The position numbers were made by a program, and so were the translations under genes. Below, in pieces: positions 1-64,000 of a stretch of 64,000 bases of DNA (position 1 is its first letter; every line of letters begins with the position of its first letter). Origin of the DNA: Pseudanabaena sp. PCC 6802 (lineage in GTDB: Bacteria > Cyanobacteriota > Cyanobacteriia > Pseudanabaenales > Pseudanabaenaceae); assembly GCF_000332175.1 (NCBI RefSeq), contig NZ_KB235914.1, positions 2,910,868-2,974,867 of the forward strand, read 5' to 3'. The notes under the pieces are model-generated. The model searched no databases. It was not told the DNA's origin and saw nothing but the letters and a program-made list of their open reading frames with translations.

Positions 1-1
1 A

Positions 2-814
2 CAAAGCGATTTGTTGAGAGCAATCTATAAGCGATTAGGTTGCGATCAATATCCCATTGAGGTGCCAGAAACCTTGGTACCTAATGATGATACAGAGAAA
101 GGCAAAACTCAGCAAATAGAAGATTTAACCAATTTGGTTTTTTGGGAAATTAAACAGTTAGATGCATTAACAGGGCAATTTCCAATAGAGATCGAAATAC
201 CTGCCGCTCCAGAAGTAGGTGTTAAAGAGCAAAAACTGAAATTTCCGAATATTGCCGAAAGCTTGGCGGAAATAGTTGGCTTACTCGTGCCTAATTCCGT
301 TGACAATAATATCGCTATCGACTTAATTAACCGATTGTTCACGGAAGTGATAGCGGCAAAAAATGCGGCAATTATTGGGCAAGATTTGGCATATGCCAAT
401 AGCGAATATCTAGGCTACAAAATCAAGCAAATTACCCGTGATGTCCCTAGTTCAGTTAACCTAGAAAAGCTTGGCACGTATAAGGACTTTGCTAAAGAAG
501 GCAATTACAAGCTGGTTTCTTGGGAAAATGTGGACAAAAATACCGCTCAATCATTTTTCTCGAAACTGATGTTCTCAGCGTCAATCATCAAAGAAGTATT
601 TTTTGTCTCTGGACGCAAAGATCCAAAGGGTAGGCGCATACAGCAAACATTGAAAGACGTACAAGGTAATGCCAAGGAAACGGAGAACAATTGGGCACAG
701 TATCTTGACGATCCATTAGACCAAGGCAAAAAGGATAAAGATAGACCAAAAATCATTGAAAAAAATGAGGGAGTTATAGCAGATAATCCTTTGGGTGGTG
801 GTGCAGGGAGTTAA
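2..814 (+). CDS. Hypothetical protein of integrated element (5' end outside window)
   Basis: I do not recognise this protein. The reading frame is open to the first base, so the gene probably begins before the window; a TTG at 11 is the first possible start inside it. About 270 residues are visible, soluble and rich in charged residues, with no clear signal peptide. The middle (roughly residues 90-130) is helical and hydrophobic; the tail is Lys/Asp rich and ends in a Gly-rich GGGAGS. The stop lies four bases before the next start, so it shares an operon with the following gene. Position next to a tRNA-derived attachment site suggests a prophage or other integrative element, but no structural family can be named. 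Confidence 0.6.
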   Translation, partial: QSDLLRAIYKRLGCDQYPIEVPETLVPNDDTEKGKTQQIEDLTNLVFWEIKQLDALTGQFPIEIEIPAAPEVGVKEQKLKFPNIAESLAEIVGLLVPNSVDNNIAIDLINRLFTEVIAAKNAAIIGQDLAYANSEYLGYKIKQITRDVPSSVNLEKLGTYKDFAKEGNYKLVSWENVDKNTAQSFFSKLMFSASIIKEVFFVSGRKDPKGRRIQQTLKDVQGNAKETENNWAQYLDDPLDQGKKDKDRPKIIEKNEGVIADNPLGGGAGS

Positions 815-818
815 ATCA

Positions 819-2294
819 ATGGGATTAAAAATAGTATTATCAGCGCTAGCAAGCCGAAAAAGACGGCAGGAAATCACCAAGGGGAAGCCCAGACAGATAA
901 ATCCCGCTGGAACGATTGTTCGCAAAGAAAATGGAGGGATGCTTGATGTTTTGCTTGGATGGGGTAAGCGAATAGTTGGATTTGTGGTAAGCCTGCTACC
1001 CGTTGTTGGCGGATGGGCAACAACGGTATGGTCATGGCTGATTGGCGCGGCAACAGCTATCGTTAATTTTGACTGGAATGCTAGTGACAAGCAGATAGAA
1101 GAATGGATAAAGGGTAATAATATTGCTTTAGCCTCAACTTGGGGTAATGCTGTAGGCGAAATTGCTGGTAGCGTTGCCGCGTTAGCAATTGGAGCAGGAG
1201 TATCGTTACTTGTTCCCGTGATCGGCGGTAAAGCGCTTGCAGCTATCGTTAAATCTCGGCTTATCGCAGAACGTGCTGATGATGTAATCGGAGCATTACG
1301 CTCTGCGCTTCAAGCTACCGTTGGAACGATGGCTAAAAATTCAGGTCTTAGCTTGTACGTGAATATTCGCAAAGCCATACGCTTAATTCCTGCGTTCAAA
1401 GGATGGGGTAGAGAGGGAGGCAAGCCATTTATCATCGCCGAAAAGGTTGAGGAGGCAATCCAAGCTATTCCTAACGAGTATTTACGGGCTTTTACGGATA
1501 GCGCGGTAGACCAGTTTTTTGAATCGTTTGTAGAGTCTGGATATATCGTAGCGAATACGATTGATGAGCAATGGCAATTACATAAAGCGAGTGCCACTAC
1601 GATTCTTGGCAAAGAGACTACTTTGGAAATTTACCCAGATCCAGAAATTAAAGAGGAGAAGATTGTATTAAAAGGGAACCAACGATTGCTTAAACCACAA
1701 TTGAGTACGGTTTTGGCTAACGCACAGATTATCAAAAATAAGGATGTAGGGCAGATTGCGGGTATGCCTGCGTCAGAATTTGTAAGTGCAGTACCAACAA
1801 TGCGGTCGCTTACCATCATTCTGTATAGCAAAGAAAAACCCCCTTTCTTCGATAGGAAAACCAAGAAAAGAGCTAAGCCGGTACAGGTATCGATTCCCGA
1901 TTACAAAAAAGGGTTGACTTGGCAACAAATCAAAGACGCTTGCAAAAACCACACTTGGGGTAAATTTCATGGTATCGCAAAGCTCGATAACGGACGCACC
2001 ATTGAAGCTTGGAGTAGTAGCGAAAAGGAAGCGGTAGAAAAGGTTAAGGATTACTGCAAATTGAGCGAAGCGGAAATCGTGTCTATTCGGGTAACCGAGC
2101 AAAAGGAAACTAAAAATCTATCTATGAAGAGAGAGCCAACTAGAATTTATCCAGTATTCGTGAATTTTACAGTACGTAAAAAGGCTAGTAAATCTGGTAA
2201 AGGACGGCGAACACTTACAGGTAACTTAGAAGAGAAAAGGGAAAGATGGGAGTTATGGAGAGATAAACAACCCCAAGGCTATAAAACGCCTTAG
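819..2294 (+). CDS. Hypothetical protein with Gly/Ala-rich hydrophobic segments
   Basis: Unrecognised 491-residue protein. I start it at ATG 819, preceded by GGGAG at 806-810 with good spacing; a GTG at 795 in the same frame would overlap the upstream gene. Residues about 45-85 form long hydrophobic stretches (LLPVVGGWATTVWSWLIGAA) and about 115-150 another Gly/Ala-rich apolar stretch, so the N-terminal third may be membrane-inserting. The C-terminal half is basic and hydrophilic (many Lys/Arg near the end), with a WSS..EAVEKVKDYCK region. It sits between two other unknown genes of the integrated element. A virion or membrane-active role is conceivable but unsupported by any motif I can name. 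Confidence 0.6.
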   Translation: MGLKIVLSALASRKRRQEITKGKPRQINPAGTIVRKENGGMLDVLLGWGKRIVGFVVSLLPVVGGWATTVWSWLIGAATAIVNFDWNASDKQIEEWIKGNNIALASTWGNAVGEIAGSVAALAIGAGVSLLVPVIGGKALAAIVKSRLIAERADDVIGALRSALQATVGTMAKNSGLSLYVNIRKAIRLIPAFKGWGREGGKPFIIAEKVEEAIQAIPNEYLRAFTDSAVDQFFESFVESGYIVANTIDEQWQLHKASATTILGKETTLEIYPDPEIKEEKIVLKGNQRLLKPQLSTVLANAQIIKNKDVGQIAGMPASEFVSAVPTMRSLTIILYSKEKPPFFDRKTKKRAKPVQVSIPDYKKGLTWQQIKDACKNHTWGKFHGIAKLDNGRTIEAWSSSEKEAVEKVKDYCKLSEAEIVSIRVTEQKETKNLSMKREPTRIYPVFVNFTVRKKASKSGKGRRTLTGNLEEKRERWELWRDKQPQGYKTP

Positions 2295-2345
2295 ACGTAT
2301 TCGGGTATTAACTTAATTTATTAACTTAATGAAGGAATTGTAACA

Positions 2346-3413
2346 ATGCCACTATCTAACCCAATCACAGTTATTAACGTGACCCAAGAAATCAATAACT
2401 ACACGACTAACGAATACATCACTCAAGAGGTTAAGGGTAACGATATAATCTTCGCCGAAAGCGATCCATACGGACTAGCCGCAAGAATTAATCAAATTTG
2501 GATAAATCCTATCACAGGCGAATTATGGACGGCAGATAGTATTGAAACTATGGATGGTTGGAAAAAAATCATACCTAATGTTACTGCGCTAGGGAACAAT
2601 TTACTTAATATGATTGGGGATTTAGAAGACAGCCTCACTAATGCGATCAACGGCTTAGAAGCCAGGTTGTCTGACACAGTAATCACCATTACAAGTCCTA
2701 ATACAGCACCTTTGAGGATTGGACAAGTATGGCTAAATACTGTTTCTAGAAGATTGTGGATAGCATCAGCAACGGCAAATATTAACAACTGGATAGAAGT
2801 AACAGCAGAGAGCGGAATACCAGGGATGGGAGGGGGATTAATTCCGTTTATGGAAGCTTCGCCATACGATATAAACCTAATTGGAGCTAAACCCTATACC
2901 TTCTATTTTTCGATACCAGAGAAGGATATATACGTACTGAGTCAAGTAGCACCAGTAGAATTTACTCGATTCCTAGGCGAATATTTAGCACCGATAAACC
3001 CCTTTGCCTTTCGCAATTTCTTAAGTAGCGCAAATACCATTTATCAAGGTACAGGCGAATTTACCGGAACTACCGAAAATATACTTTTTGATCCAGAAGA
3101 AGCGGTGTATATGGGACAGCTATTGGAATACTACGACTTTAAAGGTACTTGGATGCTATGGAAACCAGAATCAGAAGGATTGTTCACCTTTACCACTGAA
3201 TATTTACCTGGGTTTGTTGCTCAACCCGTTGTACTGTCCATCCTCAAAGGAACACATTACACTAATTTCGCTCCCGAAGTTCAGCATTATTACGATGGAA
3301 TAAACGTCCCAATCGTTACCGCTGGGACAGGGGAAATATGGGCAATACGCGCAGCAATACCTTTTGATTATCCAGGGCAATTTAAAGTGATAATTAACGA
3401 GTATTCACCTTAG
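2346..3413 (+). CDS. Hypothetical protein, possible tail-fibre or surface protein
   Basis: 355 residues; AAGGA at 2333-2337 precedes the ATG. No catalytic motif. Two copies of a roughly 30-residue unit are visible: residues about 48-78 (QIWINPITGELW..DGWKKI) and about 120-150 (QVWLNTVSRRLW..NNWIEV), separated by a heptad-like helix (NNLLNMIGDLEDSLTNAING). The C-terminal 200 residues are aromatic and beta-rich. Short W-rich repeats plus a coiled coil plus a beta domain resemble phage fibre or adhesin layout, but this is inference from architecture alone. It is the last gene before the tRNA-derived attachment site. Confidence 0.6.
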   Translation: MPLSNPITVINVTQEINNYTTNEYITQEVKGNDIIFAESDPYGLAARINQIWINPITGELWTADSIETMDGWKKIIPNVTALGNNLLNMIGDLEDSLTNAINGLEARLSDTVITITSPNTAPLRIGQVWLNTVSRRLWIASATANINNWIEVTAESGIPGMGGGLIPFMEASPYDINLIGAKPYTFYFSIPEKDIYVLSQVAPVEFTRFLGEYLAPINPFAFRNFLSSANTIYQGTGEFTGTTENILFDPEEAVYMGQLLEYYDFKGTWMLWKPESEGLFTFTTEYLPGFVAQPVVLSILKGTHYTNFAPEVQHYYDGINVPIVTAGTGEIWAIRAAIPFDYPGQFKVIINEYSP

Positions 3414-3563
3414 ATAGGATCTCTAATCAATGGACTACTGATTTTTGGTGGCAAGGGGCAAGCTGATTTCTGCCACTAAATTTTTCTATACTGGGCATAA
3501 TGCAAACCCTTTTCTAGGCATATTTTTAGGCTAGGCTACCCACAAAAAACGCTTAATCCTTAC

Positions 3564-3589
3564 AGGTAAACACTTCTACGCATTTACCT
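3564..3589. repeat. Inverted repeat beside attachment site
   Basis: AGGTAAA at 3564-3570 is matched by TTTACCT at 3583-3589, seven bases before the tRNA-derived segment. It may be a recombinase-binding arm site or a simple hairpin. The rest of 3414-3563 shows nothing recognisable. Confidence 0.4.
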
Positions 3590-3595
3590 AGCTGT

Positions 3596-3637
3596 CTCTT
3601 AATCCGCTGGTTCGGGGTTCGAATCCCCGGTCACCCA
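3596..3637 (+). other. 3' half of tRNA-Lys(CUU): probable attachment site (attL/attR)
   Basis: The segment reads as the anticodon loop CTCTTAA (anticodon CTT), 3' anticodon stem TCCGC, five-base variable loop TGGTT, T arm CGGGG-TTCGAAT-CCCCG, 3' acceptor strand GTCACCC and discriminator A. The 5' half of a tRNA is absent: the bases just upstream (GCTGT) cannot pair with TCCGC. A tRNA 3' half bordering foreign genes is the usual scar of tyrosine-recombinase integration, where the intact tRNA gene remains at the other end. That end, and any integrase, must lie before base 1. Downstream DNA to 3724 shows nothing else recognisable. Confidence 0.8.
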
Positions 3638-3724
3638 TGTTTTTGTTGTAAGAGAATAGCCTGAGACCCACTTGAAACCCTGTTCCCGTCTGGTTTGTAG
3701 ACTTATGGCAGTTTTGTCAGAATT

Positions 3725-5233
3725 TTAGAGCCAGAAATTCGGCAGTAAGGCTTTACCCAGATTGCGTGCGGTTTGATTTAAGAACCGCGCGGCTTGAATA
3801 TGCGGTTCGTCAGGTTCAATGGGTAAGATTCTCGCTCTGTTGCCATGACCGAAATAGGCAACCACCTCGTTTGCTGCCTCCAAACCCGTGACAAAAGCTT
3901 TCTCCTGCGACCAGGAACCGTGTCGATTAACAATCCAATCACCGCTCATAAAAACGTTTGGGAAACTGGTGTCTCGGGACAATAGATATTGATAGCTTCC
4001 AGGCGCGAAATGTGTAACAGCGCGGGATAAGCGAATTACACTACTATCTATAATCTTCGTATCTCGAAACTCGCTTACGCAAGTGGTTAAATAACCGTGC
4101 GCGATCTTGACAATCTCATCGTTATCTAACGGCAAAAATTGATTAGCATGGTAAAAATCCACTTCGACAACGCTACCTGGCTCGTCGCGATATTCATCGT
4201 GCAAAGCATTGAGGTCGAAGAAAGTCCAACCCGTAGTAGCGTCAAAGCCAAAACATGCATTCGATGCCATTGGGATATCGATCTTGCGATCGCACCACAA
4301 TCGCGTTGCCAATACATCCACCGCACCTAGATTCATTACATTGCGAAATTCTCGACGAGATTGCAGATGCGGACTGCTAGAGATTATCTTTTGCATGCCT
4401 GTAATCCCCACCGCAAACACTACAGCATCGGCATCAAATACTTCATCGCCGCAGACAACGCCTGTAGCTTTACCCTCGCCATCCACTCTGATATCGCTAA
4501 CTCGTTTTTGCGCCAGTACCTTGCCACCTGCTTGTGCAATCTTCTCTACCCAGGGTCTAAAGATTTGCTCTCCCACTGTACCCCGACACCACACTACATC
4601 AAAGTCATTCTGATGTGCCAGGATGAAGTAGTAGAGCATTCCCAAAGCTGCTGCCGCCGAGCATTGCTCTCCAGGTGCAAACAAACCCACCAATAGCATT
4701 GGCTCAAATGACTCGCGATATAACCGCGCCGACACGCCAAATTGGCGAAATAGCTCGCGGGCAGTAACGCCATCGTAGCGCCGCCAAGCATCGTCGGAGT
4801 TATCGAAATCCACCACGGCGTAGAGTAAAGGGAGGGCAGACAAGCGATCGCTCAGCGGCAGACGCTTGAATTGTGGATAAAAGAACGTGCCCAGTGGCGT
4901 GGGTAAGCGCGGCAGATCTTGGAAGATGGGAGATTCTACCTCTAAGCCTGCGGGCGAGTACTGCGATGATTTTGTCCAGGGCGTAAAGGGACTGATGCCC
5001 AACTGTTTCACCAGGTCGAAAATATTTCGATAGGGATACCAGAAACCATGCACTCCTGCTTCTACGGATCTACCGCCTGCGGTTTTCCAACCTGCCACCA
5101 GACCGCCAGGATAGGCTCCCGCCTCTAGCAAAGTTACGTCGTAGCCCTGTTGGGCTAATTGATAAGTGGCACCCAAACCAGCCCACCCTGCTCCTACAAC
5201 TACGACTTTACGCTTTTCCAATTCTGCTGGCAT
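3725..5233 (-). CDS. FAD-dependent oxidoreductase, carotenoid desaturase/amine oxidase family
   Basis: About 502 residues. The N-terminus has the dinucleotide-binding beta-alpha-beta fold VVVVGAGWAGLGAT followed by the acidic residue of LLEAGAYPGG, the signature of the phytoene desaturase/amine oxidase superfamily. The C-terminal FAD-contact region is FMSGDWIV. Paralogues of this type in cyanobacteria include carotene desaturases, isomerases and isorenieratene synthase-like enzymes; I cannot assign the substrate. I use ATG 5233; an in-frame TTG lies six bases upstream. The TauE-type permease gene upstream on the same strand ends about 20 bases before it, so the two are probably co-transcribed. 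Confidence 0.8.
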   Translation of the reverse strand: MPAELEKRKVVVVGAGWAGLGATYQLAQQGYDVTLLEAGAYPGGLVAGWKTAGGRSVEAGVHGFWYPYRNIFDLVKQLGISPFTPWTKSSQYSPAGLEVESPIFQDLPRLPTPLGTFFYPQFKRLPLSDRLSALPLLYAVVDFDNSDDAWRRYDGVTARELFRQFGVSARLYRESFEPMLLVGLFAPGEQCSAAAALGMLYYFILAHQNDFDVVWCRGTVGEQIFRPWVEKIAQAGGKVLAQKRVSDIRVDGEGKATGVVCGDEVFDADAVVFAVGITGMQKIISSSPHLQSRREFRNVMNLGAVDVLATRLWCDRKIDIPMASNACFGFDATTGWTFFDLNALHDEYRDEPGSVVEVDFYHANQFLPLDNDEIVKIAHGYLTTCVSEFRDTKIIDSSVIRLSRAVTHFAPGSYQYLLSRDTSFPNVFMSGDWIVNRHGSWSQEKAFVTGLEAANEVVAYFGHGNRARILPIEPDEPHIQAARFLNQTARNLGKALLPNFWL

Positions 5234-5255
5234 TTTCAATATTTATTAAGTAATA

Positions 5256-5894
5256 TTAAGAGCCATTATAGCGGTTTTCAGATGGCTTATGCTTTGCCAA
5301 CTTCAGCGCCGACAACAACAGAATTGTACCCAAAATCAAGTACAACAGGGAACTTGATACATATCTCAAAAGACTACTACCAATAAACGCGCCCAGAATT
5401 GAGCCAGATGCCATTGAACCGATAAACCCTTGCTCTGATTTAACTTCCTTAAGTCTTTGCTGGCTTCTGTATTTGAATAGGCCCATCACAATTGTTGGAA
5501 TGCCGATCGCAAGGCTTAAACTCCCTGCTAATTTGATATCCACTGCAAACAACAAAATGATTGTTGGGATAATTAACTCACCACCTGCCACACCTAACAT
5601 ACTGCTGAAGATCCCAATGATGATTCCTGCTACAAGGCCAAAGCTGATTCTTAGGAGGCTCGGCAGTTGGAAACTTCCAAGACTGAAAATGAGATTGTGC
5701 CCTATCAATACAACAACGAATGAAAATGTTACTGTGACCAAGCTGACAATGAGATTGATAATAATGGCTTGCAGGGTTCGATAGTTGAAAATACTCACTA
5801 GAACAGGTAGGCGAAACTCTGCCCCGCCCAAACCAATTAGTCCACCCAGAACCCCAACCAAAGCTCCCCACGCAAAAGACTGAATATTTCGCAT
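5256..5894 (-). CDS. TauE/SafE family membrane permease
   Basis: 212 residues, almost entirely hydrophobic, with about seven membrane helices and the internal duplication typical of TauE/SafE (formerly DUF81): GALVGVLGGLIGLGGAEF near the N-terminus and GIFSSMLGVAGGELIIP in the middle. The family exports sulfite, sulfoacetate or other small anions, or imports organosulfur compounds; the substrate here is unknown. It is slightly shorter than the usual 240-270 residues. The last residues (SENRYNGS) are encoded by a solo end of repeat family B, so the original C-terminus may have been replaced. It lies upstream of the FAD oxidoreductase. Confidence 0.85.
   Translation of the reverse strand: MRNIQSFAWGALVGVLGGLIGLGGAEFRLPVLVSIFNYRTLQAIIINLIVSLVTVTFSFVVVLIGHNLIFSLGSFQLPSLLRISFGLVAGIIIGIFSSMLGVAGGELIIPTIILLFAVDIKLAGSLSLAIGIPTIVMGLFKYRSQQRLKEVKSEQGFIGSMASGSILGAFIGSSLLRYVSSSLLYLILGTILLLSALKLAKHKPSENRYNGS
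5267..5283. repeat. Solo terminal repeat of family B
   Basis: The 17 bases match the end of the family B elements at 15051 and 52580 (TATAGCGGTTTTCAGAT). No partner end is nearby. It encodes the final residues of the TauE-type permease. Confidence 0.6.
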
Positions 5895-6070
5895 TCAGAT
5901 CTCCACACCTCACAACAGCAAAATTATGAACGATGTGGTTTGAAGCTGAGGTTATCAACTTAACAGCACTTGATTTTGGCTGCCCCACAGATAACTTTCG
6001 GCGACACCCTCACCCAGAGACAAAGCAGATAGGTGGACGCTCTATCGATCGCTACCCTAAAAATTCCCAC

Positions 6071-6103
6071 AAAAAAGAGACTGTATTTTGCAGCCTCTTT
6101 TTT
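6071..6103 (-). terminator. Rho-independent terminator for ndhF (possibly bidirectional)
   Basis: AAAAAAGAG-A-CTG at 6071-6083 pairs with CAG-C-CTCTTTTTT at 6091-6103 around a seven-base loop. Read on the minus strand it ends in a run of T, downstream of the ndhF stop. The rest of 5895-6234 is taken up by a family A repeat. Confidence 0.65.
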
Positions 6104-6113
6104 ATTTTATAGA

Positions 6114-6217
6114 TATAGCCGTAGACAGATCTGTTAGGACAGGGGGTGTGGGGGCGCAGCCCCCACGCAGGGGTTCCACCCCTGCACCCCGTCCTAAGCC
6201 TATTGGCTATAGCTATA
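6114..6217. repeat. Family A miniature element, copy 1
   Basis: 104 bp starting TATAGCCGTAGACAGATCTG and ending GGCTATAGCTATA. The core carries two GC hairpins (GGGGGC/GCCCCC and AGGGGT/ACCCCT) inside an outer GGGGTG/CACCCC pairing. Near-identical copies lie at 10484, 41463, 59502 and 60157. It has no coding capacity. Confidence 0.85.
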
Positions 6218-6234
6218 TCTATTCTATGTAACCG

Positions 6235-8247
6235 CTATACGCTAGACGCAATTACTAACCCTAATACACCAAGGAAAATAACCAGGGCGTAGAACTGGGC
6301 GCGTCCGTTTTCAAAGTACTTCAGCGCTTCACCCGTGACCACAGTAACAAATCCAGCCAGGTTAACCAGACCATCCACAATTTTGGCATCCACTTCCAGT
6401 ACTTGACGCGCTAGACGACGCGAACCCTGCACGAAAGCAAAATCGTAGATTTCGTCAAAGTACCACTTGTTTTTAGAGAATTTGTACAAGGGCTGGATTG
6501 ATTTGGCGATCGCCTCAGCAGATATGGTTTTCTGCAAGTACATTAAAATTGCCAAACTAATCCCGATCGCGGCAATCCCCACCGAACTGCCCGCCATTGC
6601 CAGGAACTCAGGCGTAAAGCCTTCCACGGGTACCCCCTCTATCTTCTCGCCTGGGGCATGAATAAAAGCCTCAAAGTAATTACCTAAAGGCGTACCGACT
6701 AGTCCAACTAATACGGATGGAACTGCCAGTGCCATCAACGGGAAGGTCATGCTTAAGGGCGACTCGTGGGGCTTATCAGCATGGTGATGGTCGTGAGAGT
6801 CATGGGATTCCGAGGATTCCTCACCGGAATTTTCTAGTTTTACTCTGGCAACCAGTTCCTTTTGAGTACCTTTGAATTCGCCTTCAAAAGTGTTGAAATA
6901 CATGCGGAACATGTAAAAGGCAGTAATACCAGCCGTCAGCCAGCCCACGGCCCACATGGCAGGATTAGCAGCAAAAGTCGAGGCGAGAATTTCATCCTTA
7001 GACCAGAAGCCTGCAAATGGGGGAATACCCGAGATTGCCAACGTCCCGATCAAGAACGTGACCGCCGTAATCGGCATATACTTGCGCAAACCGCCCATCA
7101 CGCGCATATCTTGCGCCACGAAGGGGTCGTGCCCCACCACGCCTTCCATGCCATGAATTACGGAGCCGGAACAAAGGAATAGCATCGCCTTGAAGTAGGC
7201 GTGGGTCATCAGGTGAAATAAGCCCGCTCCGTAGGCTCCCACGCCCATCCCCATAACCATGTAACCTAGCTGCGAAATTGTGGAATAGGCCAGACCTTTT
7301 TTAATGTCATTTTGGGTTATGGCGATACTAGCGCCTAAGAAGGCAGTGAACGTTCCCGTCCAGGCGATCGTATTCATTACCGCAGGCAGTTCCTCAAACA
7401 CGGGGAACATGCGCGCAATCAGAAATACACCAGCAGCAACCATAGTGGCGGCATGGATCAGGGCTGAGATCGGTGTAGGGCCTTCCATTGCGTCAGGTAA
7501 CCAGACATGTAGGGGAAATTGTGCTGACTTAGCCGCTGGCCCCATAAACACCAGAATGGCAAATAACGAGGCTAGAAAAACGCTGATGGAACCGGATTCG
7601 ACTGCTGCGGTTAATCTAGTGCCCATTTCGCCAAAATCGAAGGTGCGCGTTACCCAGTACAAACCTAGCAAGCCGAGCAAAAGTCCAAAGTCTCCCACGC
7701 GGTTGGTGACAAATGCTTTTTGGCAGGCATCGGCTGCCGCCTTACGATCGAACCAAAAACCGACTAGCAGGTAAGAACACATACCCACTAGCTCCCAAAA
7801 TACGTAGATTTGTACCAGGTTAGGACTAACTACTAAACCCAACATGGAGGAGCTAAATAGGCTCAGATAGGCATAGAACCTGACATAGCCAGGATCGTGC
7901 GCCATGTAACCATCGGTATAAACCTGGACTAGGAATGCAACAGTAGTAACGATAACCAGCATTAAAGCTGTCAGGCGATCGATTACGAACCCCATACTGA
8001 GGTGAAAACTACCAGCCTGTGCCCAGTCAAACGACCATAGATAGGGGGCGTGTCCCTGGATTTGGCTCCACAGGAGGCTAAAGGCCAGTACCATGCCTGC
8101 CCCGGTGGCAGACACGCTTAAGATCGCACAGGCTTTCTTCAGTTGATTGGTGGCCTTATTGAAAGAAATCAGCCCCAATCCGATCGCGAATGCCGCTAAT
8201 AATGGCAACACGGGAATCAGCCAAGCGTATTGATATGCAAATTCCAT
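6235..8247 (-). CDS. ndhF: NAD(P)H-quinone oxidoreductase subunit 5 (NdhF1 type)
   Basis: 670 residues, the usual length. Large proton-pumping subunit of the thylakoid NDH-1 complex, working in cyclic electron flow and respiration from ferredoxin to plastoquinone. The N-terminal Oxidored_q1_N region (about 65-115) is followed by the antiporter-like core: FWELVGMCSYLLVGFWF, GPAAKSAQFPLHVWLPDAMEGPTPISALIHAATM and the conserved Lys/His helices. A His/Asp-rich loop (about residues 480-495, SHDSHDHHHADKPHESP) separates the core from the C-terminal amphipathic and transmembrane helices. ATG start at 8247. It stands alone, divergent from the aldo/keto reductase. The stop codon falls inside a 10-bp match to the family B end (TATAGCGGTT). 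Confidence 0.95.
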   Translation of the reverse strand: MEFAYQYAWLIPVLPLLAAFAIGLGLISFNKATNQLKKACAILSVSATGAGMVLAFSLLWSQIQGHAPYLWSFDWAQAGSFHLSMGFVIDRLTALMLVIVTTVAFLVQVYTDGYMAHDPGYVRFYAYLSLFSSSMLGLVVSPNLVQIYVFWELVGMCSYLLVGFWFDRKAAADACQKAFVTNRVGDFGLLLGLLGLYWVTRTFDFGEMGTRLTAAVESGSISVFLASLFAILVFMGPAAKSAQFPLHVWLPDAMEGPTPISALIHAATMVAAGVFLIARMFPVFEELPAVMNTIAWTGTFTAFLGASIAITQNDIKKGLAYSTISQLGYMVMGMGVGAYGAGLFHLMTHAYFKAMLFLCSGSVIHGMEGVVGHDPFVAQDMRVMGGLRKYMPITAVTFLIGTLAISGIPPFAGFWSKDEILASTFAANPAMWAVGWLTAGITAFYMFRMYFNTFEGEFKGTQKELVARVKLENSGEESSESHDSHDHHHADKPHESPLSMTFPLMALAVPSVLVGLVGTPLGNYFEAFIHAPGEKIEGVPVEGFTPEFLAMAGSSVGIAAIGISLAILMYLQKTISAEAIAKSIQPLYKFSKNKWYFDEIYDFAFVQGSRRLARQVLEVDAKIVDGLVNLAGFVTVVTGEALKYFENGRAQFYALVIFLGVLGLVIASSV

Positions 8248-8420
8248 ATTTCGAGATTATTTAACTCTCTAACGATGTAATAATGACTCTTCCCGTTTGA
8301 TAGTCTACTACAGTCACACATGCACCAAAGTGTAATTTGAGAGCAAAAATACTCAGAAAACCTAAAGCATTTGTTAAACTTTACTGTGATGTCAGTAAAT
8401 TCAAGTAGGGCAAACTATCC

Positions 8421-9362
8421 TTGCAAACTATCAAACTTGGATCTAGCGGCTTGTCAATTCCGCCCTTGGGAATCGGAACTTGGGCTTGGGGCGACAAGTT
8501 ATTTTGGAACTACGGTAAAGACTATGGTGAAGCCCAGGTCAAAGATGCCTTTAAAGCTGCCCTCGATGCTGGTATTAACTTCTTTGACACAGCCGAAGTT
8601 TACGGCTTAGGCGAATCGGAGCGTCTACTGGGGCAATTCGCACGCGGTAATAAACAACCGATTTGCATCGCCACGAAGTATATGCCCGTTCCCTGGCGCA
8701 TTAATGCTAAAGCTGTCAAGGATGCGGTGACGGCCAGTCTGGAACGCTTGCAGGTGAAGAAGATCGATCTGTATCAGGTGCATCAACCCATAAGTTTCAT
8801 GATGAATCAGAAAACCCTCATGAATGCACTTGCTGACGAGGTCAAACAGGGTCGGATCGTTGCAGTTGGCGTGAGTAATTACTCCGCCGAACAGATGAGG
8901 GAAGCCCATAAACTTTTGCGCGATCGCGGTATCCCCCTCGCCGTCAATCAGGTAAAGTACTCCTTGCTAGATCGGCAAATTGAAACAAATGGCATTCTAG
9001 ATGCGGCGCGATCGCTCGGTGTTAAGATCCTCGCCTACGGCCCCCTAGCACAGGGATTGCTAACGGGTAAATATACATCAACTCAAACGCCCACCGGCGC
9101 AAGGCAACTCGATGCTCGCTTCGGCAACGATAACCTGTTCAAAGTCGAACCGTTGCTAAAACTATTGCGCCAAACTGCCGAGCAACATAACGGCACGCTT
9201 GCCCAAGTGGCGCTAAACTGGCTGATTGCCAAGGGGGTCGTACCAATTCCCGGTGCTAAAAACGCAGAACAGGTCCGCCAAAATGCGGGTGCATTAAACT
9301 GGCAACTCTTGCCTGAAGAAGTTTCCATACTAGATCGCGCTAGCCTCGAATGGCGGAAGTAA
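8421..9362 (+). CDS. Aldo/keto reductase
   Basis: 313 residues, TTG start with AGTAGGG about 10 bases upstream; no ATG in this frame fits the family N-terminus (MQTIKLGSSGLSIPPLGIGTW). The (beta/alpha)8 barrel catalytic tetrad is visible: D56 and Y61 in FFDTAEVYG, K86 in IATKY, H121 in YQVHQP. The NADPH-binding end is present (GVVPIPGAKNAEQV). The family reduces aldehydes and ketones with NADPH in the cytosol; the natural substrate is unknown. It is divergent from ndhF, with about 170 bp between them as the shared promoter region. Confidence 0.9.
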   Translation: MQTIKLGSSGLSIPPLGIGTWAWGDKLFWNYGKDYGEAQVKDAFKAALDAGINFFDTAEVYGLGESERLLGQFARGNKQPICIATKYMPVPWRINAKAVKDAVTASLERLQVKKIDLYQVHQPISFMMNQKTLMNALADEVKQGRIVAVGVSNYSAEQMREAHKLLRDRGIPLAVNQVKYSLLDRQIETNGILDAARSLGVKILAYGPLAQGLLTGKYTSTQTPTGARQLDARFGNDNLFKVEPLLKLLRQTAEQHNGTLAQVALNWLIAKGVVPIPGAKNAEQVRQNAGALNWQLLPEEVSILDRASLEWRK

Positions 9363-9553
9363 GGAAATGTATTTTTTGTAATCCTTGATTCAGTAACTAC
9401 ATGCATAAGCGTTAATTTAGGTTGCATCCCAGACCAAAACTGAGGTCAAATGTCACGGTTAGCCTAAAATCTACTACGTGAGCGATCGCGCTCTGATGCT
9501 CTTAGAGTATATCCACTCATATCCATTCAATAGTAGAGCCTTTGGCTAGGGGC

Positions 9554-10507
9554 ATGACTCGTATGGAAGCAAAGTATTTGCTACAACTCTATGAAATGGG
9601 AGACAGAAATTTCCCATCTATTGACTTGAGTGGGGCTGAATTGAGCAAAGCCAATTTGATTGGCGTCAACTTTCGAGGCATAAATTTAACTGGAGCAAAT
9701 CTGACGCGATCGTTCCTCATGCGATCGGATCTCAGCGAAGCATTTCTGAACTGGGCAAACATGAGCTTCGTGAAGCTCAGCGATGCAAATCTCAGCTATA
9801 GCGATCTGACCAAGGCTAATCTCAGAGGGGCATTTCTGGTCAAATCGAATCTCGCCAAAGCGCGGCTTAGCGGTGCTACTTTAGCAAATGTAAATTTACG
9901 CAGTGCTGTATTAACTGGTGCTAATCTCAGTGGGGCAGATCTTACCGAGGTAAATCTCAGGGGTGCCGATCTGAGAGGTGCCAACCTCAGTTGGGCAAAT
10001 CTGAGTATGGCTAGAATGAGTGGAGCTTTATTGGATGGTGCGTTTTTGAATGGGGTTAATCTCAGCGGCGCGTTTTTAAATGGAGTCGATCTCTCCCGTG
10101 CAAATTTGAGTGGGGTGAATCTGAGTGCAGCTAAGCTGAGCGGTTCAAACTTAGACGGAGCCAACTTGCAAGGCTGCAATCTCACAGCCGCGAAACTGCG
10201 TAGCGTCAGCTTAGTCGGTGCCGACCTGACCGGTGCCAATTTGCATCAAGCATCCTTGGGCAAGGCCGATCTGAGTTGGGCAATTATGGTCAGAGCTAAC
10301 CTCAGGGGCGCAGAGCTATGCGATGCTAACCTCAACGGTGCCAACATCGAAGAAGCAGACTTCACTGATACCATGCAAACCGAAGAATTATTTAGACAGC
10401 ATATTAGTGGCAGAGCCATTGGCAGCGGACATCTTTGGATACAACAAAACACGACCGATTTGAATTACAACTATGGCTACCAATATAGCCATAGACAAAT
10501 CTGTTAG
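9554..10507 (+). CDS. Pentapeptide-repeat protein
   Basis: About 317 residues; from residue about 20 to 275 nearly every fifth residue is Leu/Phe in A(N/D)LxX units (SGANLSGADLTEVNLRGADL), predicting one long right-handed quadrilateral beta-helix. No enzymatic motif and no signal peptide, so a cytosolic scaffold or binding role is likely; such proteins are common in cyanobacteria and mostly uncharacterised. ATG 9554 and ATG 9563 are both possible; AGGGG at 9547-9551 suits 9563 better. The final residues YSHRQIC and the stop codon come from a family A repeat, so the native C-terminus has been replaced or extended. Confidence 0.85.
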   Translation: MTRMEAKYLLQLYEMGDRNFPSIDLSGAELSKANLIGVNFRGINLTGANLTRSFLMRSDLSEAFLNWANMSFVKLSDANLSYSDLTKANLRGAFLVKSNLAKARLSGATLANVNLRSAVLTGANLSGADLTEVNLRGADLRGANLSWANLSMARMSGALLDGAFLNGVNLSGAFLNGVDLSRANLSGVNLSAAKLSGSNLDGANLQGCNLTAAKLRSVSLVGADLTGANLHQASLGKADLSWAIMVRANLRGAELCDANLNGANIEEADFTDTMQTEELFRQHISGRAIGSGHLWIQQNTTDLNYNYGYQYSHRQIC

Positions 10508-10587
10508 GACAGGGGGGGTGGTGGCGCAGCCACCACGCAGGGGTGGAACCCCTGCACCCCATTCTAAGACTGTTAGCTATTGCGATA
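10484..10587. repeat. Family A miniature element, copy 2
   Basis: 104 bp, starting TATAGCCATAGACAAATCTG, with more substitutions than the copies at 6114 and 60157. The left end overlaps the 3' end of the pentapeptide-repeat gene and gives its stop codon. Confidence 0.85.
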
Positions 10588-10656
10588 GGAACTGGGAGAG
10601 AGCGCCAGCCATACAAGAGTTTGAGATTTGTATCGCAGGCTGGACGGTGCGTTCGG

Positions 10657-11034
10657 CTAATCTTGAGGCATCTCCAGGGCGATCGCGGTAATTGCACTCG
10701 TCATTTCCATCAAAGCATCATATTCCCACATGCCTTCGCCTCTGCGTCCGGTGCGAATCTGGAAGCTCAGCTTAAAATCATCGGGATAACCAGATGCCTC
10801 CAGCCAAATGGTTTCCGTTTCTGCCGTACAGGTTAGACTTTCTGTTTCTGATAACTCAATCTGCATTGCCTGCATTGACTCGATCAGTTGGATGCCGATC
10901 TGACAAAATTCCCTTAACTCCCGGTGCGTTAGCTCAAATGCCCAGTTGTCACCTCCCACCAAGCCTTGGAACGGATAAGCACTTGGCAGCCAACCTATCC
11001 GCCAGCCCCGACCGCTATACAGTTGTTTGCTCAC
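10657..11034 (-). CDS. DUF1818 family protein
   Basis: 125 residues. Matches the cyanobacterial DUF1818 family as I remember it: GRGWRIGWLPSAYPFQGLVG near the N-terminus, WAFELTHREL, then ETIWLEASGYPDDFKLSFQI and a GRRGEG turn. Function unknown. Five bases separate its start from the stop of the M16 peptidase gene upstream, so they form an operon. Confidence 0.8.
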   Translation of the reverse strand: MSKQLYSGRGWRIGWLPSAYPFQGLVGGDNWAFELTHRELREFCQIGIQLIESMQAMQIELSETESLTCTAETETIWLEASGYPDDFKLSFQIRTGRRGEGMWEYDALMEMTSAITAIALEMPQD

Positions 11035-11039
11035 GGATG

Positions 11040-12320
11040 TTACGGCGAAGGCATCATACTCAATATGCCGTAGGCATCGGGATTAATATACCGACGTACC
11101 GCAGATTGGATATCTTGTGCCGTTACCGAGTTAACTTGCTCTGGATATTTCAATGCCGCTTCTAGATTGCCAACTACGCGATCGTAGTAGCCGTAAATAC
11201 CCGTGCGATCGCGGGGTGATTCATTCGCAAATATAAAACGATTGGATACTTGCGTGCGAATTTTATCGAGTTCTTCGCTGCTAACAGGCTCGTCGTACAA
11301 GCGTTGTAGGTGTTCTCGGATTGCCATTTCCACTACCGGAATGCGCTTGGATTCTAGTTTGGCGGAAATCTGAAATGTGCCCTGCCATGCTTGAGTGGAG
11401 TTGCTGGCAGCGATGCGATCTACTAAGCCCCTATCTTCGCGCAGATCCTTGACCAGGCGAGAAGTACGCCCACCGCTCAAAATACTGGCTAACACGTTAA
11501 GCGGATAGGTTTCATTCAGATCGTACAAGCCAGGTACGCGCCAGGTCATGACCAATCGCGATCGCTGCAAACTGCGATCGATAACCTCCTGCCGCTCGAT
11601 CTCCTGAAACGGTGCTTCCCGTTGCAAAGTTTGTCGCTCTGTGCGCGAATTGCACGGCAACTGCTCGAAGGCTTGGGAGACTACACTTATCATCTGTGCC
11701 ACAGTTAGGTTGCCCACCACTACTACGGTAATATTTTCGGGACTGTACCACTGTCGATGAAAATCACGCATCTGGTCTGATGTCAAGTTAGCGATCGCAT
11801 CAGATGGCCCCAGAACTGGACGGCGGTAGGGTAATTGCTGGTATGCCATCTCGGCTGTATGGCGATATAAACGTCGATCTGGATTGTCTTCGCTGCGGCG
11901 AATTTCCTCCAGCACCACCAGGCGCTCCCTTTGGAATTCCGGATCGGGAATCCTGGCATTCAACACCAGGTCGATCTGCAAAGGGGCGAGTTCGGCAAAG
12001 TCCTGTGGTGCTACCGTGATGTAGTAATGCGTATAATCCTGACTGGTAGCGGCATTGGTATTCCCCCCGCGCGATTCCACTACCCGCTCGAACTCTCCTA
12101 CTGACTGGCGATCGCTCCCCTTAAAAATCATGTGCTCCAGAAAATGCGCCATGCCATTAATATCGTCGCTCTCGTTAGCCGAGCCAACGTTAATCCAGAT
12201 ATCGAGGGTCACTGCATCTACGGGAACCTGCTCGGCAATTACTCTTACGCCATTCGCCAACTTGTAGATAGTTGGAGCCACAAAAGCCTGGCGATCGCTT
12301 GGTAAGAGGGTAGTTGTCAT
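11040..12320 (-). CDS. M16 family zinc metallopeptidase (processing-protease like)
   Basis: 426 residues, one M16 unit pair. The inverted zinc motif HFLEH (H59, E62, H63) is intact and E139 in LVVLEEIRRSED is the likely third ligand, so an active peptidase is expected. The C-terminal half has the R/Y-type substrate region ILSGGRTSRLVKDLRE. Relatives include mitochondrial processing peptidase beta and bacterial PqqL/YmxG-type enzymes that cleave small peptides. No signal peptide is visible. ATG start at 12320. Operon with DUF1818 downstream. Confidence 0.9.
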   Translation of the reverse strand: MTTTLLPSDRQAFVAPTIYKLANGVRVIAEQVPVDAVTLDIWINVGSANESDDINGMAHFLEHMIFKGSDRQSVGEFERVVESRGGNTNAATSQDYTHYYITVAPQDFAELAPLQIDLVLNARIPDPEFQRERLVVLEEIRRSEDNPDRRLYRHTAEMAYQQLPYRRPVLGPSDAIANLTSDQMRDFHRQWYSPENITVVVVGNLTVAQMISVVSQAFEQLPCNSRTERQTLQREAPFQEIERQEVIDRSLQRSRLVMTWRVPGLYDLNETYPLNVLASILSGGRTSRLVKDLREDRGLVDRIAASNSTQAWQGTFQISAKLESKRIPVVEMAIREHLQRLYDEPVSSEELDKIRTQVSNRFIFANESPRDRTGIYGYYDRVVGNLEAALKYPEQVNSVTAQDIQSAVRRYINPDAYGILSMMPSP

Positions 12321-12360
12321 AATACTTAATAATGCTTATTCAGTATGGGGGCTTAAGGAT

Positions 12361-12461
12361 CTATATAACATGATTTCCATTGACGGGGTGAAGGGGGTCT
12401 ACCCCTTCTTGGGGGCAACGCCCCCAAACCCCCTTCTCGTTTTCATCTGAAAACCGCTATA
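12361..12461. repeat. Family B miniature element, copy 1 (left end degraded)
   Basis: The right end CTGAAAACCGCTATA and the GC-rich core (GGGGTGAAGGGG, TTGGGGGCAACGCCCCCAA) are intact. The left terminal repeat is not recognisable; the boundary given is approximate. Confidence 0.7.
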
Positions 12462-12547
12462 CTTATTGCCCGCGAGATCGCGGGTGCGATCGGAATTTTG
12501 TGTATCGAGCCTCTGAAACAGCGTAAATACGTACTTCAGGACTCAAT

Positions 12548-15046
12548 TTACACAAAAATCTGAACACTCTCGCGATCGCAGGCTCCCAAGACAGTTAGCG
12601 TTTGGCGTTGCGCGTCGGTTAATCCCGTAGCACCCGTAATATCCATGTCGGTATAGGGTCGAGGCACTTCCAAACGTTGTAGCGCTTGACCCGTTTGTAA
12701 ATTCCAACATTGAATGCTTTCATCTTGACTGGCGCTGAGCAACAGATCTGATGAGGCAAAGAGCACCGACCATACCCAGTTTTGATGTCCTGAGAGGGTC
12801 TGAAGGCACGTACCAGCGGCTAAATCCCAATGCTTAATCGTGCGATCGGCACTGCCACTTACCAATTGCCGACCGTTTGGACTAAAACGCACGGTTAAGA
12901 CCTGTTGTTGATGACCGCTCAACACCTGGAGACATTCCCCAGTCTGCACGTCCCAAATCATCACTTGACGATCGTCACCGGCGCTGGCTAACCATTGGCT
13001 ATCAGGGCTGAACGCTACAGACCAGATGCGGTTGGCATGGGCGTGCCAGGTGCGCAGACATTCGCCAGATTCAGCACTCCATAGTTTGAGGATTTGTTCG
13101 TAACCGCCACTGGCTAACCATTGACCGTCAGGGCTAAAAGCGACAGAGAGAGCCGATCCCAGGTGGCCTTCCAGAGTCTGAATGCAATGACCTGCGGTCG
13201 TATCCCAAAGTTTAAGGGTGCGATCGTAACTAACGCTGGCAAGGGTATTGCCACTGGGGTGAAAAGCCAGACCCCAGATCCAACTGGTGTGTCCTTGCAA
13301 AGTCAGTCGGCACCGCTCGCTCTCAGGATTCCAAAGTTTAATCGTGCGATCGATACTACCGCTGGCAAGGGTTTTTCCGTCCGGACTAAAAGCGATCGAC
13401 AGGACGCGGTTTTGATGACCGCGCAAAGTCTGAAACGGTTCGATCGCTTCCGGGGTTGTTTCAGATAGATTATGGGGCAACTGCCAGAGCCGAACGGTTT
13501 GATCTTCATGCCCGCTTGCCAGGATTTGATGTTTGGGATGCAGGGCGATCGTGTAAATAGTATTGCTATGCCCTTGCAGCGTAGTGGTGCAGTCTCCGGT
13601 TTGGGGCTTCCAAAACCGCGTGGTATTGTCATCTCCACCACTTGCCAGCATGGTGCCACTGGGATGAAATTTTACAGACCAAACTCGATTAGCGTGCTTT
13701 TTGAGTACCTGCGTGCACGTCCCATTGCGAGCATCCCACAATCGCACGCTGAGATCGTAGCTGGCGCTGGCGAGGGAACGTCCATCGGGGCTAAAAGCAA
13801 CGCTGACCACAGGGGCTGCATGTCCGTGCATGGTATGCAAACAGTTGCCGGTGCTGGCACACCAGAGCTTAACGGTGCCATCCATGCTGGCACTAGCGAT
13901 TAGCTTCCCATCAACACTGAGAGCGATCGCCATAATCCATTGCGTATGACCTTCTAAAACTTGCAAACATTCTCCAGTTTGGATATCCCACTTGCGAATG
14001 CAGTTATCTTCACCACTACTCCATAGGCGATCGCCATCAGGTGTAAAGACAACGCTCCAAACACATGCACCATGTCCCTTGAAAATTTGAACGCACTCAC
14101 CAGATTTAACTTCCCATAATCTAATCGTAGAGTCGGTACTGCTGCTGGCTAGATAACGTCCGTCAGGACTAAAAATAGTATCAGTGGTGATGCTGGTATG
14201 TCCCTGGAGAATCTTGAGGCAGTGACCGTTGCTGCTATCCCAAAGGCGAATCGTATGATCTTGGGAGCTACTCGCGATTATTGCCTGCGTGGGATGAAAG
14301 GCAACCGACCAGGCCCAGGAATTGTGCCCTTGGCATCTGGCGATGGGATGCAAATTGACTGCAGACCAGATCGTCACATCGCCATTAGTATCGCTGGTGG
14401 CAAAGTATTGCCCATCTGGGCTAAATGCCACGCAGGTGATGCCCCCAAAGGTATTGGCAAAGAGACATTGATGGAAAACTGCCTGCCTAAAGTTAGTTTG
14501 TCGTAGCGTGATGTCATGTAGCAGCGCCTGACGAATTAGAATGCTGGAGAAGTTGTAGCCCGTCAGATCTACTTTGAGATGGCGAAATAGATTCAAGAGA
14601 TTCCCACCGCCATATCCGTGTTGCTTGGCTGGCAATGCCTGCAACTGCACTAAAAGCAATTGAAGTTGCTGGGCGACGGCGATCGCTGAACCGAAGTAGC
14701 CAATCAATTGCGCCGCGAGGGGCTGAAGGATCAAACGGGTTTGGCTTTCGCGGATGTTGTCCTCTACCTGGGCTTTGAGCAAAGCATGGCTGAGCAAATA
14801 GCGGGGGGATATGGCGATAATTTCCTTACTAAGATGCTGAATCAAGTCATCAATGAGATATTCCATCACCACGGGTTGGAGTGTAAAGGCATTGAATCCC
14901 ACATCGGTCTTAGTTGTCTCAATTAGCGATCGCCGTTTCAAAGATTCCAATGCTTCGATCAGAATCGCGGTCAGCGGTTCTGGTACTAGATCGCTCTGTA
15001 GCTGGGCAACAGATACGGGTTCGCAGTTAATCGCCAGCCAGTACAA
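12548..15046 (-). pseudogene. NB-ARC/WD40 protein, 3' fragment with 14 WD repeats
   Basis: C-terminal part of a gene that begins at 16273 and is interrupted at 15051-15159. 832 residues are open from a TTG at 15046. After a helical linker (residues 1-200) come 14 WD40 units, each with GH...V.SPDG..LAS...D..(I/V)(R/K)LWD, enough for two seven-bladed propellers, then the tail PYTDMDITGATGLTDAQRQTL seen in cyanobacterial NB-ARC/WD40 proteins. The repeats have no frameshifts, so the damage looks recent or the fragment may still be translated. The full protein would be about 1200 residues. Proteins of this kind act as ligand-sensing switches; the ligand is unknown. Confidence 0.85.
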
Positions 15047-15050
15047 AATA

Positions 15051-15159
15051 TAGCGGTTTTCAGATCAGAAAGATCAGGGGGTTTGGGGGCGTTGCCCCCA
15101 AGAAGGGGTTCCACCCCTTCACCCCAAAAATAAAACCCGTTCTCAAGTGAAAACCGCTA
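15051..15159. repeat. Family B miniature element, copy 2, interrupting NB-ARC/WD40 gene
   Basis: 109 bp from TAGCGGTTTTCA to TGAAAACCGCTA, flanked on both sides by TA (15049-15050 and 15160-15161). Removing the element plus one TA restores an open frame across the junction reading E-Q-A-I-L-Y-W. With the duplicated TA the insertion is 111 bp, a multiple of three, but it brings four in-frame TGA codons. Confidence 0.9.
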
Positions 15160-16273
15160 TAGCTTGCTCCAGAGCGGAGAGGCGCTGCATTTGCTTAGCG
15201 AGCAGTTGCCGCAGCCCATTGAAAACCCCGTGACCTTGTTGGAGAAATTGCGTGATATTTCCTCCAAACAGTTCGCAAATCGTAGTGGAAACGATTTTGA
15301 GTACCAGTGGATGTCCTCGGTAATAGTCGATCAATCGATCGATCTCTGCTGCCGAACCAGTTATACCTTTGCTATTAAGCACCCGCTGGCTCGATATCGC
15401 ATCCAATCCCGTTAAGTAAAAAGTGCGCACGGGGAAGCGATCGCCTTCTAAGGCATCGATACCCTGGGGCTTCTCCCGGCTGGTGAGCAGGACACAACTA
15501 GCGTGATTGAGTTCGCCCGCATATTGCAGTAATTCGTGATATCCCTCACAGGCAGGTTGAAATACTCCACCTTGCTGTCCGCTCTGCAACAGCATGTCGA
15601 AGTTATCCAGAATCACAAGGCAGCGTTTTTGGCGCAGATAAGCAATTAATTGTTCGAGTTTAGCCGCTACCGTTGTAGGGATGGATGTGTCAGGGGAGGG
15701 GGCGAGAAATTTCAGCAGTCCGTTCAGCAGTTCGTCAAGCGGTGGGGCAGATTTGAGCGATCGCCAGATCAAAACCTCAAATTGCGGTTGCAGGGTTTGC
15801 GCCAGCCGAATCGCCAGCGAACTTTTACCAATACCACCCATCCCCAGAATGCTAACCAGCCGACAGCGATCTTCCGCGACCCATCGACTCAGGGTGGCGA
15901 CCTCACTGTCACGTCCATAAAAATGGGGAGCATCGGCGGCAGTGTCCCAGTCAGCGTGGCAGTGCGATATTGCTGTTGTTTCAGGATGAGGATTGGTTGT
16001 GGGGCGAGATTTAGACTCTTGATAGCGGCGCAGGATCGTCTGAAAGTTACTTTTAGACACCCTCAGGCTCATTACTTTCGACAGCCGTTGCCAGAGCCGA
16101 AACCCCACAGTACGGATATAGTCATCGTCGTACCCCGTTATTTGGGCAATCTCAGCGTAGGTTTTACCCTCGCTACAGTAGCGAATCATCAATTCCTCTA
16201 AATTGCTGAGCGAGTTGGGTGCTAAGACAGCATCCAAAACCAACAGCGCTTCCCCAAAAGACCAATCAGTCAT
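15143..16273 (-). pseudogene. NB-ARC/WD40 protein, 5' fragment (sensor HTH-like plus NTPase)
   Basis: 376 residues, ATG at 16273. Residues 1-85 (EELMIRYCSEGKTYAEIAQI, YIRTVGFRLWQRLSK, SKSNFQTIL) match the helix-turn-helix-like N-domain common in cyanobacterial NTPase/WD40 proteins. Residues 118-376 are an NB-ARC ATPase: FYGRDSE, Walker A GMGGIGKS (144-151), Walker B CLVILDNFD and a sensor LLTSREKP. The frame ends in IAVFT plus TGA, all encoded by the inserted element. A truncated NTPase without its propellers would lack the sensing domain. Confidence 0.88.
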
Positions 16274-16836
16274 GTCCTATCCGTACGGTGTTCAAGTATC
16301 GATAACAACTGGGAAACAATTCTTAATCTAAATAATTTCCCCTTAACTTTACTTTAATATTTTTCAGCTTATAAATGTTACTTTTTAACACTTTTTCTCA
16401 CATACAACCGAGGCATAAAGTTATAGCATTAATCTCGTTGGGGTTAAGCACTTACATATTTACATACATGAGACTCTCTTAAGGAGGGCTTGATGTATGA
16501 CAGTTAAGTAAAGTATTTCACATCTGCAAGCCATCATCTGAGATCTTGGGGTAAGAATCTTAGGGACAGGTTACGGGTGCGATCGCTAAGTCATGCGAGC
16601 GAGCTATTTATTCGCTTATCGGGTTGGTTTGTGCGATCGCCTCTGCTTTAGATATCAACGAAATGAACTAGCGTAGTTTACAAAACTAGCAACCTTTAGT
16701 GCTAGTTCAAGGTTTACAAGCCTTGGCAAATCATCCTCCGCATGGGTATATTGCCTGCGCATACCTCCCAAACTACGCTGACTGAAATTTAAAACACTAG
16801 CACCACTAGTTAATACACACATAAGGACACGAAATC
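16274..16836. other. Long intergenic region before the accessory island
   Basis: No ORF, RNA gene or named repeat seen. The second half (about 16670-16790) contains repeated CTAG-type words (ACTAGC, GTGCTAG, CACTAGTT) that could form small hairpins. AAGGA at 16823-16827 is the ribosome-binding site of the next gene. Confidence 0.4.
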
Positions 16837-17430
16837 ATGGCAATTAAAAGAAAAGAGTTCTATGAAGGCTATAGAAAATTCTTTCGACCGACGTTGAGTC
16901 AATCAGAGGTGGATGGGTACGAGGCGATGTTTGACTATTGGGATAGCAGTGGTCTTACCGATCTTCGCTGGCTTGCCTATGCAATAGCCACAGCCTATCA
17001 TGAAACTGGTGAGCTAATGGAACCTGTTAGAGAAGGCTTTTGCAACACTGATGCTTGTTCCATCAATGCAGTAACTGATTTATTTGATCGAGGAATAATT
17101 GGTGTGAACTATGCGTTGCCAGATCCTGGAACTGGTAAAAGCTATTTTGGCAGAGGTCTTGTTCAACTCACCTTTGCTGCCAACTATAAAAAAATGGGTA
17201 AAGAAATTGGGAAGGACTTATATAATCATCCCGAGCTAGCCTTAGATTTGAAGACATCGGTAGAGATCTTGTTTAAGGGAATGGAAAAAGGATTATTTAC
17301 AGGTCTTCGCTTTGCCGATTTTTTCAACAGCGGTACCGACTGGGTTCATGCCAGGAAAATTATCAATGATATGGATAGGGCAAACTTGATTGCTGGATAT
17401 GCACAAGACTTTTTCGTTAGTCTTCAGTAA
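16837..17430 (+). CDS. GH19-type lysozyme/chitinase-like muramidase
   Basis: 197 residues. The fold signature of glycoside hydrolase family 19-like endolysins is clear: AYAIATAYHETGELMEPVREG with the probable catalytic E56 in YHETGE, then YFGRGLVQLTFAANYKKMG, the substrate-groove motif. The family cleaves chitin or the glycan strand of peptidoglycan. No signal peptide is visible, so export would need a holin, another secretion route, or cell lysis. ATG with AAGGA upstream. It opens a region with several other cell-wall-active proteins (M15 at 18968, DUF1906 at 19449, peptidoglycan-binding repeats at 21613). Phage origin is possible. Confidence 0.85.
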   Translation: MAIKRKEFYEGYRKFFRPTLSQSEVDGYEAMFDYWDSSGLTDLRWLAYAIATAYHETGELMEPVREGFCNTDACSINAVTDLFDRGIIGVNYALPDPGTGKSYFGRGLVQLTFAANYKKMGKEIGKDLYNHPELALDLKTSVEILFKGMEKGLFTGLRFADFFNSGTDWVHARKIINDMDRANLIAGYAQDFFVSLQ

Positions 17431-17490
17431 GCATGATATAAATGGAGAATTGTCTGTTAATCAGTCAGGCTGGCAATAACTCAGTCAGAG

Positions 17491-17973
17491 TTAACGAATA
17501 GTTACACACGATAGCGATTTTGTTAACTCTTGTAATCTGCTCCAGAAAAACTGTGTAGGTTTGCCCGATATTCCCTGTCTTCCATGTAACTTGCTAGCCT
17601 CAATAGCAGCCTGTTCTCCAGACTTTGCATGTGCGCGATCGCATTCACAAGTAGCTAACTCAGATGCTATACGGTAATACTTGATTGATGCCTCAAAATT
17701 ACCTTCTGTCTCTGAATTATAGGCAAGGCGGAAATAACGATCTAAATCGGTTTCAGAGGATTGTGGATTTAAAACTGGATTAAGAGGTCTACGAATAGTC
17801 AAGCAAAGATCTTTTTGTTTCGCATCGCTAGTCTTAATCTTATTTGTTTGAGCCTGTTTGTTAGGATTGGGTATCTGAGCACTAGTAGTTGTCTTTTGAC
17901 CTTCATTAACACTAACAGTGCAAGCTTCTAGCAGGAAGATCGTTAACATAGGAAGTAAACGAGAGCGACTCAA
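17491..17973 (-). CDS. Predicted lipoprotein with TPR-like C-terminus
   Basis: 160 residues. TTG start at 17973 supported by AAGGAG nine bases upstream; no better start exists. A short signal peptide ends in the lipobox LEAC (Cys18), then a Ser/Thr/Gln/Lys-rich linker of about 50 residues, then helices of TPR character (LDRYFRLAYNSETEGNFEASIKYYRIASELA). Five further cysteines or Cys-containing turns (CECD) lie in the C-terminal part. It is the only minus-strand gene in this stretch. Function unknown. Confidence 0.65.
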   Translation of the reverse strand: MSRSRLLPMLTIFLLEACTVSVNEGQKTTTSAQIPNPNKQAQTNKIKTSDAKQKDLCLTIRRPLNPVLNPQSSETDLDRYFRLAYNSETEGNFEASIKYYRIASELATCECDRAHAKSGEQAAIEASKLHGRQGISGKPTQFFWSRLQELTKSLSCVTIR

Positions 17974-18115
17974 TTTTAATACTCCTTAAAGAACAGTATC
18001 CATATTATAGTCTCTTTGTTGGAAAGAGTAATAAAGTAGCTACACATTCATAAAACCTGCACAACTTGGTAACAATCACTAAATAATCCTTTCCATACAA
18101 TATAGGAGGAACACA

Positions 18116-18856
18116 ATGACTGTCTCACGTTCTAGTCCAACCTCATTGAGGAATTTACTCCAAAACGTAGCAAGACAATCAACACTAAAGTTCGTAAGCA
18201 TTATTGACACTGAGATTCTAGAGCTGAACTCAGAAGCTGCTCTGTTATTCGTGAATTTGAGAGAAGCAGGATCGCACTCTGGATCTGTTGAACGAACCCA
18301 TGGAGTTATTGTTAAAACGTCTGATGGCGGGATGAATTGGCGGGTCACTCTGGACACTGGAGAGCCAAGTAGTTCTTCCTCTCGCGGGACAGGTTCTTTA
18401 ATGATGGATGAGTCATTTCTGTTACGGAAAGAATCCAATGACGAGATCAGTAATTTGTGGATTGTGTCACAATGGCAAATAGAGGCAACTTTCCCAACCC
18501 TATATTTGACAGTAGATGGAGGAGAAACTTGGCAAGAATCAGGGACTATAGGTCAGTTCTTAGGTTCTAGGGGACATAGTACATTTAATTACGCTGAAGG
18601 TCTACGGTTTCGTAATGAAAATGAAGGAGTTGTAATTGCTAGGGCTGAAGATGGAAAAACCAACATATATTTTCTCCAAACCTCAGATGGCGGTAAAACA
18701 TGGGAAGAAACTTCTGCAGTACCTTCATGGTATTTTGAAGTCAGAAATGCTAGAAATTTATATCGAATGAGAAATAATCGTTTTCAAATCGTCAACAATG
18801 AAAGTGAACTTTCCGTTATGAAACTGTTGGATAGCCTCCCAAAAATCCTGAAATGA
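18116..18856 (+). CDS. Asp-box (BNR) repeat protein
   Basis: 246 residues, ATG with AGGAGG upstream. Three Asp-box motifs S/T-x-D-x-G-x-x-W are visible: TSDGGMNWRV (about 68-77), TVDGGETWQES (about 130) and TSDGGKTWEET (about 190). Such boxes mark the turns of beta-propeller blades, as in sialidases, Ycf48 and photosystem II assembly factors, but three are too few to call the blade number and no catalytic residues can be assigned. No signal peptide is seen. First plus-strand member of the 18.1-29.1 kb array. Function unknown; a binding role is likely. Confidence 0.7.
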   Translation: MTVSRSSPTSLRNLLQNVARQSTLKFVSIIDTEILELNSEAALLFVNLREAGSHSGSVERTHGVIVKTSDGGMNWRVTLDTGEPSSSSSRGTGSLMMDESFLLRKESNDEISNLWIVSQWQIEATFPTLYLTVDGGETWQESGTIGQFLGSRGHSTFNYAEGLRFRNENEGVVIARAEDGKTNIYFLQTSDGGKTWEETSAVPSWYFEVRNARNLYRMRNNRFQIVNNESELSVMKLLDSLPKILK

Positions 18857-18967
18857 TAATTTAATTAGAAAGACTATCGAGGCAAATGCGATATTCTTTG
18901 CAAACAGCTAAAAGCTTTGTCGCAAATAAAATATCTCATAAATTAGTATTAAAACAAAATTATAGAT

Positions 18968-19411
18968 ATGCAACTTACCACTAATTTTACGCTTGAAGAA
19001 TTTACAAGATCGACAACTGCAGATCGTCTGGGAATTGACAATACGCCTAACGCTACAGAGATTGCTAATATTCGCTTATTATGTACGCAAATTCTTCAGC
19101 CAGCGCGTTCAGCTCTAGGTCCAATTCAAATATCTTCTGGCTTCCGCTCAGACGCTCTGAATAGAGCTGTTGGCGGTGTATCAGATAGCGCACATAGACT
19201 AGGATTCGCAGCAGACGTAGTTCCCGTGAATGTCGGCACATTAGAACTCGCAAAATGGATCAAGAATAATACTTTATTTGATCAAGTTATTCTTGAATTT
19301 GGCACACTTGCAAATCCCAACTGGATACATGTTAGTGCAGATCCAAGACAGCGTATGTCTGTTCTCCAAGCGTTTGGAAACCCAACTCAATATCAATCAG
19401 TAATTATCTAA
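18968..19411 (+). CDS. Peptidase M15A family (D-Ala-D-Ala carboxypeptidase-like)
   Basis: 147 residues. Full M15A pattern: FTLEEFTRS at the N-terminus, QISSGFRSDALNRAVGG, then the zinc ligands H76 and D83 in SAHRLGFAADVV and H121 in NWIHVS, with E110 a plausible catalytic base. Enzymes of this group trim peptidoglycan stem peptides; phage endolysins use the same domain. No signal peptide. A Shine-Dalgarno is not obvious. The DUF1906 gene follows 37 bases later. Confidence 0.88.
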   Translation: MQLTTNFTLEEFTRSTTADRLGIDNTPNATEIANIRLLCTQILQPARSALGPIQISSGFRSDALNRAVGGVSDSAHRLGFAADVVPVNVGTLELAKWIKNNTLFDQVILEFGTLANPNWIHVSADPRQRMSVLQAFGNPTQYQSVII

Positions 19412-19448
19412 GCGATAGTTTTTGCAATAACTTAAAGAGGTAAATTAT

Positions 19449-20234
19449 ATGCCGTCCACGCTAACAAATGTTGCGATCGAAAATGCACCAGACAATGCAA
19501 TTGGGTTTGATGTCAATCATCCGATCTCTAGTGCACAAGCTAAAGCAGCTTTCAAATCTGGTTTTTTGTTTTGTATACGATATGTACCAAGACTTGAACT
19601 TAACATTGAACCAGTTGGCGATCCCGATATTACATTTAATGAGGCAAACAGAATTTTGGATTCAGGCTTAGCACTCTTTCTCGTACAACACGTCAGTAAT
19701 CCTGGCTGGTCTGCAAATGGGATAAAAGGTGCACGTTTTGGCAAAAATGCTGCAATTTATGCCAATGAATGTGGTTTCCCGCGTGGGGTTAATATATTTC
19801 TAGATCTAGAGGAAGTGAGTTCAGCTTCATCACCTAGTCAGATTGAGGATTTCTGTAATGAATGGTTTGATGCACTCAGTATATCTGGATATGAGCCTGG
19901 AGTTTACGTAGGTTCCAAAAATGGTTTAAATGCCGCACAACTTTTCTCTGGCACTAAGTTTGCGCACTACTGGCATGCAGCATCACAGGCAGATCCCCCA
20001 ACACCCAGACCTACCGATCGGGGGTATCAAGTCTTTCAACCTCTGCATCTAACATCCACTCAGTTTGGCAAGCTTAATCATGTGTCTTTGATTGATAAAA
20101 TTGGTTTAGGGGGTACTCATCCAGCATTTGAGATAGATCTAAAAGTAGGATCTGAAGTCATTGAAGATGTTGATCTGGATTTTACTATCACAGACAAAAA
20201 AGGTGGGAATGTCAAGTGGATTAGAAGAGTGTAA
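19449..20234 (+). CDS. DUF1906 glycoside hydrolase-like protein
   Basis: 261 residues. The N-terminal 210 residues match the DUF1906 (Rv2525c-like, GH25-related TIM barrel) family: GFDVNHPISSAQAKAAFKSGFLFCIRYV, then VNIFLDLEEV with acidic residues at the expected barrel positions, and PGVYVGSKNGL. The family is linked to cell-wall glycan binding or cleavage. No Tat or Sec signal is seen here. AAGAGG lies upstream of the ATG. The C-terminal 40 residues are acidic with IEDVDLDFTI. It is one of three cell-wall-active genes in 3.4 kb. Confidence 0.8.
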   Translation: MPSTLTNVAIENAPDNAIGFDVNHPISSAQAKAAFKSGFLFCIRYVPRLELNIEPVGDPDITFNEANRILDSGLALFLVQHVSNPGWSANGIKGARFGKNAAIYANECGFPRGVNIFLDLEEVSSASSPSQIEDFCNEWFDALSISGYEPGVYVGSKNGLNAAQLFSGTKFAHYWHAASQADPPTPRPTDRGYQVFQPLHLTSTQFGKLNHVSLIDKIGLGGTHPAFEIDLKVGSEVIEDVDLDFTITDKKGGNVKWIRRV

Positions 20235-20383
20235 ACCATAGCGATTTTTAAATGACTACGGTACAGGTAAACCGCCTTAAAAGGGAGTTATACTCAAGGC
20301 ACTTACTCGCTCTGTAGCGAAAACTGTTATATCAAAAGTTTTTTCACGCCATGGAGATCTTCTATTGTATAGCAGGAGATATT

Positions 20384-21199
20384 ATGAGCCAACTTTCCCC
20401 AATCACATCCCGCGAATATAAGCTAATCCTGAATTCTTCTCGTTTCAAGCAACGCGAAGAAGGCTGCAACCAATTTTGGGACTTGGTTGAGTTTCTGATT
20501 AAATCAAATCAAGGGGATATAGATCCTGGAAAAAGTTCTGATGCCTGGATTACCGAAGAGCGAAAAACATGGTACCTTGATACACCCAGTCTCAGTCTCA
20601 GTAGTGAAGGGTTTTTCCTGAGAGTTAGAGAGGAAGAAGGGAAATATAAGATCGCGCTAAAATATCGTTCAGGCGATCGCTATTTATCGGCTGCTCAGGA
20701 TGTCTCTTCTACTTCTGTGAAAGACAAACCTAAATTTGAGGAAGACATTATTCCTCCTTTTAGTAGCAAATTTTCACGCTCCAACTCAGTTGAACTTCCT
20801 AGCCTACCAGAATTGAGCAAAATGTCCCACGTTGTAGATATTTTTCCAGGCTTAAGCAAATTTAAAGATTCGATTCCTGCATTGACACCCATTAAGCGAG
20901 TTAACGATTTTATGGCACATGAAATTTGCCTCAAAACACCCAAACGGATTAAGTTTGCTGGTATATCGCCCAAGGTCAAAGCTTGTTTTAGCTTCTGGTA
21001 TTTACTAGGTAATGCAGATGAGTATCCTCTAATTACCGAATTTTCTTTTGATTATGATGTACCCGAAGATAAACCAAGTGAATTCCCATCTATTGAAGTC
21101 ATACAGGGAGCCAATCGTTTCTTTAACAATCTGCAAAAAATTTCCGATTGGCTGACTTCTAGCAACTCAACTAAGACAGCTTTTGCTATTGGTCTTTGA
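20384..21199 (+). CDS. CYTH-like (triphosphate tunnel) domain protein
   Basis: About 271 residues from ATG 20384, which has GGAG five bases upstream; an in-frame ATG at 20351 lacks one. CYTH features are visible: REYKLIL at the start (the ExExK-like strand), TWYLDTPSLSLSSEGFFLRVREE, KIALKYRSGDRY, KFEEDI and the late EFSFDYD strand. The family hydrolyses or binds triphosphates and polyphosphate in a metal-dependent tunnel. The first motif is REYK rather than ExExK, so activity is uncertain. Its last 77 residues are duplicated at 25001-25234. Confidence 0.65.
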   Translation: MSQLSPITSREYKLILNSSRFKQREEGCNQFWDLVEFLIKSNQGDIDPGKSSDAWITEERKTWYLDTPSLSLSSEGFFLRVREEEGKYKIALKYRSGDRYLSAAQDVSSTSVKDKPKFEEDIIPPFSSKFSRSNSVELPSLPELSKMSHVVDIFPGLSKFKDSIPALTPIKRVNDFMAHEICLKTPKRIKFAGISPKVKACFSFWYLLGNADEYPLITEFSFDYDVPEDKPSEFPSIEVIQGANRFFNNLQKISDWLTSSNSTKTAFAIGL

Positions 21200-21298
21200 T
21201 CTGTGATGCCATCGCTTGCTTCCAGATTCATCATAGGGGCGATCGCCCCATCCAATATCACTGCATCACCATCGAATAATTCTGTTAAGGAGCGCCTT

Positions 21299-21544
21299 AT
21301 GACTAACAGTGCTATAGAGCGATCGCTTTTAGAAAGTCTTCATGCCTACGTGAGACATTTTGAGATACCTAATTCTCGTGACGACCTCCTCGCGATCGCC
21401 AGTTCGATTTTAACATTTCAGCAAAAACAAGGAAGCATAGCGATCGATCCCAATCGAGCTGAAGATTTGATTCAGCAAGTAGTCAATCAGTTTAGCGCCA
21501 CAAGCGTTTCAACTTTACTTGTGGTTCAGCTACAGAAACACTAG
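21299..21544 (+). CDS. Small helical protein, possibly frameshifted
   Basis: 81 residues from ATG 21299, with TAAGGAG six bases upstream. Helical, no recognised family. Near the 3' end the frame runs into VQLQKH and a stop at 21542-21544, while another frame stays open from about 21520 to 21609 with helix-like content (ATETLAQQASQWRKSLENLV) and ends three bases before the next gene. A single frameshift around 21510-21530 would give a 102-residue protein. It lies between the CYTH gene and the KAP NTPase gene. Confidence 0.55.
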   Translation: MTNSAIERSLLESLHAYVRHFEIPNSRDDLLAIASSILTFQQKQGSIAIDPNRAEDLIQQVVNQFSATSVSTLLVVQLQKH

Positions 21545-21612
21545 CTCAGCAGGCAAGCCAATGGAGAAAGTCATTAGAAAATTTAGTACAGCTACAGTTT
21601 GAGGAATAGTCC

Positions 21613-24600
21613 ATGGAAGAAGTTCTAACCGAAAAATCAGTCATCAAGGAACTGCAAGAAGGACTGTTAACGCTTGGATACGATCCTGGTGTAATAGATG
21701 GTATTTTGGGAGCACGAACAAGGAATGCACTTATAGAATTACAAAAAGCTAGTGGAGTCCAGGTTGATGAGAGTTCTAACGATTTGGCTAGGCCAGAGAT
21801 TCGTGAACTACAACGGCAGCTACGTAAGCTTGGATACGATCCTGTTTATATTGATGGTATTTTTGGACCAAAAACAAGAGAAGCACTAATAAAATTCCAA
21901 GAAGCAGTTGGCATTGAGGCAAAAGGTATTTTGGATGCTAATACACTTGCCAATCTTCAAGAAGAACTGTCGAATTCCTCTGACAGCAGAACGCGTCTAA
22001 AGAAACAAGGCAGTACTCAAATCTATACACTACAAACAGACAAACCTTGGGAGCTACGCTTCGATGCTTTAGTCATTCCGGTTGGCAATTCCGGAGGTTT
22101 GGGGAGCTTCGGTCAAAGTATGTCGAAAGCTATAAATGGTTCATACTTGGCAGGAATTATAGAGGAAGAGATTAAGAAACAGAGCCAAACTCATATTGAG
22201 CCAAGCAAACCAATTCTTGTGCAAATACCTGCAAGCCTCAATTCTCAGTTATCGAAACTCCAAAGTTTTGAGACTACTGCAAGATCCCTAATTTGTGCAA
22301 CAGTTGAAGAGAAAGGCCGCAAACAGCATGTCAGTGTTGCTAATGCTGCCAAAGCAGTTGCTGCAACTATAAGTCTAGCAGCAGATCGAGGTATATCCCG
22401 TTTGGTAATTCCTCTTTTAGGGACTGGTGTCAATCAACTCAATAAGGACAAAGTTGCTGAGGAAACGCTGGATACAATCATTCGAGAACTTGACGCGAAT
22501 TCCTCTAAAACGGGGGGGATTAAGGAAATCACAATTGTAGACAGAGAGAATATAATTGAGACTCTTAGGGTTGCTGCAAATCGATTTCGTCAAGAATATT
22601 TAGGTCAAAGTCCTAACAACGATCTGCCAGAGGGTGAAGATCTTCTCCAAATAAAAAATGAGGTTTATGCCTTAGCTGAGGTCCTGCTAATGCGTACTTT
22701 AGAACCACCCTTGGCAGTTGGAATTTTAGGCAGTTGGGGCAGTGGTAAGTCCTATATCATGCATCTCATGCGACAAAAAATGACCCAAATTCGTAGCAAT
22801 AGTATTACCACTAAAGAGGCATGGGGAGAATCAGATTGCGAAGATCGATACTCATCTCAAAAGCAAACCTCACCGTATGTTGGACACGTCTACCAAATCA
22901 CATTTGATGCGTGGACTTATGCTCGGTCAAACCTATGGGCAAGCTTAATGGAAACAATTTTCTTTGAGCTAAATCGTCAACTAACTCTGGAAAAGCAATT
23001 AGGTGCAGTAGGAATCGATCCTCTTAGAGGTGGTGAAATTTGGAAAGTACTTAGTGATGGATTAACTGATGAAGAACGGCAGACATTAATTAAAAACGTG
23101 CTAGAATCAGAAAAACTTCAAGAATGGGAAAAGATTGCTTCTGACCGTAGCTTGAGCGATCAGCTTTGGACAACTCTTGAAGAAACGAGAAAAAGGGAGA
23201 ACGAGACCCTAAAAGAAAAAGAAGAGGCTTTAAAGAGGGAACAAGAGAAGCTAATAAAGAGGCAAAATAGTTTGGAAATAGAAATTGCTTTTCAGGTTCA
23301 ATCCGACCCAGTAGTCAGTATCCTGGAATCTAATTTGAAGATGTTGATGGGAGAAAGTTTTAATCAGTTTCAGGACGAAATTAAGAGATTGACAGGAGGT
23401 GAAATTAATCACGAGGATTTATTGTGGGCAAAATCAAAAATTACAACGCTTACACTATCTAAAATACTAACCCCAGGTAGTCTTTGGAAATGGGCAAATC
23501 TAAATTGGAAGGGGCTTTTTCTTTTTACAGTGTTTGTTCTGCTATCAATAAGTTTCCCTTTGTTGTTGGGAGTACAGAATAATATAATTTCAAGTTTGCT
23601 AACTGCTATGCCAGCTCTGCTACCTGCAACAGCGATTGCAAAAAATTTATTAAACACCTGGCATAAGTGGCATGAATCGATAGAAAAATATCTGGATGAT
23701 TATGAAAATCAAGTTCTTGAAGCTAGAGAAAAGCGAATTAGGGAAGATCCAGATCTCAAGCTGATTGAGGGCAAAATCAAACAATTGGAGACGCAAGTTG
23801 AAGAGCAACGACAGAGAGTCATTACTGCTAATAGAGGTTCGCTAGCAGATTTTGTTAACACTAAGGTTGAGTCAGGTCTTTATGGTAAGAAATTGGGCTT
23901 AATGCAGCAAGTGAAAAGCGATCTAGCTAGCCTGGCAGAGCAACTAACTCTCCCAAATAAAGATCGCGTGCCTGCGGCAAGGTTTAATCAAAAAACTGAA
24001 TTCTTGAGCAAACTCTTTCCGCGAGGGCCAGCAAGGGTTGTACTTTACATTGATGATTTAGATCGCTGCCCACCTCAACGAGTTGTAGAGGTATTAGAGG
24101 CAATTCAATTACTGGTAAAGCTCCCTTTATTTGTAGTCGTTCTTGCTATTGATGAGCGCTATATTGCTAGAGCTTTGGAAAAGGTTTATCAGGGTGTTTT
24201 ATCTCGCAAAGGCAATCCCTCAGGTATTGACTATATTGAGAAAATTATCCAAATCCCCTATCGAGTAAGACCAGTCATGCGTAACGTATTGCAAGGGTAT
24301 CTTAAATTCTTAATGCAAATAAGCGAAGACGCATCCCATGATAGTAACGATATTTTTAAAGAGGATAAAGATCCTTCCGACCATAAAACTACTGCGGAGG
24401 TAACCGATCCGAGACTCCCTAGTTTACCTGTTCTACCTCCAGATGATATTAAGCCGCTACCACGAAAAGTTCTTGAATTCACTAAGGAAGAATTTGATAC
24501 TGTAAAGCAATGCTGCCAGCAAGTTGAGCTTTCTCCAAGAACTATCAAACGGTTGATCAATGTATATAAACTTTTTAAAATAATTTTGTTTCGATCGAGC

Positions 24601-24969
24601 CAACTTCAGAGTTTGCAAGAAGATAAGGATGCTAGGACAGTAATTGTTTCTTTCTTGGTTTTATCAGGTCGATATCCAAGCTTGATGAGGGGTATATTTG
24701 ATAATTTAGAGTTAGCCTTAGAGGAGGATCAATCACAAAACAAAGCGCTCATTGAATACTTCCCAGAAGAACGCGGGTTCAATGGTGATACTTATCTGTC
24801 GCGGGAGTGGAGAAGGCTGCGCCATGATGCAAAAATAATGGGATTTGGAGAGCTAAGATTCCAGAAACTTAATGTAGAAATCTTCAATTTAGTGAGATCT
24901 TTTTGTTTTATCGGTGATATTGGCTACGACCCAGATGACTTCGCTCAAAATAAGATACCAAACCATTAG
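21613..24969 (+). CDS. Peptidoglycan-binding / macro-like / KAP P-loop NTPase fusion
   Basis: 1118 residues, GAGGAAT upstream of ATG. Two PG_binding_1 repeats occupy residues about 8-50 and 62-120 (LQEGLLTLGYDPGVIDGILG; LRKLGYDPVYIDGIFG). Residues about 145-330 look like a macro-type domain: FDALVIPVGNSGG, and LVIPLLGTGVNQLNKDKVAE. From about 345 follows a KAP NTPase: Walker A GSWGSGKS (373-380), the KAP signature YQITFDAWTYARSNLWASLM, a charged coiled coil (about 524-565), two hydrophobic segments (about 625-680) and Walker B VVLYIDDLDRC (about 805). KAP proteins are membrane-anchored ATPases of mostly unknown job, some involved in phage exclusion. The order of domains is unusual; the peptidoglycan-binding repeats would sit on the same side as the ATPase unless topology is odd. 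Confidence 0.8.
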   Translation: MEEVLTEKSVIKELQEGLLTLGYDPGVIDGILGARTRNALIELQKASGVQVDESSNDLARPEIRELQRQLRKLGYDPVYIDGIFGPKTREALIKFQEAVGIEAKGILDANTLANLQEELSNSSDSRTRLKKQGSTQIYTLQTDKPWELRFDALVIPVGNSGGLGSFGQSMSKAINGSYLAGIIEEEIKKQSQTHIEPSKPILVQIPASLNSQLSKLQSFETTARSLICATVEEKGRKQHVSVANAAKAVAATISLAADRGISRLVIPLLGTGVNQLNKDKVAEETLDTIIRELDANSSKTGGIKEITIVDRENIIETLRVAANRFRQEYLGQSPNNDLPEGEDLLQIKNEVYALAEVLLMRTLEPPLAVGILGSWGSGKSYIMHLMRQKMTQIRSNSITTKEAWGESDCEDRYSSQKQTSPYVGHVYQITFDAWTYARSNLWASLMETIFFELNRQLTLEKQLGAVGIDPLRGGEIWKVLSDGLTDEERQTLIKNVLESEKLQEWEKIASDRSLSDQLWTTLEETRKRENETLKEKEEALKREQEKLIKRQNSLEIEIAFQVQSDPVVSILESNLKMLMGESFNQFQDEIKRLTGGEINHEDLLWAKSKITTLTLSKILTPGSLWKWANLNWKGLFLFTVFVLLSISFPLLLGVQNNIISSLLTAMPALLPATAIAKNLLNTWHKWHESIEKYLDDYENQVLEAREKRIREDPDLKLIEGKIKQLETQVEEQRQRVITANRGSLADFVNTKVESGLYGKKLGLMQQVKSDLASLAEQLTLPNKDRVPAARFNQKTEFLSKLFPRGPARVVLYIDDLDRCPPQRVVEVLEAIQLLVKLPLFVVVLAIDERYIARALEKVYQGVLSRKGNPSGIDYIEKIIQIPYRVRPVMRNVLQGYLKFLMQISEDASHDSNDIFKEDKDPSDHKTTAEVTDPRLPSLPVLPPDDIKPLPRKVLEFTKEEFDTVKQCCQQVELSPRTIKRLINVYKLFKIILFRSSQLQSLQEDKDARTVIVSFLVLSGRYPSLMRGIFDNLELALEEDQSQNKALIEYFPEERGFNGDTYLSREWRRLRHDAKIMGFGELRFQKLNVEIFNLVRSFCFIGDIGYDPDDFAQNKIPNH

Positions 24970-25000
24970 CCTTCATACTACTTTTGAAGTGGAGCAGCGA

Positions 25001-25234
25001 TCGCCTGAAGTTAAAGCATGTTTCAGCTTCTGGTATCTACTTGGCAAGGATGACGAATACCCTTTAATTAGTGAGTTTTCATTTGACTATGACTTACCTG
25101 AAAATAAGCCAGAAGACTTCCCATCTCCTGAAGCCATACAGGGAGCGAATCTGTTCTTTAACAATCTCCAAAAGTATGCAGATTGGCTGAGTTCCAGCAA
25201 TTCAACCAGAACTGCCTTTGCCACAGGTCTTTGA
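25001..25234 (+). pseudogene. Remnant of a second CYTH-like gene (C-terminal 77 residues)
   Basis: The frame from 25001 encodes a sequence identical at about 61 of 77 positions to the end of the CYTH protein at 20384 (CFSFWYLLG, FSFDYD, IQGAN, FFNNLQK, DWL, SSNST shared). The similarity starts abruptly and has no upstream CYTH sequence or ribosome-binding site. An ORF open from 24914 overlaps the KAP gene and its first 29 residues are unrelated. Divergence of about 20 percent means the duplication is old, or the two copies arrived as separate paralogues and one lost its 5' part. Confidence 0.8.
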
Positions 25235-25285
25235 TCTCTTTTTACACAAGTTCCAATCGTTTTTTACTCATAAGGTTTCAAACTC

Positions 25286-26197
25286 ATGCTTCTTAACGGT
25301 TCGCACATAGCAAAATCATTCCCAAAATCTCCTAAAATTCACCACAGCGATCGAAAGATAGGGTTTATTGTTCTTACATCTGTCCTATTGTCAATCGGTG
25401 GGTGCGGTATTCAAGATATCATTGCCGTTCAAAACTTTGCTGCGATATCTGCAAAATCGACCGAGAAATTCCCTATCCTGGCTTCTGATTTTTACAAATC
25501 TTGTCTTAGAGCTGCAATACTAGACTCTGAAACAATACCAACTAGAAAAGAGCGTGAAGAAAGATGCGCTAAATTCAAGCAACTAGAACCTGGCTTAATT
25601 GCAACTCACCGGGTTGTAGAAGCATACATGCTAGCTTTAGGAACTTTAGCTTCCGATAAAACCATTGACTTTGCTTCAGAGTTTGCGAATCTGGGGACGC
25701 AGGTTAAAACTCTAAACGTATTAAAACCTGCCCAAACGGATGCTATTACAGGAATTTTGAACTTTTTGGCAAGTGCAGCAACCGATGGTTACCGTCGTGA
25801 AAAGCTCAAGGATGCTATTCAAATTAGCAATACCAATCTGCAAATCACTCTTGAGGCACTTAAATCTATAATTGGCGAAGACTACAAGCGGCTAATTAAG
25901 ATAGAGAGCGACACAATTGATGACTACTACAAGCAAAAAATACTTGAACTTAAGGACAAAGATCCAGTTGCAGCCCTAGCTTTAAGAAATCAGTGGAAAG
26001 AGCAGAGCGAAATAATTGATAAAAAATTGAGTGCCGCCGATGACTATGTTGAAATCTTGAACGAGATTGGTAAGGCTCACCAACAGCTATATGACAACCG
26101 CAATACTCTAGACTCAGAAAAGATGATTCAAACTATGGTGGGGTATTCCCGCAGACTTCAACCCTTAATTGAAGATTTTGTCAAAGCTTTCTCGTAA
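25286..26197 (+). CDS. Predicted lipoprotein, helical
   Basis: 303 residues. A basic N-terminal extension (about 24 residues) precedes a hydrophobic signal segment FIVLTSVLLSIGGC with lipobox SIGGC (Cys40). The mature part is nearly all helix: VVEAYMLALGTLASDK, ITGILNFLASAATDGY, then long charged helices with heptad spacing (about 190-290). No enzyme motif. Probably anchored to the plasma or outer membrane. The gene after it starts 19 bases later. Function unknown. Confidence 0.7.
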   Translation: MLLNGSHIAKSFPKSPKIHHSDRKIGFIVLTSVLLSIGGCGIQDIIAVQNFAAISAKSTEKFPILASDFYKSCLRAAILDSETIPTRKEREERCAKFKQLEPGLIATHRVVEAYMLALGTLASDKTIDFASEFANLGTQVKTLNVLKPAQTDAITGILNFLASAATDGYRREKLKDAIQISNTNLQITLEALKSIIGEDYKRLIKIESDTIDDYYKQKILELKDKDPVAALALRNQWKEQSEIIDKKLSAADDYVEILNEIGKAHQQLYDNRNTLDSEKMIQTMVGYSRRLQPLIEDFVKAFS

Positions 26198-26215
26198 TAA
26201 ATTCAGAATAAACCT

Positions 26216-26608
26216 ATGAGCAATACAATAACGCTTGAACAAGCTCGCGAATGCGCAGATCAGCTTGTGGAAATTGCCGAGCAATTGTCAGATTTTAGAT
26301 TCAAGAATTTTGATACTCTCACTGATGCCCAGCGCAATGAGATCCGTTTGAAAGTATCTTCTCTCAGGCGAATGGCAAGTGACATGACCGCCCTCATCGT
26401 GGGACAAACGCTACAGAATCTAACCGAAACTCTCAAGAAAATAACCGAAGCCACAAATGAGGCTGAAAAAGCCATTGAAAGAATAAATGAGGTAAAGAAG
26501 GCAATAAATATTGCAGCGTCAGCGATTAAACTCGCCGCCGCAATCATTACACTAAACCCAGCCGCTATTCTTGCAGCAGCTGGCGAGGTGATTTCTGTCA
26601 GCAAATAA
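26216..26608 (+). CDS. Small coiled-coil protein with hydrophobic C-terminal helix
   Basis: 130 residues. Residues 1-60 form two amphipathic helices, about 62-98 a coiled coil (LTETLKKITEATNEAEKAIE), and about 100-125 an apolar Ala/Ile-rich segment (AASAIKLAAAIITLNPAAIL) that could insert in a membrane. Not recognised. Close spacing to the helical lipoprotein upstream suggests the two act together. Confidence 0.65.
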   Translation: MSNTITLEQARECADQLVEIAEQLSDFRFKNFDTLTDAQRNEIRLKVSSLRRMASDMTALIVGQTLQNLTETLKKITEATNEAEKAIERINEVKKAINIAASAIKLAAAIITLNPAAILAAAGEVISVSK

Positions 26609-26696
26609 TATTCCTGCAGTTGCTTTCTGCTTGGATTGAGTGGTAATTGTCTTTATTTTGCAACTAGATTTTTATACTATTTAGGAGTCGAATTCC

Positions 26697-26804
26697 ATGT
26701 CACGAAAACTTGCGATCGCTATCAGTGGTGCTGTTTCTTTAGGAAGCTACGAAGCAGGAGTAATGTATGAGGTATTAGAGGCAATCGACATGATGAAACC
26801 TTAG
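26697..26804 (+). pseudogene. Patatin-like phospholipase, N-terminal remnant
   Basis: 35 codons from ATG 26697, with an intact AGGAG 10 bases upstream, read MSRKLAIAISGAVSLGSYEA then GVMYEVLEAI before a TAG. This is the oxyanion-hole strand and first helix of bacterial patatin-like phospholipases (usually GGGxxxGxYxxGVL). The catalytic GxSxG and Asp regions are absent from the following 75 bases, so most of the gene has been deleted. Translation signals are intact, so a short peptide could still be made. Confidence 0.75.
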
Positions 26805-26879
26805 CTTATGAGAGAGGCTTTTAAACTCCCAACAATTTCTACTTTTGGAAAGATCTTTTACCATTGAAAGGGGATTACA

Positions 26880-27839
26880 ATGACTACAGACTATATTATA
26901 TTTATTCACGGTGTTAATGTTCGCGACCGAAGGGCTTATGAGATTCAAGCCGATAGAATGTTTCAGAACATTAAAGCCGCAGTTAACAATCCATCGCGAA
27001 CCTTAAAGCCCGTTATTTTATTCTGGGGAGATATTGCAGCAGATTCAGTTATCACCCTACATGATGGATTAGAGTCATCTTCCAAATGGAAAGAATTTTG
27101 GTTTAAAGACCTACGAAATGAACAAGTTTTACCATTTGTGGGTGATGCAGCAATGTACCTCAGCCGATTTGTCAGTTCAAAAATTGTCCAGCAAATTACC
27201 ACTCAAGCCCTCGATCAAATTGGACTATCGGTCGAAGAACTCAAAAATCCACCTAAAGAAGATCGACTTCATCTTGTTACCCATAGTTGGGGCACCGTCA
27301 TTTTCTTTGATATCTTATTTGCTTCTCGTTGGGAAGATCCAGAACCCTTGGTTTCGAAAGATACTCGCAATCAGATTGAGCATATACGCCGTGGATTCTT
27401 TGGCATCGGTGGCAGTGAAGAAGAAAAGGGGTATGGTATTCCCTTGGCAAGCATTCATACAATGGGTTCTCCTATTGCCCTATTCAATTTAGTTAATATT
27501 CAAGGTGCTCGTTCCTTTAACTTCACTCCAAAACTTAAAGAGCTTTTAGCAGCCCTTAAGGATCGGCTGGGGAAACCTCTACTTTGGAAAAACTACGCTC
27601 ATCCTGGTGACCCCATCGCTTATCCTTTAGAAGGATTGATTCCACTCTTCTTTGCTAAAACTCAAGATCTAGTTCAAGTTGAAGATGTCATGAGTCCAAC
27701 CAGTTGGATTGGGCAGGCATTTGGACAGTCCATCCTCTCGATCGTTAATGGTGGCACAGCCCACGGAAGCTATTGGACTGAGCGTAAAGTTGCTCAAATG
27801 ATTGGCAACGTCATTAGATCGACTCAAAATCAACCATAA
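26880..27839 (+). CDS. Alpha/beta hydrolase-like serine esterase/lipase
   Basis: 319 residues, AAAGGGG upstream of ATG. IIFIHGVNV gives the oxyanion strand. Nucleophile elbow HLVTHSWGTV with S136, in the form HSWGT instead of GxSxG, as in several bacterial lipases. Candidate acid and base are D244 in HPGDPIAY and H295 in GGTAHGSYW, the latter in the expected last helix-turn. No signal peptide, so it acts inside the cell or needs another exit route. Follows the patatin remnant, so the locus once carried two different lipid-active enzymes. Confidence 0.75.
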   Translation: MTTDYIIFIHGVNVRDRRAYEIQADRMFQNIKAAVNNPSRTLKPVILFWGDIAADSVITLHDGLESSSKWKEFWFKDLRNEQVLPFVGDAAMYLSRFVSSKIVQQITTQALDQIGLSVEELKNPPKEDRLHLVTHSWGTVIFFDILFASRWEDPEPLVSKDTRNQIEHIRRGFFGIGGSEEEKGYGIPLASIHTMGSPIALFNLVNIQGARSFNFTPKLKELLAALKDRLGKPLLWKNYAHPGDPIAYPLEGLIPLFFAKTQDLVQVEDVMSPTSWIGQAFGQSILSIVNGGTAHGSYWTERKVAQMIGNVIRSTQNQP

Positions 27840-27912
27840 AGACTGTAGCTCAATCTCAATCTCGGTTATCCAAGCCAATTTTTCTTTCAAAAAGCGTGCC
27901 ATTAAGAAACTG

Positions 27913-28668
27913 ATGCTTAAAATTACTGTTGGAGATCTCGATATCAACTACCAAATCCAGGGTAAAGGTCCACCGTTACTTATGATTATTGGGCTAAGTT
28001 TCAGTCTGCTCGACTGGGGCAAAAAACTCCCCGATCGCCTTGCTCAAAACTATCAACTGATCCTCTTCGATAACCGCGATGCAGGACAAACCAGTCAGTC
28101 TACACGCCCATATAGCATTACCGACATGGCAGATGATGCCGCAGGTTTGTTAGATGCTTTGAAAATTCCTAAGGCACATGTGTTTGGAGTCAGTATGGGT
28201 GGCGCGATCGCCCAGCAATTTGCCCTAAAATACCCTGACAAGCTAGATAAGCTCATCCTGGGCTGTACGATGGCAGGTGGCTCCTGTAGCCAATATGGGG
28301 ATATCAGTGGAGTTATGGATGGGAACCTTTTAGAATTACTTTTCACACCAGAATTTATTAAGAGCGATCGCGCCGCACTTGAAGTCTTTCTCAAAGAAAC
28401 AGCCCCATTTCATAGCAAGGGCGAAGCCTTACAACGGCAACTCCAAGCCTTTGCAACCCACAACACCTGTGATACCTTGCCCAACATTAAAGCCACTACA
28501 CTTGTTCTTACAGGCGATCGGGATATAGTCATCCCTCCCACAAATAGCAATGTACTGGCTGCCAAAATTCCAAAAGCTAAATTGGAAGTCATTGCAGATG
28601 CCGCACATGGATTTTCCTATAGCCATGCAGATACAACGGCTAAACTAATTCTCGATTTTTTACAGTAA
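27913..28668 (+). CDS. Alpha/beta hydrolase
   Basis: 251 residues from ATG 27913; a longer frame from 27802 would overlap the previous gene. Classical fold: LLMIIGLSFSLLDW, DNRDAGQTS, nucleophile elbow GVSMGG (S94), acid in LTGDRDIVIP (D202 or D204) and H232 in ADAAHGFSY. The family includes esterases, haloperoxidase-like and C-C hydrolases; the substrate is unknown. It is followed 25 bases later by an NTF2-like protein. Confidence 0.88.
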   Translation: MLKITVGDLDINYQIQGKGPPLLMIIGLSFSLLDWGKKLPDRLAQNYQLILFDNRDAGQTSQSTRPYSITDMADDAAGLLDALKIPKAHVFGVSMGGAIAQQFALKYPDKLDKLILGCTMAGGSCSQYGDISGVMDGNLLELLFTPEFIKSDRAALEVFLKETAPFHSKGEALQRQLQAFATHNTCDTLPNIKATTLVLTGDRDIVIPPTNSNVLAAKIPKAKLEVIADAAHGFSYSHADTTAKLILDFLQ

Positions 28669-28692
28669 CCACCCAACATGGAGAAAGCGATT

Positions 28693-29097
28693 ATGAATGA
28701 CCAACTCAAAGCAATCGAAAACACATTCTTTGCTTACGCTGGAGCCTTTAACAAACTTTACCCAACAGAAGTTGCGCCCTTTTTTCATTTGCCTTCCATG
28801 CTCATGACTTCAAGCCAAGTTGTAGTGATGAACAACTCGATTGAAGTGCTTGGTGTCTTTACAGTTCTAATGGATGGATTAAGAAGTAGAAATTTTGCAA
28901 AATCTAAAATCATTGGCGATCTCGAAATCAAGCAACTCAGTGATAATCAGGGACAAGTTGTTGGAGTTGCTAAGCGCTTCGACCAAGAAGACAAGGAAAT
29001 CGAACACTTTGGCTTTACCTATACTCTGCGCAAAGTTGAAGACAAATGGAAGATTATTGTAGGCGTACTACATGAACCTGAACCACTTCCCGAATAA
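28693..29097 (+). CDS. SnoaL/NTF2-like fold protein
   Basis: 134 residues from ATG 28693, with GGAGA upstream; ATG 28678 lies before that site. Pattern of a cone-shaped NTF2-like domain: IENTFFAYAGAFNKLYPTEV helix, VVVMNNSIEVLG, then strands ending FTYTLRKVEDKWKIIVG. Such proteins bind or isomerise small hydrophobic ligands. Last gene of the plus-strand array before the toxin-antitoxin pair. Confidence 0.7.
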   Translation: MNDQLKAIENTFFAYAGAFNKLYPTEVAPFFHLPSMLMTSSQVVVMNNSIEVLGVFTVLMDGLRSRNFAKSKIIGDLEIKQLSDNQGQVVGVAKRFDQEDKEIEHFGFTYTLRKVEDKWKIIVGVLHEPEPLPE

Positions 29098-29115
29098 TGG
29101 TCTAGATTGAAAAGC

Positions 29116-29151
29116 GCGATCGCTTTTCGATTAGCTGAAATGGGAAGGCGA
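29116..29151. repeat. Direct repeat, copy 1, upstream of toxin-antitoxin pair
   Basis: 36 bp beginning GCGATCGCTTTTCGATTAGC and ending GGGAAGGCGA; it matches 29855-29890 at 35 of 36 positions. It contains the HIP1 octamer. Confidence 0.8.
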
Positions 29152-29249
29152 TCGCTTTTTTGCCAATAAATCAGACCGCATTGTCTCTGTTCTAGCGTAC
29201 TGCTAAAATAGAAGCAGTTAATTCAAGGTTAAGTAAGGTTAAGTGTAGA

Positions 29250-29519
29250 ATGCCAGTTACATTGCCACCAGAACTAGAGCAGTTTATCCAAAGTCAAGTC
29301 GCTAGCGGTAAGTATGCCTCTGTTGATGAGGTATTTTTAGCGGGTATTAAGCTATTAGAGGAACGAGAACGCCTTTATCAAGGGCGATTTGAAGAATTAC
29401 GCCGTGAGGTTTTGGTTGGGGTCGGGGAAGCCGAGCAAGGCAAACTATTAGAGGCAGAAGCGGTAATAAGTGAGTTGCAAGAGAAATTGCGCCAACGCCG
29501 CGTTCAGAGCGATCCATGA
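29250..29519 (+). CDS. ParD-like antitoxin
   Basis: 89 residues. Ribbon-helix-helix start (VTLPPELEQFIQSQVASGKY, SVDEVFLAGIKLLEE), followed by an acidic helical tail that would wrap the toxin. Antitoxins of this kind repress their own promoter and neutralise ParE. The stop overlaps the toxin start by four bases (ATGA), the usual translational coupling of such modules. Confidence 0.88.
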   Translation: MPVTLPPELEQFIQSQVASGKYASVDEVFLAGIKLLEERERLYQGRFEELRREVLVGVGEAEQGKLLEAEAVISELQEKLRQRRVQSDP

Positions 29520-29827
29520 GCAATTCTTGTAGAATCACACCAACAGCAAGTCGAGACATAGAGAGTATTATGGACTATCTTGCTGAGAAGGTGAGTTTTG
29601 AGATGGCAGAGCGTTTTCTTCAGAAGATAACCGAGAAATTTAAATTGCTAGCCAAGTTTCCTCAAATAGGACGAGGGCGAGATGAATTATATCTCGGCTT
29701 GCGGAGTCTACCCTTGGAAGAATACCTCATCTTTTATCGTTTAGTGCCTGAGGGAATCGAGGTGATGCGAGTGATGCCTGGCTATCGCGATCTGGGTGCG
29801 CTATTTGCTGAAACTGATGAAGGCTAA
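29516..29827 (+). CDS. ParE/RelE superfamily toxin
   Basis: 103 residues. Typical fold: ITPTASRDIESIMDYLAEK helix pair, FPQIGRGRDEL, SLPLEEYLIFYRL and IEVMRVMPGYRDL. The RDEL and YRD-type residues favour ParE (gyrase inhibition) over RelE (mRNA cleavage), but the target cannot be proved from sequence. The frame looks intact. Confidence 0.88.
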   Translation: MSNSCRITPTASRDIESIMDYLAEKVSFEMAERFLQKITEKFKLLAKFPQIGRGRDELYLGLRSLPLEEYLIFYRLVPEGIEVMRVMPGYRDLGALFAETDEG

Positions 29828-29854
29828 GCGATCGCTCCTAAATTTCACCAAAGT

Positions 29855-29890
29855 GCGATCGCTTTTCGATTAGCTTAAATGGGAAGGCGA
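29855..29890. repeat. Direct repeat, copy 2, downstream of toxin-antitoxin pair
   Basis: 35 of 36 bases match 29116-29151 (one G to T change). It starts 28 bases after the toxin stop, so the two copies bracket the module. Confidence 0.8.
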
Positions 29891-30004
29891 GCTTGCCTAC
29901 AGATTCATAGACGTTAAAAAAGATTTGAGGATGACTCAAAGACCTTTAGCAACCAAATAGCCATTGACCGATCCTCGTTAGCCTGCTACACCCTTACTAT
30001 ACTG

Positions 30005-32578
30005 TTGAGCTACAATCAAGCTACCCTATATAGTTCTGACACTGTGCTAGCTAACATCGATTCACCTGCGGGAACAAATCCAAATTCTTTGCGCCGACCG
30101 GAACTACTCGCCCCTGCCGGAGATTGGGATTGTGCGAAAGCGGCAGTCGAGAATGGTGCAGATGCGATTTATTTTGGGCTAGAGCGCTTTAACGCGCGGA
30201 TGCGGGCGCAAAACTTTACGGAAGCCGATCTGCCCGCATTGATGGAATTCCTGCACCGACGTGGTGTCAAAGGATATCTTACGCTCAATACCTTAATCTT
30301 TCCCAAGGAGTTGGAAGCAGCCGATCGCTATCTCAAGACAACGATCGCAGCAGGAGTAGATGCTGTAATCGTCCAGGACATCGGCATTTGTCGATTAATT
30401 CGACATCTATCGCCGGATTTTCCCATCCATGCCTCTACTCAAATGACTATTACCAGTGCGGCAGGAGTAGAATTTGCTAAATCCTTGGGTTGCCAGCTAG
30501 TCGTTCTGGCGCGTGAATGTTCCCTTCAAGAGATTCGTCAGATTCAAAAGCAAAGCAGCGATCGCCAGGTTTCACTACCGCTCGAAGTATTCGTGCATGG
30601 GGCGCTATGCGTTGCCTACTCCGGTCAGTGCTTGACTAGCGAAGCTCTAGGAGGTCGCTCCGCCAATCGCGGTGAGTGCGCCCAAGCTTGCCGAATGCCC
30701 TACGACTTAATTGTCGACCGCAAAGTTAAGGATTTGGGCGATCGTAAGTATCTCCTCAGCCCTCAGGATCTGGCAGGCATAGATGTCCTGCCGGAACTCT
30801 TGCAAGCTGGCGTTCATTGCCTCAAAATCGAGGGTCGTCTCAAAGCGCCGGAATACGTGGCTAATATCACGCGCATCTATCGTCAAGCTATCGATCGAGT
30901 TGTAAATACTCCTGGCACTAGCGAACCGCTTGCGGTTACTCCAGAAGCGAAACAGAGAGAACGATATGAATTAGAAATGTCTTTCTCGCGCGGTCTCTAC
31001 ACGGGTTGGTTTCGCGGCATCCACAATCAAGAACTGGTTCACGGGCGATTTGGTAAAAAGCGCGGTGTCTATCTCGGCACGGTTGCGCGTGTGAGTTGCG
31101 AGTTAGGGCATGAGTTCGTGGCATTAGTGACTGAAGCTCCGATCGAACCTGGTGATGGCATTGTGTTCGATCGCGGTCGCCCCGACACAAAAGAAGAAGG
31201 CGGGCGCGTCTATACCGTCGAGGCACGCGGTCAGGAAGTTATCCTCACTTTCGGGCAGGGTGCGATTAACTGGCAGCGCGTGGGCGCGGGCGATCGCATC
31301 TGGAAAACTAGCGATCCTGCTCTAGAGAAGCAAGTACGCCGCAGCTTTGCCTCAGAGCATCCCCAGTTCCAACGTCCAATCCAGATCGAAATACATGGAT
31401 GTATTGGGCAATCTCTGGTGGCGATCGCCCATGACGAGATCGGACATATCGTGCAGGTCGAATCCTCTATCCCATTGGTGGAGGCACATGCCAAACCAAT
31501 GACAACGGAGCGCTTGCAAGAGCAATTCGGACGCTTGGGAAATACTCCTTTTTGCTTGGGGGGATTAGAAAATTATCTCAGCGATCCGGCTATCCTCCCT
31601 GTAAGCGAATTGAATCGAATGCGGCGGGATATTGTCTCGCAGTTGGAAGAATTGCGATCGCGCCCCAAGCTTTGGCAGATCGATCCTACCTCTAAGCTAG
31701 AGGATTTATTGCCCAAATGCGATAATGGGAACTTAGAAACGCCACAACTAATTGTTTTGACCCGCAATCTGCAACAGTTACAAGCCGCAATCGCTGCGGG
31801 GATAGAAACTCTCTATTGTGAATTTGAAGATCCGCGTGCCTATAAAAAAGCAGTGGAATTAGGGCGCAGCGATCGCGCCGTGCCAAATCGCACGATTTGG
31901 GTGGCACCGCCGCGTATTGCGAAACCTGGAGAGAATTGGATATTGCAACAAGTTCGTGCCAGTAATGCGGATGGATATTTGGTACGCAATTACGATTGTT
32001 TGGAATTTTTTGAAGGCGATCGCTGTATCGGTGACTTCTCTCTGAATGTGGCTAACTCGCTAACGGCAGATTACTTCAAGCAGAGATTTAGCTTGGAACG
32101 TCTCACTGCTTCCTACGATCTCAACATCGGACAGCTTGCGGATCTATTACGTACCTGCCCTCCCAACTGGTTTGAAATTACAATCCACCAGCACATGCCG
32201 ATGTTTCATATGGAGCATTGTGTATTTTGTGCTTTTCTCTCTACTGGCAAAGATTACACTGACTGTGGGCGACCCTGCGAACAACACGAGGTGAAGCTGC
32301 GCGATCGCGCTGGAGCGGAACATGTTTTACGAGCGGATGCTGGATGTCGCAATACTGTATTTAACGGCACGGCACAAACTGGTGCGGAATACGTGCAGGA
32401 TTTGATGGCAATGGGTGCCCGGCATTTCCGCATTGAATTTACGCATGAATCTCCAGAACAGGTCCAACAAACCGTGAAATGCTACCAGCAGCTATTGCAC
32501 GGTGAAATAACGGGAGCGCAACTTTGGCAGAAATTGAAACTACAAAATCAACTGGGCGTAACGCGAGGTTCTTTCTAA
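30005..32578 (+). CDS. Peptidase U32 family protein (RlhA/TrhP-like RNA hydroxylation enzyme)
   Basis: 857 residues, TTG start at 30005 with no clear ribosome-binding site; the conserved part begins at ELLAPAGDWDCAKAAVENGADAIYFG. U32 signature: VFVHGALCVAYSGQCLTSEALGGRSANRGECAQACRMPY, with the cysteine set that likely binds an iron-sulfur cluster. A DUF3656-type middle and a second barrel-like C-terminal part follow, with further cysteines (CVFCAFLSTGKDYTDCGRPC, written here as CVFC and CGRPC). Described members hydroxylate tRNA or 23S rRNA uridines/cytidines using prephenate; older 'collagenase' names are misleading. It stands alone. Confidence 0.85.
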   Translation: MSYNQATLYSSDTVLANIDSPAGTNPNSLRRPELLAPAGDWDCAKAAVENGADAIYFGLERFNARMRAQNFTEADLPALMEFLHRRGVKGYLTLNTLIFPKELEAADRYLKTTIAAGVDAVIVQDIGICRLIRHLSPDFPIHASTQMTITSAAGVEFAKSLGCQLVVLARECSLQEIRQIQKQSSDRQVSLPLEVFVHGALCVAYSGQCLTSEALGGRSANRGECAQACRMPYDLIVDRKVKDLGDRKYLLSPQDLAGIDVLPELLQAGVHCLKIEGRLKAPEYVANITRIYRQAIDRVVNTPGTSEPLAVTPEAKQRERYELEMSFSRGLYTGWFRGIHNQELVHGRFGKKRGVYLGTVARVSCELGHEFVALVTEAPIEPGDGIVFDRGRPDTKEEGGRVYTVEARGQEVILTFGQGAINWQRVGAGDRIWKTSDPALEKQVRRSFASEHPQFQRPIQIEIHGCIGQSLVAIAHDEIGHIVQVESSIPLVEAHAKPMTTERLQEQFGRLGNTPFCLGGLENYLSDPAILPVSELNRMRRDIVSQLEELRSRPKLWQIDPTSKLEDLLPKCDNGNLETPQLIVLTRNLQQLQAAIAAGIETLYCEFEDPRAYKKAVELGRSDRAVPNRTIWVAPPRIAKPGENWILQQVRASNADGYLVRNYDCLEFFEGDRCIGDFSLNVANSLTADYFKQRFSLERLTASYDLNIGQLADLLRTCPPNWFEITIHQHMPMFHMEHCVFCAFLSTGKDYTDCGRPCEQHEVKLRDRAGAEHVLRADAGCRNTVFNGTAQTGAEYVQDLMAMGARHFRIEFTHESPEQVQQTVKCYQQLLHGEITGAQLWQKLKLQNQLGVTRGSF

Positions 32579-32580
32579 TA

Positions 32581-35500
32581 CTAAAGGATCTCGATCGACA
32601 GTAGAATCTGGCCAGCAGCGATCGCTTGACCTGTCTGGCAAAGAATCTGTCCCACCTTGCCCGAACTGCTAGCGACTAGCGAAATCTCCATTTTCATGGC
32701 TTCTAAAATAATTAAACTTTGCCCTTCTGCGACGATATCTCCCGATTGTACGAGAATTTGCCACACCGTCCCCGCAAAGTCTGCAAGTAAAGCCTCTTGC
32801 CCGTCAGGAATTTCTATTTCCGGCGTATCTGGGACGGGATCTGTGGCAAAACTTTCCTGTCGATCGAATTCTCCGGCGATCGCCCAGCGATCGCGTTCTG
32901 CCGCAAAAGCCGATTGCTGCTGGGTTTTAAATGTCGCGATCGATTCCGCATTGTTTTGGAGAAATTCTTGATATTGTTTGAGTCGGAAGGTCTGTTCTTC
33001 AATCTCTAGCTTAACTTTACCCTGAATTACATCCTCGCGATATCGCAGCAGTTCCTCAGCAGAAACGGGGAAAAAGCGAATTCGATCGAAAAATCGCAAT
33101 AACCAGGGCTTAGAGAAATCAGCAGTTTGCTTATAGCGATTCCATACAGGCACGGTTCGTCCTACAAACTGATATCCTCCAGGGCCTTCCATCCCATAAA
33201 TGCAGAGGTAGGCTCCTCCAATCCCCACAGCATTCTCTGGTGTCCAGGTTCGAGCTGGGTTATATTTGGTCGTGACCAGGCGATGGCGGGGATCGATCGG
33301 CGTAGCTACGGGCGCGCCCAAATAAACATCGCCTAAGCCGAGGACGAGGTAACTGGCACTAAAAACAATTTCGCGCACTTGTTCGATATCTCTCAATCCA
33401 TTAATACGGCGAATGAACTCCAGATTGCTAGGGCACCAGGGAGCATTGTCGCGCACGGATTGCATGTACTTCGCGATCGCCAGTTGTGTCGAAGCATCAT
33501 CCCAGGATAATGGTAAATGCACGACCCGACTGGCTACTTCTACCTCGCTGAGATCTGGTAATTCCTGCTCGGTGGTAGCAAGAATATCGAGCAGCTTTTG
33601 TCGCGGTAGCTGACGGCTATCGTAGTGGATTTGCAGCGATCGAATGCCGGGGGTGAGATCGACTATGCCGGGGAGCTTGAGTTCCTGGAGCCAGAGCATG
33701 AGGGCATGGACGCGAAACCGCAGATTCAGATCCAGAATCAATGGCCCGTATTCAATTAGTAAATACTTATCTCCAGCTTGACGGTAGGTGACAGCTATTT
33801 GCTGCTGCGTTTCGGGAATTTGTTGCAGAACTGGAGAGATGCTTGTAATCTCTGGAAGATTCTCCTTTAAGTTTGTTAGTGTTACTGGCGATCGCTCCGA
33901 TTTTCTTAGTGTGAAGATTTCCTCCTCTTGGATGCATTCTAGTTCGCTCGCAGTTTCGGGATCGATTGGATAAAAGCGCACCGTATCGCCTGGCTTCATT
34001 TGTCCGATCTTCCAGAGTTCCGCCTGCACGATTGTGGCAGGACAGACAAATCCTCCCAAACTCGGGCCATCATGCGCGAGGATAATCGGCATGTCTCCAG
34101 TGAAATCAATCGTCCCGATCGCGTAGGCATTATCGTGAATATTCGATGGGTGCAAGCCAGCTTCGCCACCGTTTGCCCTCGCCCATTGCGGTTTCGGCCC
34201 AATCAAACGAATACCTGTACGGGCAGAGTTATGGTGTATCGTCCAACGCTGGGAAAATAGCATGGCGATGTCGGAGTTCGTGAAGAAATCCGGTGCTCCA
34301 TGAGGGCCGTAGAACACAGCTACTTCCCAATCAGAAGTATATTGCGGAATTAGATCGCAAGGAAGAGATAGATGGCTATTAGCATCATTGTCAGTGTTGT
34401 CGGTGTTGGTAATATGCAGTACATCGCCTTTGCGTAACGTTCGCCCGCCATGACCGCCGAATTGCCCCAACGTGAATGTCGATCTGCTACCCAAATATTC
34501 CGGCACGTCAAATCCATGCCGAATTGCTACATATGTACGATAGCCAGCCCCTTCGATCCCCTTTAGCTTTAACGTGCTGCCTGTTTTGACTGGTATCGCA
34601 CGCCAATAGGAAACTGGATTCCCATCGAGAGTTGCGCGCATTGCTGCCCCAGTTAGACAAATTGTCGTGTCGCAGTTGAATTTTAGAGTTGGACCCAGCA
34701 TGGTACATTCCAATGCTGCCGACAATTCAGGATTGCCTAAGATGCGATTGCCCAGTCTAAAAGCCAGGCTGTCCATCGGTCCCGATGGAGGTACGCCGAT
34801 ATCCCAATATCCAACTCGACCAGGATAATCTTGAATAGTAGTAAATGTGCCCGGATCTAACACGTCAATTGTCTGAGGACGATAGATAAATTTACCGAGT
34901 AGCCTGGTACTGACCTGACCCCGGACAAAGTCGGGATAGCTAACAACCTGACGCAGATAATCTAAATTAGTCTCAATCCCAGCAATTTTCGATTCCGCTA
35001 GAGCGGTTTGCAGCTTCGAGATTGCTTCCACGCGATCGCTGCCATGTACGATTAACTTTGCTAGTAAAGGATCGTAGAAGGGTGTTACTTCAGTGCCGCT
35101 CTCAATCCAGCTATCCCAACGCACCCCAGTAGCGAGCTTGACACAGTCGAGCAATCCCGAACTCGGTTGAAACTGCTTATTTGCATCCTCAGCATAGATG
35201 CGAACTTGCATAGCATGGCCTTGGGGTTGATGGTGATAGTTATCCAGGAAAGTCCGATCGCCTGCTGCCAGCCGCACCATCCATTCCACCAGATCGACAT
35301 CGCATACCATCTCCGTTACGCCATGCTCGACTTGCAAGCGAGTATTGACTTCTAGAAAGTAAAACTCCTGCGCATCCACATCGAAAATATATTCAACGGT
35401 GCCCGCCGAGCGATAGGCTACGGCTTCTCCCAAGCGCACGGCAGCATCGCACAATACCTGCCTCAGCCGATCGCTAATACCAGGTGCAGGTGTTTCTTCA

Positions 35501-36213
35501 ATTACCTTTTGGTTCCGTCGCTGTGTCGAACAGTCGCGTTCTCCTAGGGCAATAACTTTTCCATTACCATCGCCAAAGATCTGAACTTCAATATGTCTGG
35601 CAGTTTGGATATATTTCTCCAGAAAAATACCGCTTTGCTTAAAATTCGCTTCACTTAAATGTTTTACCTTATCGTAAGCTCGCTCTAATTCAGCTTCGTT
35701 ATCGCAGACCTGCATCCCAATACCACCACCCCCTGCCGTGCTTTTCAGCATTACAGGATAAGCGATCGCTTTGGCAACCTCGCGAGCTTGCTCCACATTT
35801 TCCAGCAGATCGCTGCCCGGTAGCATTGACACCTGATTTTGTGCAGCAATTTCCCTTGCGATGTGTTTCAGCCCAAACTGTCGCAATTGCGTCGGAGTGG
35901 GGCCGATAAACTGAATTCCCGCGTCCGCGCAAGCTTCGGCGAATTCGGCATTCTCGCTCAAAAAGCCGTAACCGGGATGAATAGCTTTCACTCCCGCAGC
36001 TAGAGCAATTTCTAAAAGGCGATCGTAGCGCAGATAACTTTCAGCCGCAGTCATCCCACCCAGGCAAATAGCTTCCTTGGCAAGCGTGACATGTTGAGCG
36101 TGAGTATCTGCTTCCGAATACACAGCAACGGAATCGATCCCCAAGCGATCGAGCGTACGAATTACCCGACACGCGATTTCACCGCGATTGGCAACTAAAA
36201 CTTTGGTAAACAT
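32581..36213 (-). CDS. Biotin-dependent urea/guanidine carboxylase
   Basis: About 1210 residues from ATG 36213 (MFTKVLVANRGEIACR). Biotin carboxylase domain at 1-445 with the ATP-grasp Gly loop STAGGGGIGM and EVNTRLQVEHGVTE. Then the carboxyltransferase, built from a KipA/AHS2-like part (TFTTIQDYPGRVGYWDIGVP, about 465-775) and a KipI/AHS1-like part (about 810-1040), and a C-terminal biotinyl domain with EAMKME. Usually annotated as urea carboxylase; next to DUF1989 genes under a guanidine-I riboswitch it is better read as guanidine carboxylase, making carboxyguanidine from guanidine, bicarbonate and ATP. The allophanate hydrolase that would finish the pathway is not in the window. Last gene of its operon. 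Confidence 0.9.
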   Translation of the reverse strand: MFTKVLVANRGEIACRVIRTLDRLGIDSVAVYSEADTHAQHVTLAKEAICLGGMTAAESYLRYDRLLEIALAAGVKAIHPGYGFLSENAEFAEACADAGIQFIGPTPTQLRQFGLKHIAREIAAQNQVSMLPGSDLLENVEQAREVAKAIAYPVMLKSTAGGGGIGMQVCDNEAELERAYDKVKHLSEANFKQSGIFLEKYIQTARHIEVQIFGDGNGKVIALGERDCSTQRRNQKVIEETPAPGISDRLRQVLCDAAVRLGEAVAYRSAGTVEYIFDVDAQEFYFLEVNTRLQVEHGVTEMVCDVDLVEWMVRLAAGDRTFLDNYHHQPQGHAMQVRIYAEDANKQFQPSSGLLDCVKLATGVRWDSWIESGTEVTPFYDPLLAKLIVHGSDRVEAISKLQTALAESKIAGIETNLDYLRQVVSYPDFVRGQVSTRLLGKFIYRPQTIDVLDPGTFTTIQDYPGRVGYWDIGVPPSGPMDSLAFRLGNRILGNPELSAALECTMLGPTLKFNCDTTICLTGAAMRATLDGNPVSYWRAIPVKTGSTLKLKGIEGAGYRTYVAIRHGFDVPEYLGSRSTFTLGQFGGHGGRTLRKGDVLHITNTDNTDNDANSHLSLPCDLIPQYTSDWEVAVFYGPHGAPDFFTNSDIAMLFSQRWTIHHNSARTGIRLIGPKPQWARANGGEAGLHPSNIHDNAYAIGTIDFTGDMPIILAHDGPSLGGFVCPATIVQAELWKIGQMKPGDTVRFYPIDPETASELECIQEEEIFTLRKSERSPVTLTNLKENLPEITSISPVLQQIPETQQQIAVTYRQAGDKYLLIEYGPLILDLNLRFRVHALMLWLQELKLPGIVDLTPGIRSLQIHYDSRQLPRQKLLDILATTEQELPDLSEVEVASRVVHLPLSWDDASTQLAIAKYMQSVRDNAPWCPSNLEFIRRINGLRDIEQVREIVFSASYLVLGLGDVYLGAPVATPIDPRHRLVTTKYNPARTWTPENAVGIGGAYLCIYGMEGPGGYQFVGRTVPVWNRYKQTADFSKPWLLRFFDRIRFFPVSAEELLRYREDVIQGKVKLEIEEQTFRLKQYQEFLQNNAESIATFKTQQQSAFAAERDRWAIAGEFDRQESFATDPVPDTPEIEIPDGQEALLADFAGTVWQILVQSGDIVAEGQSLIILEAMKMEISLVASSSGKVGQILCQTGQAIAAGQILLSIEIL

Positions 36214-36250
36214 AGAGCGTGATGTAGTGCAGCGCAAGAATTACATTTAT

Positions 36251-36889
36251 CTACGCTGCATCCCAAACAATCAGTCGAATTGGGGTGGGATTGTAAGCGT
36301 TACATGGATTATTAATCTGCGGACAGTTGGAGATCAAAACCATGACATCCATCTCAGCCCGTAAATCTATATGTTTCCCAGCTTCCGATATACCATCCAC
36401 AATCTCCAATGTGCCATCAGCATTCACAGGGACGTTCATATAGAAATTGATGTTGCTGACCAAATCCCGCTTGTTCATTTCATACTTGCTGAGTTCCAAC
36501 AGGTAGTTTTCCACACAAGCATGCAGGTGTTTTTTGTGCAATCCATAGCGGACGGAGTTACTTTCCATGCTACAGGCTCCGCCCAGCGTGTCGTGCCTGC
36601 CGCAGGTGTCGGCAATTACAGTCATCATCACGTTGCCCTCATTGGACATCAATCTAGTGCCCGTGGTGATAAAAATATTCCCTTGCCGAACGACTGTATC
36701 AGGTGCGCTATAGCGTTCTGAAGTGTCATCGGCTTTATAGATAATCGTATCTACTGCCTGATTCCCCTGTAAATCGATAATGCGCAGAATCTGACCTTTG
36801 CGAATCACCTTCGACCAGGGCTGGCGTGCTGCCAGTTCTTCATCGTAAATCGCATTTGCTGGATTGAGTTCGATTGCTGTTGCCACCAT
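36251..36889 (-). CDS. DUF1989 protein, probable carboxyguanidine deiminase subunit
   Basis: 212 residues, ATG with GGAGGAAA upstream. DUF1989 ('urea carboxylase-associated protein') features: IRKGQILRIIDLQGNQAVD, TIIYKADDTSERY, ADTCGRHDTLGGACS with conserved Cys/His residues expected to bind zinc, NINFYMNVPV, GKHIDLRAEMDVMVLISNCPQ and NPCNAYNPTPIRL. Paired DUF1989 proteins have been shown to form carboxyguanidine deiminase (CgdAB), turning carboxyguanidine into allophanate and ammonia. I do not assign A or B. It lies 37 bases upstream of the carboxylase in the same operon. Confidence 0.85.
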   Translation of the reverse strand: MVATAIELNPANAIYDEELAARQPWSKVIRKGQILRIIDLQGNQAVDTIIYKADDTSERYSAPDTVVRQGNIFITTGTRLMSNEGNVMMTVIADTCGRHDTLGGACSMESNSVRYGLHKKHLHACVENYLLELSKYEMNKRDLVSNINFYMNVPVNADGTLEIVDGISEAGKHIDLRAEMDVMVLISNCPQINNPCNAYNPTPIRLIVWDAA

Positions 36890-36935
36890 AGCTTATTTCC
36901 TCCAAATTAATTATGTAAACGATATCTTTTAATAC

Positions 36936-37060
36936 GGACGTTAGGGGCAGGTTTAGCGAGAAATATTTGATTTTTACCTGTAGGACTTCTACAAAACCTG
37001 CCCCTACAATTTTGTCGATCGCGTTTGTACGAAAACTGTCTTACCCTAATGGATTTTTGA
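36936..37060. repeat. Family D repeat, copy 1
   Basis: Inverted AGGGGCAGGTTT (36943 on) and AAACCTGCCCCT (near 36994), followed by GTACGAAAACTG and GGATTTTTGA. A second copy lies at 54546. It fills the gap between the two DUF1989 genes without breaking either. Confidence 0.7.
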
Positions 37061-37075
37061 TAGCGATCGCTCTTC

Positions 37076-37834
37076 CTACACCTGCGCGAATAATACATCC
37101 GTGTTGATAAAGCCGCGTTTGACTTCCTCATTCGCAGTCCGACATAGATCTTCGTCAGATGGAGCAGGCGATTTCCAGACTGTAAGCTGAATCGACTTGG
37201 GACGATACACTGTATCGGGGTGCAGTACATGGGGACAATTGGATACGATCGCTAGCACGTTCATTTCAGCCCTCAAATCCACAAAGCTACCAGGCTGTTC
37301 GCAGCCGCTGACATATTGCAAGTTTCCCTCAGGAGAAACCGCCACTCGACTGAATAGATTCACGTTGGGCATTAAGTCTTTGCGGGTAAGACCTCGCTTG
37401 CTAAGTGCCTTGAGGAAATTATTGCGAGAGTTGTTGTAATCGCTCTCTCCGTATTTATTGTAGGGACCTTGGCCGTACTTAGCCAGATTGCTCGCGGCAT
37501 TACTACAACCGCAAATCAAATCGTGATAGCCAGAAGTATCTTCAGTGATGGAGAATAGAATCCGCCCCATGTCTGAGTACATCACCATCCCTTTCTTTAA
37601 AAAGGCATTGAATTGAATCTTGGCTGTATCGGCTACATTCAAGCGTTCGATAGGGCTGTCGGCATTATAGCAAACGAGCGAAACGCCTTGAGAACCCTCC
37701 AGATCGGTGATGCGTAGCGTGTTGCCCCGTTTGATGATTCCATGCCAATAGGCTCCCCCTGGCAGTTTTTCATCTAATAGAACTAATTCGGGGGCGATCG
37801 CGGCATTCAGCATTGATGCAACGGTTTGTACCAT
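37076..37834 (-). CDS. DUF1989 protein, probable carboxyguanidine deiminase subunit
   Basis: 252 residues from ATG 37834, which has GGAG seven bases upstream. Longer starts up to 37903 lie inside the riboswitch expression platform and are unlikely. DUF1989 pattern: PGGAYWHGIIKRGNTLRITD, VSLVCYNADSPIERLN, FSITEDTSGYHDLICGCSNA with the probable metal-binding His/Cys set, and VDLRAEMNVLAIVSNCPHVLH. Partner of the DUF1989 gene at 36251; first gene of the operon after the minus-strand riboswitch. The tail (about 225-252) is charged and lacks the short end of its partner. Confidence 0.85.
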   Translation of the reverse strand: MVQTVASMLNAAIAPELVLLDEKLPGGAYWHGIIKRGNTLRITDLEGSQGVSLVCYNADSPIERLNVADTAKIQFNAFLKKGMVMYSDMGRILFSITEDTSGYHDLICGCSNAASNLAKYGQGPYNKYGESDYNNSRNNFLKALSKRGLTRKDLMPNVNLFSRVAVSPEGNLQYVSGCEQPGSFVDLRAEMNVLAIVSNCPHVLHPDTVYRPKSIQLTVWKSPAPSDEDLCRTANEEVKRGFINTDVLFAQV

Positions 37835-37873
37835 TAGAAATCTCCATTCTTGCAAGTAGCGGTCATAACAACC

Positions 37874-37930
37874 AAAGCCCAGGAGCTTATCAACCATCAT
37901 CAAGTGGGATGGTTTGACTCTCCCGGGCTT
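37874..37930 (-). terminator. Expression-platform hairpin of minus-strand guanidine riboswitch
   Basis: AAAGCCCGGGAG, which forms part of the riboswitch 3' domain, can instead pair with CTCCTGGGCTTT (complement of 37874-37885). The following bases GGTTGTT are T-rich but not a clean T run, so it could be a weak terminator. Confidence 0.55.
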
Positions 37931-38083
37931 TTATCCCGCCGTGTAGCCAATAAACTACTCTTCTAGAAAACAGTTACCGCAATGGAACTTATATTCTTAC
38001 GAGCAAAATCGGCCCGCTTCTCTTGGACCAGTCACTTAATATTGCACTTGCCTAGTGTTATTAAGCCGGAACCCTAGAAGCAC
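37918..38083 (-). promoter_or_regulatory. Guanidine-I (ykkC) riboswitch controlling the carboxylase operon
   Basis: Read on the minus strand, the conserved blocks appear in order: CTAGGGTTCCG (complement near 38068-38078), ACTGGTCCAAGAGAAGC (complement near 38016-38032) and ACGGCGGGATAAAAGCCCGG followed by GAGAG (complement of 37918-37943). These are the hallmark blocks of the ykkC class I guanidine aptamer. The long variable stem between the second and third blocks is about 70 bases. It precedes the first DUF1989 gene by about 85 bases. Guanidine binding is expected to prevent the downstream hairpin and switch the operon on. Confidence 0.92.
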
Positions 38084-38106
38084 TCCTTTTATTATTGAGC
38101 ATGCCA

Positions 38107-38215
38107 TAGCGGTTTTCAATTGAGAACGGGTTTCACTGACGGGGTGAAGGGGGGGTACCCCTTCTTGAGGGCAACGCCCCCAAACTCCCTACTCTTTCCG
38201 ATCTGAAAACCGCTA
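38107..38215. repeat. Family B miniature element, copy 3
   Basis: 109 bp from TAGCGGTTTTCA to TGAAAACCGCTA, in opposite core orientation to the copy at 15051. TA is kept on the right side; on the left it reads CA. It lies between the two divergent riboswitches, in the probable promoter region. Confidence 0.88.
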
Positions 38216-38385
38216 TATTGGTTAGATTTAAGAATATCACTCTTAGATCGTATTTTTTAAGTTACTGAAAATTGTAAGACCGATTTGTAGCCTGAGACAC
38301 TTTCCGATCGTTTAGAGCATGTATCATGATCGCTAGAATTTATTTCATGTTGTTTAATTACTGTATTTCAGCCAGGTAAAATTTA

Positions 38386-38520
38386 GCTTCTAGGGTTCCG
38401 ATTCTCAAACGCAGTTCGAGAACGTCTGGTCCGAGAGAAGCAAGTTGCGAATATTTGGGTAGCCGCTCTAAGAGCCATGCTCTATCGCAATAGCACGGCG
38501 GGATAAAAGCCCGGGAGGAA
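38386..38520 (+). promoter_or_regulatory. Guanidine-I (ykkC) riboswitch controlling the ABC importer
   Basis: Blocks in order: CTAGGGTTCCG (38390-38400), TGGTCCGAGAGAAGC (38427-38441) and ACGGCGGGATAAAAGCCCGG (38494-38513), with GAACG/CGTTC-type stems between. It agrees with the ykkC class I consensus as closely as the minus-strand copy. The expression platform is a strong terminator at 38505-38565, so this is an ON switch. The importer operon starts about 90 bases downstream. Confidence 0.93.
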
Positions 38521-38565
38521 CTAGTAGCTTGCTTGCAAGTCGCTGTCCTCGCGGGCTTTTGTTTT
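38505..38565 (+). terminator. Riboswitch-controlled intrinsic terminator
   Basis: AAAAGCCCG.GGAGGA (38505-38519) pairs with TCCTCGCGGGCTTTT (38546-38560), followed by GTTTT. The 5' arm overlaps the last aptamer block, so ligand binding and termination exclude each other. Confidence 0.85.
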
Positions 38566-38611
38566 CGATTGCTTTACATCAAAGTTGATGATTCTATTTA
38601 AATTTAATATT

Positions 38612-39655
38612 ATGAGCCTGCGATCGCGATTATTCAATAATGTTTTTTTGTGCCTAGCTAGCCTGATACTGGTTGTAAGTTGCTCTAATCCAGCCAATCA
38701 GGTGGCGACCCAGTCGCCTCAAACTCAAAGCAGCAGTAATTTGGTACGCCTCGGATTTAGTGCTTGGCCTGGATGGTTTCCCTGGCAAGTTGCCCAAGAG
38801 CAAAAAATTTTTGCTAGTAAAAATGTGGAAGTGGATTTGAAATGGTTTGATGGCTATTTGGAGTCGATTAATACTCTAACCGCCGGACAAATTGATGCCA
38901 ATTCCCAAACCCTGAACGATACGATTACTGCGGTGGCTGGTGGCGCAGATCAGGTGGTGGTTCTGGTCAACGATAACTCCACCGGCAATGATAAAATTAT
39001 TGCGCGAGAAGGTATTAATAGCGTTAGCGATTTAAAAGGAAAGAAGGTAGCAGCAGAAGAAGGTACTGTAGATCACTTCCTATTACTTCTGGGCATGCAA
39101 AAAGCAGGGTTGAAGCCTTCCGATATTACCTTTGTGCCATTGGAAACTGGTAAAGCGGCGGCGGCTTTTGTGGCTGGACAGGTGGATGCTGTAGGTGTGT
39201 TTGCTCCATTTACAACGCAAGCGCTAAAACGACCTGGTAGCAAGGAACTATTTAGTTCCAAGGACTTCCCTGGCGCAATTCCCGATCACCTTGTCTTCAA
39301 TCGCAAATTTATCGATGCCCACCCCGATCGCGTTCAATCCATGGTTGATGCGTGGTTTGCTACGCTCGATTACATTAAGGCCAATCCCGAGCGATCGATT
39401 GAGATCCTGGCGAAACGAGCCAATGTCAGCGTAGATGAATATAAGGAATACGCCAATGGCACAAAGATTTTTACAATTGAAGAGAATTTGCAGGCATTTC
39501 AGCCAGGGAATGATATGTCATCTCTACAGTTTGCGGCAGGACAAATGTCGAAATTCCTCACGCAAGTCGGCCTGACTAAAGCCCAACCCAATCTGGACAA
39601 GCTATTCGACGATCGCTTTGTTAAAGCCTATGCTGCTAAAGCGAAGTCTAAATAG
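38612..39655 (+). CDS. ABC transporter substrate-binding lipoprotein, SsuA/TauA-like (putative guanidine import)
   Basis: 347 residues from ATG 38612; ATG 38588 would add eight. Signal segment FLCLASLILVVSC with lipobox VVSC, then a Ser/Gln/Thr linker. Mature protein has the NMT1/THI5/SsuA fold: VRLGFSAWPGWFPWQVAQEQ, LTAGQIDANSQTLNDTI, DLKGKKVAAEEGTVDHFLLL, AAAFVAGQVDAVGVFAPF. Homologues are labelled nitrate, sulfonate or taurine binding; the guanidine riboswitch just upstream argues for guanidine or a guanidine derivative. First gene of a three-gene importer operon. Confidence 0.88.
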   Translation: MSLRSRLFNNVFLCLASLILVVSCSNPANQVATQSPQTQSSSNLVRLGFSAWPGWFPWQVAQEQKIFASKNVEVDLKWFDGYLESINTLTAGQIDANSQTLNDTITAVAGGADQVVVLVNDNSTGNDKIIAREGINSVSDLKGKKVAAEEGTVDHFLLLLGMQKAGLKPSDITFVPLETGKAAAAFVAGQVDAVGVFAPFTTQALKRPGSKELFSSKDFPGAIPDHLVFNRKFIDAHPDRVQSMVDAWFATLDYIKANPERSIEILAKRANVSVDEYKEYANGTKIFTIEENLQAFQPGNDMSSLQFAAGQMSKFLTQVGLTKAQPNLDKLFDDRFVKAYAAKAKSK

Positions 39656-39681
39656 GTTTATTGCTTTTCGCTTGAGAAACT

Positions 39682-40533
39682 ATGCCCGAAGAAGTTCATC
39701 CCCCATCAATTCGCGATCGCTTGAAGCCAAAGTCCTTGCGCCCATCAGTATTCTGGCGAATTTCTGAAGATATTCCACCAAAGCTTAATTTGATACTGGT
39801 AATAGCTTCGATTTTGGCTCCGCTATGCGTGTGGTGGTTAATGACAGCATTTGGTGGCATCGATCCGACTTTCTTACCATCACCGCAGCAGGTGATAGCT
39901 GCAGGGGAGAGGTTGTGGGCTTCGGGCGATCTACAGAAAGATACGATTGCGAGTCTATGGAGAGTAGGTGTAGGATTTCTACTATCATGCCTCATCTCAA
40001 TTCCAATTGGTCTATTCATGGGCAGTTTTCGCAGTATCCGCGCTTTGCTAGAGCCTTTGTTTGGATTGATGCGATACATGCCCGCCCCAGCGTTTATTCC
40101 CCTATTGATTCTCTATCAGGGAATAGGAGAAGAACCCAAAATTACTTTAATCTTTATTGGCACATTTTTCTTTAATGCCTTGATGGTAATGGATACGGTG
40201 AAATTTGTGCCAAAGGAATTAATCGAAGCCACGTACATGCTGGGGGGCAATCGCCTTGCCACAGTAATGCAGGTTATCTTTCCTCATGTGGTGCCAGGGA
40301 TTTTGGATGCCTGTCGCATTAACCTGGCAGCAGCTTGGCAGTTGGTAATTGTAGCAGAATTAGTAGCTGCAACTGAGGGATTAGGGCGACGTATTAGCGT
40401 TGCCGGACGCTTTCTCAGAACTGATGAGATTTTTGTTGGCATTATCGTAATTGGACTGATTGGTTTGGTATTCGATCTGTTGTTTCAGTATATTTTGCGA
40501 TTGACTTGTCAATGGGCCAGTCCCGAACGATGA
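39682..40533 (+). CDS. ABC transporter permease, SsuC/TauC-like
   Basis: 283 residues with about six membrane helices, the first at about 37-57 (LNLILVIASILAPLCVWWLM). The ATPase-coupling EAA loop is visible as ELIEATYMLGGNRLATVMQVIFPHVVPGI. It follows the binding protein by 26 bases and precedes the ATPase. The large number of aromatic residues near GLMRYMPAPAFIPLLILYQG is typical of the family. Expected in the plasma membrane. Confidence 0.9.
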   Translation: MPEEVHPPSIRDRLKPKSLRPSVFWRISEDIPPKLNLILVIASILAPLCVWWLMTAFGGIDPTFLPSPQQVIAAGERLWASGDLQKDTIASLWRVGVGFLLSCLISIPIGLFMGSFRSIRALLEPLFGLMRYMPAPAFIPLLILYQGIGEEPKITLIFIGTFFFNALMVMDTVKFVPKELIEATYMLGGNRLATVMQVIFPHVVPGILDACRINLAAAWQLVIVAELVAATEGLGRRISVAGRFLRTDEIFVGIIVIGLIGLVFDLLFQYILRLTCQWASPER

Positions 40534-40591
40534 CAATATCAATTGGTGCAATGTCGCTTTGTATTTTCAGCTATGCAGGTGATAGTAAAAC

Positions 40592-41365
40592 ATGTTTCTC
40601 CAAGTCAACAATCTGAGCAAGCGATTTCAGACCCGAAACGGCGATCTACTAGTACTCAAGGACATTAACTTTGCGATTTCTCAAGGCGAATTTGTCTGCG
40701 CTGTAGGTGCTTCAGGTTCTGGTAAATCAACTCTCCTGCGCCAAATTGCTGGTTTGGATCGCCCTAGCCAGGGGGAGGTACGCATTGATGGGCAGTGCGT
40801 TACGGGGCCGGGTTCAGATCGTGGTATGGTGTTTCAACACTACACGCTGTATCCCTGGATGACCGTGCAGGAAAATGTGGAATTCGGATTGAAATTGCAG
40901 GGGATTGCCAAATTAGAACGCCGGAAGCAGGCCAGCTATTATCTCAGCGTGGTGGGGCTGACGAAATTTGCGAAGGCGCTTCCTAGGGAATTATCCGGTG
41001 GGATGAAGCAAAGGGTTGCGATCGCGCGAGCACTAGCTTCCGAACCCAAAATTTTACTTATGGATGAACCCTTTGGCGCGTTGGATGTCTATACCAAAGA
41101 AGCCATGCATGAATTTATGCTAGACCTATGGCAGCGCACGCAAATTACAGTATTTACGATCACCCATGATGTTGAAGAAGCAGTATTTCTGGCGAATCGC
41201 ATTTTCGCCTTGAGCGCTCGTCCTGGCACGATTAGTAAGGAACTCAGAATAGATCTACCTCACCGTACCAGCGATATTAAACGGCATCACCGCTTTTATG
41301 ATTACCGTGATGAGTTAATGAATTTGCTGCGACAACACGGACAAGAAGCGGCAATCCTGGCTTAA
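40592..41365 (+). CDS. ABC transporter ATP-binding protein, SsuB/TauB-like
   Basis: 257 residues. Walker A GASGSGKST, Q-loop MVFQHYTLYPW, signature LSGGMKQR, Walker B ILLMDEPFGALD and the switch His in TITHDVEEA are all intact. Energises the SsuC-like permease. Third and last gene of the importer operon; a family A repeat follows at 41463. Confidence 0.92.
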   Translation: MFLQVNNLSKRFQTRNGDLLVLKDINFAISQGEFVCAVGASGSGKSTLLRQIAGLDRPSQGEVRIDGQCVTGPGSDRGMVFQHYTLYPWMTVQENVEFGLKLQGIAKLERRKQASYYLSVVGLTKFAKALPRELSGGMKQRVAIARALASEPKILLMDEPFGALDVYTKEAMHEFMLDLWQRTQITVFTITHDVEEAVFLANRIFALSARPGTISKELRIDLPHRTSDIKRHHRFYDYRDELMNLLRQHGQEAAILA

Positions 41366-41462
41366 AACTTCTAGCCCCTTTGCTGAAGCACTATAGCAAT
41401 CCGAAATGATTTGTGAAAATTAGTTAGCAGAGATCGGCGGTCATCAGTCCGCAAAGAAATTT

Positions 41463-41566
41463 TATAGCCATGGACAGATCTGTTATGACAGTGGGTGTGG
41501 GGGCTGCGCCCCCACGCAGGGGTGAAACCCCTGCACCCCGTCCTAAGCCTGTTGGCTATAGCTATA
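41463..41566. repeat. Family A miniature element, copy 3
   Basis: 104 bp. Here the flanks extend the inverted symmetry (AATTTTATAGC before, GCTATAAAATT after). Core is GGGGGCTGCGCCCCC plus AGGGGTGAAACCCCT. It lies between convergent genes. Confidence 0.85.
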
Positions 41567-41591
41567 AAATTCAGATAGGAGTGCTTCAGAA

Positions 41592-42071
41592 TCAGTAGTA
41601 TTTTCGATAGGTTTGCACTCCACCCCACCGCCCGTAAGGGCTGGGACTTATGGGCTGATAAGCGAGAGTTTCAAGCCAGTCAACGATCTCAGCTTCCGTT
41701 TCGCCACAGTATCTAGCACCAGTTTTCGGATCGTAGCCCTGCCAAATAGTACCACCAGTCGCAAGAACAGTTTGCTCGATATATGGCAATTTTTCCTTAA
41801 ATAGACGGTTTTGCAGCTTTCCAAATAAACTCGTAACGACCTGGATAAGAGAGTTGCGATCGCGAGATGGAGCTGACACTACAAAAGTTTGGATGACCTT
41901 TTGTTCCTTTTGTAGCAGCGCCACCAATGGTAAATTTTGCTCGGCTTTCGCTTTCGCTAACCGAGCCTCTAATGAAGTTGTAATATTCATTTGACGGCGC
42001 TGCCAATATCGAATCCCAGAACCCTTTCGATCCTCTAAGGTGCGATTCATGATGTTAGCACTCCATTCCAT
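41592..42071 (-). CDS. Conserved cyanobacterial hypothetical protein
   Basis: 159 residues; an in-frame ATG at residue 28 (MNITTSLEARLAKAKAEQNL) may be the true start because helix-forming sequence begins there. Basic helical N-terminal half (LVALLQKEQKVIQTFVV), then IWQGYDPKTGARYCGETEAEIVDWLETL, whose compact pattern suggests a small conserved domain. No named family. No membrane segment. Function unknown. Confidence 0.6.
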   Translation of the reverse strand: MEWSANIMNRTLEDRKGSGIRYWQRRQMNITTSLEARLAKAKAEQNLPLVALLQKEQKVIQTFVVSAPSRDRNSLIQVVTSLFGKLQNRLFKEKLPYIEQTVLATGGTIWQGYDPKTGARYCGETEAEIVDWLETLAYQPISPSPYGRWGGVQTYRKYY

Positions 42072-42264
42072 TAGTTCATCTGTAGATATGGACTAATTTT
42101 ACTGTATCTAAAACTACAAAATCGATATTTTCTGTTAAATTATTGCTTGAATATCAAGAGACGTTAACATAAAGCTAAAGGGCTTGCATGAAATAAGATA
42201 GCTGCGATGTGTTAGGCGTTAACCGCAACGCATCCTACGATTGGGACATTAGCAAATCTCTTAG

Positions 42265-42705
42265 CTAAGTATTGTGAGTGGCTAGCTCTGCGGCTTTTTG
42301 CTGCATTTTATGGAACACGTTCATAAAGCCATTGGCGCGCGAGGGCGTGAGGCTCACTGATAACCCCGTATCCTGAATAAAATCAGCGGACAATGCTTGG
42401 ATCTCAGTTGGGGTTAGCCCATTCATGCCAGCCGCCAATAAGCCCACAAATCCCTTGCTAATCAGCGCATCGGAGTCGCCGCTAAAAACTACACTGCCTT
42501 CAGGGCTTAAAGTGGCCGTGACATATACCTGAGATACACAGCCTGGGACTTTATTCTCGGCAACCTTATATTCGGGAGGAAAAGCCTTGAGTTTCTGGCC
42601 GTACAAAATTAATTGTTCGTAACGTTGTTTTGGGTCGGACAACCTTTGAAAGCGCTTGACAATGCGCTCCAGTGATTCTGGCAGTTGAGTTGAGGTTAAC
42701 GGCAT
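42265..42705 (-). CDS. sufE: SufE family cysteine desulfurase activator
   Basis: 146 residues, usual length. ERIVKRFQRLSDPKQRYEQLILYGQKL, then the active-site loop NKVPGCVSQV with C56, which accepts sulfur from SufS in iron-sulfur cluster assembly, then SGDSDALISKGFVGLL and a C-terminal FMNVFHKM helix. Start ATG 42705. Monocistronic, divergent from rpmI. Confidence 0.92.
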   Translation of the reverse strand: MPLTSTQLPESLERIVKRFQRLSDPKQRYEQLILYGQKLKAFPPEYKVAENKVPGCVSQVYVTATLSPEGSVVFSGDSDALISKGFVGLLAAGMNGLTPTEIQALSADFIQDTGLSVSLTPSRANGFMNVFHKMQQKAAELATHNT

Positions 42706-42862
42706 GATAGCTAGGTTTGACAGACGATGTAGATGCCAACACTTTTAGTCTAGCTTGAGTTACCCCAAGGTGGCGGTAAAAAATTTAGCTAATTTGGCTA
42801 TCGAATTCACGCACTACAAGTTAGTTATGTTAGACTTGTAAAGGTCTTTTTTTTAGAAAGCA

Positions 42863-43060
42863 GTGCCTAAACTCAAAACACGTAGTGCTGCCGCGAAGCG
42901 GTTTAAGGTTACTGGTAGCGGTAAGCTAATGCGCCGACGCGCCATGAAGAATCACCTTTTAGAGCATAAACCAACTAGTCGCAAAAGCAAATTGTCCAAA
43001 ATAGCTGCTGTAGACGAGAGAGATGTCGATAGAGTCAAGGGCATGATGCCTTACATCTAA
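42863..43060 (+). CDS. rpmI: 50S ribosomal protein L35
   Basis: 65 residues, GTG start ([20 protein letters not shown]). Strongly basic, with the [11 protein letters not shown] and [21 protein letters not shown] pattern of L35. Followed 50 bases later by rplT. infC is not adjacent. Confidence 0.95.
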
Positions 43061-43110
43061 ATTCTGAAGCAAGCATCACCTAAGCAGGTATTACCAAATA
43101 GCATACTGAC

Positions 43111-43464
43111 ATGACAAGAGTAAAACGCGGTAATGTAGCCAGAAAGCGCCGCAAGAAAATCCTGAAACTAGCCAAGGGCTTCCGTGGCTCCCACTCGAAG
43201 CTGTTTCGCACTGCTAACCAGCAGGTGATGAAGGCACTAAGAAACGCCTACCGCGATCGCCGTAAGAAAAAACGCGATTTTCGCCGTTTGTGGATAGCAC
43301 GCATCAATGCTGCGGCTCGCCTGCAAGGCATCACCTACAGCAAGTTAGCAGGTCAGCTTAAGAAAGCAGATATCGAACTCAATCGCAAAATGCTGGCGCA
43401 ACTAGCCATCCTCGATCCAGATGCGTTCGAGCGGGTAGTCGAAGTTGCTAAAGCTGCCAAGTAG
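43111..43464 (+). CDS. rplT: 50S ribosomal protein L20
   Basis: 117 residues, [20 protein letters not shown] start and the [20 protein letters not shown] centre are diagnostic. Binds 23S rRNA early in 50S assembly and often represses its own operon. Co-transcribed with rpmI. A terminator hairpin follows at 43493. Confidence 0.97.
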
Positions 43465-43492
43465 TTATTGCGCTCAATTACATTTTTTTCAT

Positions 43493-43525
43493 AAGGGGTA
43501 GGCATTAACGTCTACCCTTTATGCT
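43493..43525 (+). terminator. Terminator after rplT
   Basis: AAGGGGTAG (43493-43501) pairs with CTACCCTT (43512-43519), followed by T-rich ATGCTTTATTTTC. Confidence 0.65.
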
Positions 43526-43545
43526 TTATTTTCTTGCTTTGGGAC

Positions 43546-44349
43546 ATGGCAAACTCGCTACCAAAACTAAGACCTGCGCTCCTGACGTGCTTTCTCATCT
43601 GCTTGGTTGGTAGTGTGACGATCGCGCGCATGCCCACCGCTCCTACCCTAGCATCGGACTGGCTCGCCATTCAAAAGCGAGGTCGTTTGATTGTAGGTGT
43701 CAAGGACAACTTGCCGCCCATGGGCTTTCGAGATCCAACTGGTAATTTAACAGGGTTTGAGATTGATATTGCCAGAGAGTTAGCCAAAGAGCTACTGGGC
43801 AGCGAGAATCTGGTGGAATTAGTGCCATTACAGAATCGCGATCGCCTCTCCGCCATCTGGTCAGATCGAGTCGATCTGGTCGTAGCGCATCTCACCGTCA
43901 CCCGCAATCGCTCGCGCTTAATCGACTTTACCGTCCCCTACTATACCGACAGCACTGCCGTAATTGTCAGACGAGGTTCTAAAAGCGATCTATTTAGTCA
44001 AAAGAGCGCGATCGCAGTAATCAAAGGATCGAGCACGATCGCCGTACTGCAATACCTTGTTCCCCAGGCACAACTGATTGGCGTAAACTCCTACCAGGCT
44101 GGTTTAGCAGCTTTACAAGCAGATAAAGTGCAGGCTTTTGCTGGTGATAGTAGCGCTCTGGTGCAATGGCTAAAAGCACATCCCGACTTTGAGCGCGTCA
44201 AAGGCCTGACATCATCCCACAGCTTAGCGATCGCCCTGCCGCGAGGACTGCAATACGAAGATCTCCGCGCTAAAGTACTACAGGCGGTGGAAAAATGGCG
44301 TAAAAATGGCTGGCTGCGCGAACGGGCTAGCTACTGGGGACTGCCGTAA
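43546..44349 (+). CDS. ABC transporter substrate-binding protein, family 3 (amino-acid type)
   Basis: 267 residues from ATG 43546; an upstream ATG/CTG start adds four. Signal peptide LLTCFLICLVGSVTIARMP. Then the SBP_bac_3 fold: GRLIVGVKDNLPPMGFRDPTGNLTGFEIDIA, LTVTRNRSRLIDFTVPYY, and a two-lobe hinge around STIAVLQYLVPQAQLIG. Binds a polar amino acid or similar ligand in the periplasm. No permease or ATPase gene is adjacent. Its 3' end overlaps the convergent membrane-protein gene by 19 bases. Confidence 0.85.
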   Translation: MANSLPKLRPALLTCFLICLVGSVTIARMPTAPTLASDWLAIQKRGRLIVGVKDNLPPMGFRDPTGNLTGFEIDIARELAKELLGSENLVELVPLQNRDRLSAIWSDRVDLVVAHLTVTRNRSRLIDFTVPYYTDSTAVIVRRGSKSDLFSQKSAIAVIKGSSTIAVLQYLVPQAQLIGVNSYQAGLAALQADKVQAFAGDSSALVQWLKAHPDFERVKGLTSSHSLAIALPRGLQYEDLRAKVLQAVEKWRKNGWLRERASYWGLP

Positions 44350-44774
44350 ACCTCTACCTGTTTGTGCGGGCGATCGCGCCACCATTGGAAAGAAACCAGG
44401 TTCAATAGTAACCCGATCGCAAACAACAACACCATGATGGCAATTTGGTACCAGAAAATCTTGGGAAGCAAGAGATCGGCAACCAGATGAATCAAGTTGA
44501 GAACGCTATACACAACTGTCATGCCAAAATGGATTGCTCTAAAGCGCCTCAGATCGGTAAAAACTGTTCCAACGATCGCCAGCATTGGCAATGTAAAAAA
44601 TACCAACATTCCCCACAAAACGGGCGCAATTTCATCGATATTTTGAGCTTTTACGGATTCGGTAACGCTTAACCCGTGAAATAGTGGCATCAAACCCAAG
44701 TCAGTATGAAAGATCGTTCCCAGTAGAAATACAGTCCACAGAGCGGTAATTTTTGCCTGGTAGTTTGCAGACAT
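44331..44774 (-). CDS. Conserved cyanobacterial membrane protein (four helices)
   Basis: About 147 residues from ATG 44774; ATG 44792 would add six. Four hydrophobic helices at about 10-28, 52-75, 85-108 and 115-135 (LWTVFLLGTIFHTDLGLMPL; IAIMVLLFAIGLLLNLV). A pattern HFGMTVVYSVLNLIHLVADL suggests conserved histidines in the membrane. Not recognised. Convergent with and overlapping the substrate-binding protein gene. Confidence 0.65.
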   Translation of the reverse strand: MSANYQAKITALWTVFLLGTIFHTDLGLMPLFHGLSVTESVKAQNIDEIAPVLWGMLVFFTLPMLAIVGTVFTDLRRFRAIHFGMTVVYSVLNLIHLVADLLLPKIFWYQIAIMVLLFAIGLLLNLVSFQWWRDRPHKQVEVYGSPQ

Positions 44775-44792
44775 GGCGTTAATATCCCTCAT

Positions 44793-45363
44793 ATGCTATT
44801 TCCAGCTATTCCCATCATAGCTAATAGCTTGTAAATCCCAATGCTCAAGTCAGTCAGGATGAAGTTTAACCATTTCCTCACAATTTCCTCAAAACTTTCT
44901 TCTATTCTTTAAGGTAGACTGACAGCGATCGCAAAAAGATCTGCGCGTGTCTGTATAGCTATCTAGTCCTGACAGCATAGGCAATACAGACTAAAGCGAG
45001 ATCTAATGCAATCTTCGATAGACTTGAACTGTATCGAGATATCAACTTAATGAAACAAAAAACGATTATTTGCTCGCATGATTTATACGAGATCTTAATA
45101 AAGGTGTATACTACGGATAAAAGGGAAGCTTACGATTTAGAACCTTTTTAGGCTGAGTATTCTTCTCTACTCAAGAATTTATTTAAACAAAGTAGTTGCC
45201 ATACAGATAAATGCAGCGATTGACTTTCCAATCTCAATGGTGTGAGTGGGGAACCAGGCAGGCAGTTAATGGCTTTAGGTTATTTACCCATTGAGCTTAG
45301 GCAATTCCGAGCGATAGAGAATTTTTAAGTTGCTATAATGCACGCGGAGTAAGCATATAGGAG
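44793..45363. other. Intergenic region upstream of ComFB-like gene
   Basis: No gene of usual length. A TATAAT box at 45335-45340 lies about 25 bases before the ribosome-binding site of the next gene and is the best promoter candidate. A 33-codon ORF (45050-45151) has no supporting signals. No named RNA family was recognised. Confidence 0.4.
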
Positions 45364-45372
45364 ATGGTTGAC

Positions 45373-45723
45373 ATGTCGAAGACAATCGTTAATTTAACAA
45401 TGCCAGTAATTATTGAGGAAATTGAAAATATCCTTGATAGCTACGAGCATCATCCTTACAAAGAAGCTTTCAAAATTCCCGATCTGTATCAGGAATTAGT
45501 AGCCTATGTATTGAGTCGAGTACGTAGCCGCTATGCCGTCGCGGAGGAATCTGAAAGGGCACAAATAACCTCAAGAGCAAGACTAGTGCCCTTAGAGGAA
45601 AAACTCCACATAGAATCTGTGATTTATGATGGAATTCAGCATGTCTTTGACATAATTTGGAAGACTGACCAGCACATTAGTATCAAAAGAAATCAACCTC
45701 TCACTGCTGCTGTAAGAGCGTAA
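45373..45723 (+). CDS. ComFB-like protein (possible cyclic-dinucleotide sensor)
   Basis: About 116 residues. TAGGAG at 45358-45363 fits ATG 45373 better than ATG 45364, which touches it. Late-competence ComFB family as seen in cyanobacteria: VNLTMPVIIEEIENILDSYE, FKIPDLYQELVAYVLSRVRSRY. The zinc-binding cysteines of Bacillus ComFB are missing. Cyanobacterial members with this helical pattern have been reported to bind c-di-GMP; whether this one does cannot be told. An EAL protein for c-di-GMP turnover lies at 52630. Confidence 0.8.
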   Translation: MSKTIVNLTMPVIIEEIENILDSYEHHPYKEAFKIPDLYQELVAYVLSRVRSRYAVAEESERAQITSRARLVPLEEKLHIESVIYDGIQHVFDIIWKTDQHISIKRNQPLTAAVRA

Positions 45724-45784
45724 GGTTTTATACCGCATTTCTTCAAACCCTCCAGGTTACGCAAGCTCCAGTTAATTCCCCCCC

Positions 45785-46228
45785 TTGTCTACAATTTTGC
45801 CCCAACCCTATAGCATCATTTACGATGGCAACTGCAATCTTTGTGTTAGCCTTGTGCGCGTGTTAGAAGAGCTAGACAAAGGTAAACTGTTCTCCTACAA
45901 GCCGATGCAGGATTTGGAGGTATTACAAGATTTTAATATTACTGCCCAAGATTGCGAAATGGGGATGCTCTTGATCGATAGTCGAAATCCTGAAAATCGC
46001 TGGCAAGGAAGCGATGCCGCTGAAGAAATTGGGCGTTTATTGCCTTTAGGTAGCATTTTTATCTCGACTTACCGTGCCTTACCTGGGGTTAAATGGATTG
46101 GCGATCGCGCCTATGACCAGATTAGAGATAATCGTTACGTACTTTTTGGCAGACGTTCCAGTACCTACCATTCTACTTATCCCATCGGCTGCGCGTCGCT
46201 AGGATCTTGCGACTCCAATATTCCTTGA
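45785..46228 (+). CDS. DCC-family thiol-disulfide oxidoreductase (DUF393)
   Basis: 147 residues, TTG start (a second TTG follows at 45797). Thioredoxin-like fold with the family motif YDGNCNLCVSLV (C17, C20), then LLPLGSIFISTYRALPGVKWIGDRAYD and RYVLFGRRSS. A late cysteine pair (CASLGSC) may add a redox or metal site. The exact partner is unknown. A hairpin follows at 46248. Confidence 0.88.
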   Translation: MSTILPQPYSIIYDGNCNLCVSLVRVLEELDKGKLFSYKPMQDLEVLQDFNITAQDCEMGMLLIDSRNPENRWQGSDAAEEIGRLLPLGSIFISTYRALPGVKWIGDRAYDQIRDNRYVLFGRRSSTYHSTYPIGCASLGSCDSNIP

Positions 46229-46247
46229 AACTACTCCTTAAAACTCA

Positions 46248-46277
46248 GTGAGTCCAGTAGAAGGCTACCGGACTCAC
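46248..46277 (+). terminator. Strong hairpin after DUF393 gene
   Basis: GTGAGTCC-A-GTAG pairs with CTAC-C-GGACTCAC around a four-base loop AAGG. There is no T run, so it could be a processing or Rho-linked element. Confidence 0.5.
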
Positions 46278-46795
46278 GCAGAAATATAAATCACTAACTA
46301 ACTTACTAGAGGTTTTAGCTGACTTCTTACAGTATATCGACTTCCTTGTCTATATTTCTCACTAACTTGAGCAGTTTATCTGTCTTTAACTTCAGCAACT
46401 AATTCGCATCAATTAATCCTTGGCAATTCAGTCTATATCGATTTATCAAGGTTGCCCTACCTAGATTAAAATCTTGCTACTTCTTCTACCTCTCTACTAG
46501 GTTAACGGTAGTCACATCGTCGGGTGTAGCAGGGTTAATAATCTAGAGAATCTCCAACTATCAAGAGATTAAGATCGATTAACGGAACAAGCGTACTGTA
46601 ATTAATAGAACTAGACAATTTGTGTAAAAAGACGACAAGCTTAGTTTAGCCTGTAAGTGGTTCAGGGAAGGAGGCACCGCCCTTAAACCTTCGTTCCTTT
46701 TGTGCCTGTAATTAGAATAGACAAACCATCCTGGAAAGACAAGTTCATTTAATATAAATTCATAACTCAAATTTTTGAATTCTACCAAACTGCCT
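46278..46795. other. Intergenic region without recognised features
   Basis: AT-rich, no ORF, no named repeat. GAAGGAGG at 46667-46674 is a ribosome-binding-like word not followed by an ORF of convincing length. Confidence 0.35.
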
Positions 46796-47188
46796 ATGCC
46801 CCGCCCAGCACCTAAGTTTACAGTTAATCTAGCCGGAGGTTCGGTTGCGATCGCCTTTTCCCTAGAAGCAGCAAATATACTCAAAGCTCAAATTGCTCAA
46901 CTAATGGAAAGCTTGCGCCAGGTGGCAAGTAAGGCAATGCCAGATTCGTCTGGCGGCAAAAACAAGCCGGTACGCCACCCCAACATGGAGTATCAGCATA
47001 CTGGGGAGGTATTCCTAGAAATCTTTTGCAATCCCAACCTCTATGCCTCTCCCTTTGCCGCAAAAGTAGGTATTACCCTGAGAGACGATCGGATTCGGCT
47101 GGTGACAGAAGCTCAACTCAGTCAACTTATTGACGATGTGAACAAATACATTGAGGATATGGCTCAATACTTAGAGATTAATACTTAG
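46796..47188 (+). CDS. Conserved cyanobacterial hypothetical protein
   Basis: 130 residues from ATG 46796; the frame is open to a TTG at 46775. PRPAPKFTVNLAGGSVAIAF, then a helix ILKAQIAQLMESLRQVA, and after a polar loop EVFLEIFCNPNLYASPFAAKVGITLRDDRIRLVTE. No signal peptide or membrane segment. The last residues (YLEINT) are encoded by a 14-bp tandem repeat. Function unknown. Confidence 0.65.
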   Translation: MPRPAPKFTVNLAGGSVAIAFSLEAANILKAQIAQLMESLRQVASKAMPDSSGGKNKPVRHPNMEYQHTGEVFLEIFCNPNLYASPFAAKVGITLRDDRIRLVTEAQLSQLIDDVNKYIEDMAQYLEINT

Positions 47189-47214
47189 AGATTAATACTT
47201 AGAGATTAGTACTT
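47169..47214. repeat. 14-bp tandem repeat, three copies plus four bases
   Basis: Unit ACTTAGAGATTAAT repeated at 47169, 47183 and 47197 (third copy ends AGT). It overlaps the 3' end of the gene at 46796, whose stop codon is in it. Unit length is not a multiple of three. Confidence 0.85.
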
Positions 47215-47225
47215 ATACGTAGATA

Positions 47226-47368
47226 CGCGATGTGTAACTTTCCCCATTGCCCTCACCCTAAATCCATCTCCCAGAGCGGGAGAGGGACTTCGATCGATTC
47301 TGACTCCCCTTCTCCCAAGGTTAGGAGAAGGGGCTGGGGATGAGGGAGTAATTTAGTTGCACATCGCG
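47226..47368. repeat. Family C repeat (CCCTCACCCT... type)
   Basis: Ends CGCGATGTG(T)AAC and GTTGCACATCGCG are inverted. The inside (CCCTCACCCTAAATCC, GGGAGAGGG, TTCTCCCAAGGTTAGGAGAA, GGATGAGGGAG) is a repeat found in many cyanobacterial genomes. Confidence 0.8.
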
Positions 47369-47469
47369 CACTTATAGTAGATATTAATGCCGACTGGGTA
47401 TAACTTAAGCTAGATTATTTGCAGTTTTGTCATCCGCATCGCTAACCAATTTCCCTAGTAGCACAAAAC

Positions 47470-47628
47470 ATGTCTTTTTTTCGCCAATACATTGCACCTT
47501 TGATTATCTTTGCGATCTTTTTGTTTACCCTGATTTTGGTAAGCTCGCGCGCTTTTATCCCCAACGATATGATGACCCCTGCTCCTGTTGGTGCAATACT
47601 CTCTATCCTGTTCTTTAGACTGCTATAG
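47470..47628 (+). CDS. Small membrane protein upstream of pyrB
   Basis: 52 residues from ATG 47470: [20 protein letters not shown], then [20 protein letters not shown] and a second apolar tail. One clear membrane helix (about 8-26) and a short second hydrophobic part (about 41-52). Its TAG is one base before the pyrB ATG, so the two are translationally coupled. No named family. Confidence 0.55.
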
Positions 47629-47629
47629 C

Positions 47630-48610
47630 ATGAGTGAATCGACCTGGCAACGCAGGCATGTCATTTCGCTGGCCGATTTTACCGTGCCTGACTACGAACT
47701 CGTGCTGCAAACTGCCCTAAGTTTTACGGAGGTGCTGTCGCGCCGCAATAAAAAAGTGCCGACACTTCAAGGTAAAGTAGTAGCCAATTTGTTTTTCGAG
47801 TCTTCAACCCGCACTCGTAATAGCTTTGAGTTAGCAGCAAAGCGGCTCTCCGCCGACACGCTGAATTTTGCCCCCGGTACGTCATCGCTTTCTAAGGGAG
47901 AGACGATCCTGGATACAGCGCGCACCTTTCTGGCGATGGGGACGGATATTATGGTAATTCGGCATCAGGCAGCCGGAGTACCAAGCCAAATTGCCCTTGA
48001 TATGGATCGTTTAGGTGGCCGTGTGGCAGTGTTAAATGCTGGTGATGGCAAACACGAACATCCTACTCAGGCGCTCCTGGATTTATTTACACTGTGTTCT
48101 CACATAAATCCTGCTGCACCCAGTGCTAAGGACATCAAAGGTAAAAAGGTGGCGATCGCAGGAGACATTCTGCACTCCAGGGTGGCACGTTCTAATCTGT
48201 ACAGCCTGGTCACAAATGGTGCTGACGTACATTTGGCCGCACCTCCTACACTTTTGCCTGAGGAATTTGCTGAATATGGTGTTACTGTTCATCACCAGCT
48301 CGCACCAGCACTAGAAGATGCTGATTTTGTCATGACTCTACGCCTGCAAACCGAACGCATGAGCCAGCATTTGATTCCCAGCCTGCGCGAATATTACGCG
48401 CAGTTTGGTATTACGCGCGATCGCTTAGCCAGATGCGCGCCCCAGGTTCAGGTACTACATCCAGGGCCTGTAAATCGCGGTGTAGAGATTAGTTCAGATC
48501 TTATGGACGATCCGCGCCTCAGCTTAATTGAGAAGCAAGTTACCAATGGTGTGGCTGTTCGGATGAGCTTGTTATATCTCATGGGCACTTTGATGGGTAG
48601 TGCAGCTTAG
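47630..48610 (+). CDS. pyrB: Aspartate carbamoyltransferase catalytic subunit
   Basis: 326 residues from ATG 47630. Carbamoyl-phosphate loop [19 protein letters not shown], then [12 protein letters not shown], and the C-terminal [11 protein letters not shown] aspartate-binding motif. Catalyses the first committed step of pyrimidine synthesis in the cytosol. No pyrI is seen. ORF starts further upstream overlap the small membrane gene and are unlikely. Confidence 0.96.
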
Positions 48611-48670
48611 CTTGACTCTGCGTATGATTAGTCTCGTTTAGCTAACGCCGATCGATAAGCAAGATTTGAG

Positions 48671-49684
48671 CTAAGGCAGAAGGAACCCCAACGCAGATTT
48701 AACTTGTTTTAGCGTTTCAAAGGCGATCGCACCTGCTTTTTCCCGTCCTGCTTTTAGCACCCGATCCAGGTAGCCCTTTTCATTTACAACCTCATAATAT
48801 TTAGTTTGAATTGGCTGCAAGCTGTTAATTACTGTTTCGGCAAGCAAAGGTTTAAAATCTCCCCAGCCACGCATATCAGCACATTCCGCTTGCACTGCTT
48901 CCTTAGTCTTACCGCTGAGGATCGCGTACAGGGAAAGTAGGTTATGACATTCCGGGCGATCGGGATTGTCAAATTCTAGTTCTCGAATCGTATCGGTTTT
49001 GCAGCGTTTGATTTTCTTAGCGATCGTATCGGCATCGTCGAGCAGGTGAATGCGGCTCATCTCTGATGGATCGGACTTGGACATCTTGCTCGTGCCATCG
49101 GTTAAACTCATTACCCGCGCCCCTTCCTTACGGATCAAAGGCTCGGGTAGTTTGAGAATGGGTACATCTCTGTCGCTGCCAAATTGGTCGTTAAACCTCA
49201 CGACAATATCGCGCGTGAGTTCCAGGTGTTGTTTTTGATCTTCACCTACGGGTACGAGATCGGCTTGATAGAGCAAGATATCTGATGCCATCAGAACGGG
49301 ATAGTCTAATAAGCCTGCATTTACGTTTTCACCCTGCTTGATTGCTTTCTCCTTAAACTGGATCATGCGTTCGAGCCAGTTTAGCGGTGTTATGCAATTA
49401 AGCAGCCAGGTCAACTCGGCATGGGCAGAAATATGTGACTGCACGAATATGGTTGACTGCTGAGGATCGATCCCACAGGCAATGTAGAGTGCTGCCGTGC
49501 GTCGGGTATGCTCGGCTAACTCGTTAGGGTTATGAGGAGCCGTAAGTGCATGGAGATCGACCACACAAAAGAAATTTTCGTAGTTGACCTGGTTCTCTAC
49601 CCAATTACGAATAGCACCTAAGTAGTTACCGATGTGGAGATTTCCGGTTGGTTGAACGCCGGATAATATTCGTTGTTTTGGCAT
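48671..49684 (-). CDS. trpS: Tryptophanyl-tRNA synthetase
   Basis: 337 residues, class I synthetase. HIGN (17-20) and KMSKS (about 199) signatures intact; SGVQPTGNLHIGNYLGAIRNW N-terminus, LLYQADLVPVGEDQKQHLELTRD middle. ATG at 49684. Monocistronic, convergent with pyrB. Confidence 0.97.
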   Translation of the reverse strand: MPKQRILSGVQPTGNLHIGNYLGAIRNWVENQVNYENFFCVVDLHALTAPHNPNELAEHTRRTAALYIACGIDPQQSTIFVQSHISAHAELTWLLNCITPLNWLERMIQFKEKAIKQGENVNAGLLDYPVLMASDILLYQADLVPVGEDQKQHLELTRDIVVRFNDQFGSDRDVPILKLPEPLIRKEGARVMSLTDGTSKMSKSDPSEMSRIHLLDDADTIAKKIKRCKTDTIRELEFDNPDRPECHNLLSLYAILSGKTKEAVQAECADMRGWGDFKPLLAETVINSLQPIQTKYYEVVNEKGYLDRVLKAGREKAGAIAFETLKQVKSALGFLLP

Positions 49685-49887
49685 TAGATTATTCGTAAAA
49701 AATCTGGAATTTACTGAATTAGCACAGGTATTAATTTTCGCCTACAACCAAATAAAAGATTTTTGGATATAAGCTATGTTAAACTCTATTACAATAGATA
49801 ATAATCTATGTTTTTAATACCAATGCACGAAGCGATCGCCGTTTCGTGCTATACGTAAATTTAATTAAGAAACCCCTCCTCAACGCT

Positions 49888-50262
49888 ATGACAAGTACCC
49901 AACATAAAGAAGAAACAATGCGCGGTAAGAATAAGTCCACAGACAAAAGTTTTGAAGCCATGCGCCATTTTTCGGAAACCTATGCCAAGCGCACGGATAC
50001 GTTCTTTTGTTCGGATCAAAAAATTACCAACGCTGTGATTGAGGGTTTGGCAAAGCATAAAGATGAGTTGGGTGCTCCCTTATGTCCCTGTCGCTTCTAC
50101 GAAGACAAGGAAGCAGAAGTAAAGTCTGCCTACTGGAACTGCCCCTGCGTTCCCATGCGCGAACGTAAGGAGTGCCATTGTATGCTATTTCTCACACCAG
50201 AGAATCCATTTGCAGGAGACAAGCAGGAATTAGAGATTACAGATGTTACCTACGACGACTAG
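49888..50262 (+). CDS. ftrC: Ferredoxin-thioredoxin reductase catalytic chain
   Basis: 124 residues from ATG 49888; ATG 49918 is also possible. The seven cysteines of the 4Fe-4S/disulfide site are all present: C66, C68 (CPC), C85, C87 (CPC), C96, C98 (CHC), plus C41. Passes electrons from ferredoxin to thioredoxin, so linking light to redox control. hisH follows 15 bases later. Also named ftrB in some species. Confidence 0.96.
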   Translation: MTSTQHKEETMRGKNKSTDKSFEAMRHFSETYAKRTDTFFCSDQKITNAVIEGLAKHKDELGAPLCPCRFYEDKEAEVKSAYWNCPCVPMRERKECHCMLFLTPENPFAGDKQELEITDVTYDD

Positions 50263-50277
50263 GGATAGGGAAATTTC

Positions 50278-50925
50278 ATGACAGTAATTGCGGTAATTGA
50301 TTACGATATGGGCAACCTGCACTCAGCTTGTAAAGGTCTGGAATTCGCTGGTGCCACAACTGTAGTTACCGATGAACCAGAACAGCTAGAGGCAGCAGAT
50401 GCAATTGTACTGCCTGGTGTAGGTGCTTTCGATCCGGCGATGCAACACATCCGTGCCAGACATCTAGAGAAGCCAATTAAAGCCGCGATCGCATCTGGCA
50501 AGCCATTTCTAGGTATCTGTTTAGGTATGCAGATCCTGTTTGATGGCAGCGAAGAGGGACAAGAGCCAGGTTTGGGGGTCGTGCCAGGTATAGTCAAGCG
50601 TTTCTACAGGGAGCCTGGGATCGCGATCCCACACATGGGGTGGAACCAGCTAGAATTGACACAGCCTCACTGCCCGCTTTGGCTAGAACTGAGCGAGGCT
50701 CCGTGGGTGTATTTCGTACATTCGTACTATGCAGCACCGGAACAATCCACGGTTATAGCAGCAACGACAACACATGGCAGTCAAACAGCAACTGTGGCGA
50801 TCGCGCAGGATAACCTGATGGCGGTGCAGTTTCACCCAGAAAAATCTGCAACTGATGGGCTGCAAATTCTCACGAATTTCGTCAAGTTGGTTGATGCACG
50901 TCTGACAAGCATGTGTGGGGTTTAG
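50278..50925 (+). CDS. hisH: Imidazole glycerol phosphate synthase, glutamine amidotransferase subunit
   Basis: 215 residues. Class I amidotransferase: VGAFD oxyanion loop, nucleophile C81 in GICLGMQ, and His/Glu of FHPEKS. Feeds ammonia to HisF in histidine synthesis. Follows ftrC in the same direction. Confidence 0.96.
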   Translation: MTVIAVIDYDMGNLHSACKGLEFAGATTVVTDEPEQLEAADAIVLPGVGAFDPAMQHIRARHLEKPIKAAIASGKPFLGICLGMQILFDGSEEGQEPGLGVVPGIVKRFYREPGIAIPHMGWNQLELTQPHCPLWLELSEAPWVYFVHSYYAAPEQSTVIAATTTHGSQTATVAIAQDNLMAVQFHPEKSATDGLQILTNFVKLVDARLTSMCGV

Positions 50926-50938
50926 GAAATATTTGAAT

Positions 50939-51478
50939 ATGCAAACTAGGCAAACTACTATGTTGAAGAAATTAGCTTACTGTTCCTGCTGCGTAGCGAT
51001 CGCTCTTACCTGCGTACCTGCACTGACAGATCCAGATCCTGCCTCTGCCCAGCAAAACGCAGGGATTATCCTGTGGGGTAGTGCCAAGGATAAAGCTCTG
51101 GACTACGTTTTAGACTACGGACGCTCTAACCAAATTGACCGCTACTATCTGGACATTCCGGCACAAAAAGTTGCCGTTTCAGAGATTCTGGTTACCTATC
51201 CCGAAAGCTATACCGGTGAGTTCGATGGAGAAAGCATCGATCTACGTGTCAACAACCGCAACGTACCAACACAATCCGTTAAGTGGGACAAAGACAGTCG
51301 CGTCATCGAAGTAGTTTTAAAAGAACCAGTACCTGCTAATAAGCCAATGAAGCTCGTACTTTCTAACGTCCGCAATCCTAGATTTGGTGGTTTATTCCAA
51401 TTTGATGGCCGTGTCAGGGGAACTAACGATTTGCCCATGATGCGCTATATTGGCTCCTGGGTAATTGGTCTAGATTAG
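50939..51478 (+). CDS. DUF2808 family exported protein
   Basis: 179 residues from ATG 50939, downstream of TAGGAAAT. Signal peptide about 8-36 (LAYCSCCVAIALTCVPALT). Mature part matches the cyanobacterial DUF2808 family: YLDIPAQKVAVSEILVTYPESYTGEFD, IEVVLKEPVPANKPMKLVL, and NPRFGGLFQFDGRV. Probably periplasmic; function unknown. Confidence 0.78.
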   Translation: MQTRQTTMLKKLAYCSCCVAIALTCVPALTDPDPASAQQNAGIILWGSAKDKALDYVLDYGRSNQIDRYYLDIPAQKVAVSEILVTYPESYTGEFDGESIDLRVNNRNVPTQSVKWDKDSRVIEVVLKEPVPANKPMKLVLSNVRNPRFGGLFQFDGRVRGTNDLPMMRYIGSWVIGLD

Positions 51479-51577
51479 CTCGTTAACACATAGTTACAAA
51501 TCTAGCCAACGTGGCTAAATAAGGTGTATTGTAAGAAGCAATCATGTCTTTATACATTAATTTTAAGGAATACATAT

Positions 51578-51676
51578 ATGGGTTTATCAGAATTTCAAAT
51601 TCTTAGCGCCTTAGTCATCGCTTTGTTCCCTCTCGTTATGACAGTTATGCTGGGTTCAGCTCTGTACAACTCTTAG
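51578..51676 (+). CDS. psaM: Photosystem I subunit XII-like peptide (PsaM-like)
   Basis: 32 residues from ATG 51578, with TAAGGAA upstream. One membrane helix; LSEFQILSALVIALFPLVMT aligns with the PsaM N-terminal half (S-x-x-Q-x-x-x-ALVIAL-x-P), and SALYN with the STELYK tail. The usual FRLST segment is not conserved, so this is either a divergent PsaM or another small thylakoid peptide. Confidence 0.6.
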   Translation: MGLSEFQILSALVIALFPLVMTVMLGSALYNS

Positions 51677-51720
51677 GCGATCGTGCTAAATATCTAGCAC
51701 TTAGCATAACGAGGTGAGCG

Positions 51721-52296
51721 ATGATTGCCAGACGTGAAGTTGAATTTACTCCCGATTTGCCCCGTTCCAAACGGTACAGGCAGTATATGTCTCCGCCTGG
51801 GGCTGAGTCCGCAGCTTATCGCGAGTCTGCAGAACAGAGTAGCGCGTCTGGCATACCATCTCGCCGCGCCGAGCAAGTCTTAGACTTCGATCGCACTTTG
51901 AAAAATTTTGGCTCAGAATCAGTCTCTGAAGTAGTAAAACAAAAACAACGCCGCCAGAGCGAGCAACGCTTTAGAACGAGAGGAATAGAGGCTTTACTCG
52001 TCATCGCTGTTAGTACGGCTTTTTCCAGCGCTGCTGTGATGGCTTTGGCTCGACTAGTTCCCTATCAAACCGCCCAGCGCGATCGCCTCGATGAAATAAC
52101 CGCTGAAGTTCAAGTAACCGAACAGCGGGTAGAATCTCTTCGAACTCAGTTCCCTAAAATGTTTAACTCGGGCAAGTCCAAAGATGCACTGATGCGGCAA
52201 TATGGGTTTGTCAAACCAAATCAGGTTCCCATTAAAATTTTGGATACGGATCCCTCTAGTAATACTACCCCTAGCAACAAGAGCAGCCGTCCCTAG
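51721..52296 (+). CDS. Single-pass membrane protein with coiled coil (slr1618/FtsL-like topology)
   Basis: 191 residues. Hydrophilic cytoplasmic part (1-90), one helix at about 90-112 (ALLVIAVSTAFSSAAVMALA), then a short coiled coil (RDRLDEITAEVQVTEQRVES) and a Ser/Thr/Asn-rich tail. The layout is like that of bitopic division proteins such as FtsL/DivIC, but sequence likeness is not shown. Conserved in cyanobacteria as far as I can judge. A broken hairpin terminator follows at 52415. Confidence 0.6.
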   Translation: MIARREVEFTPDLPRSKRYRQYMSPPGAESAAYRESAEQSSASGIPSRRAEQVLDFDRTLKNFGSESVSEVVKQKQRRQSEQRFRTRGIEALLVIAVSTAFSSAAVMALARLVPYQTAQRDRLDEITAEVQVTEQRVESLRTQFPKMFNSGKSKDALMRQYGFVKPNQVPIKILDTDPSSNTTPSNKSSRP

Positions 52297-52427
52297 GTAG
52301 GAATTGCGTGAAAATAAAATACCCACTGTTACGGCTAATGCCTAACGTGCTACGGCTTTTGGGCATTATTTGGCTGCAAGTTCCTAAATAAGGGCAATGC
52401 CTACCCTAAATGCGATATTTCTGCATA

Positions 52428-52580
52428 TAGCGGTTTTCACTTGAGAATGGGTTTTATTGACGGGGTGAAGGGGTTCCACACGGCAGTGGCTCTAGCGGGA
52501 AACCCCCAAGACCGCCCTGCCTCCCCTTCTTGGGGGCAACGCCCCCAAACCCCCTGCTCTTTCCGATCTGAAAACCGCTA
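52428..52580. repeat. Family B miniature element, copy 4, with extra 44-bp segment
   Basis: 153 bp from TAGCGGTTTTCAC to TGAAAACCGCTA, flanked by TA on both sides. Inside, about 44 bp (CACACGGCAGTGGCTCTAGC and more) are added to the standard core. It has split a perfect inverted repeat: TTTCTGCATA on the left, TTTCC-AT-TGGAAATATGCAGAAA on the right. Confidence 0.88.
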
Positions 52581-52629
52581 TATTTCCATTGGAAATATGC
52601 AGAAACGAGGAAGGAAGGATTTATGGGAC

Positions 52630-54372
52630 TTATGGCAGGCTATATTCTTCGGCCAGCAGGCGGCTAAAATGGTCGAATGGAACGGGTGGACTAATCAAAT
52701 ACCCCTGGATCTCGTCGCAGTCATTCTGGCTTAGGAATTCCATCTCTGTATGGGTTTCCACGCCTTCCGCTACAACCTTCAAACCCATTTTGTGTGCCAT
52801 TTGGATAATTGAAGATGTAATTGCTTGATTTTTGATATCGGTGTCGACATCGCGGACGAAACAGCGATCGATTTTGAGAATATCGAATGGTAATTGCTTG
52901 AGGTAAGAAAAGGAAGAATACCCTACACCAAAGTCATCAATTGATATCTGTAGTCCCAATAATTTCAGAGCGGAAAGCTTGGCGATGCTGGATTCTACAT
53001 CGCGAACGATAATGCTCTCAGTTAATTCCAGCTCTAAGTACTGTGGCTCCAGATCGACTTCTTCCAGAATTTGGACAATAGTTGTATTGAGGTTTGGATG
53101 CTGAAACTGCCGCCCTGAGAGATTGACTGCTATTTTCAACTGCGGGCAATTAGCAGTCTGTTGCTTGAGCATATCTTGCCATCGTTTGATATCTTGGCAA
53201 GCAGTAGTCATTACCCACTCACCTATTGCCAAAATATCGCCACTTTCTTCAGCTAGGGGAATAAACTTAATTGGTGAGATCGTGCCGTGTTTAGAATGTT
53301 GCCAACGCAACAAAGCTTCTGCCCCCACAATTTTACCCGTTTGCAGATTAACCTGCGGTTGGTAGTAAACCTGAAACTCGTTGCGAGCTAGAGCGTGATG
53401 GAGATCGGCTTGCAACTCTATTTGTTCGGAAAGACCGATGTTTAAGTTGGGAATATAAAACTCATAGCAACTCCCGCCTTGTTGCTTGGCATGGATCATG
53501 GCGATATTGGCATTTTTAAGTAATGCATTAATGTCATCTCCATCTTGGGGATATGTGGCAATGCCAATGCTGGCAGTAACGCACACTTCTTGACCCTCGA
53601 TCGCAAATGGTCGAGAAAGCGCCCTCAGGATCTGACTGGCTAATTTGCTGGCTTTCCCCTTGGTATCCGTGCCAGTCAAAACGATCGCAAATTCATCCGC
53701 GTCCAGGCGGGAGATAATATGCTCTGGCTCGACGCATGATATCAGGCGTTCCGCGACAGATCTGAGCAAATAGTCGCCAGATGCTTCCCCTAAGGCATCA
53801 TTGACGCGTTTGAAGCGATCCAGATCGATGGACATAACGGGCACTATGCCGTTATGTTTCGTTGCCTGTTCGGCAATGATGTTATCTAGTCTTTCTCGTA
53901 GAGCAAGTCGATTTGGTAGTTCTGTTAATGGGTCGAAATAAAGTAAATAGTCAACCTTTCTCTGGGTTTCCTCAATAGTACTGCTGTAGTAGCTTTTAAT
54001 CGTTGCCCATTTATCGATCTGCGTATTAACTGCTTCTAGTAACTCTGCCTGCCCAATGGGCTTGACCAGATAGTCAACAGCACCTAGTTTCATCCCCTGA
54101 CGCATATCTACTTTGCTAGATTTAGCGGTGAGAAACATGAAGGGAATGATAGCAACTTCGGGATCGCGTCTTAGGGTTGCGAGTACGCTATAGCCGTCCA
54201 ATCTAGGCATCATGACATCGCAAATAATCAGATCGGGTTTGTGTTTTTTGGCTTGCTGGATACCCACTAAACCGTCTTCAGCGCCGATCGCTTCAAAGTC
54301 AGCGCAGTTCAGTACTTCAATGATGTCTTCTCGAATTGTTGAGTCATCTTCAATTACTAGAATTTTAGTCAC
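52630..54372 (-). CDS. Response regulator with degenerate GGDEF and intact EAL domain
   Basis: 580 residues. REC domain 1-125 with phosphoacceptor D52 (CDVMMPRLDG) and the Lys of YLVKPIG. GGDEF-like domain about 145-305, but the active site reads RLDADEF, so diguanylate cyclase activity is doubtful. EAL domain about 325-575 with GAEALLRW, DDFGVGYSSFSYLKQLPFD and KIDRCFV, all consistent with phosphodiesterase activity on c-di-GMP. Probably a phosphorylation-controlled c-di-GMP phosphodiesterase in which the GGDEF-like part is regulatory. No cognate kinase nearby. Confidence 0.93.
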   Translation of the reverse strand: MTKILVIEDDSTIREDIIEVLNCADFEAIGAEDGLVGIQQAKKHKPDLIICDVMMPRLDGYSVLATLRRDPEVAIIPFMFLTAKSSKVDMRQGMKLGAVDYLVKPIGQAELLEAVNTQIDKWATIKSYYSSTIEETQRKVDYLLYFDPLTELPNRLALRERLDNIIAEQATKHNGIVPVMSIDLDRFKRVNDALGEASGDYLLRSVAERLISCVEPEHIISRLDADEFAIVLTGTDTKGKASKLASQILRALSRPFAIEGQEVCVTASIGIATYPQDGDDINALLKNANIAMIHAKQQGGSCYEFYIPNLNIGLSEQIELQADLHHALARNEFQVYYQPQVNLQTGKIVGAEALLRWQHSKHGTISPIKFIPLAEESGDILAIGEWVMTTACQDIKRWQDMLKQQTANCPQLKIAVNLSGRQFQHPNLNTTIVQILEEVDLEPQYLELELTESIIVRDVESSIAKLSALKLLGLQISIDDFGVGYSSFSYLKQLPFDILKIDRCFVRDVDTDIKNQAITSSIIQMAHKMGLKVVAEGVETHTEMEFLSQNDCDEIQGYLISPPVPFDHFSRLLAEEYSLP

Positions 54373-54545
54373 TCATCTTACCCCCGCATATTTTCTGTAC
54401 CGCAATTCATATCATGTTACCCTTACTACGCTTGGAGGTAGGTAGATACTACGACTCTTAACTACACAATGATGGATGAGGTCAAGCAGTTTTCATTAAG
54501 CCTTAAACTTTTTCCACCTGTAAATTTTTCATTGATATGCTCTAT

Positions 54546-54680
54546 GTACGGGCAGGGGCAGGTTTGGATAGAAGTTATTGACTTTTACCAATAGTGCTTG
54601 GGCAAAACCTGCCCCTACACCAGTTGCTTGCCTCCGATAGCGCTCGTACAAAAACTGCCCCTACGTCAATAGATTTTTTA
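54546..54680. repeat. Family D repeat, copy 2
   Basis: AGGGGCAGGTTT and AAACCTGCCCCT inverted, followed by GTACAAAAACTGCCCCTACG and AGATTTTTT; matches the copy at 36936. The rest of 54373-54802 shows no gene. Confidence 0.7.
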
Positions 54681-54802
54681 CAGTAACAACTTTTTTATTA
54701 TAGGTAACATTGCCAGCACACTAGATTGAGAGTTGGTTTTCTTACTATACCCACTACATAGCTTTTAGATTACAACCCAGCGATCGCAAGCGCTAAAAGC
54801 TA

Positions 54803-55465
54803 CTAGCTTTTAGCTTTTTTTAGCTCTGCTATGATGTCCAAACTGCGAGAAGTACCGATGCGAGTAGCTCCTGCTTCAATGAGAGCGATCGCTTGTTCTA
54901 AGGTACGAATGCCACCTGATGCTTTAATCCCAACTTTACCGCGACTGACAGATTTTAATAGTCGAATTTGCTCGACTGTAGCACCTCCCGACCAACCCGT
55001 ACTGGTCTTGAGAAAGGCTGCACCCGCATCTATGCACACTTCGGCTGCTAAGCTTTGCTCGTCGGGAGTCAGTAAGTTCATCTCTAAAATAGCTTTGACT
55101 GGCTTGCCAGTAGCCTCGCAAATTTTCGCCAGTTCGCGATGAAGGGCATCCGTCGCGCCAGACTTAACATAGCCAAGGTTAATGACGACATCCAGCTCGG
55201 CGGCACCATTTTCTACAGCCTCTTCAGCCTCATATAACTTGGTGGAAGACGTAGTAGCTCCACTAGGAAATCCGATTACGGTACAAACCTTTGGTTTCTT
55301 GTCGTGCAGCCGCTCTGCTACCCGACGCACGTAACAAGGATAAATACATACACTAGCAAACCCATAGCGATCCGCCGCATCGCAGGCACTGTCAATGCGA
55401 TCGCCCGTAGCAGTAGGATCGAGAATCGTATGGTCGATATACGGTGCTGGGTCGAGATCTAACAT
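54803..55465 (-). CDS. deoC: Deoxyribose-phosphate aldolase
   Basis: About 220 residues from ATG 55465; the longer frame to 55540 overlaps the upstream regulator gene. Class I aldolase with the two active-site lysines in [10 protein letters not shown] and [10 protein letters not shown], and [12 protein letters not shown] at the start. Cleaves 2-deoxyribose-5-phosphate to glyceraldehyde-3-phosphate and acetaldehyde. Lies 14 bases downstream of the LuxR-type regulator gene, so probably in one operon. Confidence 0.95.
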
Positions 55466-55479
55466 GCAACCCCCAACCC

Positions 55480-56175
55480 CTATTTCACCAGGCCCGATCG
55501 CAAAGCTCTGACGGCTGCTTGGGTGCGATCGTCGGCACACAGTTTATTAAGAATGTTGCGGACGTGGGTTTTGACGGTGCCGACAGTTATATAAAGCCGC
55601 TCGGCAATTTCGGCATTGCTGTAGCCATTGACAATTTCAGCCAGTACCTCAAGCTCCCGTTCTGTGAGAGGGGTGGCTTCCAGAATTTGCTTGTACTCTG
55701 GCTCCGATGCTTCAATCTCGACTGTGGCAGTAGCATCGGGTTTGCGAACCTGGGTCAGCACGATTCTGGCGATCGCGGGGTCGATCCAGGCACTACCCTC
55801 GGCTGTAAGGGTGATGGCTTGCAGTAAATTATCAGAGCTAATATCTTTGATGCAGTAAGAATCGGCACCAGCGGCGAAGGCAGCCAGCACCGCCTCCTGA
55901 TTATCGGTAAGCGTCAAAATCAAGACTTTGGGGGCAGCGCCGGAAGCAAATGTCAGAGCTTTGACCTGTCTGGTCACCTCCACGCCATCAATATCTGGCA
56001 AGCCTAAATCAACGATTACCACATCAGGTTCCTGCGATTCCACCAGAGCAACCCCAGTTGCCCCCGTTGCCGCTTCTCCGGCTAGAGAGATGTTAGCTGC
56101 TTGTTGTAAAGTCATCTTCATGCCTACACGAGTTAGGTCATGATCTTCGATTAGGACGACACGAATTGGACTCAT
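55480..56175 (-). CDS. NarL/FixJ family response regulator
   Basis: 231 residues from ATG 56175; the longer frame to 56244 runs into a family A fragment. REC domain 1-125 with D56 (VIVDLGLP), DH pair IEDHD, Lys of YCIKDIS; LuxR-type helix-turn-helix at about 165-230 ([25 protein letters not shown], quoted in part as [13 protein letters not shown] and TVGTVKTHV). Acts as a phosphorylation-dependent transcription factor; target unknown. No histidine kinase in the window. Confidence 0.92.
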
Positions 56176-56213
56176 GGTAAAAACCGCCGAACAATAAACG
56201 TACCAATAATATA

Positions 56214-56246
56214 GCTGGCTCAGGACGGGGTGCAGGGGTTTCACCC
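56214..56246. repeat. Family A fragment, inverted
   Basis: CTCAGGACGGGGTGCAGGGG and TTTCACCCC match the right-hand part of family A on the other strand. No left half is found. Confidence 0.65.
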
Positions 56247-56249
56247 CAC

Positions 56250-56286
56250 CCCCTTCTATAACCGATCTATCTACGGTTATAGAAGG
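56250..56286. repeat. 14-bp perfect palindrome upstream of the regulator gene
   Basis: CCCTTCTATAACCG at 56250-56263 and CGGTTATAGAAGGG at 56273-56286, nine-base loop. It lies in the region between the regulator and pyrF-pyrE genes, so could be an operator or part of a mobile-element end. Confidence 0.6.
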
Positions 56287-56432
56287 GATAGGCTATGACC
56301 TCTAAGTTAATCTACCCGCCCATATAAAACAGGATCGCATACAAAGGGGCGAGTAGATCGAAAAAGTGGTATTTCCCGATCTATCCTGAAAAGGTGCCTG
56401 AGATAGCCAGGTTGCCCAAATGAGTTCAAGAT

Positions 56433-57884
56433 ATGGATTTTTTCTCCAAACTAAATGCTGCGATCGCCCGCAATCAGAGCCTAATGTGCGTGGGCTTAGA
56501 ACCAAATCCCGAAGTAATGCCGCCACAGTTTAGCGATCGTGGCGGTACCTATAATGCCAAGGTCGCTGTTAATCAGCTATGGGAATGGATGCAGTTTATT
56601 ATCGACCAAACCGCATCGGTGGTTTGCGCGTATAAGCCCACCCTTGGGTTTTACCTAGCATTGGGCAGTGCGGGCTTAGAACTATTAGAGAAAACTTTAA
56701 ATGCTGTTCCAGCCGAGATTCCAGTTATTCTTGATGCCAAACATGGCGATCTTAACAGCAGCTCGATCTTGGCAAATACTGCGTTTACACAATGGCAGGT
56801 TGATGCAATTACCATTACTCCCTACGCAGGGCAAGACTTAGCCGCTCGCTTCCTCGTATACCCCAATAAAGCCATTTTTGTGCAATGTCATACTGCTAAC
56901 TCCACGGCCAAGGATATTCAGTCCTATCCCAATCCTCAAGCTCCGTTATATCTAGAAATGGTCAAGCAATGTCAAAACTGGGGTAGTGCAGAGCAACTAG
57001 CTTTAGAAGTGGGTGCTAGCGATCCTGATGCCCTCGCCCGCATTCGCGCCATCGCTCCCGAAAGACTCATTTTGATACGCAGCCTGTGGGCTAGTAATAA
57101 TTTAGATGGCATTCTGGCAGCGGGTCTGAATCCTAATGGTGAAGGGCTGCTCGTTCCGGTCGATCAAGATATTTTGCATAGCGATCGCCCTGGTGAAATA
57201 GTGCGATCGCTATCGCAAAAAATTAATCAGTGTAGGGAACGACTTGTCGAGCGACAACCGACTTGCACCCTATGGATACCTGACGTGTGCTTGCTAGAGC
57301 AGCACCCACACATGGATTTGATATTGCAACTCTACGACATTGGCTGCATTATGTTTGGCAACTACGTGCAAGCATCTGGTGCCGTTTTTCCCTACTACAT
57401 CGATCTGCGCAAAATTATTTCTAATCCACAGGTATTTAGTCAGGTTTTACTTGCCTATGCCAGTATCTTGCAGGATTTGACTTTCGATCGCATTGCTGGC
57501 ATTCCCTACGGCTCGCTACCAACCGCAACGGGTTTAGCACTGCACCTTAATCGTCCCCTGATTTTTCCGCGTAAAGAGGTGAAGGCGCATGGCGCGAGGC
57601 GGGCGATCGAAGGTAATTTTCAAGCAGGAGAAACCATCGCTGTCGTAGACGATATCCTGATTACAGGCAAAAGCGTGATGGAAGGAGCAGAAAAGCTCAA
57701 GAGCAACGGTCTTAAGGTGCGAGATATTGTGGTATTAATCGACCACGAGCATGGGGTCAGAGATAAACTAGCCCAAAATGGCTACCAAGGTCATGCCGTA
57801 TTCAAAATTTCGGAGATTACACGAACCTTACACCAAGCTGGCCGCATTAACGACGAGCAACTGGCCACATTCAATCAAAGCTAA
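56433..57884 (+). CDS. pyrF-pyrE: Bifunctional orotidine-5'-phosphate decarboxylase / orotate phosphoribosyltransferase
   Basis: 483 residues. N-terminal OMP decarboxylase (1-270): CVGLEPNP, active-site ILDAKHGDLNSSS, VDAITITPYAGQD. C-terminal orotate phosphoribosyltransferase (about 290-483) with the PRPP loop VVDDILITGKS and the flexible loop KEVKAHGARRAIEG. Decarboxylase-first order is the reverse of the animal fusion. Carries out the last two steps of UMP synthesis. Start ATG 56433. Confidence 0.94.
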   Translation: MDFFSKLNAAIARNQSLMCVGLEPNPEVMPPQFSDRGGTYNAKVAVNQLWEWMQFIIDQTASVVCAYKPTLGFYLALGSAGLELLEKTLNAVPAEIPVILDAKHGDLNSSSILANTAFTQWQVDAITITPYAGQDLAARFLVYPNKAIFVQCHTANSTAKDIQSYPNPQAPLYLEMVKQCQNWGSAEQLALEVGASDPDALARIRAIAPERLILIRSLWASNNLDGILAAGLNPNGEGLLVPVDQDILHSDRPGEIVRSLSQKINQCRERLVERQPTCTLWIPDVCLLEQHPHMDLILQLYDIGCIMFGNYVQASGAVFPYYIDLRKIISNPQVFSQVLLAYASILQDLTFDRIAGIPYGSLPTATGLALHLNRPLIFPRKEVKAHGARRAIEGNFQAGETIAVVDDILITGKSVMEGAEKLKSNGLKVRDIVVLIDHEHGVRDKLAQNGYQGHAVFKISEITRTLHQAGRINDEQLATFNQS

Positions 57885-57908
57885 TTGTTAATTATTAATT
57901 GTTAATTG
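57882..57908. repeat. Short TAATTGTTAATTATTAATTG repeat
   Basis: The stop codon of the preceding gene starts a run of TTAATTGTTAATT-type words that is both direct and inverted, a common intergenic motif of cyanobacteria. Confidence 0.5.
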
Positions 57909-58019
57909 CTAACCCATATGCATTTGTGGCTGGAGGCAGTAGGATGATAACCAACAAAATTTTCCCTGCATATAATGTAGGGTAATTAACGTTAGTCCTA
58001 CGCTCAACCCGCGCAACCG

Positions 58020-58895
58020 ATGTATAAAAAAGCCTTACTGTTTCTGCTTGCCACATCTATAACCGCAGTTGCCCCTTTTAGTAAATCGACTGCGATCGCC
58101 GCTAATTCAGAAACTGCACCAACTGAACTGGTAAATGCAATTAACAGCCTTGATGCTGCTGCTAGTAAAAAAGATATCAATGCCGTGATGCAATTTTATG
58201 CCCCTAACTTCGCACATGGCGATGGATTAACTAAGCAGAAGCTGCGCGACTCGCTAGAAGGCTTGTGGAAGCGCTACAACGACATCAAATACAGCACGAA
58301 GGTTACTAAGTGGGAGCGCAAAGGCAATACCTACACGGTTGAGACCCTGACTCAGATCCAGGGGACTAAGCCAGGGAGTGAGGGAGAATACAAGCTAGAT
58401 GCTCAACTAGTTTCAACCCAGATATACCAAGCTAATGGTGGCAATTTACAAATTTCGCGTCAAGATATTCAGTCAGAGAAGAGTTTTCTCACTTCGGGAG
58501 AAAAACCACCTAAAGTTGAGTTGCGTATGCCAGATAAAATTGGCGTAGGCAGACAATATTCCCTCGATGCGGTAATTCCCGAACCATTGGGCAATAGCTT
58601 GTTATTAGGTACAATTATCGAGGAAGAAGTCTCTCCACAAAACTACCTCAAAGATTCCACAATTGAGTTGGAACCACTCAGGGCAGGCGGCGTATTTAAA
58701 ATCGGTCAAGCTCCCTATACAACTGGCGATCGCTGGATTTCTGTAGTATTGATCCAGGAAACTGGCATTACAATTTCAAGTCAAAGATTGCGAGTCAGCA
58801 AGGATGTAGTAGGCAATCAGTACAAATCGCTACCAGAAGCCTTAACAACTCCCAGTCGCGTGCGTCCTGACCCCAACTTCCAACAAACACTTTAA
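58020..58895 (+). CDS. Exported NTF2/SnoaL-like protein
   Basis: 291 residues. Signal peptide about 1-28 (ALLFLLATSITAVAPFS). NTF2-like domain about 35-150: INAVMQFYAPNFAHGDGLTKQ, then WERKGNTYTVETLTQIQG. The C-terminal half is beta-rich (VGRQYSLDAVIPEPLG, ISVVLIQETG). Periplasmic; function unknown. Confidence 0.75.
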   Translation: MYKKALLFLLATSITAVAPFSKSTAIAANSETAPTELVNAINSLDAAASKKDINAVMQFYAPNFAHGDGLTKQKLRDSLEGLWKRYNDIKYSTKVTKWERKGNTYTVETLTQIQGTKPGSEGEYKLDAQLVSTQIYQANGGNLQISRQDIQSEKSFLTSGEKPPKVELRMPDKIGVGRQYSLDAVIPEPLGNSLLLGTIIEEEVSPQNYLKDSTIELEPLRAGGVFKIGQAPYTTGDRWISVVLIQETGITISSQRLRVSKDVVGNQYKSLPEALTTPSRVRPDPNFQQTL

Positions 58896-58980
58896 GGAGT
58901 GCCTGCCCTCAACCAATCGGGGCAACCACAGGGGGATTGTCCCTACAATTATCGGTATATTTTTTCATGGCAATCTTCTG

Positions 58981-59005
58981 AGAAATCCTTACAAAAAGGA
59001 TTTCT
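58981..59005 (+). terminator. Perfect 10-bp inverted repeat between genes
   Basis: AGAAATCCTT and AAGGATTTCT around a five-base loop. Not followed by a T run. It lies between the NTF2-like gene and the next gene. Confidence 0.45.
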
Positions 59006-59024
59006 TAGAAGAAATGGGGGGTTA

Positions 59025-59525
59025 ATGAATTTGGAGCTAATCGAATTAGTCAAGACTGTCTTTGACAAGACGACAAGCGTTACAACACCACCCATGACTC
59101 TACGTGCAGGTAATGCATTAGATAGCTACGACTTGCCTTCAGCATACGATCGACAATTAGACAAACCTACTGATGAATATCTTCAACAGTTTGCATATTG
59201 GGGACTTGCCTATTTAGATCCAATTTCTTGGCATTATTATTTACCATTTTTGATTTCCTATTCTCTGCGAAACAGGACTAAGGATGCACCACTTGAGTCC
59301 GTTCTCGTTGTTGAAGCAACGCTATTTTCAATGCGTCCTCCAGACAGAGAGCCATCAAGATTTTCACTATTAACCACACAACAAGAAGAAGTTATTACTC
59401 AGTTTTTAGAGATCTTGGCATTTGAAGAAGATTCCAATTTTCAAGACTATGGAATGCAGGTTCTTGAAGAATATTGGCTGCCAGGGGCAATATACCGCAA
59501 GTATAGCCGCAGACAGACCTGTTAG
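59025..59525 (+). CDS. Hypothetical protein with repeat-encoded C-terminus
   Basis: 166 residues from ATG 59025, with GGGGGG upstream; longer ORF starts at 58899 cross the hairpin and are unlikely. LQQFAYWGLAYLDPISWHYYLPFLISYSL and SMRPPDREPSRFSLLTTQQEEVITQFLEILAFE resemble small helical proteins of unknown function; the stretch WHYYLPFLI is striking. The last residues YSRRQTC and the stop come from a family A repeat. Confidence 0.6.
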   Translation: MNLELIELVKTVFDKTTSVTTPPMTLRAGNALDSYDLPSAYDRQLDKPTDEYLQQFAYWGLAYLDPISWHYYLPFLISYSLRNRTKDAPLESVLVVEATLFSMRPPDREPSRFSLLTTQQEEVITQFLEILAFEEDSNFQDYGMQVLEEYWLPGAIYRKYSRRQTC

Positions 59526-59603
59526 GACAGGGGGTGTGGGAGTTTTGCCCTACGCAGGCGTGAAACCCCTGCACCCCGTCCTAAGTCTAGCGGCGACAGC
59601 TAT
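59502..59603. repeat. Family A miniature element, copy 4
   Basis: 102 bp, the most diverged copy: the GGGGGC hairpin is reduced to GGGAGTTTTGCCC. It overlaps the end of the gene at 59025. Confidence 0.82.
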
Positions 59604-59630
59604 CTCATTCAGGTGGTTAGTTCCTTGTTT

Positions 59631-60008
59631 CTAAGTTAGAGATTCTTTGGCAGCTCTTTCTGCGCTCAGTTGATTCAGGAGCGATAGTACTTTCACCCCG
59701 CGTTCAAACGAGCGATCCTCTTGAAAAAGTATCTCCGGCGCGCGCCGCAAGGACAAGCGCTGGCCAATTTCACGTCTCACAAAGCCTGTTGCCGCCTCAA
59801 GTCCCTCCATTGTCTCGGTTCTGGCTTCTTCCGTACCATAAATACTCACGAAGATGCGGGCATGTTGCAGATCGCCCGAAACAACCACTTCGGTAACGCT
59901 GACCATGCCAGCACCAACGCGATCGTCTTTGATTTCATGCAGCAACATGTTACTAACTTCGCGCTTAATTAGTTCTGCAACCCGTGCCACTCTGCGACTG
60001 GTAGCCAT
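59631..60008 (-). CDS. rbfA: Ribosome-binding factor A
   Basis: 125 residues, start ATG 60008. KH-like fold: [23 protein letters not shown]-type strand [13 protein letters not shown], and [19 protein letters not shown]. Needed for 16S rRNA 5'-end maturation and cold growth. Confidence 0.95.
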
Positions 60009-60156
60009 AATTTATTCCTCGATACTCCACAAATATAGCAGTAAGCGATCGGGTTTGCGATTGGGGTGTTGTGGCTATCACCTGCCTATGCTCCTTACCT
60101 GCTCTCACGCAGGAGTGGGATCCCCCCTACCTCGGCCTACACCGAATTTGTGATGC

Positions 60157-60260
60157 TATAGCCGTAGACAGATCTGTTAGGACAGGGGGTGTGGGGGCTG
60201 CGCCCCCACGCAGGGGTTCCACCCCTGCACCCCGTCCTAAGCCTATTGGCTATAGCTATA
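60157..60260. repeat. Family A miniature element, copy 5
   Basis: 104 bp, nearly identical to the copy at 6114, including the ends TATAGCCGTAGACAGATCTG and GGCTATAGCTATA. Confidence 0.87.
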
Positions 60261-60433
60261 CATATTGCTTGGGCAACTGTAGCGCTGTAGCACAAAAATG
60301 CCAATCGTGTATATAACGTTACAATCTGTTATGAAATCAAAGCTATAGTGCTAACAATGGCATTTATACTCAATGCTTGCATTTGACTATGCTAGCAGAG
60401 ACTAAGCCTGGACGTACTATAACGGAGGAAGCA

Positions 60434-60655
60434 ATGATTCAAACTCCAGAAATGCTAAGACATGCGATCGAAAAGTTGTATATGGATATAACTGAGCCTC
60501 TCGATCCCTATATAGCCTTAGCCGTGACAAACCTAAGCGTAAAAATGGCTGAAACTGCTTATGCAATGGGATTTCAGGACGGTCGCAGTTCCGATCGCAC
60601 TAACTGCGAGCTTTGCCATGGGGGGGAGTGCTTAGGTCTAGGCAAAGCATTCTAG
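60434..60655 (+). CDS. Small conserved hypothetical protein with C-terminal cysteines
   Basis: 73 residues from ATG 60434, with GGAGGA upstream; longer frames to 60377 lack one. Helices MLRHAIEKLYMDITEPLDPY and VKMAETAYAMGFQDGR, then NCELCHGGECLGLG, whose three cysteines might bind a metal. Function unknown. Confidence 0.6.
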   Translation: MIQTPEMLRHAIEKLYMDITEPLDPYIALAVTNLSVKMAETAYAMGFQDGRSSDRTNCELCHGGECLGLGKAF

Positions 60656-60709
60656 TCAGTTTTTCGCAAATTTATCAAAGTTCTATCGAACGTTGGTTGG
60701 TGTGAGTAG

Positions 60710-60751
60710 CCCCATCTGCCCAGTATCTAAAGATCTGGCAATGGGGTTTTT
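60710..60751 (+). terminator. Terminator after the small cysteine protein
   Basis: CCCCAT (60710-60715) pairs with ATGGGG (60741-60746), with inner TGCC/GGCA pairing, and TTTTT follows. Confidence 0.7.
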
Positions 60752-60767
60752 GCTTGGTTCATAATTG

Positions 60768-61067
60768 TTAATCTATGCTGAGCAATTCGTAATGCCGACA
60801 GGACTGGCAAGGGCCAGATGGGTTAACGGCGCAACGTACGTGGGCAGAACGAGCGTTAAAGCGACAGCTAAAGTCGCCGATCGCAAAGCCAATCCCCTCA
60901 ACATAAGTAACATCAGCAGGTAGCAATAGGGGTTGCGTTCTCGCTTGCCCGACTGCCTGCGCTACCGAACGCAGTCGTGCCTCTGTCTTAATTGCCAGGC
61001 GGCGCATTGCCAATATCGATAAAATGGGAGTTAAAAACCCCAGCACGATCGCGAGAAAAATTTCCAT
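60768..61067 (-). CDS. DUF6464-like cyanobacterial protein
   Basis: 99 residues from ATG 61067 (GTG 61076 adds three). One N-terminal membrane helix (EIFLAIVLGFLTPILSILAM), then ADVTYVEGIGFAIGDFSCRFNARSAHVRCAVNP and CQSCRHYE. Four cysteines in the C-terminal part could bind zinc or iron. The family name is from memory. Operon-like with the ycf33 gene upstream. Confidence 0.65.
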   Translation of the reverse strand: MEIFLAIVLGFLTPILSILAMRRLAIKTEARLRSVAQAVGQARTQPLLLPADVTYVEGIGFAIGDFSCRFNARSAHVRCAVNPSGPCQSCRHYELLSID

Positions 61068-61095
61068 AAGCCACACAAAAGCTGCAACGACAGGA

Positions 61096-61299
61096 CTAAA
61101 CAGGATCTAAGCCCAACATAGCGCGTAAAATTAGCGACAAACCGATAAAACTACCAATAAACGCCGTTACAAGCGCGATCGCAGTTACAGGTTGTTTAAA
61201 AAAAGGCAACAGGGGCTTGAGTGCAAAAAACAAAACCCCCAATACGATCGTAATTAAGTAACGGGGATAGCGGCTGACATTTTCAAAAAAATCTTTCAT
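61096..61299 (-). CDS. ycf33: Ycf33/DUF751 family membrane protein
   Basis: 67 residues: MKDFFENVSRYPRYLITIVL start and the LILRAMLGL end are diagnostic. Two membrane helices (about 14-33, 38-60). Thylakoid or plasma membrane; function unknown, also encoded in some algal plastids. Confidence 0.9.
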   Translation of the reverse strand: MKDFFENVSRYPRYLITIVLGVLFFALKPLLPFFKQPVTAIALVTAFIGSFIGLSLILRAMLGLDPV

Positions 61300-61520
61300 G
61301 AGATAAAGAAGGCTAGGAGTTTGTTGCTTTAAAGTCCATATTTTATATCGCTAATTTAACATTTTCCTGTGGCTGTCACAGACCTGTGAGGAAGAGAGGC
61401 AGGTATCAGTAAAAGAACATTCATGAAGAAATAGTTAAAATTGCCCCTTCAAATTTGATCTTTAAGTGTCAAGCTTAGGTGAAAATATAGTCAAAGAAAA
61501 AAACTTAGGTACCCCGAATC

Positions 61521-63515
61521 ATGGCTGTTGCTACCCAAACTTTAGAACAACTCTGCATAAATTCAATCCGCTTTCTGTCCATAGACGCAGTAGAAAAAGC
61601 TAAGTCAGGACACCCAGGGTTACCAATGGGAGCCGCCCCCATGGCTTTTGTACTGTGGGATCGGTTCCTCAAGTTCAACCCCAAAAACCCGAAATGGGTA
61701 GATCGCGATCGCTTTGTCTTGTCAGCCGGTCATGGTTGCATGTTGCAATATTCGATGCTGCACTTAACTGGTTATGACAGCGTTTCTATTGATGACATTA
61801 AGCAGTTCCGCCAGTGGGGCAGTAAAACCCCCGGCCATCCTGAAAACTTTGAAACCGAAGGCGTAGAAGTTACTACTGGCCCTCTCGGTCAAGGTGTAGG
61901 TAATGCTGTTGGTTTGGCGATCGCGGAAGCACACCTGGCAGCTCGCTTTAACAAGCCCGGACATAACATCGTCGATCACTATACCTACGTGATTCTGGGG
62001 GACGGTTGCAATATGGAAGGTGTGGCTTCGGAAGCAGCATCCATGGCGGGGCACCTCAAGTTGGGCAAGCTGATCATGATGTATGACAGCAACAGTATTT
62101 CCATTGATGGCAGCACGGATCTCGCTTTTACTGAAGACGTGGGCAAGCGCTATGAAGCCTATGGTTGGCACGTTCAGTACGTCGCCAATGGCAACGACGA
62201 CCTCGATAGCATTGCCAAAGCGATCGCCGAAGCTAAGAAGGTTACCGATAAGCCCAGCTTGATCGTGGTCACTACCGTAATTGGTTATGGTTCGCCCAAT
62301 AAAGCTGGTACCGCTGGCGTGCATGGTGCTGCCCTCGGTGGTGATGAAGTCACGGCTACTCGCAATAACCTGGGCTGGGAGTACGAGCCATTTGTCGTGC
62401 CCGAAGACGCTCTCAAGCGCTTCCGAAAGGCGATCGATAAGGGTGCCGAAGCCGAAGCCGATTGGAATCAGCGCTTTGCTGCTTATGCTCAAGCTTATCC
62501 CGCCGAAGCAGCCGAATTTACGCGCGTCATGGCGGGCGAGTTGCCGGAAGGTTGGCAAAACGCTTTAGAGCCGGTTACCCACAAGGAAACCTCTACCCGC
62601 CTGCTCTCTGAAGCCTGCCTCAATGCCCTCGCTCCAGCTTTACCGGAATTTCTGGGTGGTTCTGCTGACCTGGCACACTCCAACATGACCTACCTGAAAG
62701 GCATTCCCGATTTCCAAGCTGGCTCTTATGAAGGTCGCAACTTCCGCTTTGGCGTGCGCGAGCACGGCATGGGTGCAGTTTTGAATGGGATGGCCTTGCA
62801 TGGCGGTCTCATTCCTTATGGTGCAACTTTCCTGGTATTTGCCGACTACATGCGGGCAGCGATTCGTCTGTCGGCGCTGTCGCAAGTACGGGTAATTTAC
62901 GTCATGACCCACGACTCAATTATGCTGGGTGAAGACGGCCCCACGCACCAACCGATCGAGACGATCCCATCCCTACGAGCAATTCCCGATTTGCTGGTTT
63001 TGCGCCCCGCTGATGCCAAGGAAACCGTTGGTTCCTACGAAGTTGCCATTTCCGAACGCAAGCGTCCTTCTCTACTAGCTTTTACCCGTCAAGGCGTAAA
63101 GAATCTACCTGGGACATCGGTCGAAGGCACCAAGAAGGGTGGCTATGTGGTAGTTGATGCCGCTAACCCCGATCTGATCGTCATCGCCACTGGTTCTGAG
63201 CTAGAACTAGCTGTAAAAGCAGCGGATGCTCTTAAAGCAGAAGGAAAAGCCGTACGTGTAGTTTCCCTGCCTTGCTGGGAACTGTTTGAAGAACAAACGC
63301 AAGAGTATCGCGACTCTGTATTGCCTCCTGCCTGCAAGAAGCGCGTTTCAGTGGAAGCTGCTTCTAGCTTTGGTTGGCATAAGTATGTCGGTTCGGAAGG
63401 CGCGATGGTCAGTATCGATCGCTTTGGTGCATCAGCTCCCGGACCTACCTGCTATGAGAAGTTTGGCTTCACGGTCGATAATGTCATCGCTACCTGCCGC
63501 CAGGTACTCGGTTAA
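61521..63515 (+). CDS. tkt: Transketolase
   Basis: 664 residues. Thiamine diphosphate site [20 protein letters not shown] with the later Asn, HPGLPMG and [14 protein letters not shown] substrate contacts, FREHG-type [18 protein letters not shown] and the C-terminal [14 protein letters not shown]. Works in the Calvin-Benson cycle and pentose phosphate pathway. ATG start 61521. A family B-like element begins right after its stop codon. Confidence 0.97.
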
Positions 63516-63627
63516 TACCAATTTGAACAGTAAAACGACAGAGATCGAACGGGGTGAAGGGGTAGAACCCCTTCGTGGGGGCAACGCCCCCACCCCCCAT
63601 CCGTAACCACAACAATTTAAATTGGTA
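63516..63627. repeat. Miniature element with family B core and different ends
   Basis: Ends are TACCAATTTGAA and TTTAAATTGGTA, unlike families A and B, but the core (GGGGTGAAGGGGTAGAACCCC and TGGGGGCAACGCCCCCA) is the same as family B. It starts directly after the tkt stop codon. Confidence 0.85.
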
Positions 63628-63682
63628 TAACCAGGAGTAAACCATTCGCGATCGCTCGTAGAATGGTAATCTAGAAAAATTC

Positions 63683-63718
63683 AAGGACTTCAGTGCATTT
63701 ATGCACTGAAGTCCTTTT
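63683..63718. terminator. Strong bidirectional terminator between tkt and phoU
   Basis: AAGGACTTCAGTGCA pairs with TGCACTGAAGTCCTT around loop TTTA, 15-bp perfect stem, with TTTT after it on the plus strand. Confidence 0.9.
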
Positions 63719-63771
63719 AACAGCGCCGTACGGTCAATAGTCTCAAAGTATGGAGCCGAGCCAGAAGTTCG

Positions 63772-64000
63772 TTAACGCTTACCCGTCACAATATAACTAA
63801 CCCTTTTGCCGATGTTGGTGGCATGATCCGCCATGCGCTCGAGGTGATGAATTGCTAATACCATCAGCATTACAGGCTCTAAGGAAGTGCCGATGTTGGT
63901 TTGCCTGGTTAACAGGTTATAGAGAGAATCATAATCATCATCGACGGCATCGTCTTTGGCCTTAATATCTAACCCCTCCTCTGCATCTAAATTAGATACC
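63772..64000 (-). CDS. phoU: PhoU phosphate-signalling protein, C-terminal part (cut by window end)
   Basis: The 76 visible codons end LERMADHATNIGKRVSYIVTGKR (quoted as RMADHATNIGKR and YIVTGKR), the conserved C-terminal helix of PhoU with metal-contacting E/D/H residues. PhoU links the Pst phosphate importer to the PhoR-type kinase and prevents uncontrolled uptake. The 5' part is beyond base 64000. Just after its stop codon lies the shared terminator with tkt. Confidence 0.9.
   Translation of the reverse strand, partial: VSNLDAEEGLDIKAKDDAVDDDYDSLYNLLTRQTNIGTSLEPVMLMVLAIHHLERMADHATNIGKRVSYIVTGKR

Follow-up and report, generated by a model that had tools for sequence, protein, structure and literature searches.

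The stretch of DNA analysed here, a window of 64 000 nucleotides from Pseudanabaena sp. PCC 6802, contains an intergenic region from which two operons diverge, each preceded by a guanidine-I aptamer (Table 1). The plus-strand operon encodes an ABC importer, whose substrate-binding protein exceeds the TIGR01728 cut-off and matches TIGR03427 at 159 bits, below the cut-off of that model; judged by its context, which also supplies the presumed importer substrate, this protein is probably guanidine-binding. The minus-strand operon encodes two DUF1989 proteins and a biotin-dependent carboxylase. UAAP1 and UAAP2 are reportedly the deiminase subunits CgdA and CgdB, and by homology the two products from the window would be subunits of a carboxyguanidine deiminase.

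Table 1. Features of the divergent guanidine-I locus (positions are those of the window; T, transporter side; D, degradation side)
Feature	Position	Strand	Evidence
Biotin-dependent carboxylase, 1218 aa	32581..36213	-	TIGR02712, 1890 bits; start set at ATG 36213 (mechanical ORF from 36237)
UAAP2/CgdB-like DUF1989 protein	36251..36889	-	TIGR03424, 353 bits, above cut-off
UAAP1/CgdA-like DUF1989 protein	37076..37834	-	TIGR03425, 297 bits, above cut-off
D hairpin	37874..37932 (read 37932-37874)	-	shares AAAGCCCGGGAG with aptamer D; fold about -30 kcal/mol
Aptamer D, guanidine-I	37918-38088	-	RF00442, 75.5 bits, E 1.3e-11
Possible degradation-operon promoter	38091..38119	-	TTGAAA-17-AATAAT, 10/12, consensus match only
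MITE-like element, 111 bp, between the switches	38106..38216		inverted termini ATAGCGGTTTTCA
Possible transporter-operon promoter	38311..38339	+	TTTAGA-17-TAGAAT, 9/12, consensus match only
Aptamer T, guanidine-I	38379-38519	+	RF00442, 76.4 bits, E 7.8e-12
T hairpin and U-tract, intrinsic terminator	38505..38565	+	shares AAAAGCCCGGGAGGA with aptamer T; fold about -32 kcal/mol
ABC substrate-binding protein, SsuA/NrtA/TauA-like	38612..39655	+	TIGR01728, 244 bits, above cut-off; PF09084/PF13379; start set at ATG 38612 (mechanical ORF from 38585)
ABC transporter permease	39682..40533	+	PF00528
ABC transporter ATPase	40592..41365	+	PF00005; best matches nitrate/sulfonate/taurine-type ATPases

When the whole 64 kb was scanned with cmscan against Rfam at the gathering threshold (a score of 63 for RF00442), exactly two matches were obtained, both to Guanidine-I and both full-length (model positions 1-107), and these are the only copies in the Pseudanabaena genome (6 contigs, 5.62 Mb, 99.7 % complete). 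The first-pass annotation had recognized two divergent guanidine-I riboswitches, back to back, from conserved ykkC blocks lying about 300 bp apart on opposite strands. The covariance model, which it had proposed as a check, gives a significant match on each strand, and the three blocks of the two aptamers are inverted repeats (15/15, 15/16 and 24/24 matches), the aptamer 5′ ends being 290 bp apart. Over this region no other Rfam family gave a meaningful score, even with the E-value limit relaxed to 10; the permissive scan thus showed nothing resembling a ppGpp- or PRPP-type ykkC subtype 2 variant, which is weaker evidence than a ligand test. Compensatory changes were found at 0 of 14 aptamer pairs because the core is too invariant, so that the structure is neither supported nor weakened by covariation.

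The competing hairpin that had been noted after each aptamer is present on both strands, with the last aptamer block, AAAGCCCGGGAG, as its 5′ arm, and the outer ends of the two hairpins delimit the region first singled out (37874-38565). The T hairpin (38505-38560, with a 15-nt inverted repeat at 38505-38519/38546-38560 as its arms) is followed by UUUUGUUUUCG, a canonical intrinsic terminator tail, whereas the D hairpin is followed by the weak U-tract UUUGGUUGUUAUG. A simple terminator scan detected no terminator because its loop limit is 8. Across the family, T hairpins (-30 to -33 kcal/mol) have, in most cases, UUUU at their end and a U-rich stretch thereafter, while D hairpins (-30 to -32 kcal/mol) end in CUUU followed by a poor tail (CGCUAUUG in relatives, where the hairpins carry the tail CUUUCGCUAUUG, and GGUUGUUAUG in the window). 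The number of U residues per 12 nt of tail is 7-10 for T and 6-7 for D among family members, and mostly 7-8 for D-type tails in other cyanobacteria. T and D are not a matched pair: a canonical U-tract follows the importer hairpin, a weak one the degradation hairpin. Both switches are inferred to act at the level of transcription, with less certainty for D, where termination may be inefficient given that the U-tract is poor in every family member. Downstream of the D hairpin, the D leaders of G005-G027 share the sequence CTTTCGCTATTG...ATGC.CTTC, which is conserved between genera, has no obvious role and is accounted for by neither a terminator nor a Shine-Dalgarno sequence. A leader peptide in the D leader was also considered; open frames are visible by eye in relatives, but they overlap the hairpin arm and their start sites are not conserved, and no such peptide is proposed here.

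The MITE-like element between the switches is absent from the aligned relatives. Its termini (ATAGCGGTTTTCA) occur eight times in the window, against 0.1 expected, with further copies at 15050-15160 and 52427-52581 and termini at 5268-5280 and 12448-12460. One terminus would possibly supply TTGAAA as the -35 box of the highest-scoring minus-strand promoter match. The NtcA-like motif GTAN8TAC was found in the intergenic regions of G005, G006, G010, G022, G027, G122 and G277 (at about 8725 in L192 and about 6397 in L193), which suggests that nitrogen control by NtcA may act on top of the riboswitches there; the intergenic region of the window contains no GTAN8TAC, only GTAN10TAC. Elsewhere in the window (29250-29827), two overlapping small genes resemble, by eye, a ParD/ParE-type toxin-antitoxin pair.

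Guanidine-I was found in 10 of the 38 genomes of the order, and 8 of these 10, belonging to three genera, carry exactly two switches, divergent and on one contig. In G007 the two switches, like the two halves of the locus, lie on separate contigs, and G031 has a single switch on a fragment bearing the transporter half only. The gene order of the window together with the paired switches recurs in G005, G008, G010, G020 and G022, while in G006 the carboxylase was not found on the locus contig. Lineage signatures that separate T from D (GGGAGGA versus GGGAGAGTCAA) are constant across the three genera, and both switches therefore predate the split of these genera. In a phylum sample of 386 genomes, guanidine-I was present in 121, and a close divergent pair was found in the Pseudanabaena genome only. 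Other arrangements comprise two same-strand switches in tandem, with an operon behind each (G166), a single switch for all six genes (G136), a switch at the degradation operon with another on a different contig (G222, G097 and G314), and divergent transporter and CgdAB genes with a switch on the degradation side only (G122 and G277). The divergent gene layout thus also occurs outside the family, whereas every divergent switch pair encountered in these cyanobacteria belonged to a member of the family. The premise that guanidine-I aptamers are usually single leaders holds broadly, although tandem pairs and two separate switches occur in other cyanobacteria. A carboxylase scan beyond cyanobacteria returned mostly other biotin carboxylases and four true relatives, with guanidine-I, as a same-strand pair, in only one of those genomes.

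One relative has lost the importer: in G027 (L071, 7812-9000) the importer genes are absent, a transposase-like ORF (8327-8980) adjoins the switch and the sequence 3′ of the T aptamer has been replaced. In the orphan T aptamer, 4 of the 50 columns that are invariant in the other 18 aptamers are altered, against none in the D aptamer; compared with the close relative G022, T shows six changes, four of them at invariant columns, and D two, neither at an invariant column. Although these numbers are small, their direction is that expected if selection had relaxed on a switch left with no genes to control. The cgdA gene of G027 appears frameshifted.

The specificity of the carboxylase was approached through a single residue. 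Residue 711 of the window enzyme is Asp (GTIDFTGD), and the K. lactis urea amidolyase has Asn (GAINFTGD) at the aligned site, which we take to be the substrate-selecting residue, position 1330 of KlUA. Among the cyanobacterial carboxylases of the phylum sample, Asp occupies this site in 9 of 10, and the tenth, with Asn, belongs to G373, the only one of those ten genomes without a guanidine-I match. As a consistency check, the split between Asp and Asn tracks the presence of guanidine-I and therefore supports the residue as substrate-selecting. An exception is G008 (L067), whose carboxylase has Asn through a single base change (GAT to AAT) while both guanidine-I switches are intact. The literature likewise contrasts Asp in guanidine carboxylase with Asn in the urea type, giving no position number (PMC12186494). 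The minus-strand enzyme is, on these grounds, probably a guanidine carboxylase.

The claim that import and degradation are placed together under the two switches is supported by the layout, its recurrence in relatives, the family models and the Asp residue, but the regulon is incomplete. Contrary to the first-pass annotation, which had called it complete, the last published step is missing: allophanate hydrolase (AtzF) has no TIGR02713 match above the cut-off anywhere in the Pseudanabaena genome, where the single amidase is GatA, as judged from its ORF. The locus counts as the first two steps of the guanidine carboxylase pathway and not as the complete pathway. A split or unusual allophanate hydrolase was considered in the form of a stand-alone protein resembling the AtzF C-terminal domain (L021, G000:C5:3976995-3977408); its gene is also present in relatives without guanidine-I and hence is not tied to the locus. 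Nor was an arginase-family guanidinase of the GdmH type, a candidate alternative degradation enzyme, found in the genome (no PF00491 match).

A urease is present in the Pseudanabaena genome, and urea can arise from allophanate by spontaneous decarboxylation (PMC7700744; PMC3944691). With urease present and AtzF missing, allophanate would therefore decay to urea, which urease would split. In the phylum sample, AtzF was found in eight genomes, all eight with the carboxylase; the carboxylase genomes without AtzF (the Pseudanabaena genome and G166) both have urease, and those without urease (G122, G277 and G373) all have AtzF. Within the family, AtzF exceeds the cut-off in G005 and G006 only.

Taken as a whole, the locus is very likely a divergent, guanidine-inducible import-plus-carboxylation system, its response to guanidine, the transported substrate, the enzyme activities, the passage through urea and the promoter positions all being predictions. 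When guanidine is absent, AAAGCCCGGGAG in either leader would pair with the downstream arm, and the resulting hairpin would halt transcription before the genes. When guanidine is present, the aptamer would retain this segment and both operons would be transcribed. The ABC importer would then bring guanidine in, guanidine carboxylase would carboxylate it, and CgdA together with CgdB would deiminate the product to allophanate and ammonia; allophanate is expected to lose CO2 spontaneously, and the urea formed would be split by urease. The fuller proposal of AtzF-less guanidine assimilation through the carboxylase and CgdAB, with allophanate passing via urea to urease and the whole driven by a divergent pair of one tight and one leaky switch, is put forward tentatively and has somewhat less than an even chance of being correct.

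The leaky element of this proposal corresponds to asymmetric control, which is compatible with the main explanation and according to which T stops transcription tightly as an intrinsic terminator whereas D leaks or does not act by termination; degradation enzymes would then be made at a basal level, and import would depend strictly on guanidine. The contrast in U-tracts is consistent across genomes (T 7-10 versus D 6-7 in 12) and the sequence after the D hairpin is kept between genera, but the D tail of the window (UUUGGUUGUUAUG) is better than those of its relatives, most D-type tails of other cyanobacteria have 7-8 U in 12, and the T and D hairpins are about equally stable; both the asymmetry and its physiological corollary are possible, though rather doubtful.

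Two further readings compete with that of a guanidine assimilation locus. That the minus-strand operon is a urea carboxylase system, with guanidine control being incidental or serving detoxification, is very unlikely, even though the matched family models bear the name urea carboxylase, the G008 enzyme has the urea-type Asn and a urease is present, so that urea is already handled. The window enzyme and most of its switch-linked relatives have Asp at the selective site. At all examined cyanobacterial loci but two, the carboxylase follows a guanidine-I switch and genes of the CgdAB type; the two are G373, where the enzyme carries Asn, and G277, where the carboxylase gene is separate from the CgdAB genes. 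It is likewise improbable, if to a lesser degree, that the locus is decaying, as a pathway broken without allophanate hydrolase and in the course of being lost. Such decay would account for the missing AtzF in the Pseudanabaena genome, the lost importer and broken cgdA of G027 and the lack of guanidine-I in many genomes of the order; however, the six genes and both aptamers of the window are all intact, several AtzF-less genomes keep the layout, and the distant G166, which is also AtzF-less, has an intact locus. A guanidine-controlled import-plus-carboxylation locus is the preferred reading.

The literature searched yielded no account of the divergent switch pair, although part of it may be covered by Itzenhauser et al. 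2025, reportedly a study on cyanobacterial guanidine riboswitches in PNAS. Known RF00442 riboswitches share with both strands of the window the complete model match and the terminator-type competing hairpins; the window differs in that a back-to-back pair serves two operons and in the weak U-tract of the degradation copy. In the sll1077 region of Synechocystis PCC 6803, an ABC importer, the Ni guanidinase GdmH and hypAB-like genes are found, and both organisms have guanidine-I ahead of an SsuA-family ABC importer and a degradation enzyme (PMC8390497, PMC12186494), whereas the window uses the carboxylase route with no arginase-family guanidinase and has two divergent operons. Loci of Raoultella, Klebsiella and Erwinia likewise combine an importer, carboxyguanidine deiminase, guanidine carboxylase and two guanidine riboswitches, but there guanidine-I is followed by guanidine-II, the genes are consecutive and allophanate hydrolase is included (PMC12186494), in contrast to the two divergent guanidine-I switches of the window and its lack of allophanate hydrolase. 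The same carboxylase and associated genes were interpreted as urea catabolism by Veaudor et al. 2019 (PMC6737895), who listed uc-ucp1-ucp2 clusters as urea genes in Pseudanabaena biceps PCC 7429 and Synechococcus PCC 7502, drew a ykkC-yxkD leader in Cyanothece PCC 7425 and noted uc without ah; their text mentions neither guanidine nor a divergent switch pair. The components (guanidine-I, the ABC importer, the carboxylase route and switch-controlled importer-plus-enzyme loci) are known, while the arrangement appears to be new and is conserved, and the carboxylase route here is apparently AtzF-less.

The locus provides a natural opposite-facing pair of one riboswitch class, kept within a single intergenic region in three genera, and G027 a natural case of loss, in which a switch is mutated where its genes are gone. 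The analysis also points to guanidine as the substrate behind cyanobacterial genes listed under urea carboxylase, and to a carboxylase route that, in some cyanobacteria, lacks the final enzyme and depends on urease in its place. If this holds true, the detour via urea would spend ATP for the same products as are obtained with a guanidinase.
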